Positions 1 to 64,000 of a DNA stretch of 64,000 nt are shown piece by piece. The stretch's first letter is position 1. Each line of letters opens with the position of its first letter. Both the position numbers and the translations under genes were made by a program. The DNA is from Candidatus Obscuribacterales bacterium (lineage in GTDB: Bacteria; Cyanobacteriota; Vampirovibrionia; Obscuribacterales; Obscuribacteraceae), in assembly GCA_019745415.1 (NCBI GenBank), contig JAIETF010000003.1, forward strand, positions 62,001 through 126,000. The letters run 5' to 3'. The notes under the pieces are model-generated. The model was given only the letters and a program-made list of their open reading frames with translations, searched no databases and was not told where the DNA came from.

Positions 1-1
1 T

Positions 2-655
2 AAAGAAAGCGCTATAGAACTTCTGGAAAAAGCCAAATCTATCAGTGCTTTCTTAGAGCCGGCGGTGATTCCGTCTCTAGATAGATTGAAAGGCGTAGCC
101 AGTGGTGGCACCGAAACTGGTGGCAAGCCGGCGCTAGGACCAGACGGTAAGCCTGTGGCAGCAAGTAACGCGAGCCAAGCAGCAGCAGAGAAAGCCAAGG
201 CGGAAGCAGAAGCAGCAAAGAAATACGGCGAAGTGGAAAGCCTTTTGTCTAGCGGCAAGCTTGATGAAGCAGACAAGGAAATTGAAAGTTTGCTGGCGGC
301 AAATGCCGCCGACGGCAAAGCTTGGATGTTCAAAGGTACGCTTTTGGAAAAGAAAGGCAATATAGACGACGCTTCGGTGAGCTATCGCCAAGCCGCCGGC
401 TTTAAGATAAGCGGCGCCGAGGAAGCCTTGCTAAGATTGGAAGAAAGCCGGGTCAGACCACTTGTGCAAGATGCAGACAAATACTTGGCAGAAAAGAAAC
501 AGGTAGAAGCGGCCGAAATTCTCAGAGAGGCAGCCAGACTGGCACCGAAACTACCCAGTGTGCATAAAAAACTGGCCGAACTGCTCAGATCTATGGGTGA
601 AACCAAAGAAGCCGAGAAAGAGGAACAAAAGGTCAAAGACATGGAGAAGAAATAG
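2..655 (+). CDS. TPR-like repeat protein, 5' end truncated by window edge
   Basis: Frame is open back to position 2 (KESAIELLEKAKSISAFLEPAVIPSLDRLKG...), so the GTG at 65 is probably internal; helical repeats (DEADKEIESLLAANAADGKAWMFKGTLLEKKGNIDDA). Confidence 0.75.
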   Translation, partial: KESAIELLEKAKSISAFLEPAVIPSLDRLKGVASGGTETGGKPALGPDGKPVAASNASQAAAEKAKAEAEAAKKYGEVESLLSSGKLDEADKEIESLLAANAADGKAWMFKGTLLEKKGNIDDASVSYRQAAGFKISGAEEALLRLEESRVRPLVQDADKYLAEKKQVEAAEILREAARLAPKLPSVHKKLAELLRSMGETKEAEKEEQKVKDMEKK

Positions 656-798
656 TCCGCCGTTTTTAGGCAGCCGTTTTTAGGATAATAATTCCAGGGT
701 AAACAGCTATTGTCAGAATGCACTTTCAGCCTTAAATTATAGAGGTTTTCAAGAGGGCGCAATTGAGGCACACAAACTAGGCAACACTGAGTCAAACC

Positions 799-2547
799 GT
801 GAATAGAAAAAGAAATAGAACACGTAAAGCGACAATTTTATCTATATCTCTCGGTCTGCTCTTAAGCGGCGCCTTTGTCGAGTTGCCGTCCGCCTTGGCC
901 ATGACCCTGGCCGAAGCAGACCAATTGCTATTGCAGGGAAAACTGAAAGCAGCTGAAGAAGCCTATCGAGAACTCTTAGCCGAAGACGAAAACGGTGATG
1001 CGGTGGCCGGACTGGCTGTAACACTGGCCAAACAAGGACTGGAAAAGCCGTACAAAATTGTCGAAGCAGAAAAACTCCTCAAAAAAAGTCGCGAAAAATT
1101 CGGCGACAATCCCAATGTGCAAGCAGCAACGGGCTATGTCGCTTATGTACATTCAAAGACTGTAGCTTCACCTGCCAAAAGAGACTTGCTGCTGGAAGCA
1201 GCCGAGAGTCTATCAAAGAAGGCTATAGATCAAAACCCGGACATAGTCATTGCCCAGCAAACCCTAGGCATGGTCAAAATTGCCCAAGACGACATCGAAG
1301 CGGCAGTACCGCCTCTGCGGAAAGCCTGCAGCTTGGCTGAGAACTGTGTCAACCTCACTTTGTTGGCCCAAGCCCTGCTCAAGCTTGATGCCAAAGACAA
1401 AGAGGCGGAAGAACTAGTCAACAAAGCCCTGCAGCTCAAGTCGGATTATTCAGCTGCTCGACTGCAAAAGGCAATTGTCTTGTCGGCCCAAGGTAAAAAT
1501 GAAGAAGCCTATCTAGAACTTAAGACTATTCCAGCCGACCTACGCAATTCAGAATGGCATACAGTGGCCGGCAATATCGAAAGCCGCCAAGGCGACGGAC
1601 CATCGGCCCTGCAAAGCTGGAATAAAGCCAGTATGGAAGACCCCCGCAACCCGGAGCCATACAAACGAAAAGCCGAACATTATATGATGCGTGGCGACGG
1701 TGCCATGGCCATTGCCGAGTATCATACCGGTCTTGAGATTTTGCCTAACGACTGGGCCATGCGAGCAGAACTGGCTGAGTTAGCCCTGCGTCAAGATAAT
1801 CTCGATGTTGCCGAAACCGAATTCAAGACCATACTTGCCACCAAGTCAGATGACCCAAAGGCCATGCTTGGTCTGGCCCGTGTCTATTTTCGCAAATATC
1901 GCAAAGAAGGCAATTTCCCGCCTAACTTTAGCCAGCACATGGATAGGCTGCAGCAGATCATCACAGAACAGGCTGTGCAAGGCAAGGTGCTCAAAGACGG
2001 CGCCCGCAATTTACAAGAGAGCATCGAGCTCTCAGAAGCAACCAAAGCCATTTCGCAAAGACGTTTTCGCGAAGGCAGACAGAAGTTTTTAGACGTTATT
2101 GAAAAACACAAGGACGAGCCCTTTGATGTAATCACTTTGGGCGAACAATGCTATTTCGAAGGAGACTATAAGGCGGCGGAAAAGGCTTTCAACTATGCCA
2201 AAGAACTGCCCGAGGTGAGCACCCGTGCCGAACAAGGCCTTAGCAAGATCAACTCGCAGCGCACCGAGGCCTCAAGACATGTGAAACTGGGGGATGCCGC
2301 CTGGAAGATTCCCGAAATTGCTATCGACCACTATAAGCAGGCTCTAAACGCCGATCCACAATATTCAGAAGCCTATTTCGGACTTTTCAATCTTTATACC
2401 AAGTCTGATAAACAAGACCCAGCCCAAGCCATGTCTTATGCTGAAAGTTTTTTAGAAGCAGCTGAAGATGGCAGCCCGCAGCGCAAGGAAGTTGAATCGG
2501 GTCTAGCCAAGCTGAAGAAAAAAACAAGCGGCGGCAAAAGCAAATGA
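799..2547 (+). CDS. Secreted/periplasmic TPR repeat protein (582 aa)
   Basis: N-terminal signal-like segment (ILSISLGLLLSGAFVELPSALA) followed by multiple TPR-like motifs. Confidence 0.85.
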   Translation: MNRKRNRTRKATILSISLGLLLSGAFVELPSALAMTLAEADQLLLQGKLKAAEEAYRELLAEDENGDAVAGLAVTLAKQGLEKPYKIVEAEKLLKKSREKFGDNPNVQAATGYVAYVHSKTVASPAKRDLLLEAAESLSKKAIDQNPDIVIAQQTLGMVKIAQDDIEAAVPPLRKACSLAENCVNLTLLAQALLKLDAKDKEAEELVNKALQLKSDYSAARLQKAIVLSAQGKNEEAYLELKTIPADLRNSEWHTVAGNIESRQGDGPSALQSWNKASMEDPRNPEPYKRKAEHYMMRGDGAMAIAEYHTGLEILPNDWAMRAELAELALRQDNLDVAETEFKTILATKSDDPKAMLGLARVYFRKYRKEGNFPPNFSQHMDRLQQIITEQAVQGKVLKDGARNLQESIELSEATKAISQRRFREGRQKFLDVIEKHKDEPFDVITLGEQCYFEGDYKAAEKAFNYAKELPEVSTRAEQGLSKINSQRTEASRHVKLGDAAWKIPEIAIDHYKQALNADPQYSEAYFGLFNLYTKSDKQDPAQAMSYAESFLEAAEDGSPQRKEVESGLAKLKKKTSGGKSK

Positions 2548-2626
2548 GCTTATGTAATGCAGCTTATGTAAGTGATTAGTTGTATTGTGGGTATCATATT
2601 AAAGAGTTTAGTGACGGGGAGAGGCT

Positions 2627-3025
2627 ATGTCGGTCGGGAAGAAGAAACCAGCGAAAGGAGCCTTTAACGGCGCCTTCAACGGAGCTCTCAAGGGTAGAGA
2701 CGAAGTCTTCGATGCCTCGCCCGACGCCGGCGACAAAGTCGACTCGCCTTCTAAAGTAAAGGGTAAAGCAGCCGGCTTTTTCCAAAAGTACACTAATACT
2801 CTCAAAGCTTCTTTCGATGACATGAACAGCGATGAACAAGAAGCGCTGATCACTAGATTTTGTTATGTTATTAGCATCGGTATCGCCATGGTGGCTTTGA
2901 GTTGCTTCTACACCATCCTACCTCCTTTGGTCAGAATACTGGCTCTGCCAATAGTGCTGGCCGCCGCTTGGTTTGTAGGCTCTAAAGTGGTTGCCCCGGC
3001 GATGATAGAAAGATTCCGCAAATAG
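2627..3025 (+). CDS. Small membrane protein of unknown function
   Basis: 132-aa ORF with GGGGAGAGG-like RBS context; C-terminal hydrophobic helices. Confidence 0.65.
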   Translation: MSVGKKKPAKGAFNGAFNGALKGRDEVFDASPDAGDKVDSPSKVKGKAAGFFQKYTNTLKASFDDMNSDEQEALITRFCYVISIGIAMVALSCFYTILPPLVRILALPIVLAAAWFVGSKVVAPAMIERFRK

Positions 3026-3065
3026 TCGAATCTATCTAAACTTCCAGCTTCAGCGAGGCAAACTT

Positions 3066-3311
3066 ATGGCTCTACCGAAAAACCTTGGCAAATATGTGGG
3101 AGGCTTTGTCGTACTGGCAGCCGCCTCTCTAATGCTGGGCTCGATTTTCGACTATGTTTCAGGGCTTATTCGCATCGTATCGGTAATTGTCACTGTTGTC
3201 GCAGTTTCGTGGCTGGCTGTCTTTATTATGTCTAAAATGAAGGGTAGCAAAAGTAATCGAGCTGATAGTGCAAGAGCAGACCAAGACGACACGAAAGATG
3301 AAGAGACCTAG
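3066..3311 (+). CDS. Small membrane protein (81 aa)
   Basis: Two hydrophobic helices then a charged tail; ends 3 bp before the next ORF. Confidence 0.6.
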   Translation: MALPKNLGKYVGGFVVLAAASLMLGSIFDYVSGLIRIVSVIVTVVAVSWLAVFIMSKMKGSKSNRADSARADQDDTKDEET

Positions 3312-3313
3312 CT

Positions 3314-4327
3314 GTGATGAGAAATTCTATCAAACCAATCTTGCTGGCCTGCCTGGGGCTGGCGCTTAGTCAAAGCGCCGAAGGACAAAACCGCCAACAA
3401 GACCTTTACAAACACAATAGCGGTCTAGCCGGCAAATCAGCCATTCTTCCCATCGGCACATCGTTCGAAGGGCGGATGCAATCGACCATAGGCTCAACTG
3501 CATCCAAACCCGGCGAGAGATTCTCCATCGAAGTATCGGCACCAGTGATGGCCAACGGCACCGAAGTCTTGATTCCAACCGGATCTCAAATTATCGGCGA
3601 AGTAGTAGAAGCCATTCCTTCATCAAGGCAAGAGAAAGACCGAGATAAGCGCATCAAACCCTTGGGTAAATTGCGAACTCAACTGATGTCGCTGCAGATG
3701 CCCAGCGGTATGAGCTATCCGATTGTCGCGTCGATGACCGGTGAGGTGACCCATAGCCGCTATGGCACCTACCAAGGTCTGGCCGGGCGCAAAAGTTCGG
3801 TGGCCTATGTCGGCTCCCAGTCTGGCTTCGATGCGGTTAATCCGGCGCTGCGCGCCCCTAAACGCAATGGACAGCTGGCTGTAATCAAAAAGGATGAATT
3901 GCTGCATGATCCTATTTTGGGCGAAGACAATCGAGGCAGTGACGGTCAGAAGAAAGTTATCCGCTCTTTGGTGAAGAAAGGCAGAGACCTTTATATCTAT
4001 GCAGGCTCGCCGATCACAATAAGATTAGATGCGCCCCTCAAGCTCAGTTACAGCGCGTCGGCCGGCGGCAGCTCTATCGATATGGTCAGCGAAGACGATG
4101 ATCCGCTCGGCAAACAAGCGCCAAAAAATGGCAGGCGATTCAGCCCTACCCGCGAACGCAATAAAGACAATCAAACGCAGGAAGTGCAAGATCTCTCAGG
4201 ACCTTCAGCAGTAATGGGACCCGCCGGTGGTCAGAACAGAAGTCAGAGCAGCGGCTTCGGCGGTGGCGGCGCCCCCGAAATGGGAAATACTGGAGCCCCG
4301 AGCAAGCAGCCCGGCAGCGATTTTTAG
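3314..4327 (+). CDS. Secreted protein of unknown function
   Basis: N-terminal signal-like sequence (ILLACLGLALSQSAEG), beta-rich middle, Gly/Gln-rich C-terminus. Confidence 0.65.
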   Translation: MMRNSIKPILLACLGLALSQSAEGQNRQQDLYKHNSGLAGKSAILPIGTSFEGRMQSTIGSTASKPGERFSIEVSAPVMANGTEVLIPTGSQIIGEVVEAIPSSRQEKDRDKRIKPLGKLRTQLMSLQMPSGMSYPIVASMTGEVTHSRYGTYQGLAGRKSSVAYVGSQSGFDAVNPALRAPKRNGQLAVIKKDELLHDPILGEDNRGSDGQKKVIRSLVKKGRDLYIYAGSPITIRLDAPLKLSYSASAGGSSIDMVSEDDDPLGKQAPKNGRRFSPTRERNKDNQTQEVQDLSGPSAVMGPAGGQNRSQSSGFGGGGAPEMGNTGAPSKQPGSDF

Positions 4328-4357
4328 GTAGCCAATAATAGAAAGAGAGCACCCTCA

Positions 4358-5011
4358 ATGAAAGACAACGACCAAGAGAAATTGCCGTTTGTAGTGGCAA
4401 TTACAGGGGCGTCCGGCGCCATTTATGGACTGCGACTTTTGCAATACTTGCTCGAGTCGGGGCAACCGGTAGACTTACTGCTCTCAAAAGCGGCACAACG
4501 AGTCATGAAAGAAGAGCACGATCTCGAACTTGGCAACGAAGTGGAAAGCAAACTCCTTGCCTACCTTAAGCTACCACAGGCGGTACCACTCAAACTACAT
4601 CCGCTCAATGACTACGGCGCTAGCGTTGCCAGTGGCTCCTATCGCACCATGGGCATGGTAGTGCTGCCTTGCAGTCTCGGCAGCCTTGGTGCGCTTGCCG
4701 CCGGTTTGACTGAAAACCTCATTCACAGAGCCGCTGCAGTTACGTTGAAAGAGAGACGCAAGCTCATGGTAGTCGTGAGAGAAATGCCTTTCGGGCACAT
4801 TCAACTCAAGAATATGCTTAGCTTGAGTGAAGCTGGTGCAATAGTCGCCTGCGCATCACCAGGTTTCTATCACCGCCCGGAAAGCGTCGGCGATCAAATT
4901 GACTTCGTGGTCGGACGAGTTCTAGATCAATTTGACTTTGACAATAAGCTCTTCAAAAGATGGAAAGAAGATAGTCGCCCACTGGTACAAAGTCCGCGCC
5001 AGAACCATTGA
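4358..5011 (+). CDS. ubiX: UbiX-like flavin prenyltransferase
   Basis: VVAITGASGAIYGLRLLQYL flavoprotein motif and KERRKLMVVVREMPFGHIQLKNM. Confidence 0.92.
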   Translation: MKDNDQEKLPFVVAITGASGAIYGLRLLQYLLESGQPVDLLLSKAAQRVMKEEHDLELGNEVESKLLAYLKLPQAVPLKLHPLNDYGASVASGSYRTMGMVVLPCSLGSLGALAAGLTENLIHRAAAVTLKERRKLMVVVREMPFGHIQLKNMLSLSEAGAIVACASPGFYHRPESVGDQIDFVVGRVLDQFDFDNKLFKRWKEDSRPLVQSPRQNH

Positions 5012-5625
5012 GCAGGAACCCGATGGATAGTTTCAATTCAAAGATCGCCAAAATAGTGGGTTTCAAGGGACTAAAAGGAGATATCAAACTCTCTCTAGAA
5101 ACCGACTTTGACCTCATATGCGGTATCAAGAGCGTCAAGCTGACAGCCCCTATTTCTGCACTCAACGTCGAGGGACAAGATAGCAAGGCAAAAACCTCAG
5201 ATGCTATCAATGCCCGAGTTGATAGACTTTACTGCGAGGGGCGACTGGTCTTACTGCGCCTGAAAGGCTTCGCCGATCGCACGGCTTGCGAAAAGCTCTT
5301 GGGCTACACTGTCTATACTGAGAAGGAGCAATTGCGTGCTCTAGATGAAGATGAATGGTGGGTTGAAGACCTGATCGGGCTGACTGTCTATACCAGGCAT
5401 CCCCATAAGATTTTCGGCAAAGTAAGTACAGTTTACGGCGACAGCAATATGACCCTGGCAGTTTGCGACAAAGCCGGAAAGGAGTTCTTGGTTCCTTTTG
5501 TGAAAGCTTTGGTACCGGTAGTAAATATTGCCGAGGGGCGAATTGAAATCGAGAACATTCCAGGACTACTGGAAGAAACTCAAGAAGAAGAAGAAAGTGA
5601 AACTAAGACTGAAGAGCATGATTAA
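5008..5625 (+). CDS. rimM: Ribosome maturation factor RimM
   Basis: IAKIVGFKGLKGDIKLSLETDF N-terminus and EWWVEDLIGLTVYT...G.V..V PRC-barrel-like region; start overlaps the ubiX stop. Confidence 0.88.
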   Translation: MSRNPMDSFNSKIAKIVGFKGLKGDIKLSLETDFDLICGIKSVKLTAPISALNVEGQDSKAKTSDAINARVDRLYCEGRLVLLRLKGFADRTACEKLLGYTVYTEKEQLRALDEDEWWVEDLIGLTVYTRHPHKIFGKVSTVYGDSNMTLAVCDKAGKEFLVPFVKALVPVVNIAEGRIEIENIPGLLEETQEEEESETKTEEHD

Positions 5626-5859
5626 GCTGCTGCAGATTAACAAGAACTCCAATTAATTCGACTCATGGCAACTTGCTATGTGGCGCTTTTTCCTTTAATT
5701 TATACGAAGCTGCATAGAGTCTTTAGAAATCTGTCCCGGAAAAACCTTACCAAGGGTTTTGGTTTGTAAGCCGGGGCTGATATCTCAAGACTAAGACTCG
5801 GCTGGAATCTCAAGACCACAAGTCATCCCCGACACCATAAGTCTCTGCATTCGGTTCGA

Positions 5860-7464
5860 GTGCTGTTTAAGCTTGCTTTCCTTGTCGGCGGGAGAGTTCT
5901 GGTTAGTCTGTGTTTTCACCCTCAGTCTTCTGACGCTCCAGAGAGTAAGAAAAAAATGTCGTCCATACTGCAATCACGAATGCAAGCCAGAGCTCAATCG
6001 GCTCTATCAGTTTTAGGCCCGCAAAACGATGAACTGGAATTGGCTCTGCCCAGCGTCAGTGTCATCTCATACTCTGGTCCAGGCGGTGTAGGCGGCGTCC
6101 CAGCCTCCCTCGCCCCGATGGTGAAACGTCTCAACACCCGGGTGAACTGGTTTGCCCTCACCGAGCAGCCCCAAGCTGATTTCACCCCTCCAACCGAGGG
6201 CACTAGCAGACTCTCGGTTAAACAGCAGAAAGCACAGTCTCCCACTTATTTCGGCTTCTCATTTCACAAACCGACTTTGCCTGACCGTCTCATGGACGGA
6301 CACAGACGCTTCTGTCAGAGCTATCTTTCACCGCTTTTACACGGCTTTCCCGAAAGAGCCATCTTCGACCAGGAAGACTGGAAATCATTCAAACAATTGA
6401 ACGAGCTTATGGCTTCCCATTGCCTAATTGCCAATTCAGACAGCTATCCCAGCTTGTTCTGGCTGCACGACTATCAGTTATCGCTGGCATCCATGCTTAT
6501 TGGCTCACAGGCCGGCATCCTGCTCTCGCAATTCTGGCACGTGCCCTTTCCCAGCGCCAAAATCATCACAGCTTATCCATGCGGCAAAGATTTAGTGGAA
6601 GCGCTTCTGCAAAATCGACTGGTTGGCTTTCACACCAAGGATTATGCCGAGAACTTTATGGACGCCGCCCAGTTCTTCTATCCGGAGCTGGAAATTGATA
6701 GGCCAGCGATGACTCTAATTTCTGAAAGAGGGAAGCGAACCAAATTATCGGTTATGCCGCTGGGCATCGACGTGCCCTATTGGCAAAATCTGGCCAGAAT
6801 ATCCAAGCCTTATTCTGAAGCGCTTGCTTTCAAGCATGACCTAGCCCCGCAAGTAATTCTCGGTGTCGACCGCCTCGAAAGCAATAAAGGCATTTTGGAG
6901 AGACTACAAGGTCTGAAACAGCTGCTTGCAAGCAAACCAGAATGGCACAAGCGCTTTCACTTTGTTCAAATTGCCCAAGAAGTAAAAGAGCCGAGCGACG
7001 AACTGAAAGAATACACCGAAGCCGTAGAGAGAAAGATAGCCATTATCAACAACGAATTCGCCAAAGAAAGCTGGTCTCCGATAATCTATATAAAGGGTTC
7101 GCTTAACCACGAAGAACTCGCCGCCTGGTATCAAAAGGCTTCGGTTTTGAGCGTCAACTCTACAGCCGACGGGCTCAACCTAGTAGCCAAAGAGTTCGTG
7201 GCCGCAAGAGAAGACGAGCAAGGAGCCCTAGTCTTGTCAAAGAATGCCGGCGTTTCAAGAGAACTGAGCCATGGCGCATACCTTGTCGATCCAAACGACG
7301 CAGCCGAACTGAGCAACCAGCTCTTCAACGCCCTCACCGCAGATGCCGAGGAAAACCACAGACGAATGCTCAGTCTGCGTCATGCCATCGGCTGGAATCA
7401 ATTGCACAGCTGGGCCCAGGGCTTTTTGCGAGAAACCCTGACCACAGAAGAAAATAAGTTCTGA
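5860..7464 (+). CDS. otsA: GT20-family alpha,alpha-trehalose-phosphate synthase-like (start may be the ATG at 5956)
   Basis: FWHVPFPSAKIITAYPCGKDLVEALLQNRLVGFHTKDYAENFMDA and VILGVDRLESNKGILERL match the OtsA core motifs. Confidence 0.85.
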   Translation: MLFKLAFLVGGRVLVSLCFHPQSSDAPESKKKMSSILQSRMQARAQSALSVLGPQNDELELALPSVSVISYSGPGGVGGVPASLAPMVKRLNTRVNWFALTEQPQADFTPPTEGTSRLSVKQQKAQSPTYFGFSFHKPTLPDRLMDGHRRFCQSYLSPLLHGFPERAIFDQEDWKSFKQLNELMASHCLIANSDSYPSLFWLHDYQLSLASMLIGSQAGILLSQFWHVPFPSAKIITAYPCGKDLVEALLQNRLVGFHTKDYAENFMDAAQFFYPELEIDRPAMTLISERGKRTKLSVMPLGIDVPYWQNLARISKPYSEALAFKHDLAPQVILGVDRLESNKGILERLQGLKQLLASKPEWHKRFHFVQIAQEVKEPSDELKEYTEAVERKIAIINNEFAKESWSPIIYIKGSLNHEELAAWYQKASVLSVNSTADGLNLVAKEFVAAREDEQGALVLSKNAGVSRELSHGAYLVDPNDAAELSNQLFNALTADAEENHRRMLSLRHAIGWNQLHSWAQGFLRETLTTEENKF

Positions 7465-7512
7465 CTTTCACGATTTATTCACAGGTCATCACTTAATTTA
7501 TTGTTGCTGCCT

Positions 7513-7555
7513 GGGCCCGGAGGTTACTTTGATACCTTCCGGGCTCAATTATTTT
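7513..7555 (+). terminator. Rho-independent terminator downstream of the otsA-like gene
   Basis: GGGCCCGGAGG / CCTTCCGGGCTC stem (about 12 bp with one bulge) followed by AATTATTTT. Confidence 0.65.
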
Positions 7556-7666
7556 CAGCGATTTTGAAAAGTGATTTACAAATTTTTCACAGATGTCATT
7601 GTAATCTAACGCCATAAGCCGAAGAGCTAACCCGCCCCTCTTTCTTTTCAAGCCATAGGTGACCAT

Positions 7667-8398
7667 ATGGTGATTTCTTATGCACGCCCTGACATGGGTG
7701 ACTTTAGTAATGCCAGAAAGCAAGACAGTGTCGAGAATTCAAGCAACGACAATCTAAGTTATGCCGTCTTCAAGCCAAATGATCTGCAGAAGTTCAATGA
7801 TCTGCAAAAGCTCAACGGACCGCAGGGGCAAAACCAGGCAGACAAGCCCAGTATCTTGCCATCATTAGAAATCGCTGGAGCCTTTAATAAAGGCACTATG
7901 AGCGATGCCGACGCCGAATTGATTTTGGCCAACATGCGAAAGAAAACAGCCGACCCCTTAGCCGCTGCCCAGGCCCATGAAGGTGACAAACTTTGGCGCC
8001 GCAGCCCCTACAAAAACCTTACCGGAGACGGCGAATACGGATGTGCCGCCTCCCTGGGTGTGATGCTCAAAGACATGGGTCACAGATTTCAGACTTCCCC
8101 CCTGGCAGCGGGCCTGTACAACAACTTGCGTGACTCTGGTTGGAGCCGCTCCAGCATGAATATGGCCAAACCAGGAGATGTCATTTTCGGTGAAAAGCTG
8201 GGCAGAGATGCCAGCAAAGGCGGCGGCGCCGGTCACATAGCCATGGTGGTGGGCAGAGATGCCTCAGGCAACTTAATGGTGGCCGATAATAATGGAGCCG
8301 AAGGCGGTGTCTGGTCTATAAGACCGCTGACAGAGAGCTTCAAACCCGATCGCTATGACATGGGTGCTCTGAAAGTAATTAGACCGCCCCGCGGATAA
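7667..8398 (+). CDS. CHAP/NlpC-P60-like cysteine hydrolase
   Basis: Cys-His-Asn arrangement: YGCAASLGVML ... GHIAMVVGRD ... VADNNGAEGG. Confidence 0.6.
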   Translation: MVISYARPDMGDFSNARKQDSVENSSNDNLSYAVFKPNDLQKFNDLQKLNGPQGQNQADKPSILPSLEIAGAFNKGTMSDADAELILANMRKKTADPLAAAQAHEGDKLWRRSPYKNLTGDGEYGCAASLGVMLKDMGHRFQTSPLAAGLYNNLRDSGWSRSSMNMAKPGDVIFGEKLGRDASKGGGAGHIAMVVGRDASGNLMVADNNGAEGGVWSIRPLTESFKPDRYDMGALKVIRPPRG

Positions 8399-8494
8399 TT
8401 TAGGAGATAATACTGAGGAGCAGTTTATCGACTTTGCCCGAAAAGACAAAGGGTTTCTGCGAATCTTGACAGGCGGCAAAAAGAAAAACCAGTC

Positions 8495-9976
8495 TTGAAC
8501 TCAACGGTCAAACGACTCCTAGAGCCTAAGGTCTTGCACAAGAGCTTGATTCTTGTGCTTTTGCCTCTTTTAATTCAGACTATTTTCTTCTTTCAGCTGG
8601 GCGGCGTAGTGGCCAAAGCCGAGAGAATGGCGCTTGCCGAAAGACGGCAAAGCACCGTGGTAGAGCAAGTGAATTGGCTCATCGCCATCTTCATGAGCAC
8701 AACCTCTAATTTAGGGACTTATATAATTACCGGCCACAAACCTTATGCCGAAGAAGGGAAACTAGCCCTTATCGACCTGCGTCGCCAATTTGATGAATTA
8801 GAGAATCTGCTGGCCGACAGCCCCAAACAGCTAGGGCATGTCAGACAGATGCGCGAAATAGTGGAAGTGCAACTGAAAGAATTGCAAGCCCTAGAACCGA
8901 CAGAAGAGCGAAATAGCTTCACCTATTTGTGGAGCCATATGAAAGAGTTTCGCGAGACCATGCAGGAAGTCGGTGTTAGAACCGGAGTGCTGATGCGCAT
9001 GATCTCTTCTGAAAAAGATCAACTCTCTAAAGTAAGAAAAGAAGAAGCAAGAGCCAGACAATCAGTAAAAGATCAGCTTCTTATCGGCATGGTCGTCAAC
9101 TTTATTTTGGTGGGTATTCTCTTGATATGGTTTATCAACGATATCACCGGTCGTCTTTCTCAACTAGTGGAAAACGCCCGCAAGATTCCCACTGGACAGC
9201 CCTTAGACGCCCATGTTAAAGGCAGTGATGAGCTAGCTTATCTAGATGAAGTCTTGCATAATGCCGCCGAAGACCTAAAAAGGGCCAACGACCACAGACA
9301 GTCACTGATGGAAATGGTCGCCCACGATCTAAGGTCTCCACTGATGAGCTGCCAAGTTTCAATGCAAATTTTGAGCAGCGACAAAATGCCGGAGCTGCCA
9401 CCAATAGCGGTGCGACAAATCAACTCGGTTCAGGGCAACATTAAGCGTGTAGTTGAGATGGTCAATGATCTTCTCACCATCGACAAACTAGAAGCCGGCA
9501 AGCTTGAGCTGGAAATAGACGAAATCGATGTCAGCGAACTTGCCGCAGAAGCTATCGAGAGTGTCTCGGCCCTAGCCCGCGAAAAGCAAATCAGAATAAG
9601 CAATACCTGTACTCGTGAAATAGTTGATGGCGACTTCAAACGACTCTTGCAAATCTTGCTGAACTACCTATCAAATGCCATAAAGTTTTCACCGCCGCAA
9701 TCAACCATCTCGGTATACTGCGGCAAACAAGACGACTTTGTCGTAATCTTCGTGCAAGATCAAGGGCCAGGACTGGAACAAGAAGATCAAGAACATTTGT
9801 TTGAGAAGTTCTATCAGGTGTCAAACAGCGATGACAGCCAAGGCCAGAAAAGTAAAGGTTTCGGACTAGGACTAGCCATATGCAAGCTTTTGGCGGAAGC
9901 ACATGGCGGCGAAGTAGGGGTTGAAAGCCAACTTGGCAAAGGCAGCCGTTTTTGGCTGACCATACCGCGCAGTTAA
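8495..9976 (+). CDS. Membrane sensor histidine kinase
   Basis: Two TM segments, HAMP-like region, MVAHDLRSPL H-box, LNYLSNAIKFS N-box, DQGPGL and GFGLGLAICKLLAEAHGG. TTG start. Confidence 0.93.
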   Translation: MNSTVKRLLEPKVLHKSLILVLLPLLIQTIFFFQLGGVVAKAERMALAERRQSTVVEQVNWLIAIFMSTTSNLGTYIITGHKPYAEEGKLALIDLRRQFDELENLLADSPKQLGHVRQMREIVEVQLKELQALEPTEERNSFTYLWSHMKEFRETMQEVGVRTGVLMRMISSEKDQLSKVRKEEARARQSVKDQLLIGMVVNFILVGILLIWFINDITGRLSQLVENARKIPTGQPLDAHVKGSDELAYLDEVLHNAAEDLKRANDHRQSLMEMVAHDLRSPLMSCQVSMQILSSDKMPELPPIAVRQINSVQGNIKRVVEMVNDLLTIDKLEAGKLELEIDEIDVSELAAEAIESVSALAREKQIRISNTCTREIVDGDFKRLLQILLNYLSNAIKFSPPQSTISVYCGKQDDFVVIFVQDQGPGLEQEDQEHLFEKFYQVSNSDDSQGQKSKGFGLGLAICKLLAEAHGGEVGVESQLGKGSRFWLTIPRS

Positions 9977-10021
9977 GGCTCAAAATAATAGAGAACAGGG
10001 AAAGCAGGCAAAACAGACAAA

Positions 10022-11044
10022 ATGAAAAGCAGAATAGAACAAAAGAAGAGACCAGCTTTATCTGCATTTGCCTTCTCGTCAGGGCTTGCAGTATCGGCAC
10101 TATTGGCTATCTTATCAGCAGTTCTCAAACCGCCTGCCGCCAGCGGTCAGACACCGCCGATGGTGGTCTATCGCTTTCCGATCGATAACAGTGTAGGTGA
10201 GATTTATCGCGTCACCATCGAAGAAAGACCGCAGTACCAGAATTTGGGACAAAAGCTATTCTGTCGAGCCATGGGTAATGTTGGGCTGCGCAAAGATTGG
10301 ACAATCAATCTGCGCTATAACCCTACCATCGTCAAGTATCCAGACAGCATAAATAAAATTCCAACCGAGCAAGTAATTGCCATGGGCTTTGACTATGCTG
10401 GTATTGGAGATGCTTTTGTTGACTATATCGCTCGCTTCAAAAACATCTATGAGCTAGACATTAGTAATAGCGAGATAAGCGATAAAGGTTTGGAAAGATT
10501 ACTTCCCCTTACCAAGCTGAGGAAGCTAGATGCCGGTCATGCAGCTATCAACGGCTCAGGCATAAAAGCCTTAGCCAAGCTACCCAACCTAAATGAGATC
10601 TCTTTGCGATTCAATGATTTGCAAGCAGACAACCTCAAGTTCCTAAAGCACTTGCCATCACTTACTCATCTAGACTTGATGAAATGTCATTTGCGAGACC
10701 AAGACATAGCCAACCTAGCCGATTGCAAAAAGCTGGAACATCTAGACCTACAAGAAAATCATCTGCTATCAGATAAATGCATTCCGCACTTACTTAAGCT
10801 GAAAGGACTAAAGGGGCTCGATCTAAGAATGACAGCGCTCACCTTTAATGGCTTGAAACAACTCAAGGTTTTGAAACTGCAATCACTGGCCATCGACCGC
10901 AAGTCGGTCAACGCTGAAGAAGAAACCCAGCTTAAAGCCACCCTCGCCCCTACCAAGATCATCATAAAGAACAAAATGAAAAACAAATTGCGCATCTTTG
11001 AAGATGTAACCGGAGAGAAGTTCACACTGCCAATCGGTAAATAA
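10022..11044 (+). CDS. Leucine-rich-repeat protein with N-terminal membrane/signal segment
   Basis: Successive LRR units (LPNLNEISLRFNDLQADNLKFLKHLPSLTHLDLMKCHL...). Confidence 0.8.
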   Translation: MKSRIEQKKRPALSAFAFSSGLAVSALLAILSAVLKPPAASGQTPPMVVYRFPIDNSVGEIYRVTIEERPQYQNLGQKLFCRAMGNVGLRKDWTINLRYNPTIVKYPDSINKIPTEQVIAMGFDYAGIGDAFVDYIARFKNIYELDISNSEISDKGLERLLPLTKLRKLDAGHAAINGSGIKALAKLPNLNEISLRFNDLQADNLKFLKHLPSLTHLDLMKCHLRDQDIANLADCKKLEHLDLQENHLLSDKCIPHLLKLKGLKGLDLRMTALTFNGLKQLKVLKLQSLAIDRKSVNAEEETQLKATLAPTKIIIKNKMKNKLRIFEDVTGEKFTLPIGK

Positions 11045-11074
11045 AATCAGCCCTAGATCAACAGAGATAAATCA

Positions 11075-11572
11075 ATGAACCCAAAGAACTTGCTTATACT
11101 GATTGTTATTATTGCGGCACTATTTTTTGCAGCGAAGTATTTCAATCCGGTGCATTCGAGCGAAGCCTTCATAGACTTAGCCCAAGTATGCCAGAACAAG
11201 CCGGAAGCCAGTGAAGCACCGAGAGACCCGGAAGCTGTTAAGATGGACGCCTCCTTGCCGGGGGGCAACGCAGTCTCGGCGATTCCCACTACTGTGCCCG
11301 ATGAAAGACCACCGACCGAACTGCCGATACATCGCATGACCGTGAAAAAAGGCGATGCCATCAATGTTCAAATAGAACAACGAGACTTGCCGCTCTACAC
11401 TTGCTATATCAAGAACGCCCTGCTCAAGCGCGATCAAGAAGCGAAGACTCTAATTAGGCTAAAAGCTGAGAGTCCCGGCAAAGACTATGTTTACTTTTAC
11501 TGCCACAATGGCATAGGCGGAAAAAGAGAAGAATATCCACAATGCCTAGTGATTGTGGATATTCAACCTTGA
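11075..11572 (+). CDS. Secreted/membrane-anchored hypothetical protein
   Basis: N-terminal hydrophobic anchor (LLILIVIIAALFFAAKYF), 165 aa. Confidence 0.6.
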   Translation: MNPKNLLILIVIIAALFFAAKYFNPVHSSEAFIDLAQVCQNKPEASEAPRDPEAVKMDASLPGGNAVSAIPTTVPDERPPTELPIHRMTVKKGDAINVQIEQRDLPLYTCYIKNALLKRDQEAKTLIRLKAESPGKDYVYFYCHNGIGGKREEYPQCLVIVDIQP

Positions 11573-11594
11573 ACCTAGATTGTTTTTCTTGTCG

Positions 11595-12170
11595 CTACCA
11601 CTTCAAGATATTGAACTTGTCCATATCTACCGTAGAAGTATTGCGATAGAGCGAAAGCACAATGGCTAGCCCAACGGCGGCTTCGGCTGCGGCCACTGTC
11701 AAAATAAAGATGGCAAACAACTGACCCTTGAGCTGGGTGGGGTCTACATAACGAGAGAAGGCAATCAAATTGATATTGACAGCATTGAGCATCAGTTCGA
11801 TTGACATCAAAACTCTCACGGCATTACGCGACTTGCACATACCATAGACACCCATGGCGAACAAAACCGCCGCCAAAACTAAATACTTAACGAGGGGCGC
11901 CTGATAGAAGGTAAGCATGACAAAGGCAGACAAGATGGTAGTGGCTACGATAACCGGCTTATTGCCGCCCACAGAGCGGAAAGCCCAGCCCAAGCCGCCT
12001 AGAATAATCGAGAACCAAACATCGTAGTGATTGGTGATTACTCTTTCGACGCCAAGACCGGTAAAGGTACCGACAACAGCCGCACAAAGAGCGACATAGG
12101 CGACGGCTAGATTAGCCGCAAAACTTTCACGTTCGCGTTTGGAAACGCCGGCAGTGTTTTGTGCGTTCAT
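11595..12170 (-). CDS. nuoK: NADH-quinone oxidoreductase subunit K with about 90-aa N-terminal extension
   Basis: C-terminal 100 aa match NuoK/NdhE (YLVLAAVLFAMGVYGM...VLMSIELMLNAVNINLIAF...AAAEAAVGLAIVLSLYR); upstream in-frame hydrophobic extension; GAGGT before ATG 12170. Confidence 0.92.
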   Translation of the reverse strand: MNAQNTAGVSKRERESFAANLAVAYVALCAAVVGTFTGLGVERVITNHYDVWFSIILGGLGWAFRSVGGNKPVIVATTILSAFVMLTFYQAPLVKYLVLAAVLFAMGVYGMCKSRNAVRVLMSIELMLNAVNINLIAFSRYVDPTQLKGQLFAIFILTVAAAEAAVGLAIVLSLYRNTSTVDMDKFNILKW

Positions 12171-12172
12171 TA

Positions 12173-12799
12173 TTACCTCGAAAGCGCCAAGTTTTCCTCG
12201 GCTTTTTGATCTTCAGTGGAAGTAACTTCAGTTGACTCTGGCTTCTCATTCTTAGCCATCATGATGGCGCCCATCAAGGCGGCCAGCAAGAGCACAGAGG
12301 CGAACTCAAAAGGAATAGCATAAGAAGTGGTGAGCTGTTCGCCCAAGACTCTCACTGCATTGTCGGGAAGAGCCTCGGTTGAGACCGGCCAGCGCTTCTC
12401 ACCGGTAAGTGCGGCAAAGATAGTGGCAAAGATAAAGACCGAAACCCAGAGAGGAAAGCCTTGCTTTACAGTCTGAGAAATCTGAGCGGGCAAAGGCAAA
12501 TTATCTGAACTACCGGGGGCGGCTTCCACTTCCGAGCGAGGATTGGTCAACATGAGGGCGATAACAATAACCAGTGTGATGGCCACCGCGTAGATCATGA
12601 TCTGAGCCAGTGCCAGAAACTGAGCTGATAGCAAGAGAAAGAGACCGGCGATGGTTCCGAAAACCCCGATGAGAATAAAACCGCTTCGAATGACGACGCG
12701 GTCAACTAGAACCCCAACCGCCAGGCAAATAGCCAGCGCGGCAAAGATGTAGAAGAGCCAGGTCTCTACTGCCGGAGCTGCTAACAAAGTTGCAAGCAT
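12173..12799 (-). CDS. nuoJ: NADH-quinone oxidoreductase subunit J
   Basis: Multi-TM, position in operon, typical NuoJ N-terminal helices and SVLLLAALMGAIMMAK ending. Confidence 0.88.
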   Translation of the reverse strand: MLATLLAAPAVETWLFYIFAALAICLAVGVLVDRVVIRSGFILIGVFGTIAGLFLLLSAQFLALAQIMIYAVAITLVIVIALMLTNPRSEVEAAPGSSDNLPLPAQISQTVKQGFPLWVSVFIFATIFAALTGEKRWPVSTEALPDNAVRVLGEQLTTSYAIPFEFASVLLLAALMGAIMMAKNEKPESTEVTSTEDQKAEENLALSR

Positions 12800-12857
12800 T
12801 TTTTCTTAGTCCTCTTCTTTCGGTAATCTCGAAACTAATAACTGAATTAGTCGGTTC

Positions 12858-13610
12858 TTAGTCTTTCTTCTCTTCTGCTGTAGGAGAATCAGCCTTAGGC
12901 TCTTCTTTTTTCTCCTCTTTCTTCTCTTCGGCTTTCGGAGCTTCAGCTTTGGGCTCCTCTTTCTTCTCCTCGGCTTTAGGAGCTTCAGCTTTGGGCTCCT
13001 CTTTCTTCTCTTCGGCTTTAGGAGCTTCGGCTTTAGGAGCTTCAGCTTTGGCAGCGGCAGGCGCGGCGGCGGCAGGTTTAGCAGCAGCGGCTGCACCGGC
13101 AGCAGGAGCGGCTTTAGCAGGCTTGGGCTTGGGAAGAGGCATTTCTTTGCGCTCGAAATAGAAGGCAGACTCGTCTTGGCTCAAGGTGAGCTTTTTCAAG
13201 TCATAAATAAGGTCTTCGCGAGCATACTCTGAAAGTTCGAAATCGTTTGTATTGATAATGCAATAAGTAGGGCAGACTTCAGTACAAAGTCCGCAGAACA
13301 TACAAAGACCATGGTCGATCTTGAAATCAATTAGTTCAAGCTTGCCTGTCTCGGCACTCTTAGACGAAGTAATCTCGATACACTTATCGGGGCAAACACG
13401 CTCGCACTGCCTGCATGAAATACAGAGATGGTCGCCGGTTTCAGGGTTGACCGTAAGTGCCAAACGGCCTCTGAAGTTGGTGGTTATTTCGGGCACAACT
13501 TGCGGATACTCTTTGGTGATAGGCTCCCGGAAGGAGTGACCAAATACTGTAGCCAAGCCGCGTCTGACTTGATTTAGTCCGTGAAAAGCTCTAGCCAACA
13601 AATTAGCCAT
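12858..13610 (-). CDS. nuoI: NADH-quinone oxidoreductase subunit I with repetitive Ala/Lys/Glu/Pro tail
   Basis: Two 4Fe-4S motifs CISCRQCERVCPDKC and CMFCGLCTEVCPTYC; C-terminal repeats PKAEAPKAEEKKEE. Confidence 0.95.
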   Translation of the reverse strand: MANLLARAFHGLNQVRRGLATVFGHSFREPITKEYPQVVPEITTNFRGRLALTVNPETGDHLCISCRQCERVCPDKCIEITSSKSAETGKLELIDFKIDHGLCMFCGLCTEVCPTYCIINTNDFELSEYAREDLIYDLKKLTLSQDESAFYFERKEMPLPKPKPAKAAPAAGAAAAAKPAAAAPAAAKAEAPKAEAPKAEEKKEEPKAEAPKAEEKKEEPKAEAPKAEEKKEEKKEEPKADSPTAEEKKD

Positions 13611-14976
13611 GGCAGTTTACCAACCCCCTTGCGAATACCACAATCACAAAAACAATCAAAGAAAGAGGAATGAGCCGCTTCCAACCGAAGTCCATCAACT
13701 GGTCTATACGGAAGCGAGGCAAGGTGCCGCGAATCAGAATTGCGAAGAAGACCAGTGAATAAACTTTGAGAATCACCCAGAGAGTAGAGAAGAGAGTCTC
13801 AGGATTGATCAAGTGCAGGGTCTGCACCAAGAAAGAATCTCTAAGGGCTTGAACCAGCTGCGGCAGAAGAGGCAGCTTGTCTAGAATCCATACCGGTATC
13901 GGATTGTCGCCGCCACCCAAGAACATGACGGTGGCGATACTGGATACAACGAATAGGTTGGTGAATTCAGCCAAGAAGAAAATGGCGAATTTGATACCGC
14001 TGTACTCTGTGTTGTATCCGCTCACCAGCTCAGATTCTGCTTCAGGCAAATCAAAGGGAATACGGTTGATTTCGGCGCAGGCGCCGGTGAGATAAAGCCA
14101 GAAGCTGATGATGGTGCAGCAGATTAGAGCACCGGTAGCCACGGCTGAAAGAGCCGAAAAGGGATAACTGGCTTGCAGTATGCTGCCCACTGGTTGACCA
14201 CTGACCATCGCAGCCAGATATTTATCGATGCCGCTCAAGGCGCCACCACCCAGCAAGTTCCAGTTGAGAATACCGCCGGCTTGCTGTTCGGTTATCTTGA
14301 CCAGGTCTAAGGTACCGGCCAAAACACAGATTGTGATTATGGAGAGCACAAGAGGAATTTCGTAACTGATGGCTTGGGCGGCACTTCTCAGACCACCTAC
14401 CAATGAATACTTATTGTTTGAAGACCAGCCAGCCATTACCAAAGCCACAACTGGCACAGAAGCAGCAGCGAGAACATAGAAGATACCGGTCGGTAAATTC
14501 AAAACTTGGAAAAGAGCATGGTTGTTGGTAACTGCAGCAAGAAGCGGCACGGCTCCAAATATCGAAGGAGCAAAAAATACGATGGGAGCAAGAGTGAACA
14601 TGACAGCATCGGCGCCGATTGGTGTGATGTCTTCCTTGAAGAGAAGCTTGACGGCATCAGCAGCGGTTTGCAAATATCCATCTGGACCAACTATGTTCGG
14701 ACCCTTACGTACGGTAAAGAGAGCCAGGGCGCGGCGCTCGATCAAGACCATGAACATGGCGTTGATTGGAATAAATACCAATATCGAGACAACCGGTGTG
14801 ACGAAGCGCAGAATCTCGTTGATGAGCATGGCTTTCTCGCCCAGACCGTTCTGCAACAGCATGGGAAGTAAAATACCGACCGCCCATGTGGCCATCCAGA
14901 CAGCGGTAAAGACTATAGTCAGCCAAACCACACTAAGTAAGGTAAGTTTTCCAATTTCGGCGCCGTTTGAAATCAT
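13603..14976 (-). CDS. nuoH: NADH-quinone oxidoreductase subunit H
   Basis: IERRALALFTVRKGPNIVGPDGYLQTAADAVKLLFKED and EINRIPFDLPEAESELVSGYNTEYSG. Confidence 0.97.
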   Translation of the reverse strand: MISNGAEIGKLTLLSVVWLTIVFTAVWMATWAVGILLPMLLQNGLGEKAMLINEILRFVTPVVSILVFIPINAMFMVLIERRALALFTVRKGPNIVGPDGYLQTAADAVKLLFKEDITPIGADAVMFTLAPIVFFAPSIFGAVPLLAAVTNNHALFQVLNLPTGIFYVLAAASVPVVALVMAGWSSNNKYSLVGGLRSAAQAISYEIPLVLSIITICVLAGTLDLVKITEQQAGGILNWNLLGGGALSGIDKYLAAMVSGQPVGSILQASYPFSALSAVATGALICCTIISFWLYLTGACAEINRIPFDLPEAESELVSGYNTEYSGIKFAIFFLAEFTNLFVVSSIATVMFLGGGDNPIPVWILDKLPLLPQLVQALRDSFLVQTLHLINPETLFSTLWVILKVYSLVFFAILIRGTLPRFRIDQLMDFGWKRLIPLSLIVFVIVVFARGLVNCHG

Positions 14977-15012
14977 TTTTTTAACTCTCTTATCTCTTTC
15001 AACTTAATTTGG

Positions 15013-16161
15013 TTATCTGTCTACATCGGGAAGGATGACGTCGATTGAACCGAAGATAGCCATAATATCGGCGATGGGGCTGCCGACCAAAAGCTCGGAC
15101 AGCACCGACAAGTTACAGAATGAAGGATTGCGCCAGCGGAAACGGAAAGGTTTCTCGCCACCGGTGGAAGTGACATAACAACCGATGATGCCGCGAGGCG
15201 ATTCGACAGCAGCGAAGCCCTCACCGGCTTTGATACGCATACCGGCCATCTGTTTCTTGCCCATGATCTCGCCTGCGGGAATCATGTCGAGACACTGTTT
15301 GATGATCTCGTTCGATTGACGCATTTCCAAGATACGAGCCATGTATCTGTCCCAGGTATCGCCTTCTTTGTCATAAGTAATGACATCAAATTTGAGCTCG
15401 GGATATACAGAATAAGGTTTGGTTCTTCTCAAATCTAAGGGAATACCAGAGCATCTGATACAGGGTCCGGTAACACCGTAGTCTTTGGCTACCGACTGCT
15501 TGAGAATCCCGACACCCTTGGTGCGCTTAAGAAAAATCGGGTTCTCGGTGACAATGGCTTCGTATTCATCAACTCTCTGAGGGAACTCTTCAGTGAACTT
15601 GCGTACCTTTTGGAACCACTCAGCTTTGGGGTCGCGGTGCACGCCGCCTATTCTTATATAGTTGAACATCATGCGCTGACCGGAAATCTCTTCGAATAGG
15701 TCGAGCAGTTTTTCTCTCTCTCTGAAAGGATAGAAAGGGAAACCGAACATGGCGCCAAGGTCGATAAGATAGGTACCAAGCCAGAGCAAGTGAGAAGAGA
15801 TACGGTTCATCTCAGCCACCATGACTCGCAGATACTCGGCGCGAGGCGGCACGGTGACACCGTCGAGCTGTTCGCATGAACGAGCCATCGCCCAAGAGGT
15901 GAACATGCCCGATAGATAATCAACTCGATCGATCAAAGCCTGATACTGAAACCAGGTGCGATTCTGTCCTTGCCATTCCTGTGCCCTATGCAGGTGACCA
16001 AGAATAGGCTCGACATGCTTAACCTTTTCACCATCGAGGGTCAAAATCAGTCTCAAGACACCGTGGGTGGCTGGGTGCTGCGGACCCATGTTGATGATCA
16101 TTTCATCGGTGCGCAGATCTTCTGTTCTGAAGTCTTCTGTTTTAACTAGTTCGGTAGCCAT
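15013..16161 (-). CDS. nuoD: NADH-quinone oxidoreductase subunit D
   Basis: MGPQHPATHGVLRLILTLDGEKV, HLHRAQEWQGQNRTWFQYQALIDRVDYLSG, SPRGIIGCYVTSTGG. Confidence 0.97.
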   Translation of the reverse strand: MATELVKTEDFRTEDLRTDEMIINMGPQHPATHGVLRLILTLDGEKVKHVEPILGHLHRAQEWQGQNRTWFQYQALIDRVDYLSGMFTSWAMARSCEQLDGVTVPPRAEYLRVMVAEMNRISSHLLWLGTYLIDLGAMFGFPFYPFREREKLLDLFEEISGQRMMFNYIRIGGVHRDPKAEWFQKVRKFTEEFPQRVDEYEAIVTENPIFLKRTKGVGILKQSVAKDYGVTGPCIRCSGIPLDLRRTKPYSVYPELKFDVITYDKEGDTWDRYMARILEMRQSNEIIKQCLDMIPAGEIMGKKQMAGMRIKAGEGFAAVESPRGIIGCYVTSTGGEKPFRFRWRNPSFCNLSVLSELLVGSPIADIMAIFGSIDVILPDVDR

Positions 16162-16189
16162 TTCTTGATCCTATTTTTTAATGCCTTGC

Positions 16190-16729
16190 TTATCTAAAAC
16201 TGACTTTGTGCTTGGAGTTGAGATCGTCTGTAGGCTGTTTGTAGTCTCTTCTAAGAGGGTGACCTTCCCAATCCCAAGGATTGAGAATGCGGCGAGGATA
16301 CGGATGTCCGGTGAACCTAACACCGGCTAAATCATAAGTCTCTCGCTCATGCCAGTTAGCAGCCGACCAGAAGTTGGAGATACTGGGCACTTCAGGAAGC
16401 TTGCCTTCCGGAATGGCGGTTTTGGGTGTCATCACCTTTAGCACCAACTCATCGTTGTTGTAATAAGACCAGAGGTGATAAACGGCATCGATGGTGTCAT
16501 TGTTGTCGACACCAGAAACCGTAATCAGCAAATCAAGCTTGGTTTCTTGCGAACTACGCAAAAGTTTGAGCGCCTGATGCAGATCATCTGCCGAAATAGT
16601 TATGGTTTCTACACCGCAAGAATCAGGCAATCTATTGGTGGAGATGCCGTGCTCTTTCAAGAACTGTCCGAATTTACCCGGCTCTAGAGGTGCTTCGGGT
16701 TGGGCTGGCGGTTTTGCTTCAGTACTCAT
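16190..16729 (-). CDS. nuoC: NADH-quinone oxidoreductase subunit C
   Basis: WHERETYDLAGVRFTGHPYPRRILNPWDWEGHPLRRDY signature. Confidence 0.95.
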   Translation of the reverse strand: MSTEAKPPAQPEAPLEPGKFGQFLKEHGISTNRLPDSCGVETITISADDLHQALKLLRSSQETKLDLLITVSGVDNNDTIDAVYHLWSYYNNDELVLKVMTPKTAIPEGKLPEVPSISNFWSAANWHERETYDLAGVRFTGHPYPRRILNPWDWEGHPLRRDYKQPTDDLNSKHKVSFR

Positions 16730-16745
16730 TTTCTTTTAGTAGACC

Positions 16746-17426
16746 CTATGCTTGTTTCTTTTCAGTAACTTCGTCGGTAAAAGCTTTAGCCTCAGCCACC
16801 AAGTCGTCGACCAAGCGTCCGGTGTCGTAGTCGACATAACGAACGGCGCGCTGATTGTACGTGCGCTTCTTGCGCTCATGATAGTTCTCGGTTCTGATCT
16901 TTTGCTGCAACTTGAGCAGGGCGTCAAGAATAGCTTCTGGACGAGGAGGGCAACCCGGCAAATAAACATCGACGGGTATGATGCGGTCCACACCTTGAAC
17001 CACCGAATAACTATCATTGAACATGCCACCGGTGATGGTGCAAGCGCCCATAGCGATAACATATTTAGGTTCGGGCATTTGCTCATAAAGAGTAATTAGT
17101 GCAGGAGCCATCTTTCGAGTAATGGTACCGGCAGTGAGAATCATGTCGGCTTGGCGCGGAGTGGCTCGAAATACTTCAGAACCGAAGCGAGATATGTCGA
17201 AGGCCGACATACCGACGCACATCATCTCGATGGCGCAGCACGAAGTTCCAAAGGTAAGAGGCCAGACCGAATTAGAGCGGGCGGCATTGGCTATGGGTGT
17301 GATCACCGGGCTGAGAAGCTCACCGAGTGTGTCGATCGCATGATCAAGCGAGGTGAGAGTGACAGTGTCTCTCAGTTCTTCTGGAACCTGCGGACTGCCT
17401 GTTTGAATTAGTTTGCCTTCACTCAT
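16746..17426 (-). CDS. nuoB: NADH-quinone oxidoreductase subunit B
   Basis: [77 protein letters not shown]. Confidence 0.97.
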
Positions 17427-17499
17427 TTCCCTATCCTATTTTTATCTGGAAATTTGGTTTTTTCTGAAAATTTGGTGAAACTCGGACGAAACCCTTTAC

Positions 17500-17955
17500 T
17501 TACTGCTCCCACTCAAGGGCGCCTTTCTTCCAGGCATAAGCCAAACCAGTGGTGAGGATGACCAGGAAGATACCGATCTCGACTGGTCCGATCATCTTTA
17601 GACTGAGCAAAGTGCCAGAGGTGGCGGTGCTTATTACACTGTTGAAATTTTCACCCAGCAAAATGCGAGGGATATTATCGGTAGCCAAAAGCCACGGAAT
17701 AATGAATATCACCTCGATATCGAAGAGTATAAAGAGCAGGGCGTACAGGTAATAGCGAATGTCGAACTGAACCAGGGCTTCCTGGAACGGTTTCATACCG
17801 CACTCATAGGGTTGGTTCTTGATGGTGTTCGGTCGGTGATAACCGAGAGCCAACTGCAAGACCCAGGCAAGCAAAATCATGCCCAAGGCAGGCAGGGCAA
17901 AACCCACCACCACGAAGAGAATAATTTGGATTATCTGCAGCGCACTTTGATCCAT
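17500..17955 (-). CDS. nuoA: NADH-quinone oxidoreductase subunit A
   Basis: YECGMKPF and FDIRYYLYALLFILFDIEVIFIIPW signature. Confidence 0.95.
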   Translation of the reverse strand: MDQSALQIIQIILFVVVGFALPALGMILLAWVLQLALGYHRPNTIKNQPYECGMKPFQEALVQFDIRYYLYALLFILFDIEVIFIIPWLLATDNIPRILLGENFNSVISTATSGTLLSLKMIGPVEIGIFLVILTTGLAYAWKKGALEWEQ

Positions 17956-18568
17956 AGTGATCAGAGCCTTCCTCTTATGTTGACCCTCTCAAGAGTTTCA
18001 ACCCGAAGCGGCTCATTTAGGTGCTTGGCGGAACGTTCTCAAGAAGACTGTTCCGATTCGATACTAAATTTACGGCTTCCTGGCTGCCACTAATCAAGAG
18101 GCTAACTATTTTATTTCGTCCTAAAGCATACCAGGCTAAAGACTAGCTGGCATGTCACCCAGATTATAGCCAGGTAAGCACAGTTACTCACCGGTTGTAA
18201 TCAGGATTAAGCAAAATGCCTTTATTGCCCGACATGCAACAAAAAATAAAAGTCCACTTTATTAAGGCGCCACAAGAAATGTCGTTAACTTAAGGTGAAG
18301 CAACCTCTTGATAAGCGAGCCCCTCTGTTCTAGAGTTGAAACAACCAAGTAACTAAGCCAATCTAAGGCGCTTTTGAGGAAACAATGGTTAACAAAGGCG
18401 GACCTCACACCTTACCTCTTGTAGTCTCGGTAATAGGAAGACATGAGGCGCAGGAATCTTTTGGAAACGACCGTTAAAACACCCAGCAAACCGAGACGAA
18501 CTTCGGCCAGACCGATTGCAATAACCAATATTGCTACCACACCTACTTTCAGCCCATCAGAAAATCAA

Positions 18569-19291
18569 ATGAATTCATCAGGAAACCAAGCAGGCGCCTC
18601 CCCCTCTCCCAAAAGGCTGAAGGAGATAGACCAACTGTGCTCCAGATTAGGCGTCACCTGCGGGCGTATGGGTCTCGTGCATGAAGCCCTCACCCATAGT
18701 TCAGCCGCCAAAGAGATGCCCGGCGCCAAAGATAATGAAAGGCTGGAGTTCTTCGGCGACGCTGTTTTGCGCTTTGTGGTAAGCGAATATCTACTTGAAA
18801 GATTTCCTGAATATGACGAGGGCAAACTCACCGAACTGCGTTCGGTGATCGTCTCAGATAAGGTTCTGGCTGAAATCGCCCAAAATATGGGATTGAGTAA
18901 ATACATTTTGCTCGGTCAGAAAGTTCAGATGCGCCCATCCATCATGGCCCAAGCCTTGGAAGCTCTGATCGGAGCAATTTATCAAGACCTTGGTCTTTTC
19001 CACGTGCAGGGTCTTGTGGTGAGACTTTTTGGAGACGCCACCACCATTGCCGACCGCGACGAAGTTAAGGACAACTTCAAAGCACAGTTGCAGGAATTTA
19101 CCCAAGCAAGAGGACAGGGGCTGCCAAGCTACCAAGTCTTGGAAACTGAGGGACCGCCCCACGAGCCGACCTTTAAGGTTTCAGTGGAGATTGCCGGTGA
19201 AACTATAGCCAGCGCCAGCGGCAAGTCAAAAAAAGCAGCCGAACAAGAAGCTGCTCGGCTGGCTTATGAAAAGGTTATGCCTAAAAAATGA
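18569..19291 (+). CDS. rnc: Ribonuclease III (ORF open from 18443; ATG 18569 is a plausible start)
   Basis: HEALTHSSA, NERLEFFGDAVLRFVVSEYL and C-terminal dsRBD (ASGKSKKAAEQEAARLAYEK). Confidence 0.95.
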   Translation: MNSSGNQAGASPSPKRLKEIDQLCSRLGVTCGRMGLVHEALTHSSAAKEMPGAKDNERLEFFGDAVLRFVVSEYLLERFPEYDEGKLTELRSVIVSDKVLAEIAQNMGLSKYILLGQKVQMRPSIMAQALEALIGAIYQDLGLFHVQGLVVRLFGDATTIADRDEVKDNFKAQLQEFTQARGQGLPSYQVLETEGPPHEPTFKVSVEIAGETIASASGKSKKAAEQEAARLAYEKVMPKK

Positions 19292-19325
19292 AGAGAGCTC
19301 TTGCGAGCCCCCGTCATTACTTCAA

Positions 19326-19847
19326 CTAGTTAAGATTGCCGCCTAGGTCATTGAGCGTAGCAGGCTGAACAGATGGCGTTGCCGCATAGGGGTCTATTCT
19401 TCCAGCATTTAGGCTATTGCTGTTTGGCACCGGGGCGCCGGTGTTGCCGGCTTCACCGCCAGCAGTGTTCTCAGACTTTACTTCGGCTGCAGCATTAAGG
19501 GTAGGGTCGTTAGCCGAACTAGCCAATTCGGTAGCCTTGGTTCTCAAAAGCAAAGCTTCTTTCTCGGCTCGGGCAGCTTTGTATTCAGCTTCTGCCGCTC
19601 TCAAGTGAGCCTTGGCCGCTTCTAATTGCTGCCTGGCCTGTTCAGTGCGCTTGCGCAAAGCTTCTACTTTCTGATTACTGCGGTCCAGTTCCGCTGAGCC
19701 CACAACCGCTTGTGTGGCTTCGGCCTTGCTTGTGCCGGGGAACTTGAGCAACTCCAACTGCGGCTTGGCACCAACCGAAGTAGCGGCCAGCCCTGCTCCT
19801 ATACTGATTGCTGAAACAACCAGGGTCAAATGACGAACTTTTCTCAT
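19326..19847 (-). CDS. Secreted coiled-coil protein (start set at ATG 19847)
   Basis: AGGGAG RBS before MRKVRHLTLVVSAISIGAGLAATSVGA signal peptide, then heptad-like LRKRTEQARQQLEAAKAHLRAAEAEYKAARAEKE. Confidence 0.7.
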   Translation of the reverse strand: MRKVRHLTLVVSAISIGAGLAATSVGAKPQLELLKFPGTSKAEATQAVVGSAELDRSNQKVEALRKRTEQARQQLEAAKAHLRAAEAEYKAARAEKEALLLRTKATELASSANDPTLNAAAEVKSENTAGGEAGNTGAPVPNSNSLNAGRIDPYAATPSVQPATLNDLGGNLN

Positions 19848-20197
19848 TGAAAAACTCCCTGCAAGGCCTAAGTGACCCCGCCTCACATATCCAAATCCGA
19901 GTAAATTATAGTCAAGAGTGTCCCGGAAGAGCAGAAAGTAAGGAGCTGAATTTGTCGCGTAAAATCGGCTTGGCCAGCCGCTTATGCCCCCGCTAGCCAG
20001 CGCGCGACTATAGCTCCTACATAAGCCCAAGGCATACATTTATATTCCAAAAGATAACGGCTCGAGCCCAGATGCAAATACATCCAACTCGGCCCCGTCG
20101 AAACAGGGTGAGAAAGAAATGGCGGCAACCTTAGCGGAAAATAACCATCCAGAAGCCCTTCAAGTCTAAATGTTCACTTAAACCTCAAATACTTCTC

Positions 20198-20227
20198 TTG
20201 AAAGCTGCATATACATTGGTCTATATT
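20198..20227 (+). promoter_or_regulatory. Candidate sigma70-type promoter for rpsA
   Basis: TTGAAA - 18 bp - TATATT about 210 bp upstream of the rpsA start. Confidence 0.4.
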
Positions 20228-20345
20228 GTGGAACTCGCCAGCGTGTGACCGCTCTATTTAAATGTTTATTCCTAAACTTTGAATACGAGTAAGGTGAAGT
20301 CTTGAAAGGCTTGTGCCCTAGGGACGTAAACTAATAAGTCGCACC

Positions 20346-20412
20346 AGCACAACCATCTAAGCGTACCCCGCTGGATGGCAGTTCGTGCTAAGGCGTCTGT
20401 GGCTTGACAGCC
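20346..20412 (+). promoter_or_regulatory. Structured leader RNA candidate upstream of rpsA
   Basis: Nested complements AGCAC/GTGCT, CCATC/GATGG, AGCG-TACCC-CGCT (20346-20389) followed by GGCT-TGAC-AGCC hairpin (20401-20412). Confidence 0.45.
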
Positions 20413-20437
20413 TGGCAAAGTAGTTGGAGTAACCATA

Positions 20438-21583
20438 ATGACAGTAGCCGAGCCACCAATTCTAAAGGACAAGGGAGTGACAATTTCAGTGACAGAACAG
20501 CAGTTGGAAAACGCAAAATCCGAATTCGAGCGTCTTCTTGAGGAATCTCTTAGCTTCAAATTCGAACAGGGCGATATTGTCCCTGGTTGCGTGGTTCGTA
20601 TAGAAAGAGACGGCATACTCGTTGATGTAGGCGGTAAATCAGAAGGTTTCGTACCTCTGAAAGAAGTCTCCAACATGAGCGTAGACAGCATCAAAGATGT
20701 TTGCAAAGAAGGCGAGAACCTAGAGTTCTACATTCTGCGCGAAGAGAACGAGAACGGTCAGCTTACCCTCTCACTGAAGAGAGTCGCCCAAGCCAGAGGC
20801 TGGGTCCAGCTGGAAAACATGAAGCGCAACGATGACACCATCCGCGCCAAGATTTCACAAGTGGTTAAAGGCGGCGTAGTGGTCGATGTATACGGACTGA
20901 GAGGTTTCGTTCCGGCCAGCCAACTGCGCGTCAAAGGCACCACCCCCGAAGAACTAATCGGCATGGAAATTCCGATGAAGATTCTCGAAACAGACACCAA
21001 GCGCAACAAACTCATCCTCAGCCAAAGATTGGCTGTTCAGGAAGAGAAAGCTGCCCAAAGAGAAAAAATTCTTTCCACCCTGGAAAGCGGCCAAGTCGTC
21101 ACAGGCGAAGTGGTCAGAATTGCCGATTTCGGCGCTTTCATCGACTTGGGCGGACTGGATGGACTTCTGCCCATCTCCGAAATTTCCTGGGAGCGTGTCT
21201 CACATCCTTCCGATGTGCTCAAAGTCGGACAGATGGTCACCACCAAAGTTCTCAAAGTGGACCAAGAGAAAGGTCATATCAGCTTGAGCCTCAAGCAGAT
21301 GCAGCCTGATCCGTGGAAAGAAATCGAAGACAAGTTCAACGAAGGTCAAGTTGTGAGCGGTACCGTTCGCAAGATCCAGAGCTTCGGCGCCTTTGTTCAG
21401 ATTTATCCCGGCGTCGACGCCCTTCTGCCTACGGTAGAAATGTCTGAATCACCCACCACCAAACCAGAAGAAGTGGTACAGGTCGGACAACAAGTCAAAG
21501 CCATCATCAAGAAATTCTCGCCAAAAGAGCACAAAATCTCTTTGAGCTTGAAAGGAATGGATGTCAGCGACTTGCTCGGCTAA
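20438..21583 (+). CDS. rpsA: 30S ribosomal protein S1
   Basis: Four S1 domains (e.g. GQVVTGEVVRIADFGAFIDLGGLDGLLPISEISWERVSHPSDVLKVGQ). Confidence 0.93.
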   Translation: MTVAEPPILKDKGVTISVTEQQLENAKSEFERLLEESLSFKFEQGDIVPGCVVRIERDGILVDVGGKSEGFVPLKEVSNMSVDSIKDVCKEGENLEFYILREENENGQLTLSLKRVAQARGWVQLENMKRNDDTIRAKISQVVKGGVVVDVYGLRGFVPASQLRVKGTTPEELIGMEIPMKILETDTKRNKLILSQRLAVQEEKAAQREKILSTLESGQVVTGEVVRIADFGAFIDLGGLDGLLPISEISWERVSHPSDVLKVGQMVTTKVLKVDQEKGHISLSLKQMQPDPWKEIEDKFNEGQVVSGTVRKIQSFGAFVQIYPGVDALLPTVEMSESPTTKPEEVVQVGQQVKAIIKKFSPKEHKISLSLKGMDVSDLLG

Positions 21584-21610
21584 ATCTAGAGTCTGAACCG
21601 AAAGTCATTG

Positions 21611-21645
21611 AAAAGAACCTGCCCAAAGCAGGTTCTTTTTCTTTC
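21611..21645 (+). terminator. Rho-independent terminator of rpsA
   Basis: AAAAGAACCTGC-CCAAA-GCAGGTTCTTTT followed by T-rich tract. Confidence 0.9.
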
Positions 21646-21726
21646 ACGTCTTTATCACGTCGACAAGCTTAGCATTTGCTCACTTAACCCCCTGACAGAA
21701 TTTTCTTTCATTGCAGGTACTTACTA

Positions 21727-22797
21727 ATGAGCAACCCCGAGTCTGACGGCGTAAGAAACAACTTCGAAGGCCAAAATTTCAACCAAGGCGACGGTCAACT
21801 AAGCCAGCAAGCGGCCAACACTTACAGCGATGGCGGCTTTCAGCAACTGGCAGCCAACGATAGAGTAAATAATGCTCTAGCCAGCGAACAGATGGCCAAA
21901 AATGGACAGTTAGGCAATCTAGAAATAACTGGCGATAATCAAAGTAAAGCCGGAGCGCAGGCTGAAAACTCACAAATCAATAGCAACGAAAGCAAATCAC
22001 TAGAGGGCTCTGAAGAAATTCAGGAAGATACAGACAAAGCTGGCAAAGACGGCAAAGAAGGCCAACAAAATATCGAGAATCTAGACAGCAACGGACAGAA
22101 AGACGGTGAGGCAAGCAGACCCAATTCTGAAAGCACAAAAGATGCGATGAACGACAATCCGCTGGACAATAACAGGAACGATACGATTACTGAAGCGCCC
22201 TCAAGCGAAATTGACCCCAAAAGCGACAACAGCATTCAAGATGCAAACAACATTAAGCATTTCGACATGCCAAACAATAGTCAAAAGCAAATGGCCGACG
22301 GCAGCCCCGCTGGAGTAAGCGACAAGATGCCCCCCGACAGCTTCGGGAGCGGTGCAGACGGTAAAGGCGGACCTGCCCCAGAAGCAGGCAAAGAGCCTGG
22401 CAAAGATCAAAGCTCTGATGGAACCGGCTCAATAGTCAATGACAGAAACGATAAAGTGCAAGAGAACAATCAGCTTTTCGGTGATCAAAGAAATTCTGTG
22501 CCGGCTCAGTCCAAAGCAAATGATCAAGTAAACAATCACGGTAAGTCTTCTCAAGAGCACTCAGAGACTTTAGACCCAGAGTTCTCCCCCGAGTCAAATG
22601 GAGAGCCAGGCAAGTCAGCTCCTCACTCTCAAACCGAATCTCAAAAAGAGAAGATGGATTTCAGTCCTGAATCAAATCGAAACAAAGAGGGCGACAACTC
22701 AAGGGATGCAGCAGGACAAAGCACTAGTACAAATAGCGCTATGGGCGCAAATAGAATGGGAGGAAGCAAGCTTCCTGTAAACAGACCGCGTTGGTAG
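21727..22797 (+). CDS. Low-complexity, Asn/Ser/Asp/Gly/Gln-rich predicted disordered protein
   Basis: 356-aa ORF bounded by terminators; almost entirely polar composition, no recognisable domain. Confidence 0.65.
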   Translation: MSNPESDGVRNNFEGQNFNQGDGQLSQQAANTYSDGGFQQLAANDRVNNALASEQMAKNGQLGNLEITGDNQSKAGAQAENSQINSNESKSLEGSEEIQEDTDKAGKDGKEGQQNIENLDSNGQKDGEASRPNSESTKDAMNDNPLDNNRNDTITEAPSSEIDPKSDNSIQDANNIKHFDMPNNSQKQMADGSPAGVSDKMPPDSFGSGADGKGGPAPEAGKEPGKDQSSDGTGSIVNDRNDKVQENNQLFGDQRNSVPAQSKANDQVNNHGKSSQEHSETLDPEFSPESNGEPGKSAPHSQTESQKEKMDFSPESNRNKEGDNSRDAAGQSTSTNSAMGANRMGGSKLPVNRPRW

Positions 22798-22803
22798 GCG
22801 AAA

Positions 22804-22843
22804 AAAGAAAGAGAGCCCTCCGGTAAGAGGGCTTTCTTTCTTT
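22804..22843. terminator. Bidirectional Rho-independent terminator
   Basis: AAAGAAAGAGAGCCCTC-CGGTAA-GAGGGCTTTCTTTCTTT between convergent genes. Confidence 0.85.
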
Positions 22844-22862
22844 TAGGCAGACAAAACGTAGA

Positions 22863-23294
22863 TTAGACTGTGGCGACCAATTTGGCAGTAAGTGTAATCT
22901 TGGTGTTGAGCAATCTGGAGATGGGGCAGCCGACTTTGGCTTTCTCGGCGCACTCCATGAATTTAGCTTCGTCACTGCCAGGGATGGCAGCTTTGAGATC
23001 CAGGTGGATTTCGGTAACAGTGAAGCCTGCATCAGTCTTTTCGAAAGTGAGTGTAGCTTCAGTATCGATCGAATCAGCTTTCAGACCAGCTTCGCCGAGT
23101 ATATTGGAGAGGGCCATCGAAAAACAACCAGCATGGGCAGCAGCGATCAGTTCTTCAGGATTGGTACCTTTTCCGTCTTCGAAGCGGGTGCCGAAGGAAT
23201 ACTGGGTTTTCTCGAGAATACCGCTCTCGGTCGAAACTGTTCCCTTGCCATCTTTAAGACCACCGGCCCAATGAGCAGAAGCTTTACGTTTCAC
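22863..23294 (-). CDS. osmC: OsmC-family protein (GTG start after AGGAGG)
   Basis: KRKASAHWAGGLKDGKGTVST...GTNPEELIAAAHAGCFSMALSNIL...CPISRLLNTKITL. Confidence 0.9.
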   Translation of the reverse strand: MKRKASAHWAGGLKDGKGTVSTESGILEKTQYSFGTRFEDGKGTNPEELIAAAHAGCFSMALSNILGEAGLKADSIDTEATLTFEKTDAGFTVTEIHLDLKAAIPGSDEAKFMECAEKAKVGCPISRLLNTKITLTAKLVATV

Positions 23295-23460
23295 AGAAAC
23301 CTCCTGTTGCCGAATGGCAACTGCATGTGAATTAACTAGATGAGTATAGTGTCCAGTCGGTTCGAATAAGAGCAAACACAGCTTTTCTTAAAAGTTCAGC
23401 GCAATGAAAAGTCAGTCGTGCGCAGAGGCGAAAACGACGACAACGACACCGCCAGCGATA

Positions 23461-26232
23461 CTACATAGAAGGCGGCACTTTGCCAGCGGCCAGAGCCTGA
23501 ATCAAAGCCTGCACCATGGTCGGATCAAACATCTTACCGGCATTCTCAACCACGTCTTTCTGAGCCTTTGTCGGGTCTTCAGATTTAGAGCCGTTGCGCT
23601 TCTTCGCCACCATCTCATGATATCGATTAGCCAGACCTATGATTCTGGCAGCTACAGGAATCTCATCCCCCTTAAGTCCAAGAGGAAAACCATTTCCGTC
23701 GAATTCTTCATGATGGGCGCGAACTATAGGCGCAAGCGGCTTCAGATCAGGGAATGAATCAAGCAACTCGGCTCCGTCGATGGGGTGATGCATGACCATG
23801 AGAAGTTCGGCATCAGACAGTTCGGTTTCGGCTTTCTGCAAAATCTGCCCGGCCGAACCCAGTTTACCGAGGTCATGAACAAGTGCGGCTTGCCTTATCA
23901 AGTCAAGCTCTGGACCACTCAATCCCATTTCTCTAGCTATCGCTAAAGCATACTCGGCAACGGCTCTAGCATGCCCTGGTTCGTACTTATCCTTACTTTC
24001 AATTTGAGAGACCCAACCATCGATGCGTCCCAGCATGCGCATATCAAGACCAGGCGTGGCAAAGATATAGTCTGAAGTCTCATCCTTGGAGCTTGTCATC
24101 AACGCATCGAGTTTCTTTTTAGCGGCTTCTTCGTCGAGTTCCTGGCTAGGCGCTGATGAAGCAGCAGGCGCAGAAGCAGGAGGCGGAGAAGGTGCCGGTG
24201 CTGGCGGCTGCGTCTGACCAAGTTTAGGTTTGAGAGAACCACCGCGACGACCACCCAACATGGAGCCACCTAAGCCACCACGCAAGCCGCCGGCAGGAGG
24301 AGCAGCACCACCGGCGCCACCACCGGCGGGTGTAGGAATAGCATCTAGGTTGCCCCATTCAGCTGACGCACCACTCTTTGGAGTTGGAATGGAATCGAGA
24401 TCGCCCCAAGAGCCTGCAGGAGCAGCCTCAGCCGCCGGAGCTGGAGTCGGAGCTGGAGTCGGCGCTGGTGCAGGTGCTGGAGTCGGCGCTGGTGCAGGTG
24501 CTGGAGTCGGCGCTGGTGCAGGTGCTGGCGCTGGAGCTGGCGCAGGAGTCGGCGCTGGCGCAGATAGACCTGAAGCTGCGGATACCGAGCCTGGAGCGAT
24601 TGTTTCAGCTTGTGGATCTTTATCACGCTCTCGACGCACTGGACTGATAGACACAGGCATTGTGCCGCCGGAAGGAGGCATTGTTGCCTCCTGATCCAAG
24701 TCTTCTGGTAGCTCGCCGAAATCTAGATCTGCATAAGGATCGTCGGCTGAAGTGGTTGCTGGTGCCGGTGCTGGAGCAGGAGCCGGTGCCGGTGTTGGAG
24801 CAGGAGCCGGTGCCGGTGTTGGAGCAGGAGCAGGAGCCGGAGCCGGAGCTGGTGCTGGAGTCGGAGCCGGAGCTGGAGCTGGTGCTGGAGTCGGAGCCGG
24901 GGCTGGAGCAGGAGCTGGTGCTGGAGTCGGAGCCGGGGCTGGAGTCGGAGCCGGGGCTGGAGCCGGTGCCGCCGCTTGAGGCAAGCTGACCGGAGCATTA
25001 GGATTTGGCGGCACCGGTACTTTCGAAGCAGGGTAATCGCCTGTGACTTGTTGGATTTTCGCTTGCTGAGACGCGTCGAACACCTGGGGTGGACTATTCT
25101 GCGCCGGGTACTCACCGGTCACCTGTTGCGCCTTGGCCTGAGGAGCGGCGGCAGCATTGGGTCTAGCCGGCGGCGCAGCCGGGGGCTTGGGAGGCTTAGG
25201 TGTTTGCACCGGTGCCGGTGGCACAGCATGTTGCCCGGTCTTGCTGGCTTGAGGAATAGCCTGTTGACCCAAAGCACCTTTGAGAGCCCGTCTTACATCG
25301 ATTGCCGAAGCACTGGACTGCTCGGTTGGCGTTGAGACGATACGTTGATGCAACTGCATAATCGGCTCACGCGCTCTTTTCTCAGCCGGCAATTTCAATA
25401 AAGCTTCAGCGACTTTGTCAGCTACATTCTGAACCATATCAAGTTCATTCTTGGTCCAGGCTCTACGATAATCACATTGCTGTAAAATGACGCAACCATG
25501 CGTGCCGTGTGAACTGCGCAAAGAAACACCAAGCAATGACTTGGCACCAATCAATTGCAATTCTTCCTGCGCCGGAGAAACATAGCTATTCTGCTGACCT
25601 TCAAATAGTTTGAGCGGTTCACGGGCCAGCAAAATCTGTGCTACCAGAGAAGAATCAGCAGAAGGCCAATAGCAGTGTTGCAAACTCTGCACTTTATCCT
25701 GTTGCCAAAACTCATAGCACTTCCAACCGGCTTGTTGGTCGTCAGTACATATAAATAAACAACGGCTGACATTGAGAGCCTTGCCAAGAATATTGACCAC
25801 CATAAACAAGGCATCGCCGATGCCTAATGAATAGGTCATCAAGTTGCCTATTTCGACAAGAAAAGTATCGCGAAAGGTGTCGCGCTGGACTACGTCGTTA
25901 ATCTGCGCCAGTCTGATAACATCGCCCAGTTCACCGAGTATGACTCTCATCACATTCAGTTCTTCCGGGGTGACATCCACCGAACGGCTCAGAGTCAAAG
26001 AGCCAAATGTTCGCCCCTGCAAAACCAAGGGCAAGGTGGTTGATTTCCCCGGTGGGATATTTCCGGTAGTGCGATACTCACAAATAGAAGTAACGTTCTG
26101 GTCCAAAGGATTGCTCAGGACAATTTGACAGGCATCTGCTGAAAACTGATCGCCCAGCTCTTTAACTGTGGTCTCCAGGATGCGACGCAAGTCGCGCACT
26201 CCGGTCAGTTTTTGTACCAGTGGACTGTTCAT
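23461..26232 (-). CDS. GAF-like sensor + Ala/Pro linker + HD-GYP-type domain protein
   Basis: Paired GAF-like regions; HARAVAEYALAIAREMGL, HDLGK, HHPIDGAELL, HHEEFDGNGFPLGLKGDEIP; long APAPTPAPAP linker. Confidence 0.88.
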   Translation of the reverse strand: MNSPLVQKLTGVRDLRRILETTVKELGDQFSADACQIVLSNPLDQNVTSICEYRTTGNIPPGKSTTLPLVLQGRTFGSLTLSRSVDVTPEELNVMRVILGELGDVIRLAQINDVVQRDTFRDTFLVEIGNLMTYSLGIGDALFMVVNILGKALNVSRCLFICTDDQQAGWKCYEFWQQDKVQSLQHCYWPSADSSLVAQILLAREPLKLFEGQQNSYVSPAQEELQLIGAKSLLGVSLRSSHGTHGCVILQQCDYRRAWTKNELDMVQNVADKVAEALLKLPAEKRAREPIMQLHQRIVSTPTEQSSASAIDVRRALKGALGQQAIPQASKTGQHAVPPAPVQTPKPPKPPAAPPARPNAAAAPQAKAQQVTGEYPAQNSPPQVFDASQQAKIQQVTGDYPASKVPVPPNPNAPVSLPQAAAPAPAPAPTPAPAPTPAPAPAPAPAPTPAPAPAPAPTPAPAPAPAPAPAPTPAPAPAPTPAPAPAPAPAPATTSADDPYADLDFGELPEDLDQEATMPPSGGTMPVSISPVRRERDKDPQAETIAPGSVSAASGLSAPAPTPAPAPAPAPAPAPTPAPAPAPTPAPAPAPTPAPTPAPAAEAAPAGSWGDLDSIPTPKSGASAEWGNLDAIPTPAGGGAGGAAPPAGGLRGGLGGSMLGGRRGGSLKPKLGQTQPPAPAPSPPPASAPAASSAPSQELDEEAAKKKLDALMTSSKDETSDYIFATPGLDMRMLGRIDGWVSQIESKDKYEPGHARAVAEYALAIAREMGLSGPELDLIRQAALVHDLGKLGSAGQILQKAETELSDAELLMVMHHPIDGAELLDSFPDLKPLAPIVRAHHEEFDGNGFPLGLKGDEIPVAARIIGLANRYHEMVAKKRNGSKSEDPTKAQKDVVENAGKMFDPTMVQALIQALAAGKVPPSM

Positions 26233-26496
26233 TAAGATCCTTCAAAAACTTCCTTCGACAGCTCTATCTTTCAAAACAATTGGTCTTTAAAACTCTTGGT
26301 TTCAAATCTATTGGTACTAATTTGCACGCCGAAACTCTATAGCTCAGTATAATTCTTCCCCATCTTATCAATCACCATAACACTAAGAAAGCCCTTAGCT
26401 TGCTAGAGCATCAATAAATTATGGAAGAACCGGGAATATTGCCTGTAATAGCAACAGTATCAATAAAAAAAATGGCTAGCCCCTAAGGAGCATCGC

Positions 26497-27462
26497 TTGA
26501 CCGACACAAAACTGAGCCTGCTGCAGGAAATTCAATTGCAAGGACCACAGTCCGTTGGCGATATTATCGGACAGGGCTTCCGCATTTTCAGACGAAATTT
26601 GCCGGTCATCTTTCGCACTTTGCTTCTACCGACAATAATACTCACCCTCGGACGAGTAGCAGTAAGCGTAGGCACCAGCTACATTTTCAAGGGGAAGACA
26701 TTGGTGCCCAACCCGGCTTGGCTTGCGGTGGAGGCATTGGGCATCGCCCTGCTGGTCGCAGGCGTAATCATTTTATATGTCAGACAATTGGCCCTAGTGC
26801 GTCTTTTTACCGGTGTCACCAATGATATTAAGGACGCAATCGTCTCTACCAAAAAGAAAACCGGGCAGATAATCGCCTTGTTCTTGGCCTGGATAGCAAT
26901 CATAGTGGTCACTTTGATCACTTGGGCCCTACTAGCGGGCTTCCTGGTGCCGATGCTCAAAACATCGGGCTCGCCCTCTATTTTTGCGTCCGTCGGTCTA
27001 GCCATTTCAGTTATCGGCTCGGTTCTCTCTATGATGTTTATCGGACTAGCCGGTTCACTGGCTTACTATGGTTTGGCCGTCGAAGATTTAGACCTAGGCA
27101 CGCTTATTTCCAAGTCCTTCAGTTTCGCCCTGCATTCTTTGCTGCGGTCCATCGGCTTCGGCTGTCTCTCCACCCTGGCCATAGGTATCTTGGCTTATCC
27201 CCTTAATCTGCCTATCTTTATAGTAACTGTAATCTACTTGCTGGCGGCGGGAGTGGCGTCTGGAACCAGTGAAACCACACAGCTGCCGGTCTGGCTGCAG
27301 GTGCTGAGCTCCGTCTGGGAGACTCTCTGTCAAATGGTTCTTGGACCAATCTGCCATGTTGCATACGGACTTTACTATTTAGACCTAAAAATGCGACAAG
27401 AAGGCAGCGACTTAATCAAGCGCATGCAATACCTCGAACAGACCTCTAATCTAAGCAACTGA
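26497..27462 (+). CDS. Multi-pass membrane protein
   Basis: VGDIIGQGFRIFRRNLPVIFRTLLLPTIIL N-terminus and several hydrophobic helices; heads a MoxR-type operon. Confidence 0.75.
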   Translation: MTDTKLSLLQEIQLQGPQSVGDIIGQGFRIFRRNLPVIFRTLLLPTIILTLGRVAVSVGTSYIFKGKTLVPNPAWLAVEALGIALLVAGVIILYVRQLALVRLFTGVTNDIKDAIVSTKKKTGQIIALFLAWIAIIVVTLITWALLAGFLVPMLKTSGSPSIFASVGLAISVIGSVLSMMFIGLAGSLAYYGLAVEDLDLGTLISKSFSFALHSLLRSIGFGCLSTLAIGILAYPLNLPIFIVTVIYLLAAGVASGTSETTQLPVWLQVLSSVWETLCQMVLGPICHVAYGLYYLDLKMRQEGSDLIKRMQYLEQTSNLSN

Positions 27463-27472
27463 CGAGGTCGAA

Positions 27473-28123
27473 GTGGAAAAGAACATCGCCAAAGACATAG
27501 CGGCAGTCGCAAAAGACTATCAGTACCACGATCCGCCTGGTCCGCTGGTCTGGCTGCAAGAGCTTATTTCCAACATTTTGCGGGCCATCTCCGAGTTCCT
27601 TTCGCTCTTGCGCTTACCAATTGGCAACGCCACTGATTCAAGAGCGGCAGCCTCTTTCGTGCAATATCTGGTTGTCGGCATCGGCATAGTTTGCGCAATC
27701 TGCCTGGTTCTGGTCATTGCTGGAAGATTACGTCATATCGCCGCGGCAAAAAAATTGGCTCAAACAGGACTGGTAGATCAAGTAACCATATTGGATAGAA
27801 ATGGCTGGCGGAAGCAAGGCGAACAATTAGCCGCCGCCGGCAAATATCGAGAAGCGGTACGAGCCCTTTACATGAGCGCCCTCTACTGGTTGGACGAACA
27901 AAGCGTCATTGCCTTCGCACCCACCAAAACCAATTATGAATACTTCTATTCAATCAAAGACAAGACCAGAAATCAGCAATATCTTGGTCTAGACGAGCTC
28001 TTTGCTGCTCTCGTGGATAGAGTAGAGACAATTTGGTTCGGCTTTGCCGAAGTGGGCGCTGATGACTTTTCTTTCTGTCTTGAAAAGCTTAGTGAGATGG
28101 AGCGCCTTAAACAAAATCAATGA
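27473..28123 (+). CDS. DUF4129-like membrane protein
   Basis: Single TM, then GKYREAVRALYMSALYWLDEQSVIAFAPTKTNYEYFYSIK; operon position. Confidence 0.7.
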   Translation: MEKNIAKDIAAVAKDYQYHDPPGPLVWLQELISNILRAISEFLSLLRLPIGNATDSRAAASFVQYLVVGIGIVCAICLVLVIAGRLRHIAAAKKLAQTGLVDQVTILDRNGWRKQGEQLAAAGKYREAVRALYMSALYWLDEQSVIAFAPTKTNYEYFYSIKDKTRNQQYLGLDELFAALVDRVETIWFGFAEVGADDFSFCLEKLSEMERLKQNQ

Positions 28124-29433
28124 CTAAGAGCGTTTCAAAACTGAAAGAGAGCGAAAACAAAGGGCTGATGATGCAGCTTTTCGCTTTGTTTCTGGTCTGC
28201 GGCTTAATGACTTATGCCACTATTAATAGTGACAAAGATATGGAAAAGCTGATGCCCGAATCAAAGGTCTTCGCCTCAAGCTACAACCTCAAACCGAGTG
28301 GCTTGAGCGCCCTTTTCGAGTTGCTCGAAAAAGTCAATCACGGCAAAAATCAAAAACAGGTTAGACGCTGGGAAAAGCCTTATCGAAAATTGAAGGGCGG
28401 ACAAGACCTGCCCAAGATTTTAGACTCCACCAGAGCCAAAGAGTTTGTCAAACCGGCGAGGGGTACACTGCTCATTGTCAGACCCGATAAAGCACTGGCC
28501 GACTATGAAGTGAAGGAACTGCTCGACTGGGTGAAAGAAGGCAACACACTCGTTTACTTGGATGATTTTCGCTTTTCCTTCAGCCGCCGCATGCTGGACA
28601 AAGTGGGCATGGGCATCGAGAGAATCAACAAGAAGAGCCTCGACGGCGCATCGAGCGACGATATCGACTGGCAGAAGCAAGCAAATAATGAGAACAATCT
28701 TGCCGCACTATACAGCCATCTTCATAATCTCAAGTTGACCACCGGTGAAGGTCTGGTCGGTGGGCAAGCGCTAGCCAAGGTAGAGGGTCATACGATTATT
28801 GCCCAGAAAAACTGGGGGCGAGGCCGTCTCTTGATCAGTACTGCACCATCTATGGTGTCAAATAAATTTATCGCGAAGAGCGAGTACTGGGGCAACTTTC
28901 AATTTCTCTATAACTGGCTTAGCCAAGCTGAAGGCGACATAATCTTTGATGAGCGCTGCCACGGCTTCAAGCCGTCTTCCAATGTCTTGATCTATTTTTT
29001 GAGAGGGCCGGCGGGCTATGTCACCTGGCAAATTCTCCTCTTACTTGGCATCGGTATTGTCAGTACGCACCAGAGATTCGGCAAGTTGCAAAAACCAGAA
29101 AAGAAACGACGCATTGCCGATAGCGAATACATAGACGGACTTTCAAACACATATGCCAGAGCCAAAGCACGCCAAGCCGCATTAGAAATCATCTACCAAC
29201 AGATGTTCAATCGCCTTGCCAAGAAATACGCGGTCTCGCCCCACGAGGGTGCCCAAAATCTAATCGATGCCATCAACAAGTCGTCAACAACAAGCGAGCT
29301 CAGCTCCCTTGCTGTGGCGACAATCCAAGAATGCTCCGCTCTCTCTAAGGAACTCAGCGATGCCGACTTCCTTAGACTGACCCAAGCATGCGATAAGATA
29401 CTGAGAAGCCTAATTGAAAAGAAGGAAGAATGA
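28120..29433 (+). CDS. DUF4350-like membrane protein
   Basis: N-terminal TM, KPSGLSALFELLEK, RGTLLIVRPDKALADYEVKELLDWVKEGNTLVYLDD; 4-bp overlaps with neighbours. Confidence 0.7.
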   Translation: MTKSVSKLKESENKGLMMQLFALFLVCGLMTYATINSDKDMEKLMPESKVFASSYNLKPSGLSALFELLEKVNHGKNQKQVRRWEKPYRKLKGGQDLPKILDSTRAKEFVKPARGTLLIVRPDKALADYEVKELLDWVKEGNTLVYLDDFRFSFSRRMLDKVGMGIERINKKSLDGASSDDIDWQKQANNENNLAALYSHLHNLKLTTGEGLVGGQALAKVEGHTIIAQKNWGRGRLLISTAPSMVSNKFIAKSEYWGNFQFLYNWLSQAEGDIIFDERCHGFKPSSNVLIYFLRGPAGYVTWQILLLLGIGIVSTHQRFGKLQKPEKKRRIADSEYIDGLSNTYARAKARQAALEIIYQQMFNRLAKKYAVSPHEGAQNLIDAINKSSTTSELSSLAVATIQECSALSKELSDADFLRLTQACDKILRSLIEKKEE

Positions 29434-30419
29434 TGCAACAGGAAGCAGTGGAGACATCCTCAGCCGGCCAAAATGAACTGAGTCTGACCAAAGCCACATT
29501 TTCAAAGCTGAGAGAGGCGTTGAACGAAGTCATAGTCGGGCAGTCCATGGTTGTCGACCAGATTTTGACCGCTATTCTCGCTGACGGGCACGTGCTTTTG
29601 GAGGGCGTACCGGGAACAGCCAAGACTCTATTGGTAAAAACAATCGCCTCCCTTGTCGGTGCCGAATTCGGTCGCATCCAACTTACACCTGATATGCTTC
29701 CCTCCGACATCGTCGGCACCAGTGTTTACGACCTCAACAGCCGCACCTTCAACCTAAAGAAAGGTCCTGTCTTCACTTCACTTCTTTTGGCGGACGAAAT
29801 CAACCGCACACCGCCCAAGACTCAGTCAGCCTTGCTCGAAGCTATGGAAGAAAGACAAGTTACTCTCGATGGACACACCGAGAAACTGCCCGAACTTTTT
29901 CTTGTGGTAGCAACCCAGAACCCGGTCGAATTCGAGGGCACCTACCCCCTTCCCGAAGCCCAGCTAGACCGTTTTATGCTCAAAGTCTTAATCGGCTATC
30001 CGGGAGCTGATGCTGAAAGAAAAATGCTCTTCAACTGGCAGGAAGGGAGATATAGAAATAGTCGCAAGCTGGAGCCGGTTACATCCACAGAAGAAATCCT
30101 CAGCTGTCGCGAAGAACTTTTGAAAGTAAAAGTAGAACCGAGCATTATGGACTATCTCGTCGAGCTTGTGCAAAAGTCGCGCAATATCTCAGACCTGCAA
30201 CTGGGAGCCAGCCCAAGAGCGGCACTATCCTGGCTGGCAGCAGCTAAAGCTCACGCGGCTATGGAAGGGCGCGACTTTGTTACCCCCGACAATATCAAGT
30301 TTGTTGCTGAACCGGTACTGAGACACCGTCTAATTCTCACTGCCGAAGCCGAGCTGGACGGCGTGACGATATCACAAGTAGTGGCAACTATTCTGCGCCA
30401 GGTAAACGTACCGAGATGA
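29430..30419 (+). CDS. MoxR-family AAA+ ATPase
   Basis: LLEGVPGTAKTLLVKTIA Walker A, LLADEINRTPPKTQSALLEAMEERQVT, VATQNPVEFEGTYPLPEAQLDRFM. Confidence 0.96.
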   Translation: MMQQEAVETSSAGQNELSLTKATFSKLREALNEVIVGQSMVVDQILTAILADGHVLLEGVPGTAKTLLVKTIASLVGAEFGRIQLTPDMLPSDIVGTSVYDLNSRTFNLKKGPVFTSLLLADEINRTPPKTQSALLEAMEERQVTLDGHTEKLPELFLVVATQNPVEFEGTYPLPEAQLDRFMLKVLIGYPGADAERKMLFNWQEGRYRNSRKLEPVTSTEEILSCREELLKVKVEPSIMDYLVELVQKSRNISDLQLGASPRAALSWLAAAKAHAAMEGRDFVTPDNIKFVAEPVLRHRLILTAEAELDGVTISQVVATILRQVNVPR

Positions 30420-31738
30420 CGGCCAGTCAGCGTTTCTACCTCTTAGCCATTCTGGCTATCGCCCCTCTGGCAGCAGCAGCTTGGTGGCCGGAACTAACCA
30501 AAATAGGCCTGGTTCTAGACGTGCTATTGCTAGTGGCAGTGATCATAGACCGCCAACTGACCCCACCGGCTTCGCAACTTTCAGCTAGCCGCGAAGTGGA
30601 CGATAGACTCTCAATCGGCAGAGAGAACGATGTAATTCTCACAATTTCCAACAGCGGCGCCTTAGCCCTGGACTGCCTCGTGCGCGACGACGCCCCCGAC
30701 ATCGCCGGAGCAGGCGGAACCTTGCAAGCCAGATTAGAACCACAAAGCAGTGTAAAGATCTCATACCGACTCAGTCCAAGACGACGAGGTGCTTACAAGT
30801 TCGGCAATATCAACCTGCGTTACCGCAGCAAACTAGGTTTGTTCTTTATTGAAAAGAAAGTAAAGGTTCCACAGGAAATCAAGGTATACAGCGATCTCAA
30901 GGCCCTGCACGACCTTTCGGTCAAGCTTTCTCACTCTTCCGAACTGGGAGAACTGCATCAAAAGAAAAGAGGACAGGGCACTGACTTTGCTTCTCTGCGC
31001 GACTATAGCGCCGGCGACGATAGCAAAGCCATCGACTGGCGGGCCACAGCCAGACGAGATCGCCCGGTCATACGTACCTATGAAGCTGAACAAGAGCAGA
31101 GACTTTTGATTTTAGTGGATGGCGGACGCATGATGGTTTCTGACCTAGAAGGATTGAGCCGCTTTGATCGGGCTCTCAATGCCGCTCTTTGTCTGGCTCT
31201 TACTGGTCTTTCTCACAACGATCAAGTAGGCATAGGCATATTTGCCGATAAACCCTTGCTTTACATGCCGCCTAAGCGAGGCAAGCCGTATATGCACCGC
31301 ATCTTGGAAAGCACTTTTGCCGTAGAGCCGCGCATGGTCGAGCCTGACTATGCCGGTATCTTGTCATATTTTGCCTCAGCTCAAAAGGGACGCTCGCTCA
31401 TGGTCGTACTCACCGACCTGACCGACCCTATCGGCTCTCAAGCGCTCTTATCTGGTCTAGCCAGTTTGGCTCCTCGCCACCTGCCTTTCTGCGTCACCTT
31501 GAAAGATCGAAATGTGCAGCAGATAGCAGCCTCAGCCACAAAAGAACAGAAGGATGAGAAAGAGCAAAAGCTGGAAATATATCGTAAGGCTGTCGCTCTA
31601 GACCTCCTGAGTCAAAGAGAACTAGCACTCTCTGTCTTGACCAGGCGAGGCTGCCTAATACTAGATGCAGCCCCCCAAGATTTGTCTGACAAACTGGTGG
31701 AAAAATACTTAGAAGTAAAAGCGAGAGGGCGACTATAA
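30416..31738 (+). CDS. DUF58 / vWA-like protein
   Basis: GTDFASLRDYSAGDDSKAIDWRATARRDRPVIRTYEAEQEQRLLILVDGGRMM. Confidence 0.92.
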   Translation: MTASQRFYLLAILAIAPLAAAAWWPELTKIGLVLDVLLLVAVIIDRQLTPPASQLSASREVDDRLSIGRENDVILTISNSGALALDCLVRDDAPDIAGAGGTLQARLEPQSSVKISYRLSPRRRGAYKFGNINLRYRSKLGLFFIEKKVKVPQEIKVYSDLKALHDLSVKLSHSSELGELHQKKRGQGTDFASLRDYSAGDDSKAIDWRATARRDRPVIRTYEAEQEQRLLILVDGGRMMVSDLEGLSRFDRALNAALCLALTGLSHNDQVGIGIFADKPLLYMPPKRGKPYMHRILESTFAVEPRMVEPDYAGILSYFASAQKGRSLMVVLTDLTDPIGSQALLSGLASLAPRHLPFCVTLKDRNVQQIAASATKEQKDEKEQKLEIYRKAVALDLLSQRELALSVLTRRGCLILDAAPQDLSDKLVEKYLEVKARGRL

Positions 31739-31743
31739 CAAAT

Positions 31744-33846
31744 ATGGATAGACTCTTCTTCTCAAGCTTTGTTATGCTCTTCGCAGAAACCATGGCCATT
31801 CGTTGGCTCGGCATTGAGATTCCTGTGCTTAGAGCCTTCCCTAATCTAGTTCTGATGCTGGTCTTTATCGGCGCTTCAGCCGGGATTGCGCAACCAGATA
31901 AGAAAAGCGCCTCCTGGAAAGCAGCGCTCTCGATCATCTTGCTCTCGATATCGGTAATTGCAGTACCTCTTACCCCGCTAAAAGATCTTTCTTTGCGCAT
32001 CGACGAAAACAATACCACTGCCGGTGCTATAGTCAGCCTTGTGCTAATTGCGCTTAATGCCTTTAGTTTGCTCACTATCTTTAGATGCATAGGCGCCACC
32101 GTCGGTGAAGAATTCAAAAGAAGAGAGCCTCTCAAAGCCTATTCAGTCAATATTCTCGGTTCCATGGCCGGGGTCTTGGCTTTTGCTATTTGTTCCTTTC
32201 TAAACACACCCCCATGGCTCTGGCTGACCATTACAGGTGCTGCCGCCTATACCTACAATAAGAATGCCAAACTACTCTTGCTCTTGTTGCCAATCATAAT
32301 CGCCTCCTTTTTTACGGCCCAAGGGTCCTTCTGGTCGCCCTACGGCAAGCTCGAGATCAAAACCTTCGACGTACCAAGCGAGAGTCCTTTCGGCGCCGGC
32401 AATTACAATCTCTTTTGCAATAACGTCTATTTCCATTCAGCCACCCATGTACCAGATAAAGAAAAATTCCAGGGTTATGATGCCGCCTCGCTTTCTCAAG
32501 ACAAAGAAAAAGGAGAGCGCCTCCTTGTCCATGCCTACAAACTGATGCAATTGCCCTATCGCTTTGCACCGTCCAGTTCAGACGTCCTTATTCTAGGCTC
32601 CGGCTCGGGTAACGATACGGCCTTTGCCCTCAAACAAGAAGGCGTGGAGCGGGTGGACGCTGTTGAAATCGACCCGGTTATTGGTAATTTCGGCAAAACG
32701 ATTCACCCTGACAAACCCTATCTCAATGACAAAATCAAACTGATAATCAACGATGCCCGCTCTTATTTGCACGATAGCGATAAGAAATTCGATATAGTAA
32801 ATTTCGCCTATCTAGACCCGGGCGGCACCTTGAACACAGCCTCTTTCATGCGGGTTGACAATTATGTCTTTACCGAAGAAAGCATTAAAGATGCTCTCAA
32901 ACTGCTCAAGCCGACCGGCATTGTCGCTATGAGTTTTGCCACTGGTAGAGATCATCCAGTCACAGCCAGACTCTACAACACCATCAAGAGCGCTAGCGGT
33001 AAGGCTCCACTTACCCTTTGCGACGACAGCTTCTCCAGTTGCATTTTCTTGTTCGGTCCGGGTATTGAAATGCAAGAAAGCAAGCTGCCGGAACTAATCA
33101 AAGAAGCTCTCAGCGCAGACAAGGAGCTAATCGTCTGGCAGCCCAATGAGACTCAGGCAAGAATCAGAAAAGCAACTGACGACTGGCCGTTTCTCTACCT
33201 CCAATTTGATACCACTGGTCTGATCATCTACAGCACCTTTCTGATTTTCACCATACTCATTCCAGTTCCCTTTATCTTCAAGCTAGACAAGACCTCAGTC
33301 TTGGCACCACAGTCTTTTGCCATGTTCACTCTCGGCGAAGCGTTTATGCTAATGGAAACAAAGTGCTGTACCGAGTTATCCCTGCTCTTCGGCAATACAT
33401 GGATCGTCAGTTCTGTTGTTATCTTCGCCTTCCTGACTCTGGGTTTTCTAGCTAATCTTTTTGTTCTCAAGCTCAGCTCTGAAAAACTCAAAAAGGTCAA
33501 ACCCATTTGTTATCTGCTACTCACAGTCATACTGCTGACCGACTTCTTTCTCACCTTAGCCAACCTCAACCTACCATCGAGCTCGGCGAAACTATTGACC
33601 ACACTTATCACTTGCCTACCTGTCTTCTTCGGCGGCGTGCTTTTTTCCTCTCATTTTAAAGAGATCAAAGATGCCAATCTTGGGCTGGCGGCCAACTTAC
33701 TTGGAGTCACCTTCGGCGGGCTGCTTGAGAATCTCTGCGTAGTGGGCGGCATCAAGAGCCTAAGCCTATTGACACTGTTTCTTTACCTTCTTTCTGCACT
33801 ACCGGCGATGCGCCTCAAACTATTCCCCTATCACAAGCATATTTAA
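31744..33846 (+). CDS. Membrane protein with internal spermidine synthase-like methyltransferase fold
   Basis: VLILGSGSGNDTAFALKQEGVERVDAVEIDPVIGNFG...DARSYL flanked by N- and C-terminal TM helices. Confidence 0.8.
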   Translation: MDRLFFSSFVMLFAETMAIRWLGIEIPVLRAFPNLVLMLVFIGASAGIAQPDKKSASWKAALSIILLSISVIAVPLTPLKDLSLRIDENNTTAGAIVSLVLIALNAFSLLTIFRCIGATVGEEFKRREPLKAYSVNILGSMAGVLAFAICSFLNTPPWLWLTITGAAAYTYNKNAKLLLLLLPIIIASFFTAQGSFWSPYGKLEIKTFDVPSESPFGAGNYNLFCNNVYFHSATHVPDKEKFQGYDAASLSQDKEKGERLLVHAYKLMQLPYRFAPSSSDVLILGSGSGNDTAFALKQEGVERVDAVEIDPVIGNFGKTIHPDKPYLNDKIKLIINDARSYLHDSDKKFDIVNFAYLDPGGTLNTASFMRVDNYVFTEESIKDALKLLKPTGIVAMSFATGRDHPVTARLYNTIKSASGKAPLTLCDDSFSSCIFLFGPGIEMQESKLPELIKEALSADKELIVWQPNETQARIRKATDDWPFLYLQFDTTGLIIYSTFLIFTILIPVPFIFKLDKTSVLAPQSFAMFTLGEAFMLMETKCCTELSLLFGNTWIVSSVVIFAFLTLGFLANLFVLKLSSEKLKKVKPICYLLLTVILLTDFFLTLANLNLPSSSAKLLTTLITCLPVFFGGVLFSSHFKEIKDANLGLAANLLGVTFGGLLENLCVVGGIKSLSLLTLFLYLLSALPAMRLKLFPYHKHI

Positions 33847-35482
33847 CCAGTGCTGTACGACTCTTCAGTTTCAACTTCTTGCGTATTCGAGAAGCATGCA
33901 ATTCCACTGTCGACTCTGTCAAGAAGAGTCTTTGGGCAATCTCTCTATTGGCATAGCCCGAAGATATTAGTCGCAATACTTCCAACTCTCGAGCGGAAAG
34001 ATTAGCCTCCGGGCTCTCGCTCGATTTTTCTTCCACCAACGGGCGACTGGTTTTGCGATTGCTTGATACAGATTCTAATGCCGATATCAGCTGGCCGGTC
34101 AAGTTACTCATCAAACCGGCATGAAAAAGCTGATCTCGTGCATTCTGAAAATCAAGACAATGACCCAAAGCAATAGAAGCTTGTTTGGTCAAAGTGTCCA
34201 GGCATTCGACTTCCAACTCAGACCAATGCCTCTTTTTGGAAGACACCAAGGCAATAACACCAAAGCTCTCTGAGCCCTGCAAAAGAGGAAGACCAACCAT
34301 ACTTTCTATTCCATCAAAACTTAGCATGTCATACTCTTCTTCGCTGAGCCTGCCCTCTTGCTTGAGTAGAGAAAGATCACTATATGCGGATAAACGCCCC
34401 AATAACTCGCATGCAAAGAGCGGGAACTGACTAGTGCGACCAAGTCCAAGCGGCGAAAAATCAGGGTCTTCCCATTCATGCAGTACTTGAGCCGCACCGC
34501 CAGTAGTGCGGACTACCAAGCAACGAGATGGCTTCAAACCTCTCCCCAAAGAGTCGGCTAGAGTCTGCATAACAAAATCCCGATCTAGAGAAGAATGCAC
34601 CGCGCAGATAGACTGTCTCAACCATTGCTCGGCTGAAAGACGGCGGGACAATTCAGGTGAGGCAGCGCTATCGTCCTGAAACCGAGTAGATATCAAAGAC
34701 AACATCGGACGAGAAAGAAGTGAGGCAAGCAGGTGGCCGGTCTGCTCGCAAAGCAGTTGCTCTTCTTTCGACATATGCGCCGAAGAGAAACCGAGCAAAA
34801 GTAAACCGCATACTCTCTGGGTGCGCAAACGACTGGCACTGGTTAAGGTGACTGTGACCGGGATGAGCAATCCGCCCGCTTCGCCTTGCCTATCTGGTCT
34901 ATCTGGTCTATCTGGTCTATCTGGTCTATCTGGTCTAAAATCTCCAGAGGAATTTGGCAAAGCGGCAAGAGAAAGAACAGGAGAATCGCCTGCTTCGCAC
35001 AATTGCTGCAATTCAGCAGAAGCAACCTTGACGGCTTGCCCCAGAGCCAAGCTGGCAGCAGCCTCTGCTGAGCACACAAGTCGAAAAGAGCTTTCGGAAG
35101 TGATTGACTCCGGTTCAAGGCGACGACCTTCTCTGGCAAAGTCGCGACCGCGCACCAAACCTTGCAAGAGCGAACCGGTCAAACCGACCAAGTAACGGGT
35201 TCGCACTTCAACTCCAGGCTCAATGGAAAAGGCATCGACGGCAAACAAACTGAGGGTGGAAAGCGACAAGGAAGCGGCCAGGTCGGCCACATCGCGGTTG
35301 AGAGCAGCCCAAAAACTAGAACCCCCATCAGCCTGAGAAGACTGATTGCGAATTCTAGCCAAAATTGAAATTGTGCCCTCAGACCAGTTATTCATCCCAC
35401 ACCCGCCAACTGGCTTACTTTCTAAAATAGCCCAACTGGCAAGATTGCGGCAGCAGCCAAGCTTGATCGGTTCGAAATCCAA
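33815..35482 (-). CDS. GAF-containing LuxR-family regulator (start may be about 35393)
   Basis: C-terminal LSARELEVLRLISSGYANREIAQRLFLTESTVELHASRIRKKLKLKSRTALVKYA; upstream GAF-like segments. Confidence 0.88.
   Translation of the reverse strand: MDFEPIKLGCCRNLASWAILESKPVGGCGMNNWSEGTISILARIRNQSSQADGGSSFWAALNRDVADLAASLSLSTLSLFAVDAFSIEPGVEVRTRYLVGLTGSLLQGLVRGRDFAREGRRLEPESITSESSFRLVCSAEAAASLALGQAVKVASAELQQLCEAGDSPVLSLAALPNSSGDFRPDRPDRPDRPDRPDRQGEAGGLLIPVTVTLTSASRLRTQRVCGLLLLGFSSAHMSKEEQLLCEQTGHLLASLLSRPMLSLISTRFQDDSAASPELSRRLSAEQWLRQSICAVHSSLDRDFVMQTLADSLGRGLKPSRCLVVRTTGGAAQVLHEWEDPDFSPLGLGRTSQFPLFACELLGRLSAYSDLSLLKQEGRLSEEEYDMLSFDGIESMVGLPLLQGSESFGVIALVSSKKRHWSELEVECLDTLTKQASIALGHCLDFQNARDQLFHAGLMSNLTGQLISALESVSSNRKTSRPLVEEKSSESPEANLSARELEVLRLISSGYANREIAQRLFLTESTVELHASRIRKKLKLKSRTALVKYACDRGIV
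34891..34935. repeat. Five perfect 9-bp tandem repeats (TATCTGGTC) inside the LuxR gene
   Basis: tatctggtc x5; encodes RPDRPDRPDRPD on the minus strand. Confidence 0.95.
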
Positions 35483-35753
35483 TAAGGTATGTGCAACAAG
35501 GCTTTTGAGACTGATAACTAATTACCACCCCACCCGGCATTAATTCCTGAAGTGCTTGGAGGGCGGACTATTTGAGACAGAGAATAGATAATTGGCAGAA
35601 TCGCAAGAATTAATATTAAACACCGCCTGCCAAGCATCAACAGCCTAGCCAAACTCGCCAGAAATTCAGGCTTTCCAGCGCTTCCCCTTGAGAACATCTT
35701 GTTATAGAATTAATCTATAGCCGATCTATATATGAATTATTCAAGAGACCATC

Positions 35754-36347
35754 ATGCCAAGAAAGACCGACTCGGAACAAACAAAAGCAAAAGCCAAGGC
35801 AGTTAGCTCCTCCTTGCGCAATTTGAGACGCCAATTCGGCAAGAGGATGGTCGAGACACTGTTGAAGTCGCCCACCCTTATGGAAGATATCGACAAAATA
35901 AGAGAAGCCGGCGTGCGAATCAGACTGGTGGACGGACCATGCCGGGCTTACTACGACCGAAAAAAACGCACCATTTACATCGGGCGCTGGTGCCCACGCA
36001 ACTACAAACTGATAAGCATTGCCCATGAATTCGTACACGCATTGGTCAAGCCTACTCTAGATCCAATTCCCGGAAAAACCGGCAGACAGGAGTTTATAGA
36101 CCGTTGTCTGGAAGAAGAGACCGAAGCAATCGTGCACGAGATAGAAATCGTCAAAGAGCTTATCAAGGCCGGAACGCCTGTGGACCCCAAGGAACTTGAA
36201 TGGCTAAAGCGCTATCGCCGCGGTGGGCGCAAAGCAATCCGCAAAGCCTTGGAGAAGACCATTACATCAACCACGGGCGAAGATTACCCTGAATATTACG
36301 GCAGTTGGTACGACGAGATTGTGCCGCCTGCTCAACGCTTACCCTAA
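35754..36347 (+). CDS. Predicted zinc metallopeptidase-like protein
   Basis: ISIAHEFVHALVKP (HExxH) with downstream EEETEAIVHE. Confidence 0.65.
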   Translation: MPRKTDSEQTKAKAKAVSSSLRNLRRQFGKRMVETLLKSPTLMEDIDKIREAGVRIRLVDGPCRAYYDRKKRTIYIGRWCPRNYKLISIAHEFVHALVKPTLDPIPGKTGRQEFIDRCLEEETEAIVHEIEIVKELIKAGTPVDPKELEWLKRYRRGGRKAIRKALEKTITSTTGEDYPEYYGSWYDEIVPPAQRLP

Positions 36348-36367
36348 GCCAAGCTGTTCTATCTTAC

Positions 36368-37300
36368 TTAAACAGAATAAGCGAGACTGGGGAATTCAGA
36401 GTCTTCTGTTGTGTCAATTGAGTATGGCTCAGCGGTCAATGCCGAAGCATCGGGGATTAGTCGACGAATTTCTTCAGCGACAGCATGAGCATCAGGCATA
36501 CGGCTGTGCAAATGAATCGTCTCAAACTCGAGCGGTACACGACTGCCATCCGAGGCGGTTACTTCGCCATAGCGCAATAGACTGTGCACTTGCTTCATCA
36601 CCTCACCAGGCGACTTGATAATGGCGCGCGAATGAGTATGAGGAAGAAGACTGCCGTTGGCATCATAAGAGCGGTCAACCCAGGCTTCTCCGGCTACTCG
36701 TATGCCGGCTCTCTCACCGCAAGCAAGCAATGTATTGCCGGCCGGACCAATAAGCACCAGCCAGCGATCAAATTCAGCAACCGCACGGGCGACAATTGTA
36801 GCGATACGAATATCATGGCTCATCTGTCTGTAGAGAAAGCCATGGGGGCGCACTTGGGTGATATCTAAGCCAAAAGTGCGAGCCAAGCCGGAAAGAGCAC
36901 CCAACTGATACAAGATAGAGGCTCTCAGCTCGGAAGAGGTAAGGTGAATCTCTCTGCGACCAAAACCGGCCAAATCGGGATAGCCGATATGAGCACCGAG
37001 AGCCAAGCCGTAATAGCGAATGCTTTCCAGCGCTGCTTCCATAAGACTGGGATCGCCGGAATGGGCTCCACAGGCTACATTGGCTGATGTAGCGAAAGGT
37101 AGAATTTCTTGTTCGCCTTCCACTCGGTAAGGTCCGAAGCCCTCGCCGATATTTGTATTTATGTCGTAGCCGCGTGAGATGAGGATGCGGGAAGCCGCGC
37201 CCTGGTGCGAAAACGCCATCGTGCTGACGGCGGACGATGACTGCTCTCGGTTGTTTCTGTCACCACGACCTTTTTGATTCTGATGCTTTGTTCTTCGCAC
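36368..37300 (-). CDS. pxpA: LamB/YcsF family (5-oxoprolinase subunit A-like)
   Basis: DINTNIGEGFG, TSANVACGAHSGDPSLM, LGAHIGYPDLAGFGRR, VRPHGFLYRQM; divergent from canonical PxpA motifs. Confidence 0.8.
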   Translation of the reverse strand: MRRTKHQNQKGRGDRNNREQSSSAVSTMAFSHQGAASRILISRGYDINTNIGEGFGPYRVEGEQEILPFATSANVACGAHSGDPSLMEAALESIRYYGLALGAHIGYPDLAGFGRREIHLTSSELRASILYQLGALSGLARTFGLDITQVRPHGFLYRQMSHDIRIATIVARAVAEFDRWLVLIGPAGNTLLACGERAGIRVAGEAWVDRSYDANGSLLPHTHSRAIIKSPGEVMKQVHSLLRYGEVTASDGSRVPLEFETIHLHSRMPDAHAVAEEIRRLIPDASALTAEPYSIDTTEDSEFPSLAYSV

Positions 37301-37450
37301 CGCTATTCCCTCATTTCATGCCAACTCAGGCGGACCAGAAATTCTAACAAGAAATGAGACAAATTACTCTTTCCAGGCGAAACCCTATGGCGATCTATGA
37401 AGTTAGCATTAAAATGACATTAGTATTCGCATGATTAAGGTGGGAAGCGC

Positions 37451-38938
37451 TTGAAAAAAGCACTGTTCAAACACATAGCAGCTCTCAGCCTTCTGACGGC
37501 TTTGTCATTAGGGCTCACCCAATTCTCGGTCACTCTTCCGGCAAAGGCAGAAGCAGGCTTTATGGAAAGCCCCAGCGACTTACGCTTGAAAGCTATGGAA
37601 GCCCTGCTCAATCAGAATAAAGAGCGTGCTTTTGAGTTTTACAGCATTGCCATCGAACGGGCTGTTACTGAATATGGCACCAAATCTACATTTCTGGCCG
37701 ACCTTTGCTATGAAGCAGGCTCTCTAGCCAACCGCATGGACCGCTTCGACCGAGCTGAGACCTATCTAAGGCAAGCGCTTGCCATCAATCCGCGCCTATC
37801 GATGGCGCGCATGGAGCTAGCCGAGGTCACCCGGAGAAGAGGCAAGCCACTAGAATCACTAGAGCAGATTCAACGAGACCTGGCCAATCATCCAAACTCT
37901 ATTATTGCCCGCAAGCAGTTCGTGCGCTGGCTTGGGACAAATAGCAAAACCCTGACCGACCGTTCTATCGCCCACCAAGAGAGTGTTCGCCTGGCTATGG
38001 CTACTAGAGCTGGCTCTGGAGGCAGTACCGATGACAGACTGTCTGCTTTGACCGGCGGCAAGTCAAAAGCGCCGGCGCAATTGCCAAACGAAAGTCAAGA
38101 ACCAACCTTAAAGCCGCAAGATAAAGTTGGGGAAAATCCCGCAACCAAGCCGAGCGAAGAGCCAGAGCAGAGCCACAGACTACCCGGCAGACCGAAAATA
38201 AGGTCGAGCGAAGAAATTGATAGAGAAGAGAAAGCCAAAGAAGAAGCACGCAAGAAAGCTGAGCAAGCCAAGAAAGACGAGCAAGCCAGAAAAGAAGAGC
38301 AGGCGCGCAGAGAAGAGCAGGCTAGAAAAGAAGAGCAGGCGAGAAAAGAGCGCCGGAGAGAAGCCCAAGCAAAAGCTCGCCTGCAAAAGAATGAGAGTAA
38401 GCTGGAGGCGAAGAGCGAGAGCAAGAAGAAAGCAACCAGCGTTGCAGAGACTAAAGATAAAGAAAAGCCCGAAGAGAAGGCAGACGAGAAAGCTACTGTC
38501 AAGCCCGAGAAAGCAAACAAAGCAAGTAAACCAAAAGCGGCCGAACAGGTTACACCATCTTCTCAATCACTTGTGCCTGGGGCGGGACAGGGTGCTGCAC
38601 CGGCGGTGCCGATGCAACCTTACCCTATTTATGCGCCGGTGCCTGTTCCCTCCGGACCACCGACCAAGCGACCAAAAGCAGGAGTGCTTGTACCACCGCC
38701 GCCACCCACACCGCTAATTTTCCCAGGAATGCAGCCACCACCGGTGATGATGCCGCCACAGCAATTACCGCCTAAGCCCAAGAAGGAAAAGCCGGTGGTT
38801 AAGCCCCAGCCCAAGCAGGAAGAAGAAAGCAAAGAGCCGGAAGAAAAACCGCCGGTCACTTCAACACCGACAGACCAGGATGCCGAATTTATTCTCGACT
38901 GGGGTGGCGTCAAGAAAGGCAAAGGCAAAGGTAAATAA
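37451..38938 (+). CDS. Secreted TPR protein with Lys/Glu-rich and Pro-rich C-terminal regions
   Basis: Signal-like N-terminus, TPR-like DRAETYLRQALAINPRLSMARMELAE, then EEQARKEEQARREEQ and PPP-rich stretches. Confidence 0.8.
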   Translation: MKKALFKHIAALSLLTALSLGLTQFSVTLPAKAEAGFMESPSDLRLKAMEALLNQNKERAFEFYSIAIERAVTEYGTKSTFLADLCYEAGSLANRMDRFDRAETYLRQALAINPRLSMARMELAEVTRRRGKPLESLEQIQRDLANHPNSIIARKQFVRWLGTNSKTLTDRSIAHQESVRLAMATRAGSGGSTDDRLSALTGGKSKAPAQLPNESQEPTLKPQDKVGENPATKPSEEPEQSHRLPGRPKIRSSEEIDREEKAKEEARKKAEQAKKDEQARKEEQARREEQARKEEQARKERRREAQAKARLQKNESKLEAKSESKKKATSVAETKDKEKPEEKADEKATVKPEKANKASKPKAAEQVTPSSQSLVPGAGQGAAPAVPMQPYPIYAPVPVPSGPPTKRPKAGVLVPPPPPTPLIFPGMQPPPVMMPPQQLPPKPKKEKPVVKPQPKQEEESKEPEEKPPVTSTPTDQDAEFILDWGGVKKGKGKGK

Positions 38939-38961
38939 GCGCTAGCCGCTCTCTGAGCTGT

Positions 38962-39687
38962 TTAGTTGTCTACGTTCATGGCCCGACCGGAGGCTTGCTG
39001 TGAGCCTGGCGTAACAGCTGGTTGCGACAACAACTGAGAGCCCGGCATTGGTTTGCGCATACCCGGCTTGATTGACGGCAATTTCTTTTTCTGCTCGGCA
39101 GTGAGAACAGAACGAATGGCGATAAAGTCATCAATCATCAAGCTCTCAGCCTCACCCTGAATTTTGCGCAACTCACTATGCTTAGCCCTTATCTGGTCGT
39201 CTGTTGAACCTGGTTCAAAGAGCAAATCACGCATTTCAGCCCGTTTAGCTTTAATATCTTTCTGTAATTCTTTGGCTTTCGCTTGAGTTTGGCTACGCAT
39301 AGACTTGATTTTATTCTTCTGTTCTTCGCTAAGATTTAGTTCGGTTAGATTAAGAGGACTACGTCCGGGCATCCTCAATTCTCGCCCCAGGCGATTGCGC
39401 ATTGAGCCATCGCCGCCTTCGCGCAATTGCTTCAAACGGGCGAAACGATCTTCATCGCCGCCCATTTCTCTGCCGCTTGCCTGACTATCGAAGTTACGCC
39501 TAAATCGTCTCAGTCTAGTTTCAGAGTCTCCATTGCCACCCTTATCACCAGCGCCACTCTCCAGCACTTCGGCGGCGCCGTCCGGAGCGGCAAAAGCAAA
39601 AGGAACGGCACCTTGCATCAAGGTGAAAGCAAGCAACAAAGCAGCTGCATTTGCTCTAAAGTTGAATCGCATAAAGACCATCCTCAT
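38962..39687 (-). CDS. Spy/CpxP-like periplasmic protein (LTxxQ-type)
   Basis: Signal peptide; NLTELNLSEEQKNKIKSMRSQTQAKAKELQKDIKAKRAEMRDLL...VLTAEQKKKL. Confidence 0.75.
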   Translation of the reverse strand: MRMVFMRFNFRANAAALLLAFTLMQGAVPFAFAAPDGAAEVLESGAGDKGGNGDSETRLRRFRRNFDSQASGREMGGDEDRFARLKQLREGGDGSMRNRLGRELRMPGRSPLNLTELNLSEEQKNKIKSMRSQTQAKAKELQKDIKAKRAEMRDLLFEPGSTDDQIRAKHSELRKIQGEAESLMIDDFIAIRSVLTAEQKKKLPSIKPGMRKPMPGSQLLSQPAVTPGSQQASGRAMNVDN

Positions 39688-40462
39688 TCGTACCGATGCC
39701 GTAATCGTCTACGCCACCACCAACAATATCATCATAAGCATCTACAACGTCATCGTTATCGGCAGAAGCAACAGTAGCAAGAGCGTCAACCTTGCGTGAC
39801 TGACCCGGACCGACACCTTTAGACGAAGGCTTCACCTGGTTATCTTTAGCAAGGTGATCGTTGACTGAATCTTTCTGAATTGAACCAACAGATTTACTTG
39901 GCATAGATTTAACTGAATTATTTCTTTCTACAGCTTTAGTTGGCACAACTCTCTTTACTGCTTCACCGCTTGAGATAGTGGGCGCCTGGGCCACCAAGGT
40001 GGGAATGTTCTGGCTGCGATCGCCGCCGAAGAAATAGACGCCGGCAGCCAACACTGCCAACGCCGAAGCCGCCGCTACATAGCGAAAGCCATTAAATCTG
40101 CGCTTATTCTCGACGAACTCCCGCATTGAAACCACAGGGGGCGCATCAGAAACTTCAGCTGCGATATCAGCAGAACCCGCAATAACTTGCGGCGCTACTT
40201 TTTCAAGACGCTCTGCGATAGAATCGGCAAGATCTCGGCCCAGTGCCGGTTCGGGCAGAGCCTTCAGTCTTTCGACTAGCGCCTCCAGCGACTTAAGTTC
40301 AGACTGACAAGCCGAACAAGCATTCAAATGAGAGTCGACTGAGGCAAACTCGACTTCGCTAAGCTCCAAATCGAGATAAGCGCCGAGCATCTCCTGAACG
40401 CTCTCACAAGCAGTTTGCCCGTGCAACTCATTTCCCCCTAGATTGTTTTCCTGACTGGTCAT
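39656..40462 (-). CDS. Zinc-finger anti-sigma factor
   Basis: CESVQEMLGAYLDLELSEVEFASVDSHLNACSACQSEL (HxxxCxxC), then a TM segment. Confidence 0.85.
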   Translation of the reverse strand: MTSQENNLGGNELHGQTACESVQEMLGAYLDLELSEVEFASVDSHLNACSACQSELKSLEALVERLKALPEPALGRDLADSIAERLEKVAPQVIAGSADIAAEVSDAPPVVSMREFVENKRRFNGFRYVAAASALAVLAAGVYFFGGDRSQNIPTLVAQAPTISSGEAVKRVVPTKAVERNNSVKSMPSKSVGSIQKDSVNDHLAKDNQVKPSSKGVGPGQSRKVDALATVASADNDDVVDAYDDIVGGGVDDYGIGTNEDGLYAIQL

Positions 40463-40480
40463 ATAAGAACCTCGAATAAC

Positions 40481-41125
40481 TCAGCGAGACTTCACTGGCT
40501 GCGAGCCGTGCTCGCTATAGTAAGGATCCAGCATTTCTTTCAATTTCATGCGCCCATAATGAAGACGTGAACGCACAGTCCCTATACTAGTGCCGACTAT
40601 CTCAGCAATCTGCTGATAAGAAAAGCCCTGGATATCATGCAATACCAGAACCACTCTCTGATTATCCGGCAAGAGCTTTATCGACTCCTCAAGCAAACGA
40701 CTTTCTTCTTGATTGTCGAGTGCTTGCGACGGACTAGGTCCAGAGTCAGCGACTTGGGATACCGTTCGGCCGGCACCGCTGCCGCATTCATCATCACTGC
40801 CATAGGCTTGCGGATCGAAAGAAAGAACTTCATCGTCTCTTCGGCGCTGCTTCATTCGTATCGCGTCCATACAAAGGTTCTGGCAGATTCTTGCAATCCA
40901 GGGCGCAAAACTAGTCTGGGCGCGATACTTATCTAAATTCTGGTGAACTTTGATAAAGCAGTCCTGGACTATTTCTTCCGCTTCTTCGGCATTACCAATC
41001 AGACGATAGGCAAGGGCGAAGGCCCGGGTTTGATAGCGCCTAACGAGAACTTTGAAGAGATCAATATCGCCTCCTTCCCGATATTTTCTAATTAGTTCCT
41101 CGTCGGTCAGCTCCACGGCTATCAA
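40481..41125 (-). CDS. ECF RNA polymerase sigma factor
   Basis: AEEIVQDCFIKVHQNLDKYRAQTSFAPWIARICQNLCMDAIR (sigma 2) and LPDNQRVVLVLHDIQGFSYQQIAEIVGTSIGTVRSRLHYGRMKLKEML (sigma 4). Confidence 0.96.
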   Translation of the reverse strand: MIAVELTDEELIRKYREGGDIDLFKVLVRRYQTRAFALAYRLIGNAEEAEEIVQDCFIKVHQNLDKYRAQTSFAPWIARICQNLCMDAIRMKQRRRDDEVLSFDPQAYGSDDECGSGAGRTVSQVADSGPSPSQALDNQEESRLLEESIKLLPDNQRVVLVLHDIQGFSYQQIAEIVGTSIGTVRSRLHYGRMKLKEMLDPYYSEHGSQPVKSR

Positions 41126-41300
41126 TCACCTCTGGGTGCTTCACTTGTATAAACGTAATTTGGACTGAAAAAGTTCAATGAAATCAGATAAAAACCGCTC
41201 AAATTAACAAAGGTTAATAATTTTCGAGACACTCTTGAAAAATAACTCCTCCATATTTACCTTTGCCTTTAGCTAATCAAAGGTGTAATAACACAGAAAT

Positions 41301-41927
41301 ATGCCCAAATCATTCGTCGACTCCGAGTATCTAGGCAAACTTTGCCAACTTGGCAAAAATCCATATCTTATCTACCTGCTTTGTCTTGGATTGCTCTGGC
41401 AGTGTTCAATCAGTGGGGTTCTTGCCAAAGATGCTAAAGAAGGGCAAGATTCAAAAATCGAAACCTGCAAGAAAAAGGAAACCGCAGACCTGCCTAACTT
41501 CCACCAGGTGCATCCTTACTTATATAGAGGCGGAGAACCCAGCGAAGCAGGACTGAAGAAGCTAAGCGATCGCGGCATCAAAACAATAATCGACCTGCGT
41601 GCTAAAGGGGCGCGCACCAGCAAAGAGAAGGCTCTGGCTCAAGCTTTAGGTATGGACTATATCAATCTACCTATGAGCGATAAGGCTCCTACACCGAGCC
41701 AAGTAGAAACCTTTCTAGCCGCTGTAAAGGAAGGTAGAGAAAAAGACCGCCCTGTGTTCCTTCATTGCGCCCATGGCTCGGATCGCACCGGCTGTCTAAT
41801 CGGCATCTATAGAGTGAGCGAAGACGGCTTCAGTTATAAGGACGCCTATAAAGAAATGCGCCGTTACTACTTCGGTCCCCAGTTCAAAGAACTCTCAGGG
41901 GCTGTAAAGGCAAGGGCGAAGCACTAA
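41301..41927 (+). CDS. Dual-specificity/tyrosine phosphatase-like protein
   Basis: N-terminal hydrophobic segment; YRGGEPSEAGLKKLSDRGIKTIIDLR and HCAHGSDRTGCLIGIYR active site. Confidence 0.88.
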   Translation: MPKSFVDSEYLGKLCQLGKNPYLIYLLCLGLLWQCSISGVLAKDAKEGQDSKIETCKKKETADLPNFHQVHPYLYRGGEPSEAGLKKLSDRGIKTIIDLRAKGARTSKEKALAQALGMDYINLPMSDKAPTPSQVETFLAAVKEGREKDRPVFLHCAHGSDRTGCLIGIYRVSEDGFSYKDAYKEMRRYYFGPQFKELSGAVKARAKH

Positions 41928-42181
41928 TCTGCGGACTGCAAGATTTTGCCCACAGCGAATCTAAAGGCAAAGAAAGAGACTGGTAGAGAGGCTAGCATGC
42001 CGACAAGAGGGCAGACCACCATCACTATCGGTTTGACTATTTCAGGATGATGAACGAGAGCCCCGTAAACGCCGAGAAAGAAACCGATTACCATGCCCAA
42101 GAAACCGCCGGCGAGGAAACCACCCACCGCACTGATGCCGAAAAAAACCAACCACCATTTGAAGATCAATTTGTTATTCAC
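41924..42181 (-). CDS. Small membrane protein (85 aa)
   Basis: Hydrophobic, Gly-rich helices; 4-bp convergent overlap with the phosphatase gene. Confidence 0.55.
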   Translation of the reverse strand: MNNKLIFKWWLVFFGISAVGGFLAGGFLGMVIGFFLGVYGALVHHPEIVKPIVMVVCPLVGMLASLPVSFFAFRFAVGKILQSAD

Positions 42182-42207
42182 TAGAAACCTCGCGTATCTG
42201 ACAAGAG

Positions 42208-45584
<3,377 letters not shown>

Positions 45585-45675
45585 TTATTTTCCTACCTTT
45601 CTTTTTTTCTTTACAGCACTCTGTAGAATACCTACCGAATTGTATCAGCAAGAGCCAGCTAAGCATTTTGCCCTT

Positions 45676-46032
45676 ATGAAAGATGACAAACCCTATCGAA
45701 TCGACGACAAAAGAGGCGGAATCAAACTCTATGTCCTGGTGGAGCCGGGTAAGTCGGTTAGCCGATTCCACACCTTAATTTCGTCCGATGATCCAAGAGT
45801 GAGCAGCGCCCGATTGGCTATAAGACTGGCAGCAAGAGCAAAAGAGGGCGAAGCCAATAAAGCTCTCTTGGATTTTCTAGCAAAAGAGTTAGCCCTGCCT
45901 AAATCATCTATAAGCCTGGAAAGCGGATTACAGAGCCAGCACAAAACCATCTTTCTAAAAGGTGCCGCAGCATCTCTAGAAAAGCTTTTGAACGACATCA
46001 TTGAATCATTGCCGCCTAAGGGCCGGACTTAA
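45676..46032 (+). CDS. DUF167/YggU-like protein (ORF open from 45493; shorter start avoids overlap with kdsA)
   Basis: GIKLYVLVEPGKSV...KEGEANKALLDFLAKELALPKSSISLESGLQSQHKTIFLKG. Confidence 0.75.
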   Translation: MKDDKPYRIDDKRGGIKLYVLVEPGKSVSRFHTLISSDDPRVSSARLAIRLAARAKEGEANKALLDFLAKELALPKSSISLESGLQSQHKTIFLKGAAASLEKLLNDIIESLPPKGRT

Positions 46033-46382
46033 CTGCGCTTCACCAGCTTATAGACCGTGTGACCGGCACGCTGCGAAACCGGCATGATTAGACCGAGTCT
46101 GATTGCCTCCGCCAAGATAGGACGCAAGGTCTTGATACGCTTCAGTTGGCGCGGTCCGCCCGCCATTTCAGGCAGAGTCATGCCAAGTGGATTCTTCTCT
46201 AAAAGCCTGACAACTTTGTTTTCAGCAGAAGGTGGTTTGACCGTGGGTTTGCGCACGACAGGCGGACGACCACGCTTCTTCTCGGTCTTCTCCGACTCTG
46301 CCGCACCCTCTCCAAAAGCCTCCGTGTTTTCAGATTCGACTTCTTCAGGGTCGGCTCCGTTATTCTCGACTTCGTTAAGCAT
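46029..46382 (-). CDS. Basic putative DNA-binding protein (AT-hook-like KKRGRPP plus winged-helix-like C-terminus)
   Basis: EKKRGRPPVVRKP and VVRLLEKNPLGMTLPEMAGGPRQLKRIKTLRPILAEAIRLGLI; convergent stops share TTAA. Confidence 0.55.
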   Translation of the reverse strand: MLNEVENNGADPEEVESENTEAFGEGAAESEKTEKKRGRPPVVRKPTVKPPSAENKVVRLLEKNPLGMTLPEMAGGPRQLKRIKTLRPILAEAIRLGLIMPVSQRAGHTVYKLVKRS

Positions 46383-46458
46383 CGACTGCCTTTCTTATTT
46401 TTGGGAAGAGAGTAAGAACCATCTAAGGTGATATTATACGCGCCATAGCAAGCCGGTC

Positions 46459-47763
46459 TTGATCATAAAAGTGTCCGATTTCGAGAAAGCATTAGAAAGC
46501 CGCTATCGCATTCTTGGCAAACTAGGCGAAGGAGCCATGGGCCAGGTCTATCGAGCCGTGCAATTGGAGACTGGTAGGCCGGTGGCCATAAAGGCGCTGG
46601 CCAGAGACCTAGTCAGTGATCCCAAATCTTTGAAGCGACTGGAAAGAGAAGCCAAGTCATTGTCGGTACTGAGCCATACCGGCATTGTCTGCGTCTACGA
46701 ATTTGACACGGCCACAGCTGATGTCCCCTTTCTAGTCATGGAATTTGTTCCTGGTCGCTCATTGAAACAGATTTTGAAAGAGCGTCAGCTGAAATTGAAA
46801 GAGACTCTCAATCTCATGGCCCAGGCAGCTAAAGCCCTTAGCCATGCCCATGTCAAAGGCATAATTCACCGAGACGTCAAGCCGGCCAATATGCTCATCG
46901 ATGAAGCACGCATGGAGTTGAAGATAGTTGATTTCGGCATCGCCAGAAAAGCAAGCAACCTTACCGAACAGCTAACTATCGAAGGAGAAGTATTCGGCAG
47001 TCCTCTTTACATGAGCCCGGAACAGTGTCAGGGGAACGAACTAGACGCAAGAGCCGATATCTATTCACTGGGCTGTGTGCTTTTTGAATGCTTGACCGGC
47101 AGACCACCCTTTCGCGGCATATCGGCTTTCGACACCATGACCATGCATCTCAATGAGAAGCCGGCGGCGCTTTCAAGCATGATAAATCTAGGACCCTATG
47201 GCGAGCTCGATGAGATTGTCGAGCGCTGTCTGGAGAAAAATCCCGAAAACCGCTATCAGCAGATGAGCGAACTAGCTTCAGCACTGGCCGTGCTGAAGGA
47301 AACAGCAGCGGCGGTAAGTGATGAAGAAAGACGCAATAGAGACAGAGAACCAGAAAAGACAGCCGAGGAATCGGGCAGAGCCGCCGAGACTCAGAACCAG
47401 GGTCGAAGCAATCTAAACGGTAAGGCCGCCGCGGTTGTCATTATAGCCATTCTTCTCATCTGCCTGGGGGCAGCGCTATTCACCCTAGGCAAAGTCTCCA
47501 GAAGCAAAGAAACAATTGCGGCGCCTACGTCAACAGACCAAAGAAATCCAAATGCAAAAACTCCCGAATCAGAAACCCAAGAGCCGGCCAGCGCCGACGA
47601 CACAGCCAGACCGCCTGTATCACAAATAGGAATTCCAGCCTTACCGGCTAACTCAAATTCAGCAGAGAAGAAGCCCCTTGACGACGAGACCAACCAGTTT
47701 TCGCAGACCGCTCCCCAAGGCTTACAAATCGAAGTAAAAGACGAAACCAGCAATAAAGAATAG
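46459..47763 (+). CDS. Membrane-anchored Ser/Thr protein kinase (PknB-like)
   Basis: LGEGAMGQVYRA, HRDVKPANMLID, DFGIA, SPLYMSPEQ; single C-terminal TM (AAAVVIIAILLICLGAALFTLG). Confidence 0.96.
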   Translation: MIIKVSDFEKALESRYRILGKLGEGAMGQVYRAVQLETGRPVAIKALARDLVSDPKSLKRLEREAKSLSVLSHTGIVCVYEFDTATADVPFLVMEFVPGRSLKQILKERQLKLKETLNLMAQAAKALSHAHVKGIIHRDVKPANMLIDEARMELKIVDFGIARKASNLTEQLTIEGEVFGSPLYMSPEQCQGNELDARADIYSLGCVLFECLTGRPPFRGISAFDTMTMHLNEKPAALSSMINLGPYGELDEIVERCLEKNPENRYQQMSELASALAVLKETAAAVSDEERRNRDREPEKTAEESGRAAETQNQGRSNLNGKAAAVVIIAILLICLGAALFTLGKVSRSKETIAAPTSTDQRNPNAKTPESETQEPASADDTARPPVSQIGIPALPANSNSAEKKPLDDETNQFSQTAPQGLQIEVKDETSNKE

Positions 47764-47877
47764 TTACAGGTTGCAGCAATAGACCCATACGACCTGGGCA
47801 CAATTGATATATTCCAGAGTGTTCTTTGCAAGTTAAGTTTCATTGCTTTTCTTTGCTGCGTTTTGAGGATAAATACC

Positions 47878-49542
47878 TTGAGCATCGGCTCGTTCGTTTT
47901 TATGTTGCACAGCCATTTGCCTTATTACAAAAAGGCTGGCATGTGGCCCTTCGGTGAAGAAAGCGTTTATGAGTGTATGGCGGAGACCTATGTGCCGCTG
48001 CTCAATGCCATTGCCGACCTGCACAATGATGGTATCAATGCTAACCTCACCCTCGGACTGACGCCGGTGCTTTGCGAACAGCTCGCCGATGAACACTTCA
48101 AGAAAGGCTTCGAAAAGTTCTTGAAAGCTCGCATTGAAGCAGCCAGCGAAGATGAACAGCGCTATTCAAACCAAGGTCAAACACCTAATCCTGAACTGCA
48201 TCACCTTGCCCGCTTTTATCTCAACTGGTTCAAACAGATAGAGAAAGACTTCTCTCAGCGCTGGGGCAGAGATATCTTAAGCGGCTTCAAGCGCTATCAA
48301 GATCTAGGCGCCATAGAAATCACCACATCAGCAGCCACACACTGCTTCTCTCCGCTTTTAGAGGAAGATGTCACTCTGCAAGCAGAGTACAAAACAGGCG
48401 TAGCCAATTATAGAAAGCATTTCGGCAAAGATCCCCAAGGTTTCTGGCTGCCGGAATGCGCCTATCGCCCAGAAGAAAATGGACGAGCCGGTGTTGAGAA
48501 GTATATGTACGAAGCCGGCATCAAATACTTCTTCACCGAGAGCTTTGTTATTAAGGGCGGTCAGACTGCAGAAGTGAGAAGAATAGTCGGACCCTATGGC
48601 TCGGTGCAATACATACCCACCGCCACCACATCTGATACCGGCCTCGACACTTACGAAGCTTTCTGGTTGAAAGAATATCCCGTGGCAGTCATGGGTCGCC
48701 ACGAAGAAGCCGGATACAAAGTTTGGTCCGCCGACCACGGCTATCCCGGTGACGGCAATTATCGCGAGTTCCACAAAAAAGACGATAAGTCGGGTTTGCA
48801 TTATTGGAAGTTGACCTCAAAGAGCACCGACCTTGGCGCCAAAGAAATCTATAATCCGGAAGCTGCCGAGAGCCGCATGCGTGAGAACTCTGATCACTAC
48901 GCCGGCTTCATTCAACAGTGCTTGACCGATCACCTGAGAGCAACCGGTAAGCCGGGATTGATCATGGTTTCTTTCGACACCGAACTTTTTGGTCATTGGT
49001 GGTTCGAAGGGGTTACCTGGCTGAAAGAAGTGATTCGCAAGCTGAAAACCTATACAGCAGTCAAATTGACCAAAGCCTCAGACTATTTAGCTGAGTTCCC
49101 ACCCGAAAAAACAATCGAACTAAAACAGTCTTCTTGGGGTTCGGGTGGTCACTATCAAGTTTGGCTCAATGATGAGACCCAATGGATGTGGCCCCAGATT
49201 CACGATAGTGAGAAGAAAATGGCCGAGGTGGCCGATATGGCTGCGGTTGGTCATGACAAACTGATCACCCGCGCAGCCAAGCAACTGGCCCGCGAACTTT
49301 TACTGGTAGCCTCGTCAGACTGGCCCTTCTTGGTCACCACAGGACAAGCAAAAGACTACGCCACCGAGCGCTTCAAAGAACACAAAGAACGCTTCGATGA
49401 TCTGTATAAGATGATCAAAAGCGGTAATGTCGATGAGAAAATATTGGCTCAACTGGAAGATATCGATAGCCTATTTAACGGCGAAGACCTAGATCTGAAA
49501 AACTTCTCGCCAGAAACACTCTCGCAGTCGCTTACAGTCTAG
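47878..49542 (+). CDS. Glycoside hydrolase family 57 protein, 1,4-alpha-glucan branching enzyme-like (TTG start 47863 or 47878)
   Basis: GSFVFMLHSHLPYYKKAGMWPFGEESVYE, GFWLPECAYRP, SFDTELFGHWWFEGVTWL. Confidence 0.92.
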   Translation: MSIGSFVFMLHSHLPYYKKAGMWPFGEESVYECMAETYVPLLNAIADLHNDGINANLTLGLTPVLCEQLADEHFKKGFEKFLKARIEAASEDEQRYSNQGQTPNPELHHLARFYLNWFKQIEKDFSQRWGRDILSGFKRYQDLGAIEITTSAATHCFSPLLEEDVTLQAEYKTGVANYRKHFGKDPQGFWLPECAYRPEENGRAGVEKYMYEAGIKYFFTESFVIKGGQTAEVRRIVGPYGSVQYIPTATTSDTGLDTYEAFWLKEYPVAVMGRHEEAGYKVWSADHGYPGDGNYREFHKKDDKSGLHYWKLTSKSTDLGAKEIYNPEAAESRMRENSDHYAGFIQQCLTDHLRATGKPGLIMVSFDTELFGHWWFEGVTWLKEVIRKLKTYTAVKLTKASDYLAEFPPEKTIELKQSSWGSGGHYQVWLNDETQWMWPQIHDSEKKMAEVADMAAVGHDKLITRAAKQLARELLLVASSDWPFLVTTGQAKDYATERFKEHKERFDDLYKMIKSGNVDEKILAQLEDIDSLFNGEDLDLKNFSPETLSQSLTV

Positions 49543-49550
49543 AGGGAGAA

Positions 49551-49862
49551 ATGACAGAATCACAAGGGCAACAGGGGACACGTTTGCCGGTTCTGGTCAA
49601 TCTAGAAGACGGACAACGTTTCACAATTCAGACCCAGGCGGTGACCTTGGGACGAGATCCTGATTGCGACCTCGTTCTAGCAGAAGATGGTTATGCTTCA
49701 GCCAATCACTGCCGCATATTTTGGGATCAAGGACGCCTCTGGCTGGAAGATCTGATGAGCAGTAACGGCACTACATTGAACGACCAAATTGTCAAAATAC
49801 CGACTAAGCTAACCCCAGGCGATGTCATCAAAGCCGGACGCACTCACTTTCGCATCGAGTAA
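49551..49862 (+). CDS. Stand-alone FHA-domain protein
   Basis: VTLGRDPDCDLVLAEDGYASANHCRIFWDQGRLWLEDLMSSNGTTLND. Confidence 0.94.
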   Translation: MTESQGQQGTRLPVLVNLEDGQRFTIQTQAVTLGRDPDCDLVLAEDGYASANHCRIFWDQGRLWLEDLMSSNGTTLNDQIVKIPTKLTPGDVIKAGRTHFRIE

Positions 49863-49868
49863 ACAAAA

Positions 49869-51101
49869 TCAAGGACGCGGGCTCGTCGGATATTGCCCGG
49901 TAGACTCGATACCTTCATTCTTTTCTTCTTTCCAGAATTCGCCTGTCTCATCTTCTTTGGTATATGTCGGTGTCGACTCTGGAGTTTCTGGAAGGGCACT
50001 GCCTGGTGCAGCCACCGGCGGTGCTTTCAAAACACTGGCAGCATCAGGCGCATCGACATCATAGTGAAAAGTGCCGCTACTTCTAATCTTACTGCCTGCT
50101 CCTGATTGAGGACGACTCTGTTCCAGGGTATTCTCAGCGCTTTCTCGCGGTTTGTCTTGCTCTTCCGAAACAGTCTTGGTTGGGGGAGGCGGTGATGGTG
50201 GGAAGATGACAAAGAGAGCCACAACCACTAAGGCGAAAGCTGCAATTCCGGCGATCAACATAAGCTTTTCCCGTTTATGTTTGACCTCTTCCGGACAATC
50301 GCGGGTCATATATTTGCCGTCGCTTCTCTTGTAGAGAGTATACTTTTCAAGATTTTCTCTCTGCAAAATAAGCGCGTCGATTTGCTCTGTTTGAAGACCT
50401 TCCAAATGATAGACAGGAGTTTGACAGCGCTGACAATAACGAAAGCGTTCGCGTCCTTCAGCTTCAGTCCACTTCCAGGGACAAGGCAAGGCTTTCTTGT
50501 GACAAGGGATAGGCTCTATCTGTGGTTGCGGCTCAAGGGCTTTGGCCTTAATAGTTTCCTTGATGCGCGCTTCTTTTAAAACAAAAGACTGCGAGACTGC
50601 TAAGTTGAGCGCGTCATGATCAAGCATTGTCTTTGCCACAGGCTGCTTAGTTTTCTGGGTCTGACTAAGCGCTTGCTCGTTAAACTCAGCCGCTTTGGCG
50701 ACGATACCCGAGATATCAGTGGTGACAAGCGTTTTAGCGATGCGCCTTGTTTTCTTCCTTTCAGGTTTGGCTGTCTCGGCAAGCCGCGGCACTTCGTTCT
50801 CGAGTATGGTCTTGGCCACGCGACGGGGTTTCTTACCCCCAACAGAATGGTCTTGCTCGGCGGGAGACGTATTGTTTTCGGCTTGATTCTCAGCCTGAAC
50901 AGAGGCTTGCTCGGCGGCGGCCTTGGCAGCCAGATTCATCAGGACATTGATGTCAGGTTTTGCCATATCAGCTTCCAACATGGTCTTTGCTACACGCCGA
51001 CGCCTCTCTTTAGTCTTGGAGGGGTCGAAGTGCACTTCAAGCATGGTCTTAGCGACCTTTCGCTTTTTTTGGTCTGACTCTTCGCCTTCTTGCACTTTCA
51101 T
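49869..51101 (-). CDS. Single-TM protein with five VAKTMLE-type repeats and zinc-ribbon-like Cys cluster
   Basis: KVAKTMLE, RVAKTMLE, RVAKTILE, RIAKTLVT, PVAKTMLD; CHKKALPCPW...YCQRCQTPVYHL; TM LMLIAGIAAFALVVVALFVIF. Confidence 0.85.
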   Translation of the reverse strand: MKVQEGEESDQKKRKVAKTMLEVHFDPSKTKERRRRVAKTMLEADMAKPDINVLMNLAAKAAAEQASVQAENQAENNTSPAEQDHSVGGKKPRRVAKTILENEVPRLAETAKPERKKTRRIAKTLVTTDISGIVAKAAEFNEQALSQTQKTKQPVAKTMLDHDALNLAVSQSFVLKEARIKETIKAKALEPQPQIEPIPCHKKALPCPWKWTEAEGRERFRYCQRCQTPVYHLEGLQTEQIDALILQRENLEKYTLYKRSDGKYMTRDCPEEVKHKREKLMLIAGIAAFALVVVALFVIFPPSPPPPTKTVSEEQDKPRESAENTLEQSRPQSGAGSKIRSSGTFHYDVDAPDAASVLKAPPVAAPGSALPETPESTPTYTKEDETGEFWKEEKNEGIESTGQYPTSPRP

Positions 51102-51238
51102 TAAACCCTTCTGAGGAATTCATATTGTAGATCAAAGTTCTAATCTAGCAGGCTGAACTGATTCTCCTAAAGAGACGAAGTCGAGAGTATAAATAGGACA
51201 GATTTGAGCTAAAAACCCCCCAAAAAGATCTAAACATA

Positions 51239-51739
51239 ATGCCGTCAGCCAGAAAAAGAATCAAACTAAAAGCTAGAAACAAAAGAGGCGGCGCCTCGAT
51301 AGCTGAGTTCGGACCAGCACTCGGTCTAATTCTTATCTGTATCTTTTTCCCATTAGTAGATATGCTGGCTATGGGTGTCTCTTATGGACTTTGTATGGTC
51401 CTAAATTACAACCAGGTGCATGAAGCAGCTCTTATACCAAGCAGCGAAGCCTTAAATAATGCCGGACCAATCAAGAAAGGCATACCAGATCAGTGGCTGA
51501 ACGGCATGGGTCATTTTGTGAATATGTCGGGCTATCCAAGTACCAATATTTCCTACCGCAACGGTATAGCAGACGCCAGCAACAACCAAGACAAAATAGT
51601 CACAGTTTCTACCACAGTCGTCTGCAATCCCTTCTTGCCTATACCCTTACCGGTTGTGAATGTACCTGGCTTGAACGGCTCGATGACTTTCACTCTTACA
51701 TCCGAATGTCAGATGGAAAATCCAGACAATGTGCAGTAA
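51239..51739 (+). CDS. TadE-like pseudopilin
   Basis: KRGGASIAEFGPALGLILICIFFPLVDMLAMG N-terminus. Confidence 0.65.
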   Translation: MPSARKRIKLKARNKRGGASIAEFGPALGLILICIFFPLVDMLAMGVSYGLCMVLNYNQVHEAALIPSSEALNNAGPIKKGIPDQWLNGMGHFVNMSGYPSTNISYRNGIADASNNQDKIVTVSTTVVCNPFLPIPLPVVNVPGLNGSMTFTLTSECQMENPDNVQ

Positions 51740-52136
51740 CTATAGAGTTCAGCCTAGACGCACAAGTGGTCACAGCATTGTGGAAGCGGTGACAGCGGCT
51801 CTCATTCTCATTCCAATTACGCTGCTTATGCTGGACCTTCTCGTTTTGGTCATTGCCAATTCGATGAACGACACAGCTGCAAAAAATGCCGCCCGTGCCG
51901 GTGCCAATCATTCCGACTCGGGGGCGGCGCTGACGGCAGCACAAACTAGTCTCAACAGCTTCCATAGTTCATCCATATTGAAGTCTTTGCAAATAAAGAC
52001 TTTCGATTATCCCTATCAAGGAGACAAAGTGGCTTGCACAACCAGAATGCAAGTAAATCTACCTGTGCCCTTTCCAGGTTTTTCCAGCTTTACTTTTGAA
52101 GCAAAAGCAGTGGAACCACTCGTCGGCGACAAATAA
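51729..52136 (+). CDS. TadE-like pseudopilin
   Basis: RTSGHSIVEAVTAALILIPITLLMLDLLVLVIANSMNDTAAKNAARAGA; start overlaps previous stop. Confidence 0.7.
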   Translation: MCSNYRVQPRRTSGHSIVEAVTAALILIPITLLMLDLLVLVIANSMNDTAAKNAARAGANHSDSGAALTAAQTSLNSFHSSSILKSLQIKTFDYPYQGDKVACTTRMQVNLPVPFPGFSSFTFEAKAVEPLVGDK

Positions 52137-52163
52137 GAGAAAGCAGAAAGAGAAAGAGACTGA

Positions 52164-53858
52164 ATGGCTATACCAAATCGAGACTCGAAACAAAGAAACA
52201 AGCGTGGCTCTATTATCACCTTCGCCGTGATACTGGCTCTTACTCTGGTTGTGCTTGGTTCCGGCTTCATCTTTTTTGTGCTCTTTATGGGCGGTCAAAA
52301 AGAAACCAAAAACGCCGTTGATGCCGGTATCTTGAATGCCGGCAAACAAGCCATCGATAAGATATCAGTTCCTCTAGCGGGCGGACCCTTGAGCCCTTTT
52401 GCCGATATAACCACCGACCGTGCCGCCAATTATTTGATGGGAGACGGCCAAATCAATCTGCGCAGAGTCAACCGAATGTGGGGCAAAGCGATGCTTATCG
52501 CCATCAACGCGGCGGCGATGCAAAGCGAAGGCAATGTCGGCAGCGGCGCAAGCAATGCCCAGAGCGCCTTCAATGAAGCCCAACAGGTTTCTGACACCCT
52601 GGCTCAAAAGTTGATGACCCAACAGAACCTGCATTCTTTCTTTCAAGATGTAGCCGGTCAAAACTCGATACGCATGCTCGGAAACGGCGTGCAAATCAAA
52701 GTCAAAAGCGGCACCGGCTGGGAGACTTCTCTTTTAGATCGGGGCTGCGAAAGCAATCTTGTTTTGAACGGCAGCCCGCCTTTTTTCAATTTACCGCCGG
52801 GCTATACCCTTCCCAATAATTACTTCACAAAATGTACCAGACCAAATCCGCCCGCCGAAGCAGCCAATCTCTATTTTCTCAAAGGCTATACACCCTTGAC
52901 TGTTGGCGGCAAAACCTTCTGGCAGGTGCCTTTCAAGTTTGACGACAAACCGCATTTGGTGGCACGCTCGACATTTGACGCCAATACTATGAAGAACCAG
53001 CCGCTTAACTGGAACTTTGCCGTGCCCAATGCTTTCTCCGGCGAAGGCGAAGCAATCAAAAGCGGTCCCCAAGGCGAAAAGGCTACTTCTTGGATGCTCA
53101 CCAATCCACGTGAACCCTTTCAGATGGCCATGCCTCATTCTTTCGTCAAAATACACGTAGACGAAAACAAGTCGCACTGGTTCTATTATCCAGGCGGACC
53201 ACCGCCGTTACCCGATACTGAATTTGGTATCGCCCAAACCTATGGCTATACCACCGAGACGCAAAACAGCAGCATGCCGGCAGGGGGACTGCTCTGCGCC
53301 ACTGTCTCAGCTTTCAATGTCTTGCTGGGCACCGATGTGGTGGGGCGCTCACTGGACGGTCTTATTTTCGGCATGCCCGAAGGTAATACGACAGCAGTGG
53401 AAAACTATCTCACCAACCGCTGTAACGAAATGCTCTCGGTGACTGGGCGCAGCGCATCCAAAAGCGATATGCACAATGCTCTTAGCAATCCGGTGACGAT
53501 TGGCTCACTGATAGCTGGTGTGCGAGACTTTTATCTTTATAGTCCCGACGGACAAACTTTGAAATGCATTCCCGCCCCCCAAACCATCGCAGAACCATGG
53601 TTGGCAGCGATTATAGCCAATACTCCAGATGGCACAGAGAAAAAAGTTATTGACGAAGCTTCCATGCCAGCCCCTATCTTTTTCGTGCCGACTGTCGTGC
53701 CAGACCCGTTTTGCAGCCCCAAGCTAGCTCTGGGCTGGGGTCTCTGGAAGAAAGATGTAGCCTGGCAGCCGGGTACAGGTTATAACGGCTGCCTAGGTCA
53801 AGTGCGCGTTAAGCGCTGGACCAATGTCCATGTGCTTGGCGTAAGCTCCTTCCCTTAA
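52164..53858 (+). CDS. TadG-like protein
   Basis: KRGSIITFAVILALTLVVLGSGFIFFVLFMGGQKETKNAVDAGILNAGKQAI N-terminus; long extracytoplasmic region. Confidence 0.65.
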   Translation: MAIPNRDSKQRNKRGSIITFAVILALTLVVLGSGFIFFVLFMGGQKETKNAVDAGILNAGKQAIDKISVPLAGGPLSPFADITTDRAANYLMGDGQINLRRVNRMWGKAMLIAINAAAMQSEGNVGSGASNAQSAFNEAQQVSDTLAQKLMTQQNLHSFFQDVAGQNSIRMLGNGVQIKVKSGTGWETSLLDRGCESNLVLNGSPPFFNLPPGYTLPNNYFTKCTRPNPPAEAANLYFLKGYTPLTVGGKTFWQVPFKFDDKPHLVARSTFDANTMKNQPLNWNFAVPNAFSGEGEAIKSGPQGEKATSWMLTNPREPFQMAMPHSFVKIHVDENKSHWFYYPGGPPPLPDTEFGIAQTYGYTTETQNSSMPAGGLLCATVSAFNVLLGTDVVGRSLDGLIFGMPEGNTTAVENYLTNRCNEMLSVTGRSASKSDMHNALSNPVTIGSLIAGVRDFYLYSPDGQTLKCIPAPQTIAEPWLAAIIANTPDGTEKKVIDEASMPAPIFFVPTVVPDPFCSPKLALGWGLWKKDVAWQPGTGYNGCLGQVRVKRWTNVHVLGVSSFP

Positions 53859-53888
53859 AGCGGCTTGTCTAAAGTTACTTGTCTAAAG

Positions 53889-54443
53889 TTATTTGAGCGC
53901 CCAGCTGATTGAAATAATAGTGCCGCGGTCTTTCGGATTGCGCACCAAGACTATGGAAAGTTTTTGCTTGAGATTGTCGGCATTGATGATGAAAAGATCA
54001 CCGACCTTACCGATTGCCTTCCGCCCTTCCTCACTGGGTATGACTGTGTTGAGTTTGGCTTCGCGGCAAGCCTCCATATACCACTTGTGCACTACATCTG
54101 GTGCATCTTTACTGTACATGGTTAGACCGGCGGTGGGCTTACCACTGGTCGAATTGACAAAGCCTTTGTTATAGGCGTTCGGATAGGGCTTGATTGGGAA
54201 GTTTTCCGGTATATAAGGTCTCAGTTTCAAACCGGGAATGTTCAGGTCTTTGATAGCCTGGGCTCTTTGCTTAGCTCTTTCCTCAGCACTGGGCGGATTA
54301 GGATGGGGTGCGGTTGGCTTCAACCCCGGCGACGGAGACTGAGCCACGGCTTCAATTTGGCAAGACAAGCAAAGAAGGAGGAGAGCGCCCAGCAAAGCCG
54401 ACATAAAAGTAGTGCCGGGGTTCAACTGAATACGCTTTGCCAT
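53889..54443 (-). CDS. Secreted hypothetical protein (start set to ATG 54443)
   Basis: MAKRIQLNPGTTFMSALLGALLLLCLSCQIEAVA signal-like sequence. Confidence 0.6.
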   Translation of the reverse strand: MAKRIQLNPGTTFMSALLGALLLLCLSCQIEAVAQSPSPGLKPTAPHPNPPSAEERAKQRAQAIKDLNIPGLKLRPYIPENFPIKPYPNAYNKGFVNSTSGKPTAGLTMYSKDAPDVVHKWYMEACREAKLNTVIPSEEGRKAIGKVGDLFIINADNLKQKLSIVLVRNPKDRGTIISISWALK

Positions 54444-54614
54444 TCTACAGCCTTTGATTTTCATCCTTGCAATTCTACTACGTCGCTGAGCTCCTTCCAC
54501 TTGATATCCCGCTCTCGTATTTAGTTTCGCTTTTGTTATTTCTTTTGATATTTCTTCAATGACAAGCCTTTACCCTTTCGCCCCGGCGCCTCACTGTTGT
54601 ACCTTATCAACCTT

Positions 54615-56072
54615 ATGAGGAATACTAGAACAAAAATAATAGCCACCATTGGTCCCGCTTGCCGCGACCCCAAGGTGTTGACCGAGATGGTGAGAGCCGG
54701 AATGGACGTTGTCCGGATCAACTGCTCCCATTCATCTGCCGAGTTTATCCAAGACGTAGTCAAGGACGTGCGAGAGATAAGCAGCCGAATGGAGCTGCCC
54801 ATCGGCATATTGCTCGATCTTTCCGGACCCAAGTTGCGTACCGGCAAATTGCAGAACAATGAAGCAGTCATGCTTGAGCGCGGTAAAACTTTCACCCTGA
54901 CCAACAAAAAGCTGGAAAACGGCGGCAATGAAAGTATTGTCAGTACCAACTATCCCCCCCTCGCCAAAGAAGTAAAGCCGAACGACGTCATCTTGCTCGA
55001 TGACGGTTTAATTGAGCTGAAAGTCTTGCGAACCTCTGAAACCGATGTGGAATGTGAAATCATCATCGGCGGTCTGCTCAAGAACCATCAAGGCATCAAT
55101 ATTCCAGGCGTCAGACTCTCAATTCCAGCTTTGACCGAAAAGGACCGAGAAGACTTAAAGGTAGGACTGGCTTGCGAAGTAGACTTTGTCGCCCTCTCTT
55201 TTGTAAGAGATGCCCAAGACATAGTCGAGCTGAAGGAACTGATAGGGGACCACTGGCCTCCGGTCATGGTCGTTGCCAAGATCGAAAAACCAGAAGCTGT
55301 AGATAGCCTCGATGAGATTTTGGCGGTCACCGACGCTGTCATGATTGCCCGCGGCGACCTAGGCGTAGAATTGCCCCCAGAGAAAGTACCGCCGGCACAG
55401 AAACTGATCACCCGTAAAGCAAATGCCAAAGGCAAACCAGTGATCACGGCCACGCAGATGCTAGATTCGATGGCTAACAATCCTAGACCAACCAGGGCTG
55501 AAGCCTCCGATGTCGCTAACGCAATTTTCGACGGCACCGATGCCGTCATGCTTTCGGAAGAAACTGCCATGGGTGCCTTTCCGGTGGAAGCTGTGACAAT
55601 GATGGATCGCATTGCCCACGAAGCCGAAAATAGCCAGGACCGCTCTAATTTGCATGAGCACGAACTTTATTCTTCCGCCCATGCCGTCGCCCACGCCGCT
55701 TGCGCCATGGCGGTCGACATGAATGCCAGAGCCATTGCCACTTTCACCAAGTCAGGCTCAACAGCCAGACTGATTTCTCAATTCCGTCCACCGGCGCCTA
55801 TTGTGGCTCTTACCCAGCTCACCCATGTCTATCGACAGCTCACTTTGACTTGGGGCACCACGCCTTTGATGCTCACCGAAGTTAGCGATTCGGAGTCGAC
55901 CTTGGCCCTTGTGGAGGATACTTTACTCAAGAAGAACCTGGTCAGCGCCAAAGACAAGCTAATCATCACCGGTGGTCTGCCCATCGCCGCCCGCGGACCG
56001 GCTAACTTTGTCAAACTATCGATAATCTCACCGCGTACACCGGCAAGTTTCTGGCAACTGAAGGGCATCTAG
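54615..56072 (+). CDS. pyk: Pyruvate kinase (ORF open from 54597)
   Basis: RTKIIATIGPACRD, MVVAKIEKPEAVDSLDEIL, IARGDLGVELPPEKVP, ATQMLDSMANNPRPTRAEASDVANAIFDGTDAVMLSEETA. Confidence 0.97.
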   Translation: MRNTRTKIIATIGPACRDPKVLTEMVRAGMDVVRINCSHSSAEFIQDVVKDVREISSRMELPIGILLDLSGPKLRTGKLQNNEAVMLERGKTFTLTNKKLENGGNESIVSTNYPPLAKEVKPNDVILLDDGLIELKVLRTSETDVECEIIIGGLLKNHQGINIPGVRLSIPALTEKDREDLKVGLACEVDFVALSFVRDAQDIVELKELIGDHWPPVMVVAKIEKPEAVDSLDEILAVTDAVMIARGDLGVELPPEKVPPAQKLITRKANAKGKPVITATQMLDSMANNPRPTRAEASDVANAIFDGTDAVMLSEETAMGAFPVEAVTMMDRIAHEAENSQDRSNLHEHELYSSAHAVAHAACAMAVDMNARAIATFTKSGSTARLISQFRPPAPIVALTQLTHVYRQLTLTWGTTPLMLTEVSDSESTLALVEDTLLKKNLVSAKDKLIITGGLPIAARGPANFVKLSIISPRTPASFWQLKGI

Positions 56073-56076
56073 CACC

Positions 56077-56721
56077 CTATTCTGGTTTGTGCACAAGATA
56101 GGCGCAGAGGGGATCTTCCCTGAGAATATACTTCTCCCTAGTCACTTTCACACCAATAAGTGATTCCATCAAGCTAGGCTCCATGGAACAAACCTGGCTA
56201 AACTTGCTGACCAAATTGTGCACCGCACAATGTCTTTGATAGATGAGGAAGTTGCCGTCAGGCAACTCTTCCCATTCGGTCATATAACCGTCTTCAGAAA
56301 AAATACGCGAAACCTCTGCCACTCTTTCTTTCAAACTCTTGCCCTTGACGCGTTCCAAGAGCCGCTCCAATCTTTTCTTATTGCGCATAGCGAGAAGTTC
56401 CATCACCCCTTCTTGCCCGCGGCTTTCATAAACCGCCTCTAGTAGGTCTTCGGCAAGATTGGCTGAAGCAGAAGGAAAAAGCCCCTCGGCTTTACTGGAA
56501 AGCTTATAGCGATAAGTCGGCCTGCCTCGCGACTGCCTGACCATGCGCGACTCTATCAGTCCTTCTTTCTGCAAATGGGTTATATGGCGGCGCACAGCCA
56601 TCGAAGTTATGCTGAGCAAATCGCAGAGTTCTCCGACAGTCAGTTCACCCTTTCTCTTCAAATAAAGAAGAAGGGCTTCTTGGGTTTTCTCTGGGGCGTC
56701 GCCTAAAGGCTGGGTCAACAT
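56077..56721 (-). CDS. sufR: SufR-like Fe-S transcriptional repressor
   Basis: N-terminal HTH (LTVGELCDLLSITSMAVRRHITHLQKEGLIE) and C-terminal cysteines (RHCAVHNL...VCSMEPSLMESLIG...EDPLCAYLV); divergent from sufC. Confidence 0.88.
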   Translation of the reverse strand: MLTQPLGDAPEKTQEALLLYLKRKGELTVGELCDLLSITSMAVRRHITHLQKEGLIESRMVRQSRGRPTYRYKLSSKAEGLFPSASANLAEDLLEAVYESRGQEGVMELLAMRNKKRLERLLERVKGKSLKERVAEVSRIFSEDGYMTEWEELPDGNFLIYQRHCAVHNLVSKFSQVCSMEPSLMESLIGVKVTREKYILREDPLCAYLVHKPE

Positions 56722-57057
56722 AACTAATCACTTACTTTTGATTTGTGTCTTTTTCTCAATAGTAAACCAGGTTTTATAAGAGAAAAGTCCAGGTGGTTTT
56801 AACTGCAAAAACTCAAGCTTTTCCAAATTGGACCTAATTTACCCCCTCTTTCGACCGCTCCCGAATAGAGCTCTGTCATATATCCAAATACATTATAAAA
56901 AATCTGGTGAACTAAAACCGATTTTTGATACTATTTTATCTATAAAATGCTCTAGGTCAAAGGTTGGATCGATTTAAGGCTTGTTCCCAAGAGTAGATCG
57001 TATAAGTAATCTAGACCGAAAAGTCCGGAAAGTCATTTATAGAGGGTAGCTGAATCA

Positions 57058-57843
57058 ATGACCGCGTCAAATTCCAATTCCAAGAGAATTCTCGAAATCA
57101 TAGACCTGCACGTCAAAGTTGAGGAAAAAGAAATCCTCAAGGGCGTCAATCTCACCATAAACGCCGGTGAAGTACATGCCATCATGGGTCGCAATGGTTC
57201 GGGCAAGTCCACCCTCTCTTATACGGTTATGGGTCATCCCCGCTACAAAGTGACCGGCGGTCAAATGCTATATAAAGGTCAGGAAATCAGCGAAATGTCT
57301 CCCGACGAGCGCTGCAAACTCGGCATATCGCTTGCCTTTCAATATCCCGTCGCCATCTCCGGTGTTTCGGTTTCAAACTTCCTGCGCAAAATCACCAATA
57401 GCAAGCGCGGCAAAGAGATACCGGTAAAGGAGTTCCGCCAAGAGCTGAAAGCTGCAATGGCTAAGCTCGGCGTCAAAGATGAATTCCTCTCACGCTACGT
57501 CAACGATGGTTTTTCGGGCGGCGAAAAGAAACGCCTCGAGATCCTGCAACTTTCTTTGCTCAAGCCCAGCCTTGCTGTGCTCGATGAAACCGATTCGGGT
57601 CTCGATATCGATGCTCTCAAAACCGTGTCGGAAGGAGTAAATGCTCTGGCTTCGGATGAAACAGCCATACTGCTCATCACTCACTACCAGCGCATGCTCG
57701 ACTATGTAAAACCCGACTTCGTGCACGTCTTCCAAGACGGCAAGATTGTTACCTCGGGCGGCAAAGAACTGGCCCTAGAACTGGAGAGCCGCGGTTATGA
57801 CTGGGTGACCAGTGAGCCCGCCGCTGAGCCTGCAAAAATATAA
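57058..57843 (+). CDS. sufC: Fe-S assembly ATPase SufC
   Basis: [63 protein letters not shown]. Confidence 0.97.
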
Positions 57844-57855
57844 GGAACGGTAATC

Positions 57856-59307
57856 ATGTCTAAAGTTGAAGAAAGCACCGAATCGAAAACCCCGTCCCGC
57901 GACGAACTGGCGCTTGAGGGCATAGGCACCGATTACAAGTACGGTTTCCACGACGAGGAAGACTATGTCTTCAAATCTGGTCGGGGTCTGACCAAAGAGA
58001 TCGTCACCAAAATCTCGCAAATGAAGAAAGAGCCGCAATGGATGCTCGACTTCAGATTGAAAGCATTTGATATTTTTATGAAGAAGCCCATGCCCACATG
58101 GGGCAACTGCGATCTTCTAAACGGTATCGACTTTCAGAATATCTTCTATTACATAAAGCCCTCCATGAAGGGCGAAAAGAATTGGGAAGATGTACCCGAC
58201 AATATCAAGAACACCTTCGATCGCCTCGGCATCCCCGAAGCAGAAAGAAAATTTCTAGCCGGTGTCACCGCCCAGTATGAATCGGAAGTGGTTTATCACT
58301 CCATTCGCGAAGACCTGGAAAAACAAGGCGTCATCTTCCTCGACATGGACTCAGGTCTGAGAGAGCATGAAGAAATCGTGCGCAAGCATTTTGCCACGGT
58401 AATTCCAGCGGCCGACAATAAATTTGCCGCTCTCAACTCGGCAGTCTGGTCGGGAGGCAGCTTCATCTGGGTACCTGAAGGCGTCAGAGTAGAGATTCCC
58501 CTGCAGGCTTATTTCCGCATCAATGCCGAGAACATGGGACAGTTCGAGCGCACACTCATCATCGCCGAACCAGGCAGTTTCGTTCACTATATCGAAGGTT
58601 GTACAGCACCTGTCTATTCATCAGATTCTCTGCACTCGGCGGTTGTAGAACTTATTGCCAAACCAGGCGCCCATATCCGTTACACCACCATTCAAAACTG
58701 GTCGCGCAACGTATACAACCTGGTCACCAAGCGTGCGGTCGCCCATGCCAACGCTAAAGTAGAGTGGGTGGACGGCAACCTCGGTTCAAAACTGACTATG
58801 AAGTATCCTGCTATCTATCTGATGGGCGAGAAAGCTCATGGCGAAGTGCTCTCCATTGCCTTTGCCGGTGAAGATCAGCATCAAGATGCCGGCGCCAAAA
58901 TTATTCACGGCGCTCCGGACACAACTTCCATAATTGTCTCTAAGTCAATTTCCAAAAATGGCGGACGCACCTCATACAGAGGCTTAATCAAAGTCTATCC
59001 AGAGGCTAAAAACGTCAAGTCATCTGTAAAATGCGACGCCCTCCTGCTCGATGAAAAATCACGCTCCGATACATATCCGACCATGGAAGTAGACGAGAAA
59101 GAAGTAAGCATTGAACACGAAGCCACTGTTTCGAAAGTAGGCGAAGAGCAGCTCTTCTATTTGATGAGTCGTGGTCTCAGCCAGGACGAAGCCACCGCCA
59201 TGATCGTCAATGGCTTCTTCGAACCGTTCACAAAAGAGCTGCCGCTTGAATACGCCGTAGAACTAAACCGTCTCATTCAACTTGAGATGGAAGGTTCGGT
59301 AGGCTAA
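57856..59307 (+). CDS. sufB: Fe-S assembly scaffold SufB
   Basis: [72 protein letters not shown]. Confidence 0.97.
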
Positions 59308-59337
59308 TCAGTAATAAAGAGAGGAAACTGCAAAGTT

Positions 59338-60744
59338 ATGTCGGAGCAAGCGAAAGGACCACAAGTGAGCACCCTGGCTAAAGACCAGGTGGGAGGTCTC
59401 TTTGCCACACAAGAACCCCAATGGCTGAAAGACAGACGCCTGTCTGCCTGGGAAAGCTATCTGCAAGCACCAATGCCGACAGTCAAAAATGAAGACTGGC
59501 GCTCGACAACGGTTAACAAGCTTGACCTGGGCAAACTCTACCCGGCCAAGACTCTAACCAAGCAAGAAGCAAAAATCACAAGCGTCAATCTCCAAGCTTC
59601 GCTTGAGAAAATTGGTGAAACAGCTGCTGTCTATATGGAAGACTACGCGGCCTCTACATTTCATCTCGCTGCCGCTAAAGAAGTAGCAGAAAAGAAAATC
59701 ACAGTCTTGCCCCTCACCCAGGCTCTGGCAACAGAGACGACGGCTAAAGATCTGGAAAAACTAGCCGGTGTTATTGACGCCAAGCAAGGAGTAGTGCAGG
59801 ACAAATTCACTTTGATGAATACCGCCCTGAGCGCCTCAGGTCTCTATGTACACGTTCCGAGAAACACCACAGTCACCGCACCAGTTGTGATGGCATTAAA
59901 CTTGCCAGCCGGAAAGACTGCTAAAGATGTGGATAACTGTGACAATCTCGCTGTCTTTCCTAGAGTAATAGTGCATGTAGAAGCCAATTCCACACTAAAA
60001 TTTGTCAGCCTGACCACGGCTTCGGAAACAACCAATGAGACAGCCGCCCTGGTTAACGCCGTAGTGGAGTTTCATGTCGAGGCAGGAGCCCGAGTGGAAG
60101 TAGCCGAAGTCACCAACTTGACCCCCGGCACTTTCTTTGTGAACCGCGTCAGAGCCTACATGGGTAAAGACGCCCAGATAGATTTCACGACCGCCGGACT
60201 AGGCGGTGGACAAGTAAAGTCAGACCTTGAGACCGTCTTAGAAGAAAGAGGGGCGCAGGCAGCGGTGAAGGGCATTGTGCTTGGAGCCGGGAAAGAGCAC
60301 TATGCTTACAATACAATCGCGGCGCACAAAGCTCCCGATACCAATTCGAACATTGTTTTCAGAGTAGCGCTGAAAGACAATTCGACTTCAATATACCAAG
60401 GCAATGTCATAGTCGACAAAGTCGCTCAGCGCACCGACGCCTATCAGTCGAACAAGAATCTCTTGCTCAGTCGCGCCGCCAAAGCCGATTCCATCCCCAA
60501 ACTAGAAATTCTTGCCGACGACGTAAAATGCTCTCATGGTGCCACGGTTTCACCTGTAGACAGAGACCAACTCTTCTATCTAATGAGCCGGGGCTTGACT
60601 CGCAGTCAATCGGAAGAGCTGATTGTCACAGGCTTTTTCCAGCAAGTTCTTGATTTAATTCCAATAGGCGGAGTAAAAGATTTGCTGGCTGAACTGGCGG
60701 CCAGTCGCATCGAAGACAAAACAGAAAACAAAAAAGAAGAGTGA
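59338..60744 (+). CDS. sufD: Fe-S assembly protein SufD
   Basis: [55 protein letters not shown]. Confidence 0.95.
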   Translation: MSEQAKGPQVSTLAKDQVGGLFATQEPQWLKDRRLSAWESYLQAPMPTVKNEDWRSTTVNKLDLGKLYPAKTLTKQEAKITSVNLQASLEKIGETAAVYMEDYAASTFHLAAAKEVAEKKITVLPLTQALATETTAKDLEKLAGVIDAKQGVVQDKFTLMNTALSASGLYVHVPRNTTVTAPVVMALNLPAGKTAKDVDNCDNLAVFPRVIVHVEANSTLKFVSLTTASETTNETAALVNAVVEFHVEAGARVEVAEVTNLTPGTFFVNRVRAYMGKDAQIDFTTAGLGGGQVKSDLETVLEERGAQAAVKGIVLGAGKEHYAYNTIAAHKAPDTNSNIVFRVALKDNSTSIYQGNVIVDKVAQRTDAYQSNKNLLLSRAAKADSIPKLEILADDVKCSHGATVSPVDRDQLFYLMSRGLTRSQSEELIVTGFFQQVLDLIPIGGVKDLLAELAASRIEDKTENKKEE

Positions 60745-60747
60745 GCT

Positions 60748-61071
60748 ATGACAGAGCTTAAAGTCGAGAATGTCAGTCTTAGTGAGATCAAGCCTGGAGG
60801 GGTGAAAGTCTGCAAGCTTGGCGATCTCGACTTAGCCATCTGTAACGTAGACGGAAAGCTTTATGCAGTGCAGGACCTTTGCACCCATGACGACGGCCCA
60901 CTCGGGGAAGGCGAACTAGACGGCTGCCAAATCGAATGCCCCCGGCACGGAGCCCGTTTTGACGTCACCACCGGCAAAGCCCTATCACTGCCGGCGGTGT
61001 TACCCATACCCACCTACAAGGTAACTGTCAAAGATGGGGAAATTTATGTCTCGACCCAATCGGGAGAATGA
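60748..61071 (+). CDS. Rieske-type [2Fe-2S] ferredoxin in the suf operon
   Basis: LCTHDDGPLGEGELDGCQIECPRHGARFDVTTG (CxH...CxxH). Confidence 0.92.
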   Translation: MTELKVENVSLSEIKPGGVKVCKLGDLDLAICNVDGKLYAVQDLCTHDDGPLGEGELDGCQIECPRHGARFDVTTGKALSLPAVLPIPTYKVTVKDGEIYVSTQSGE

Positions 61072-62357
61072 AGATGGCTACAATTCTAGACAAACCCGAA
61101 ACGAAGGAAGCAATGTCCAGTTTAAATCTAGAGAAAATCCGCAGAGACTTTCCCATCTTGAGACGAGAGGTGGACGGCAAACGCCTGGTTTATCTAGACA
61201 ACGCCGCCACTTCGCAAAAGCCGCTTAGCGTTATCAACAAGATCAGCGAGTATTACCAGCGCTATAACGCCAATGTGCATCGCGGCATTCATACCCTCTC
61301 GGAAGAGGCCACCGCCATGTACGAAGGCACAAGAGAGACTGTAAGACACTTTATCGATGCCAAAGAAACCTGCGAAATAATTTTCACGCGTGGTACTACT
61401 GAAGGTATCAACCTCGTAGCTTCCACCTGGGGCAGACAAAACGTGCTACCCGGCGACGAGATTGTACTTTCGCCCATGGAACACCACTCAAACCTGGTGC
61501 CCTGGCAAGTACTGGCCCAAGAAAGAGAAGCTAAGCTGGTTTTTCTTGAGCTGACTGCCGAAGGTGAAATCGACATGGAAGCGGCAGCCAAGTTGATTGG
61601 CTCTCGCACACGAATTGTAGCCGTCACCCAGATGTCTAATGTGCTTGGCACAATCAATCCCATCAAAGAACTTGCCGCTTTGGCCCATAAACAAGGGGCG
61701 GTTATATTGGTGGATGGAGCGCAGAGCGTTCCTCATATGCAGATTTCGGTGCAAGAAATGGATGCCGACTTTGTCGCCTTTTCCTTGCACAAGATGCTCG
61801 GACCCACCGGCGTAGGCGTGCTCTGGGGCAAGAAAGACATTCTCAAAGCCATGCCTCCTTATATGTACGGCGGCGACATGATTGCATCAGTTTCGCGTGA
61901 GCGTTCGCGCTATAACGAATTGCCTTGGAAGTTTGAAGCTGGTACGCCTAATATCGGAGACGTCATTGCTTCTGCCGCAGCCTTTGAATATCTCACAACC
62001 ATGGGTCTAGATAATGTTCGCGAACACGAAGTAGAAATCACCCGCTATGCCCTCAATCGTCTGCGTGAGATAAACGGCATTACAATCTATGGACCGAAAG
62101 ATCCCCAGAAAAGAGGCGGAGTCATATCTTTCAACATGAAAGATATTCACCCCCACGACCTCGGTCAAATTTTGTCAGATGCCGGCATTGCCATAAGAGC
62201 CGGACATCACTGCTGCCAACCCTTGATGAAAGATTTGCAAGTAATGGGCACAGCCAGAGCCAGTTTCTATATCTATAATACTTTCGAAGAAGTAGATATG
62301 CTGCTTGCAGCATTGAGGGAAGCCGATAAGGTAATGGGTAATGTCGCTTACAGATGA
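61068..62357 (+). CDS. sufS: Cysteine desulfurase SufS
   Basis: VYLDNAATSQKP, MEHHSNLVPWQ, DFVAFSLHKMLGPTGVGVLWGKK, RAGHHCCQPLM. Confidence 0.97.
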   Translation: MKMATILDKPETKEAMSSLNLEKIRRDFPILRREVDGKRLVYLDNAATSQKPLSVINKISEYYQRYNANVHRGIHTLSEEATAMYEGTRETVRHFIDAKETCEIIFTRGTTEGINLVASTWGRQNVLPGDEIVLSPMEHHSNLVPWQVLAQEREAKLVFLELTAEGEIDMEAAAKLIGSRTRIVAVTQMSNVLGTINPIKELAALAHKQGAVILVDGAQSVPHMQISVQEMDADFVAFSLHKMLGPTGVGVLWGKKDILKAMPPYMYGGDMIASVSRERSRYNELPWKFEAGTPNIGDVIASAAAFEYLTTMGLDNVREHEVEITRYALNRLREINGITIYGPKDPQKRGGVISFNMKDIHPHDLGQILSDAGIAIRAGHHCCQPLMKDLQVMGTARASFYIYNTFEEVDMLLAALREADKVMGNVAYR

Positions 62358-62799
62358 TCTTTATAGAGAAACAATTCTCGACCACTATCATAATCCGCGC
62401 AATCAGGGAAAAATAGAAGATGCCTCGGCCGAAGTCGAAGGTGTCAACCCTCTTTGCGGAGACGAGTTGACTCTCTTTTTGAAATTGAACGACCAGGGCA
62501 TAGTCGAAGACATCAAGATGAACGCGCATGGTTGCTCAATCAATACCGCCTCAGGTTCAATGATGTCTGAAGCTGTCTTGGGTCAAAGTCTGGAAAAAGC
62601 CAGAGAAATAATTGAGAACTTCAAGAACATGATGCTCTCTAAAGGCGAAGAAATCCCCCTCGACGACGAGTTGGAAGACTTGGAGGCCCTTAGAGGGGTG
62701 AAGAAGTATCCGGTTAGAATCAAATGCGCCCTTCTACCCTGGAATACTCTATTGGAAGGCTTGGAAGCAGCCGAGAAAAAGTGCTGCCACCACACTTAA
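62341..62799 (+). CDS. sufU: SufU-like Fe-S scaffold/sulfurtransferase
   Basis: LYRETILDHYHNPRNQGKI, NPLCGDELTLFLKL, HGCSINTASGSMM, RIKCALLPWNTL. Confidence 0.95.
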   Translation: MSLTDDLYRETILDHYHNPRNQGKIEDASAEVEGVNPLCGDELTLFLKLNDQGIVEDIKMNAHGCSINTASGSMMSEAVLGQSLEKAREIIENFKNMMLSKGEEIPLDDELEDLEALRGVKKYPVRIKCALLPWNTLLEGLEAAEKKCCHHT

Positions 62800-62834
62800 C
62801 ACCAAATCTACCACCAAATTTAAGGGACCAGACA

Positions 62835-63146
62835 ATGGCGACAACATTGCAAGAAGATTTAGTCTATGAATGCTTGAGAGAAGTGGTTGACCCAGAGCTG
62901 GGCATCAGCGTAGTCGACCTCGGCCTCATTTATGAAGTGAAAATCGACAATAACAATGTGGTTGTGAAAATGACCCTGACGTCGCCTGGCTGTCCGGTCG
63001 GGGCTGTCATACAAGCCCAGTGTCACCAAGCAGTCAAAAAATTACCTTGGGTAAAGGAAGTAAACGTGCAACTAGTTTGGAGCCCTCGCTGGGATCCCAA
63101 AACAATGGCTTCGGAAGAAGCAAAGATGGACCTGGGCATTCTTTAA
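62835..63146 (+). CDS. sufT: SufT-like MIP18/DUF59 protein
   Basis: VYECLREVVDPELGISVVDLGLIYEVKI and MTLTSPGCPVG; ATG at 62835 preferred over longer ORF start 62724. Confidence 0.9.
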   Translation: MATTLQEDLVYECLREVVDPELGISVVDLGLIYEVKIDNNNVVVKMTLTSPGCPVGAVIQAQCHQAVKKLPWVKEVNVQLVWSPRWDPKTMASEEAKMDLGIL

Positions 63147-63262
63147 CTTTATTAATTGCTCGCAACCTCGCAAAGCCCGGCAGAGATAAGGTCTGAATCG
63201 ACACGGTTATCAAGTGCGCCTTTTCTATTGAAAGGGTGTATATGCCTTAGTAAAATTAAAAA

Positions 63263-64000
63263 ATGCCAAGAACTGTCATTCACGACCACGACGGTCACGT
63301 CGACGACTTACTAAGCTGCATATTGCTCTGGCTCAGCCCAGAGATTGACTTGCAGGCTGTTGGTATTACCAATGGTGACTGCTATGCACCGCAGATTTTT
63401 GAAGCGACTCAAAAGATAGCCACTTTTCTAGATATAGACGGTCCTGAAATAGCCGTCACCGAAGATGAAGTGCCGAATCCCTTTCCAGATAACTGGCGTC
63501 GAGAATCTTACATAATCAATGAACTGCCGCTTTTTGAAGACAATTATCTCAAAAAGACCTATCAGCAGGGTCGTCCGCGCCGCATCGACAGTGTATTTTT
63601 AGACTGTATCGCCAATTCAAAAGTACCAATTACAGTCGTCACCACAGGTCCGCTCACCAATATGGCCAACCTTCTGGCCAATCATCCCGAAATCAAAAAG
63701 AACATCCAGGAATTCATCATCATGGGCGGCGCCATCAGGGTGAAAGGCAATGTGGAAGAACCAGGACACGACGGTACCGCCGAATGGAATGTCTATGCCG
63801 ATCCCGCTGCTTTCAAGCAAATTGTAGACAGTAAGCTGCCTGTCAAGCTTATTACCCTCGATCTAACTAATGAGCTGCCTGTGACCAAAGACTTTCTCGG
63901 CAAACTGGAAGCCCAAGCAGAAAAATCGCGAGCATCGGCTCTAGCTGCCAAACTCTGGTCTCTGGTCAAAGGTTTCGACTATTACTTCTGGGACACAATT
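63263..64000 (+). CDS. Nucleoside hydrolase-like protein, truncated by right window edge (absent from ORF track)
   Basis: My translation from ATG 63263: MPRTVIHDHDGHVDDLLSCILLW...TVVTTGPLTNMANLLANHPEIKKNIQEFIIMGGAIRVKGN...EWNVYADPAAFKQI; DxDxxxDD motif. Confidence 0.88.
   Translation, partial: MPRTVIHDHDGHVDDLLSCILLWLSPEIDLQAVGITNGDCYAPQIFEATQKIATFLDIDGPEIAVTEDEVPNPFPDNWRRESYIINELPLFEDNYLKKTYQQGRPRRIDSVFLDCIANSKVPITVVTTGPLTNMANLLANHPEIKKNIQEFIIMGGAIRVKGNVEEPGHDGTAEWNVYADPAAFKQIVDSKLPVKLITLDLTNELPVTKDFLGKLEAQAEKSRASALAAKLWSLVKGFDYYFWDTI

Follow-up and report, generated by a model that had tools for sequence, protein, structure and literature searches.

FHA domains recognise phosphothreonine and not phosphoserine, and the residue three positions downstream of it (+3) is often the specificity position of their ligands. 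Docking of the mycobacterial FHA protein FhaA on the membrane protein Rv3910 (MviN), which belongs to a peptidoglycan context, is phosphothreonine-dependent, and MDC1 carries an array of phosphothreonine repeats that is read by the FHA domain of RNF8; to our knowledge, arrays that repeat an FHA ligand several times are known in eukaryotes alone, this pair being an example. The FHA domain of RNF8 prefers Tyr or Phe at +3 (PMC4037201). In the type VI secretion system (T6SS) of Agrobacterium, PpkA, TssL carrying a phosphothreonine at position 14, and Fha constitute a switch, of which the TssL event has been shown biochemically (PMC3953482). FHA proteins or FHA-CpaF fusions also cluster with Tad-like genes in the Kil system of Myxococcus and in other Tad systems, where phospho-signalling is suspected, and the available portions of these reports describe no FHA ligand array (PMC8460266, PMC12019362).

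Here, we analysed a window of 64,000 nucleotides from the genome of a Candidatus Obscuribacterales bacterium (contig JAIETF010000003.1), in which a predicted membrane protein with five copies of a short threonine motif is encoded next to a small FHA protein. This pair probably represents a phosphothreonine docking array on a membrane scaffold that is read by the neighbouring FHA protein and is likely tied to a Tad-like appendage. The arrangement is reminiscent of TssL, an inner-membrane protein that, through a phosphothreonine near its N-terminus, recruits an FHA protein activating a surface machine, but it is predicted here from sequence and involves up to seven sites rather than one, a Tad-like locus rather than a T6SS, and unrelated proteins. 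It also resembles the FhaA-Rv3910 complex (3oun), in which a membrane protein is bound at its cytosolic part by an FHA domain of close fold, although that complex uses a single site and FhaA is a multidomain protein. MDC1 and RNF8 share with it several short T-x-x-[F/Y] motifs in a disordered tail and one FHA reader, with Phe or Tyr as found in three lineages here, but operate in a eukaryotic DNA-damage pathway and are without homology. By contrast with the Kil and Tad clusters, the FHA gene stands alone, and the conserved block beside it yielded no ATPase gene. The kind of interaction, phosphothreonine-dependent FHA recruitment, is a known one, and what appears new is that a membrane protein of a bacterium carries such an array and has a single-domain reader dedicated to it. 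The two genes and the features of the motif protein are:

49869..51101, minus strand: 410-aa motif protein with a disordered N-terminal tail bearing five motifs, a Cys4 ribbon, one transmembrane helix and a low-complexity C-terminal tail.
51036..51059, minus strand: motif 1, KVAKTMLE (T19).
50973..50996, minus strand: motif 2, RVAKTMLE (T40).
50799..50822, minus strand: motif 3, RVAKTILE (T98).
50721..50744, minus strand: motif 4, RIAKTLVT (T124).
50619..50642, minus strand: motif 5, PVAKTMLD (T158), the ribbon-proximal and most conserved copy.
50292..50483, minus strand: cysteine ribbon, C207..C223xxC226..C269 (residues 207-270), with invariant cysteines, W211, Y231, D261 and G262.
50202..50261, minus strand: strongly predicted transmembrane helix (residues 281-300), preceded by KHKREK.
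49551..49862, plus strand: stand-alone FHA protein of 103 aa with a single FHA domain, convergent with the motif gene across a gap of 6 bp.

Translation of the open reading frame at 49869-51101 gave five [VI]AKT[MIL] copies at exactly the threonines listed in a preliminary description of this DNA, which had also correctly noted that four of the five read T-x-x-E/D: Glu or Asp stands at +3 after T19, T40, T98 and T158, and Thr after T124. T158 and D161 are invariant across alignment A2. Residues 1-165 are polar, cysteine-free and almost devoid of aromatics, and the protein as a whole had no match in Pfam or NCBIfam. The preliminary description had contained neither the cysteine ribbon nor the transmembrane helix nor the adjoining TadE/TadG-like genes. 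The ribbon, a probable metal site, found no counterpart in Pfam, in NCBIfam or in PDB sequence and fold searches, and its structure model, of moderate confidence (pLDDT 73), resembles no solved structure. Given the basic stretch before the transmembrane helix, the motif tail is predicted to face the cytosol and the C-terminal tail the periplasm, a topology that follows from the positive-inside rule, hydropathy and charge and places the threonines on the predicted cytosolic part of a membrane protein, as in a TssL/Fha-type switch.

The synonymous positions of the copies vary (for example, GTC GCT AAG ACC ATG CTT, GTA GCA AAG ACC ATG TTG and GTG GCC AAG ACC ATA CTC), so that the motifs are no recent DNA repeat, and a recent duplication was ruled out as their origin. 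A search of GTDB relatives found homologs of the motif protein nearly confined to its own Obscuribacterales family, the named records being from Candidatus Obscuribacter phosphatis and other Obscuribacterales. In 11 genera of this one family, R-[KR]-[VI]-[AP]-[KR]-T-[ML]-[LIM]-[ED, or F] recurs three to seven times in disordered N-terminal tails, and the motif thus persists in relatives. Across 26 family proteins, the window protein included, the strict form of the motif occurs 65 times and the relaxed form 88 times in the tails, where shuffling of the same tails would yield 0.003 and 0.06, and no copy lies C-terminal to them. A profile of 122 internal copies, drawn from 60 distinct sequences with patterns that required Thr at the acceptor, reads R(-5) K/R(-4) V/I(-3) A/P(-2) K/R(-1) T M/L(+1) L(+2) E/D(+3), and [FYP]VAKTMLDH is the prevailing form of the copy nearest the ribbon. 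These data support the earlier claim that the short motif itself is under selection. Tail length is highly variable and the linkers between motifs have no alignable sequence, as would be expected if the repeats were a functionless by-product of tail expansion, in which a basic low-complexity segment was duplicated; that explanation is hardly credible, being contradicted by a conservation pattern in which the peptide is kept while synonymous sites differ, copies are recovered between genera at protein identities of ~28-47%, and none occurs outside the tails.

In its own genome, a DNA-pattern search found the repeated motif in the 49869-51101 gene alone, the remaining matches being chance, which rules out a genome-wide tag on many proteins; a phylum-wide tag was likewise ruled out, as the stricter pattern matched once each in 3 of 385 other phylum genomes, about the control rate. 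A motif search on plasmids gave no match, and a literature search on the motif string found no paper. Several variants were seen within the family. One genome encodes a ribbon-less 298-aa protein with a C-terminal transmembrane helix (G014 L117:7203-8099, minus strand; G014:C6:204205-205098) that has ~five motif-like copies (VAKTLLE, LAKTLID, PLKTLMD, VAKTLMD and MAKTRLD) and no full-length relatives within the family, and the motif is therefore portable. The long tails of genus g23 (L064, L094, L098, L100 and L065) contain an extra variant, LRKTMLGI, LRKTLMN or LKKTFMG, with Gly or Asn replacing Glu/Asp at +3. The ribbon domain, which lacks a Pfam entry, is also much duplicated without motif arrays, occurring at many loci in G022 (25 matches), G018 and G035, and several of these copies adjoin Ser/Thr kinases.

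The choice between Thr and Ser can be read only from the count in which the acceptor was left free, since the profile patterns demand Thr; among its 133 matches, 132 have Thr and one has Ser, in tails where Ser outnumbers Thr (1378 to 849). Basic residues at T-5, T-4 and T-1 are almost as conserved as the hydrophobic ones and suit recognition by a kinase; the conserved Lys/Arg at T-1 and Arg at T-5 go beyond what a pure FHA-ligand reading needs, and a kinase reading would require them. With ~94 kinase-domain matches in the genome as well, the repeats could be a kinase-docking or substrate array whose multi-site phosphorylation makes the tail (or ribbon) change its charge or conformation, while the FHA protein acts elsewhere, for example on the kinase. 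We consider this quite unlikely, because Hanks kinases generally accept Ser, leaving the 132:1 ratio unexplained, and because it does not account for the close tracking of the FHA gene by motif copy number described below.

The 103-aa partner belongs to the FHA family by its PF00498 score (67.8 bits, cut-off 20.7), and its predicted structure (pLDDT 88) matches the fold of 3poa at a TM score of 0.81. The model's matches are phosphopeptide-binding FHA domains, namely FhaA (3poa, 3oun), DgcB (6hc1) and Rad53 (1g6g), and include phosphopeptide-bound structures such as 6hc1 and 1g6g, while the phosphothreonine-pocket residues G34, R35, S50, H53 and SSNGT (70-74) are invariant among 16 orthologs (alignment A1). 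Two narrower assignments were rejected: a GarA/OdhI-type protein, which bears a phosphorylatable Thr-Thr motif N-terminal to its own FHA domain, because the conserved part is preceded by just ~12 variable residues and on account of an OdhI model score of 30.1 bits against a cut-off of 200, and FhaB/FipA (Rv0019c), on account of an NF049868 score of 84.5 bits against an equivalog cut-off of 125.

As first described, the FHA gene is directly convergent with the motif gene, ending at 49862 against 49869. All 24 loci compared, the present one among them, show the same orientation, with gaps of 2-148 bp. They had been fetched for the ribbon gene; the unbiased check is a genome-wide search with the FHA alignment, which recovered an ortholog at E < 1e-46 in 25 of 50 family genomes, all 25 adjoining a ribbon/motif gene. 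All 24 FHA-ortholog genomes with a readable tail (11 genera) encode a ribbon protein bearing three motifs or more, the locus of the 25th, G070, being cut by its contig. Genomes lacking an FHA ortholog have a maximum of two motifs in any ribbon protein read (the G022 and G035 paralogs in part), with several of the 50 genomes incomplete and single absences uncertain; G022 and G035 do encode divergent FHA relatives, neither of which adjoins a ribbon gene. Counted by ribbon-family member, an adjacent FHA gene accompanies 23 of the 30 with at least three motifs and 1 of the 27 with two or fewer, that one truncated by a contig end (Fisher p ~1e-8, phylogeny ignored), and the host genomes of all seven members with at least three motifs and no adjacent FHA gene still encode the FHA protein. 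Within genus g24, G025 and G064 have no FHA ortholog and keep the gene beside Tad-like genes with 0 and 1 copies, and G034 has both the FHA gene and arrays. This linkage and co-occurrence of target and reader, again as in a TssL/Fha-type switch, strongly support the multi-copy arrays as FHA ligands, and the most economical reading appears to be an array of phosphothreonines on which the neighbouring FHA protein docks.

A kinase had been proposed as the third member of the module, and is indeed encoded ~2 kb beyond the pair:

46459..47763, plus strand: candidate Hanks-type Ser/Thr kinase, ~2.1 kb away, with a GH57 gene in between.

In all three members of the genus, a stretch of 5 kb takes in the kinase gene together with the FHA and motif genes, and orthologous synteny of this kinase with the pair is confined to those three; most other genera have different kinases or none near the pair, ruling out the adjacent kinase as a conserved part of the module beyond the genus, and no kinase co-evolving with the pair was found. 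Moreover, the 5.7-Mb genome contains ~94 Hanks-type kinase-domain (Pkinase) matches, so a nearby kinase is not rare and adjacency is weak evidence. That the 46459 kinase itself phosphorylates the array read by the FHA protein, a sub-case of our preferred explanation and compatible with it, is therefore unlikely. Of the kinase/substrate/FHA module in the preliminary description, comparative genomics supports the FHA-ligand half, with all 25 FHA orthologs linked to the motif gene, and not this particular enzyme. The kinome of this genome is thus very large, with ~94 kinase-domain matches, and its known readers are few, with five FHA domains. Also in this region, an 837-aa protein (42208-44721, minus strand) has TPR repeats after a pair of retropepsin-like aspartyl protease domains.

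On its other side, the motif gene adjoins four genes near or below Pfam detection, which are kept as a block (51239-54500) in most FHA-bearing genera of the family:

51239..51739, plus strand: small membrane protein of 166 aa, resembling a pilin in its position only and encoded divergently to the motif gene; conserved neighbour, no Pfam match.
51729..52136, plus strand: TadE-like 135-aa protein, below the Pfam cut-off; conserved neighbour.
52164..53858, plus strand: 564-aa protein, TadG-like by a weak match in one ortholog only; conserved neighbour.
53889..54500, minus strand: 203-aa secreted-looking protein, conserved, the last member of the block.

This weakly TadE/TadG-like block, whose matches (TadE E 0.004-0.07, Tad E 0.09) are all below the Pfam cut-offs, accompanies 18 of 24 FHA-adjacent members, and the T2SSE ATPase genes of the genome sit on other contigs. 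TadE/TadG-like genes thus adjoin the motif in most loci, and a short basic-hydrophobic peptide could be an ordinary docking motif, which would allow the motif to bind another partner, such as a pilus ATPase or platform protein, independently of phosphorylation, with the FHA protein linked but not the reader. An invariant Thr from which Ser is excluded would be unusual for such a motif, however; six FHA-adjacent members have no detected Tad-like gene nearby (some are cut by contig ends), and all eight Tad-adjacent members without an adjacent FHA gene either come from an FHA-bearing genome or have at most two motifs. We therefore judge phosphorylation-independent docking improbable and retain the FHA protein as the likely reader.

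The natural ligands also vary at +3. Most internal copies in lineages g5, g10 and g12 have Phe or Tyr there, so the pT-x-x-D class suggested earlier is too narrow. Among all FHA columns, residue 52 is the one most associated with the +3 class (E/D or F/Y) and follows the Phe/Tyr variation, being acidic in 7/7 versus 1/16. A tree from which the FHA gene was left out implies three or more changes of the F state, but only a single comparison involves branches with support, and a monophyletic origin of the F lineages is not rejected (p-AU 0.107). The +3 residue has been described as contacted mainly by the position two residues N-terminal to the conserved Ser (PMC4037201), which in the FHA orthologs is nearly always Y48. 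There are too few phylogenetically independent events for the covariation to prove a contact, and we regard residue 52 as a lead only.

Taking these observations together, we propose that the 410-aa protein is an inner-membrane scaffold whose cytosolic N-terminal tail would be flexible and present five equivalent sites for docking, R-[KR]-[VI]-A-K-T-[ML]-L-[E/D]. We infer phosphorylation, binding, the identity of the kinase and the link to an appendage: the threonines would be phosphorylated by at least one of the many Hanks-type kinases in the cell, and each phosphothreonine would bind one copy of the small convergently encoded FHA protein. Copy number would then set how many FHA molecules are held at the membrane, making phosphorylation a graded recruitment switch. 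As the pair is kept next to TadE/TadG-like genes, what the recruited FHA protein would most likely regulate is a Tad-like surface appendage, in its assembly or its activity. A more elaborate form, in which copy number tunes recruitment of the dedicated single-domain reader to the multivalent array, a lineage-specific E/D or F/Y code at +3 co-evolves with the FHA protein, and the module as a whole controls a Tad-like surface machine, is a tentative possibility.

Bacterial FHA domains are widespread, yet few of their natural ligands are known. In this family, sequence by itself may suffice to predict a ligand; a consensus, copy numbers that range naturally from 0 to 7 and natural +3 variants are available, and bacterial FHA specificity therefore becomes directly testable with peptides. 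The module would also offer an entry point to the kinase network of the Obscuribacterales, with ~94 kinase-domain matches and five FHA domains in this genome.
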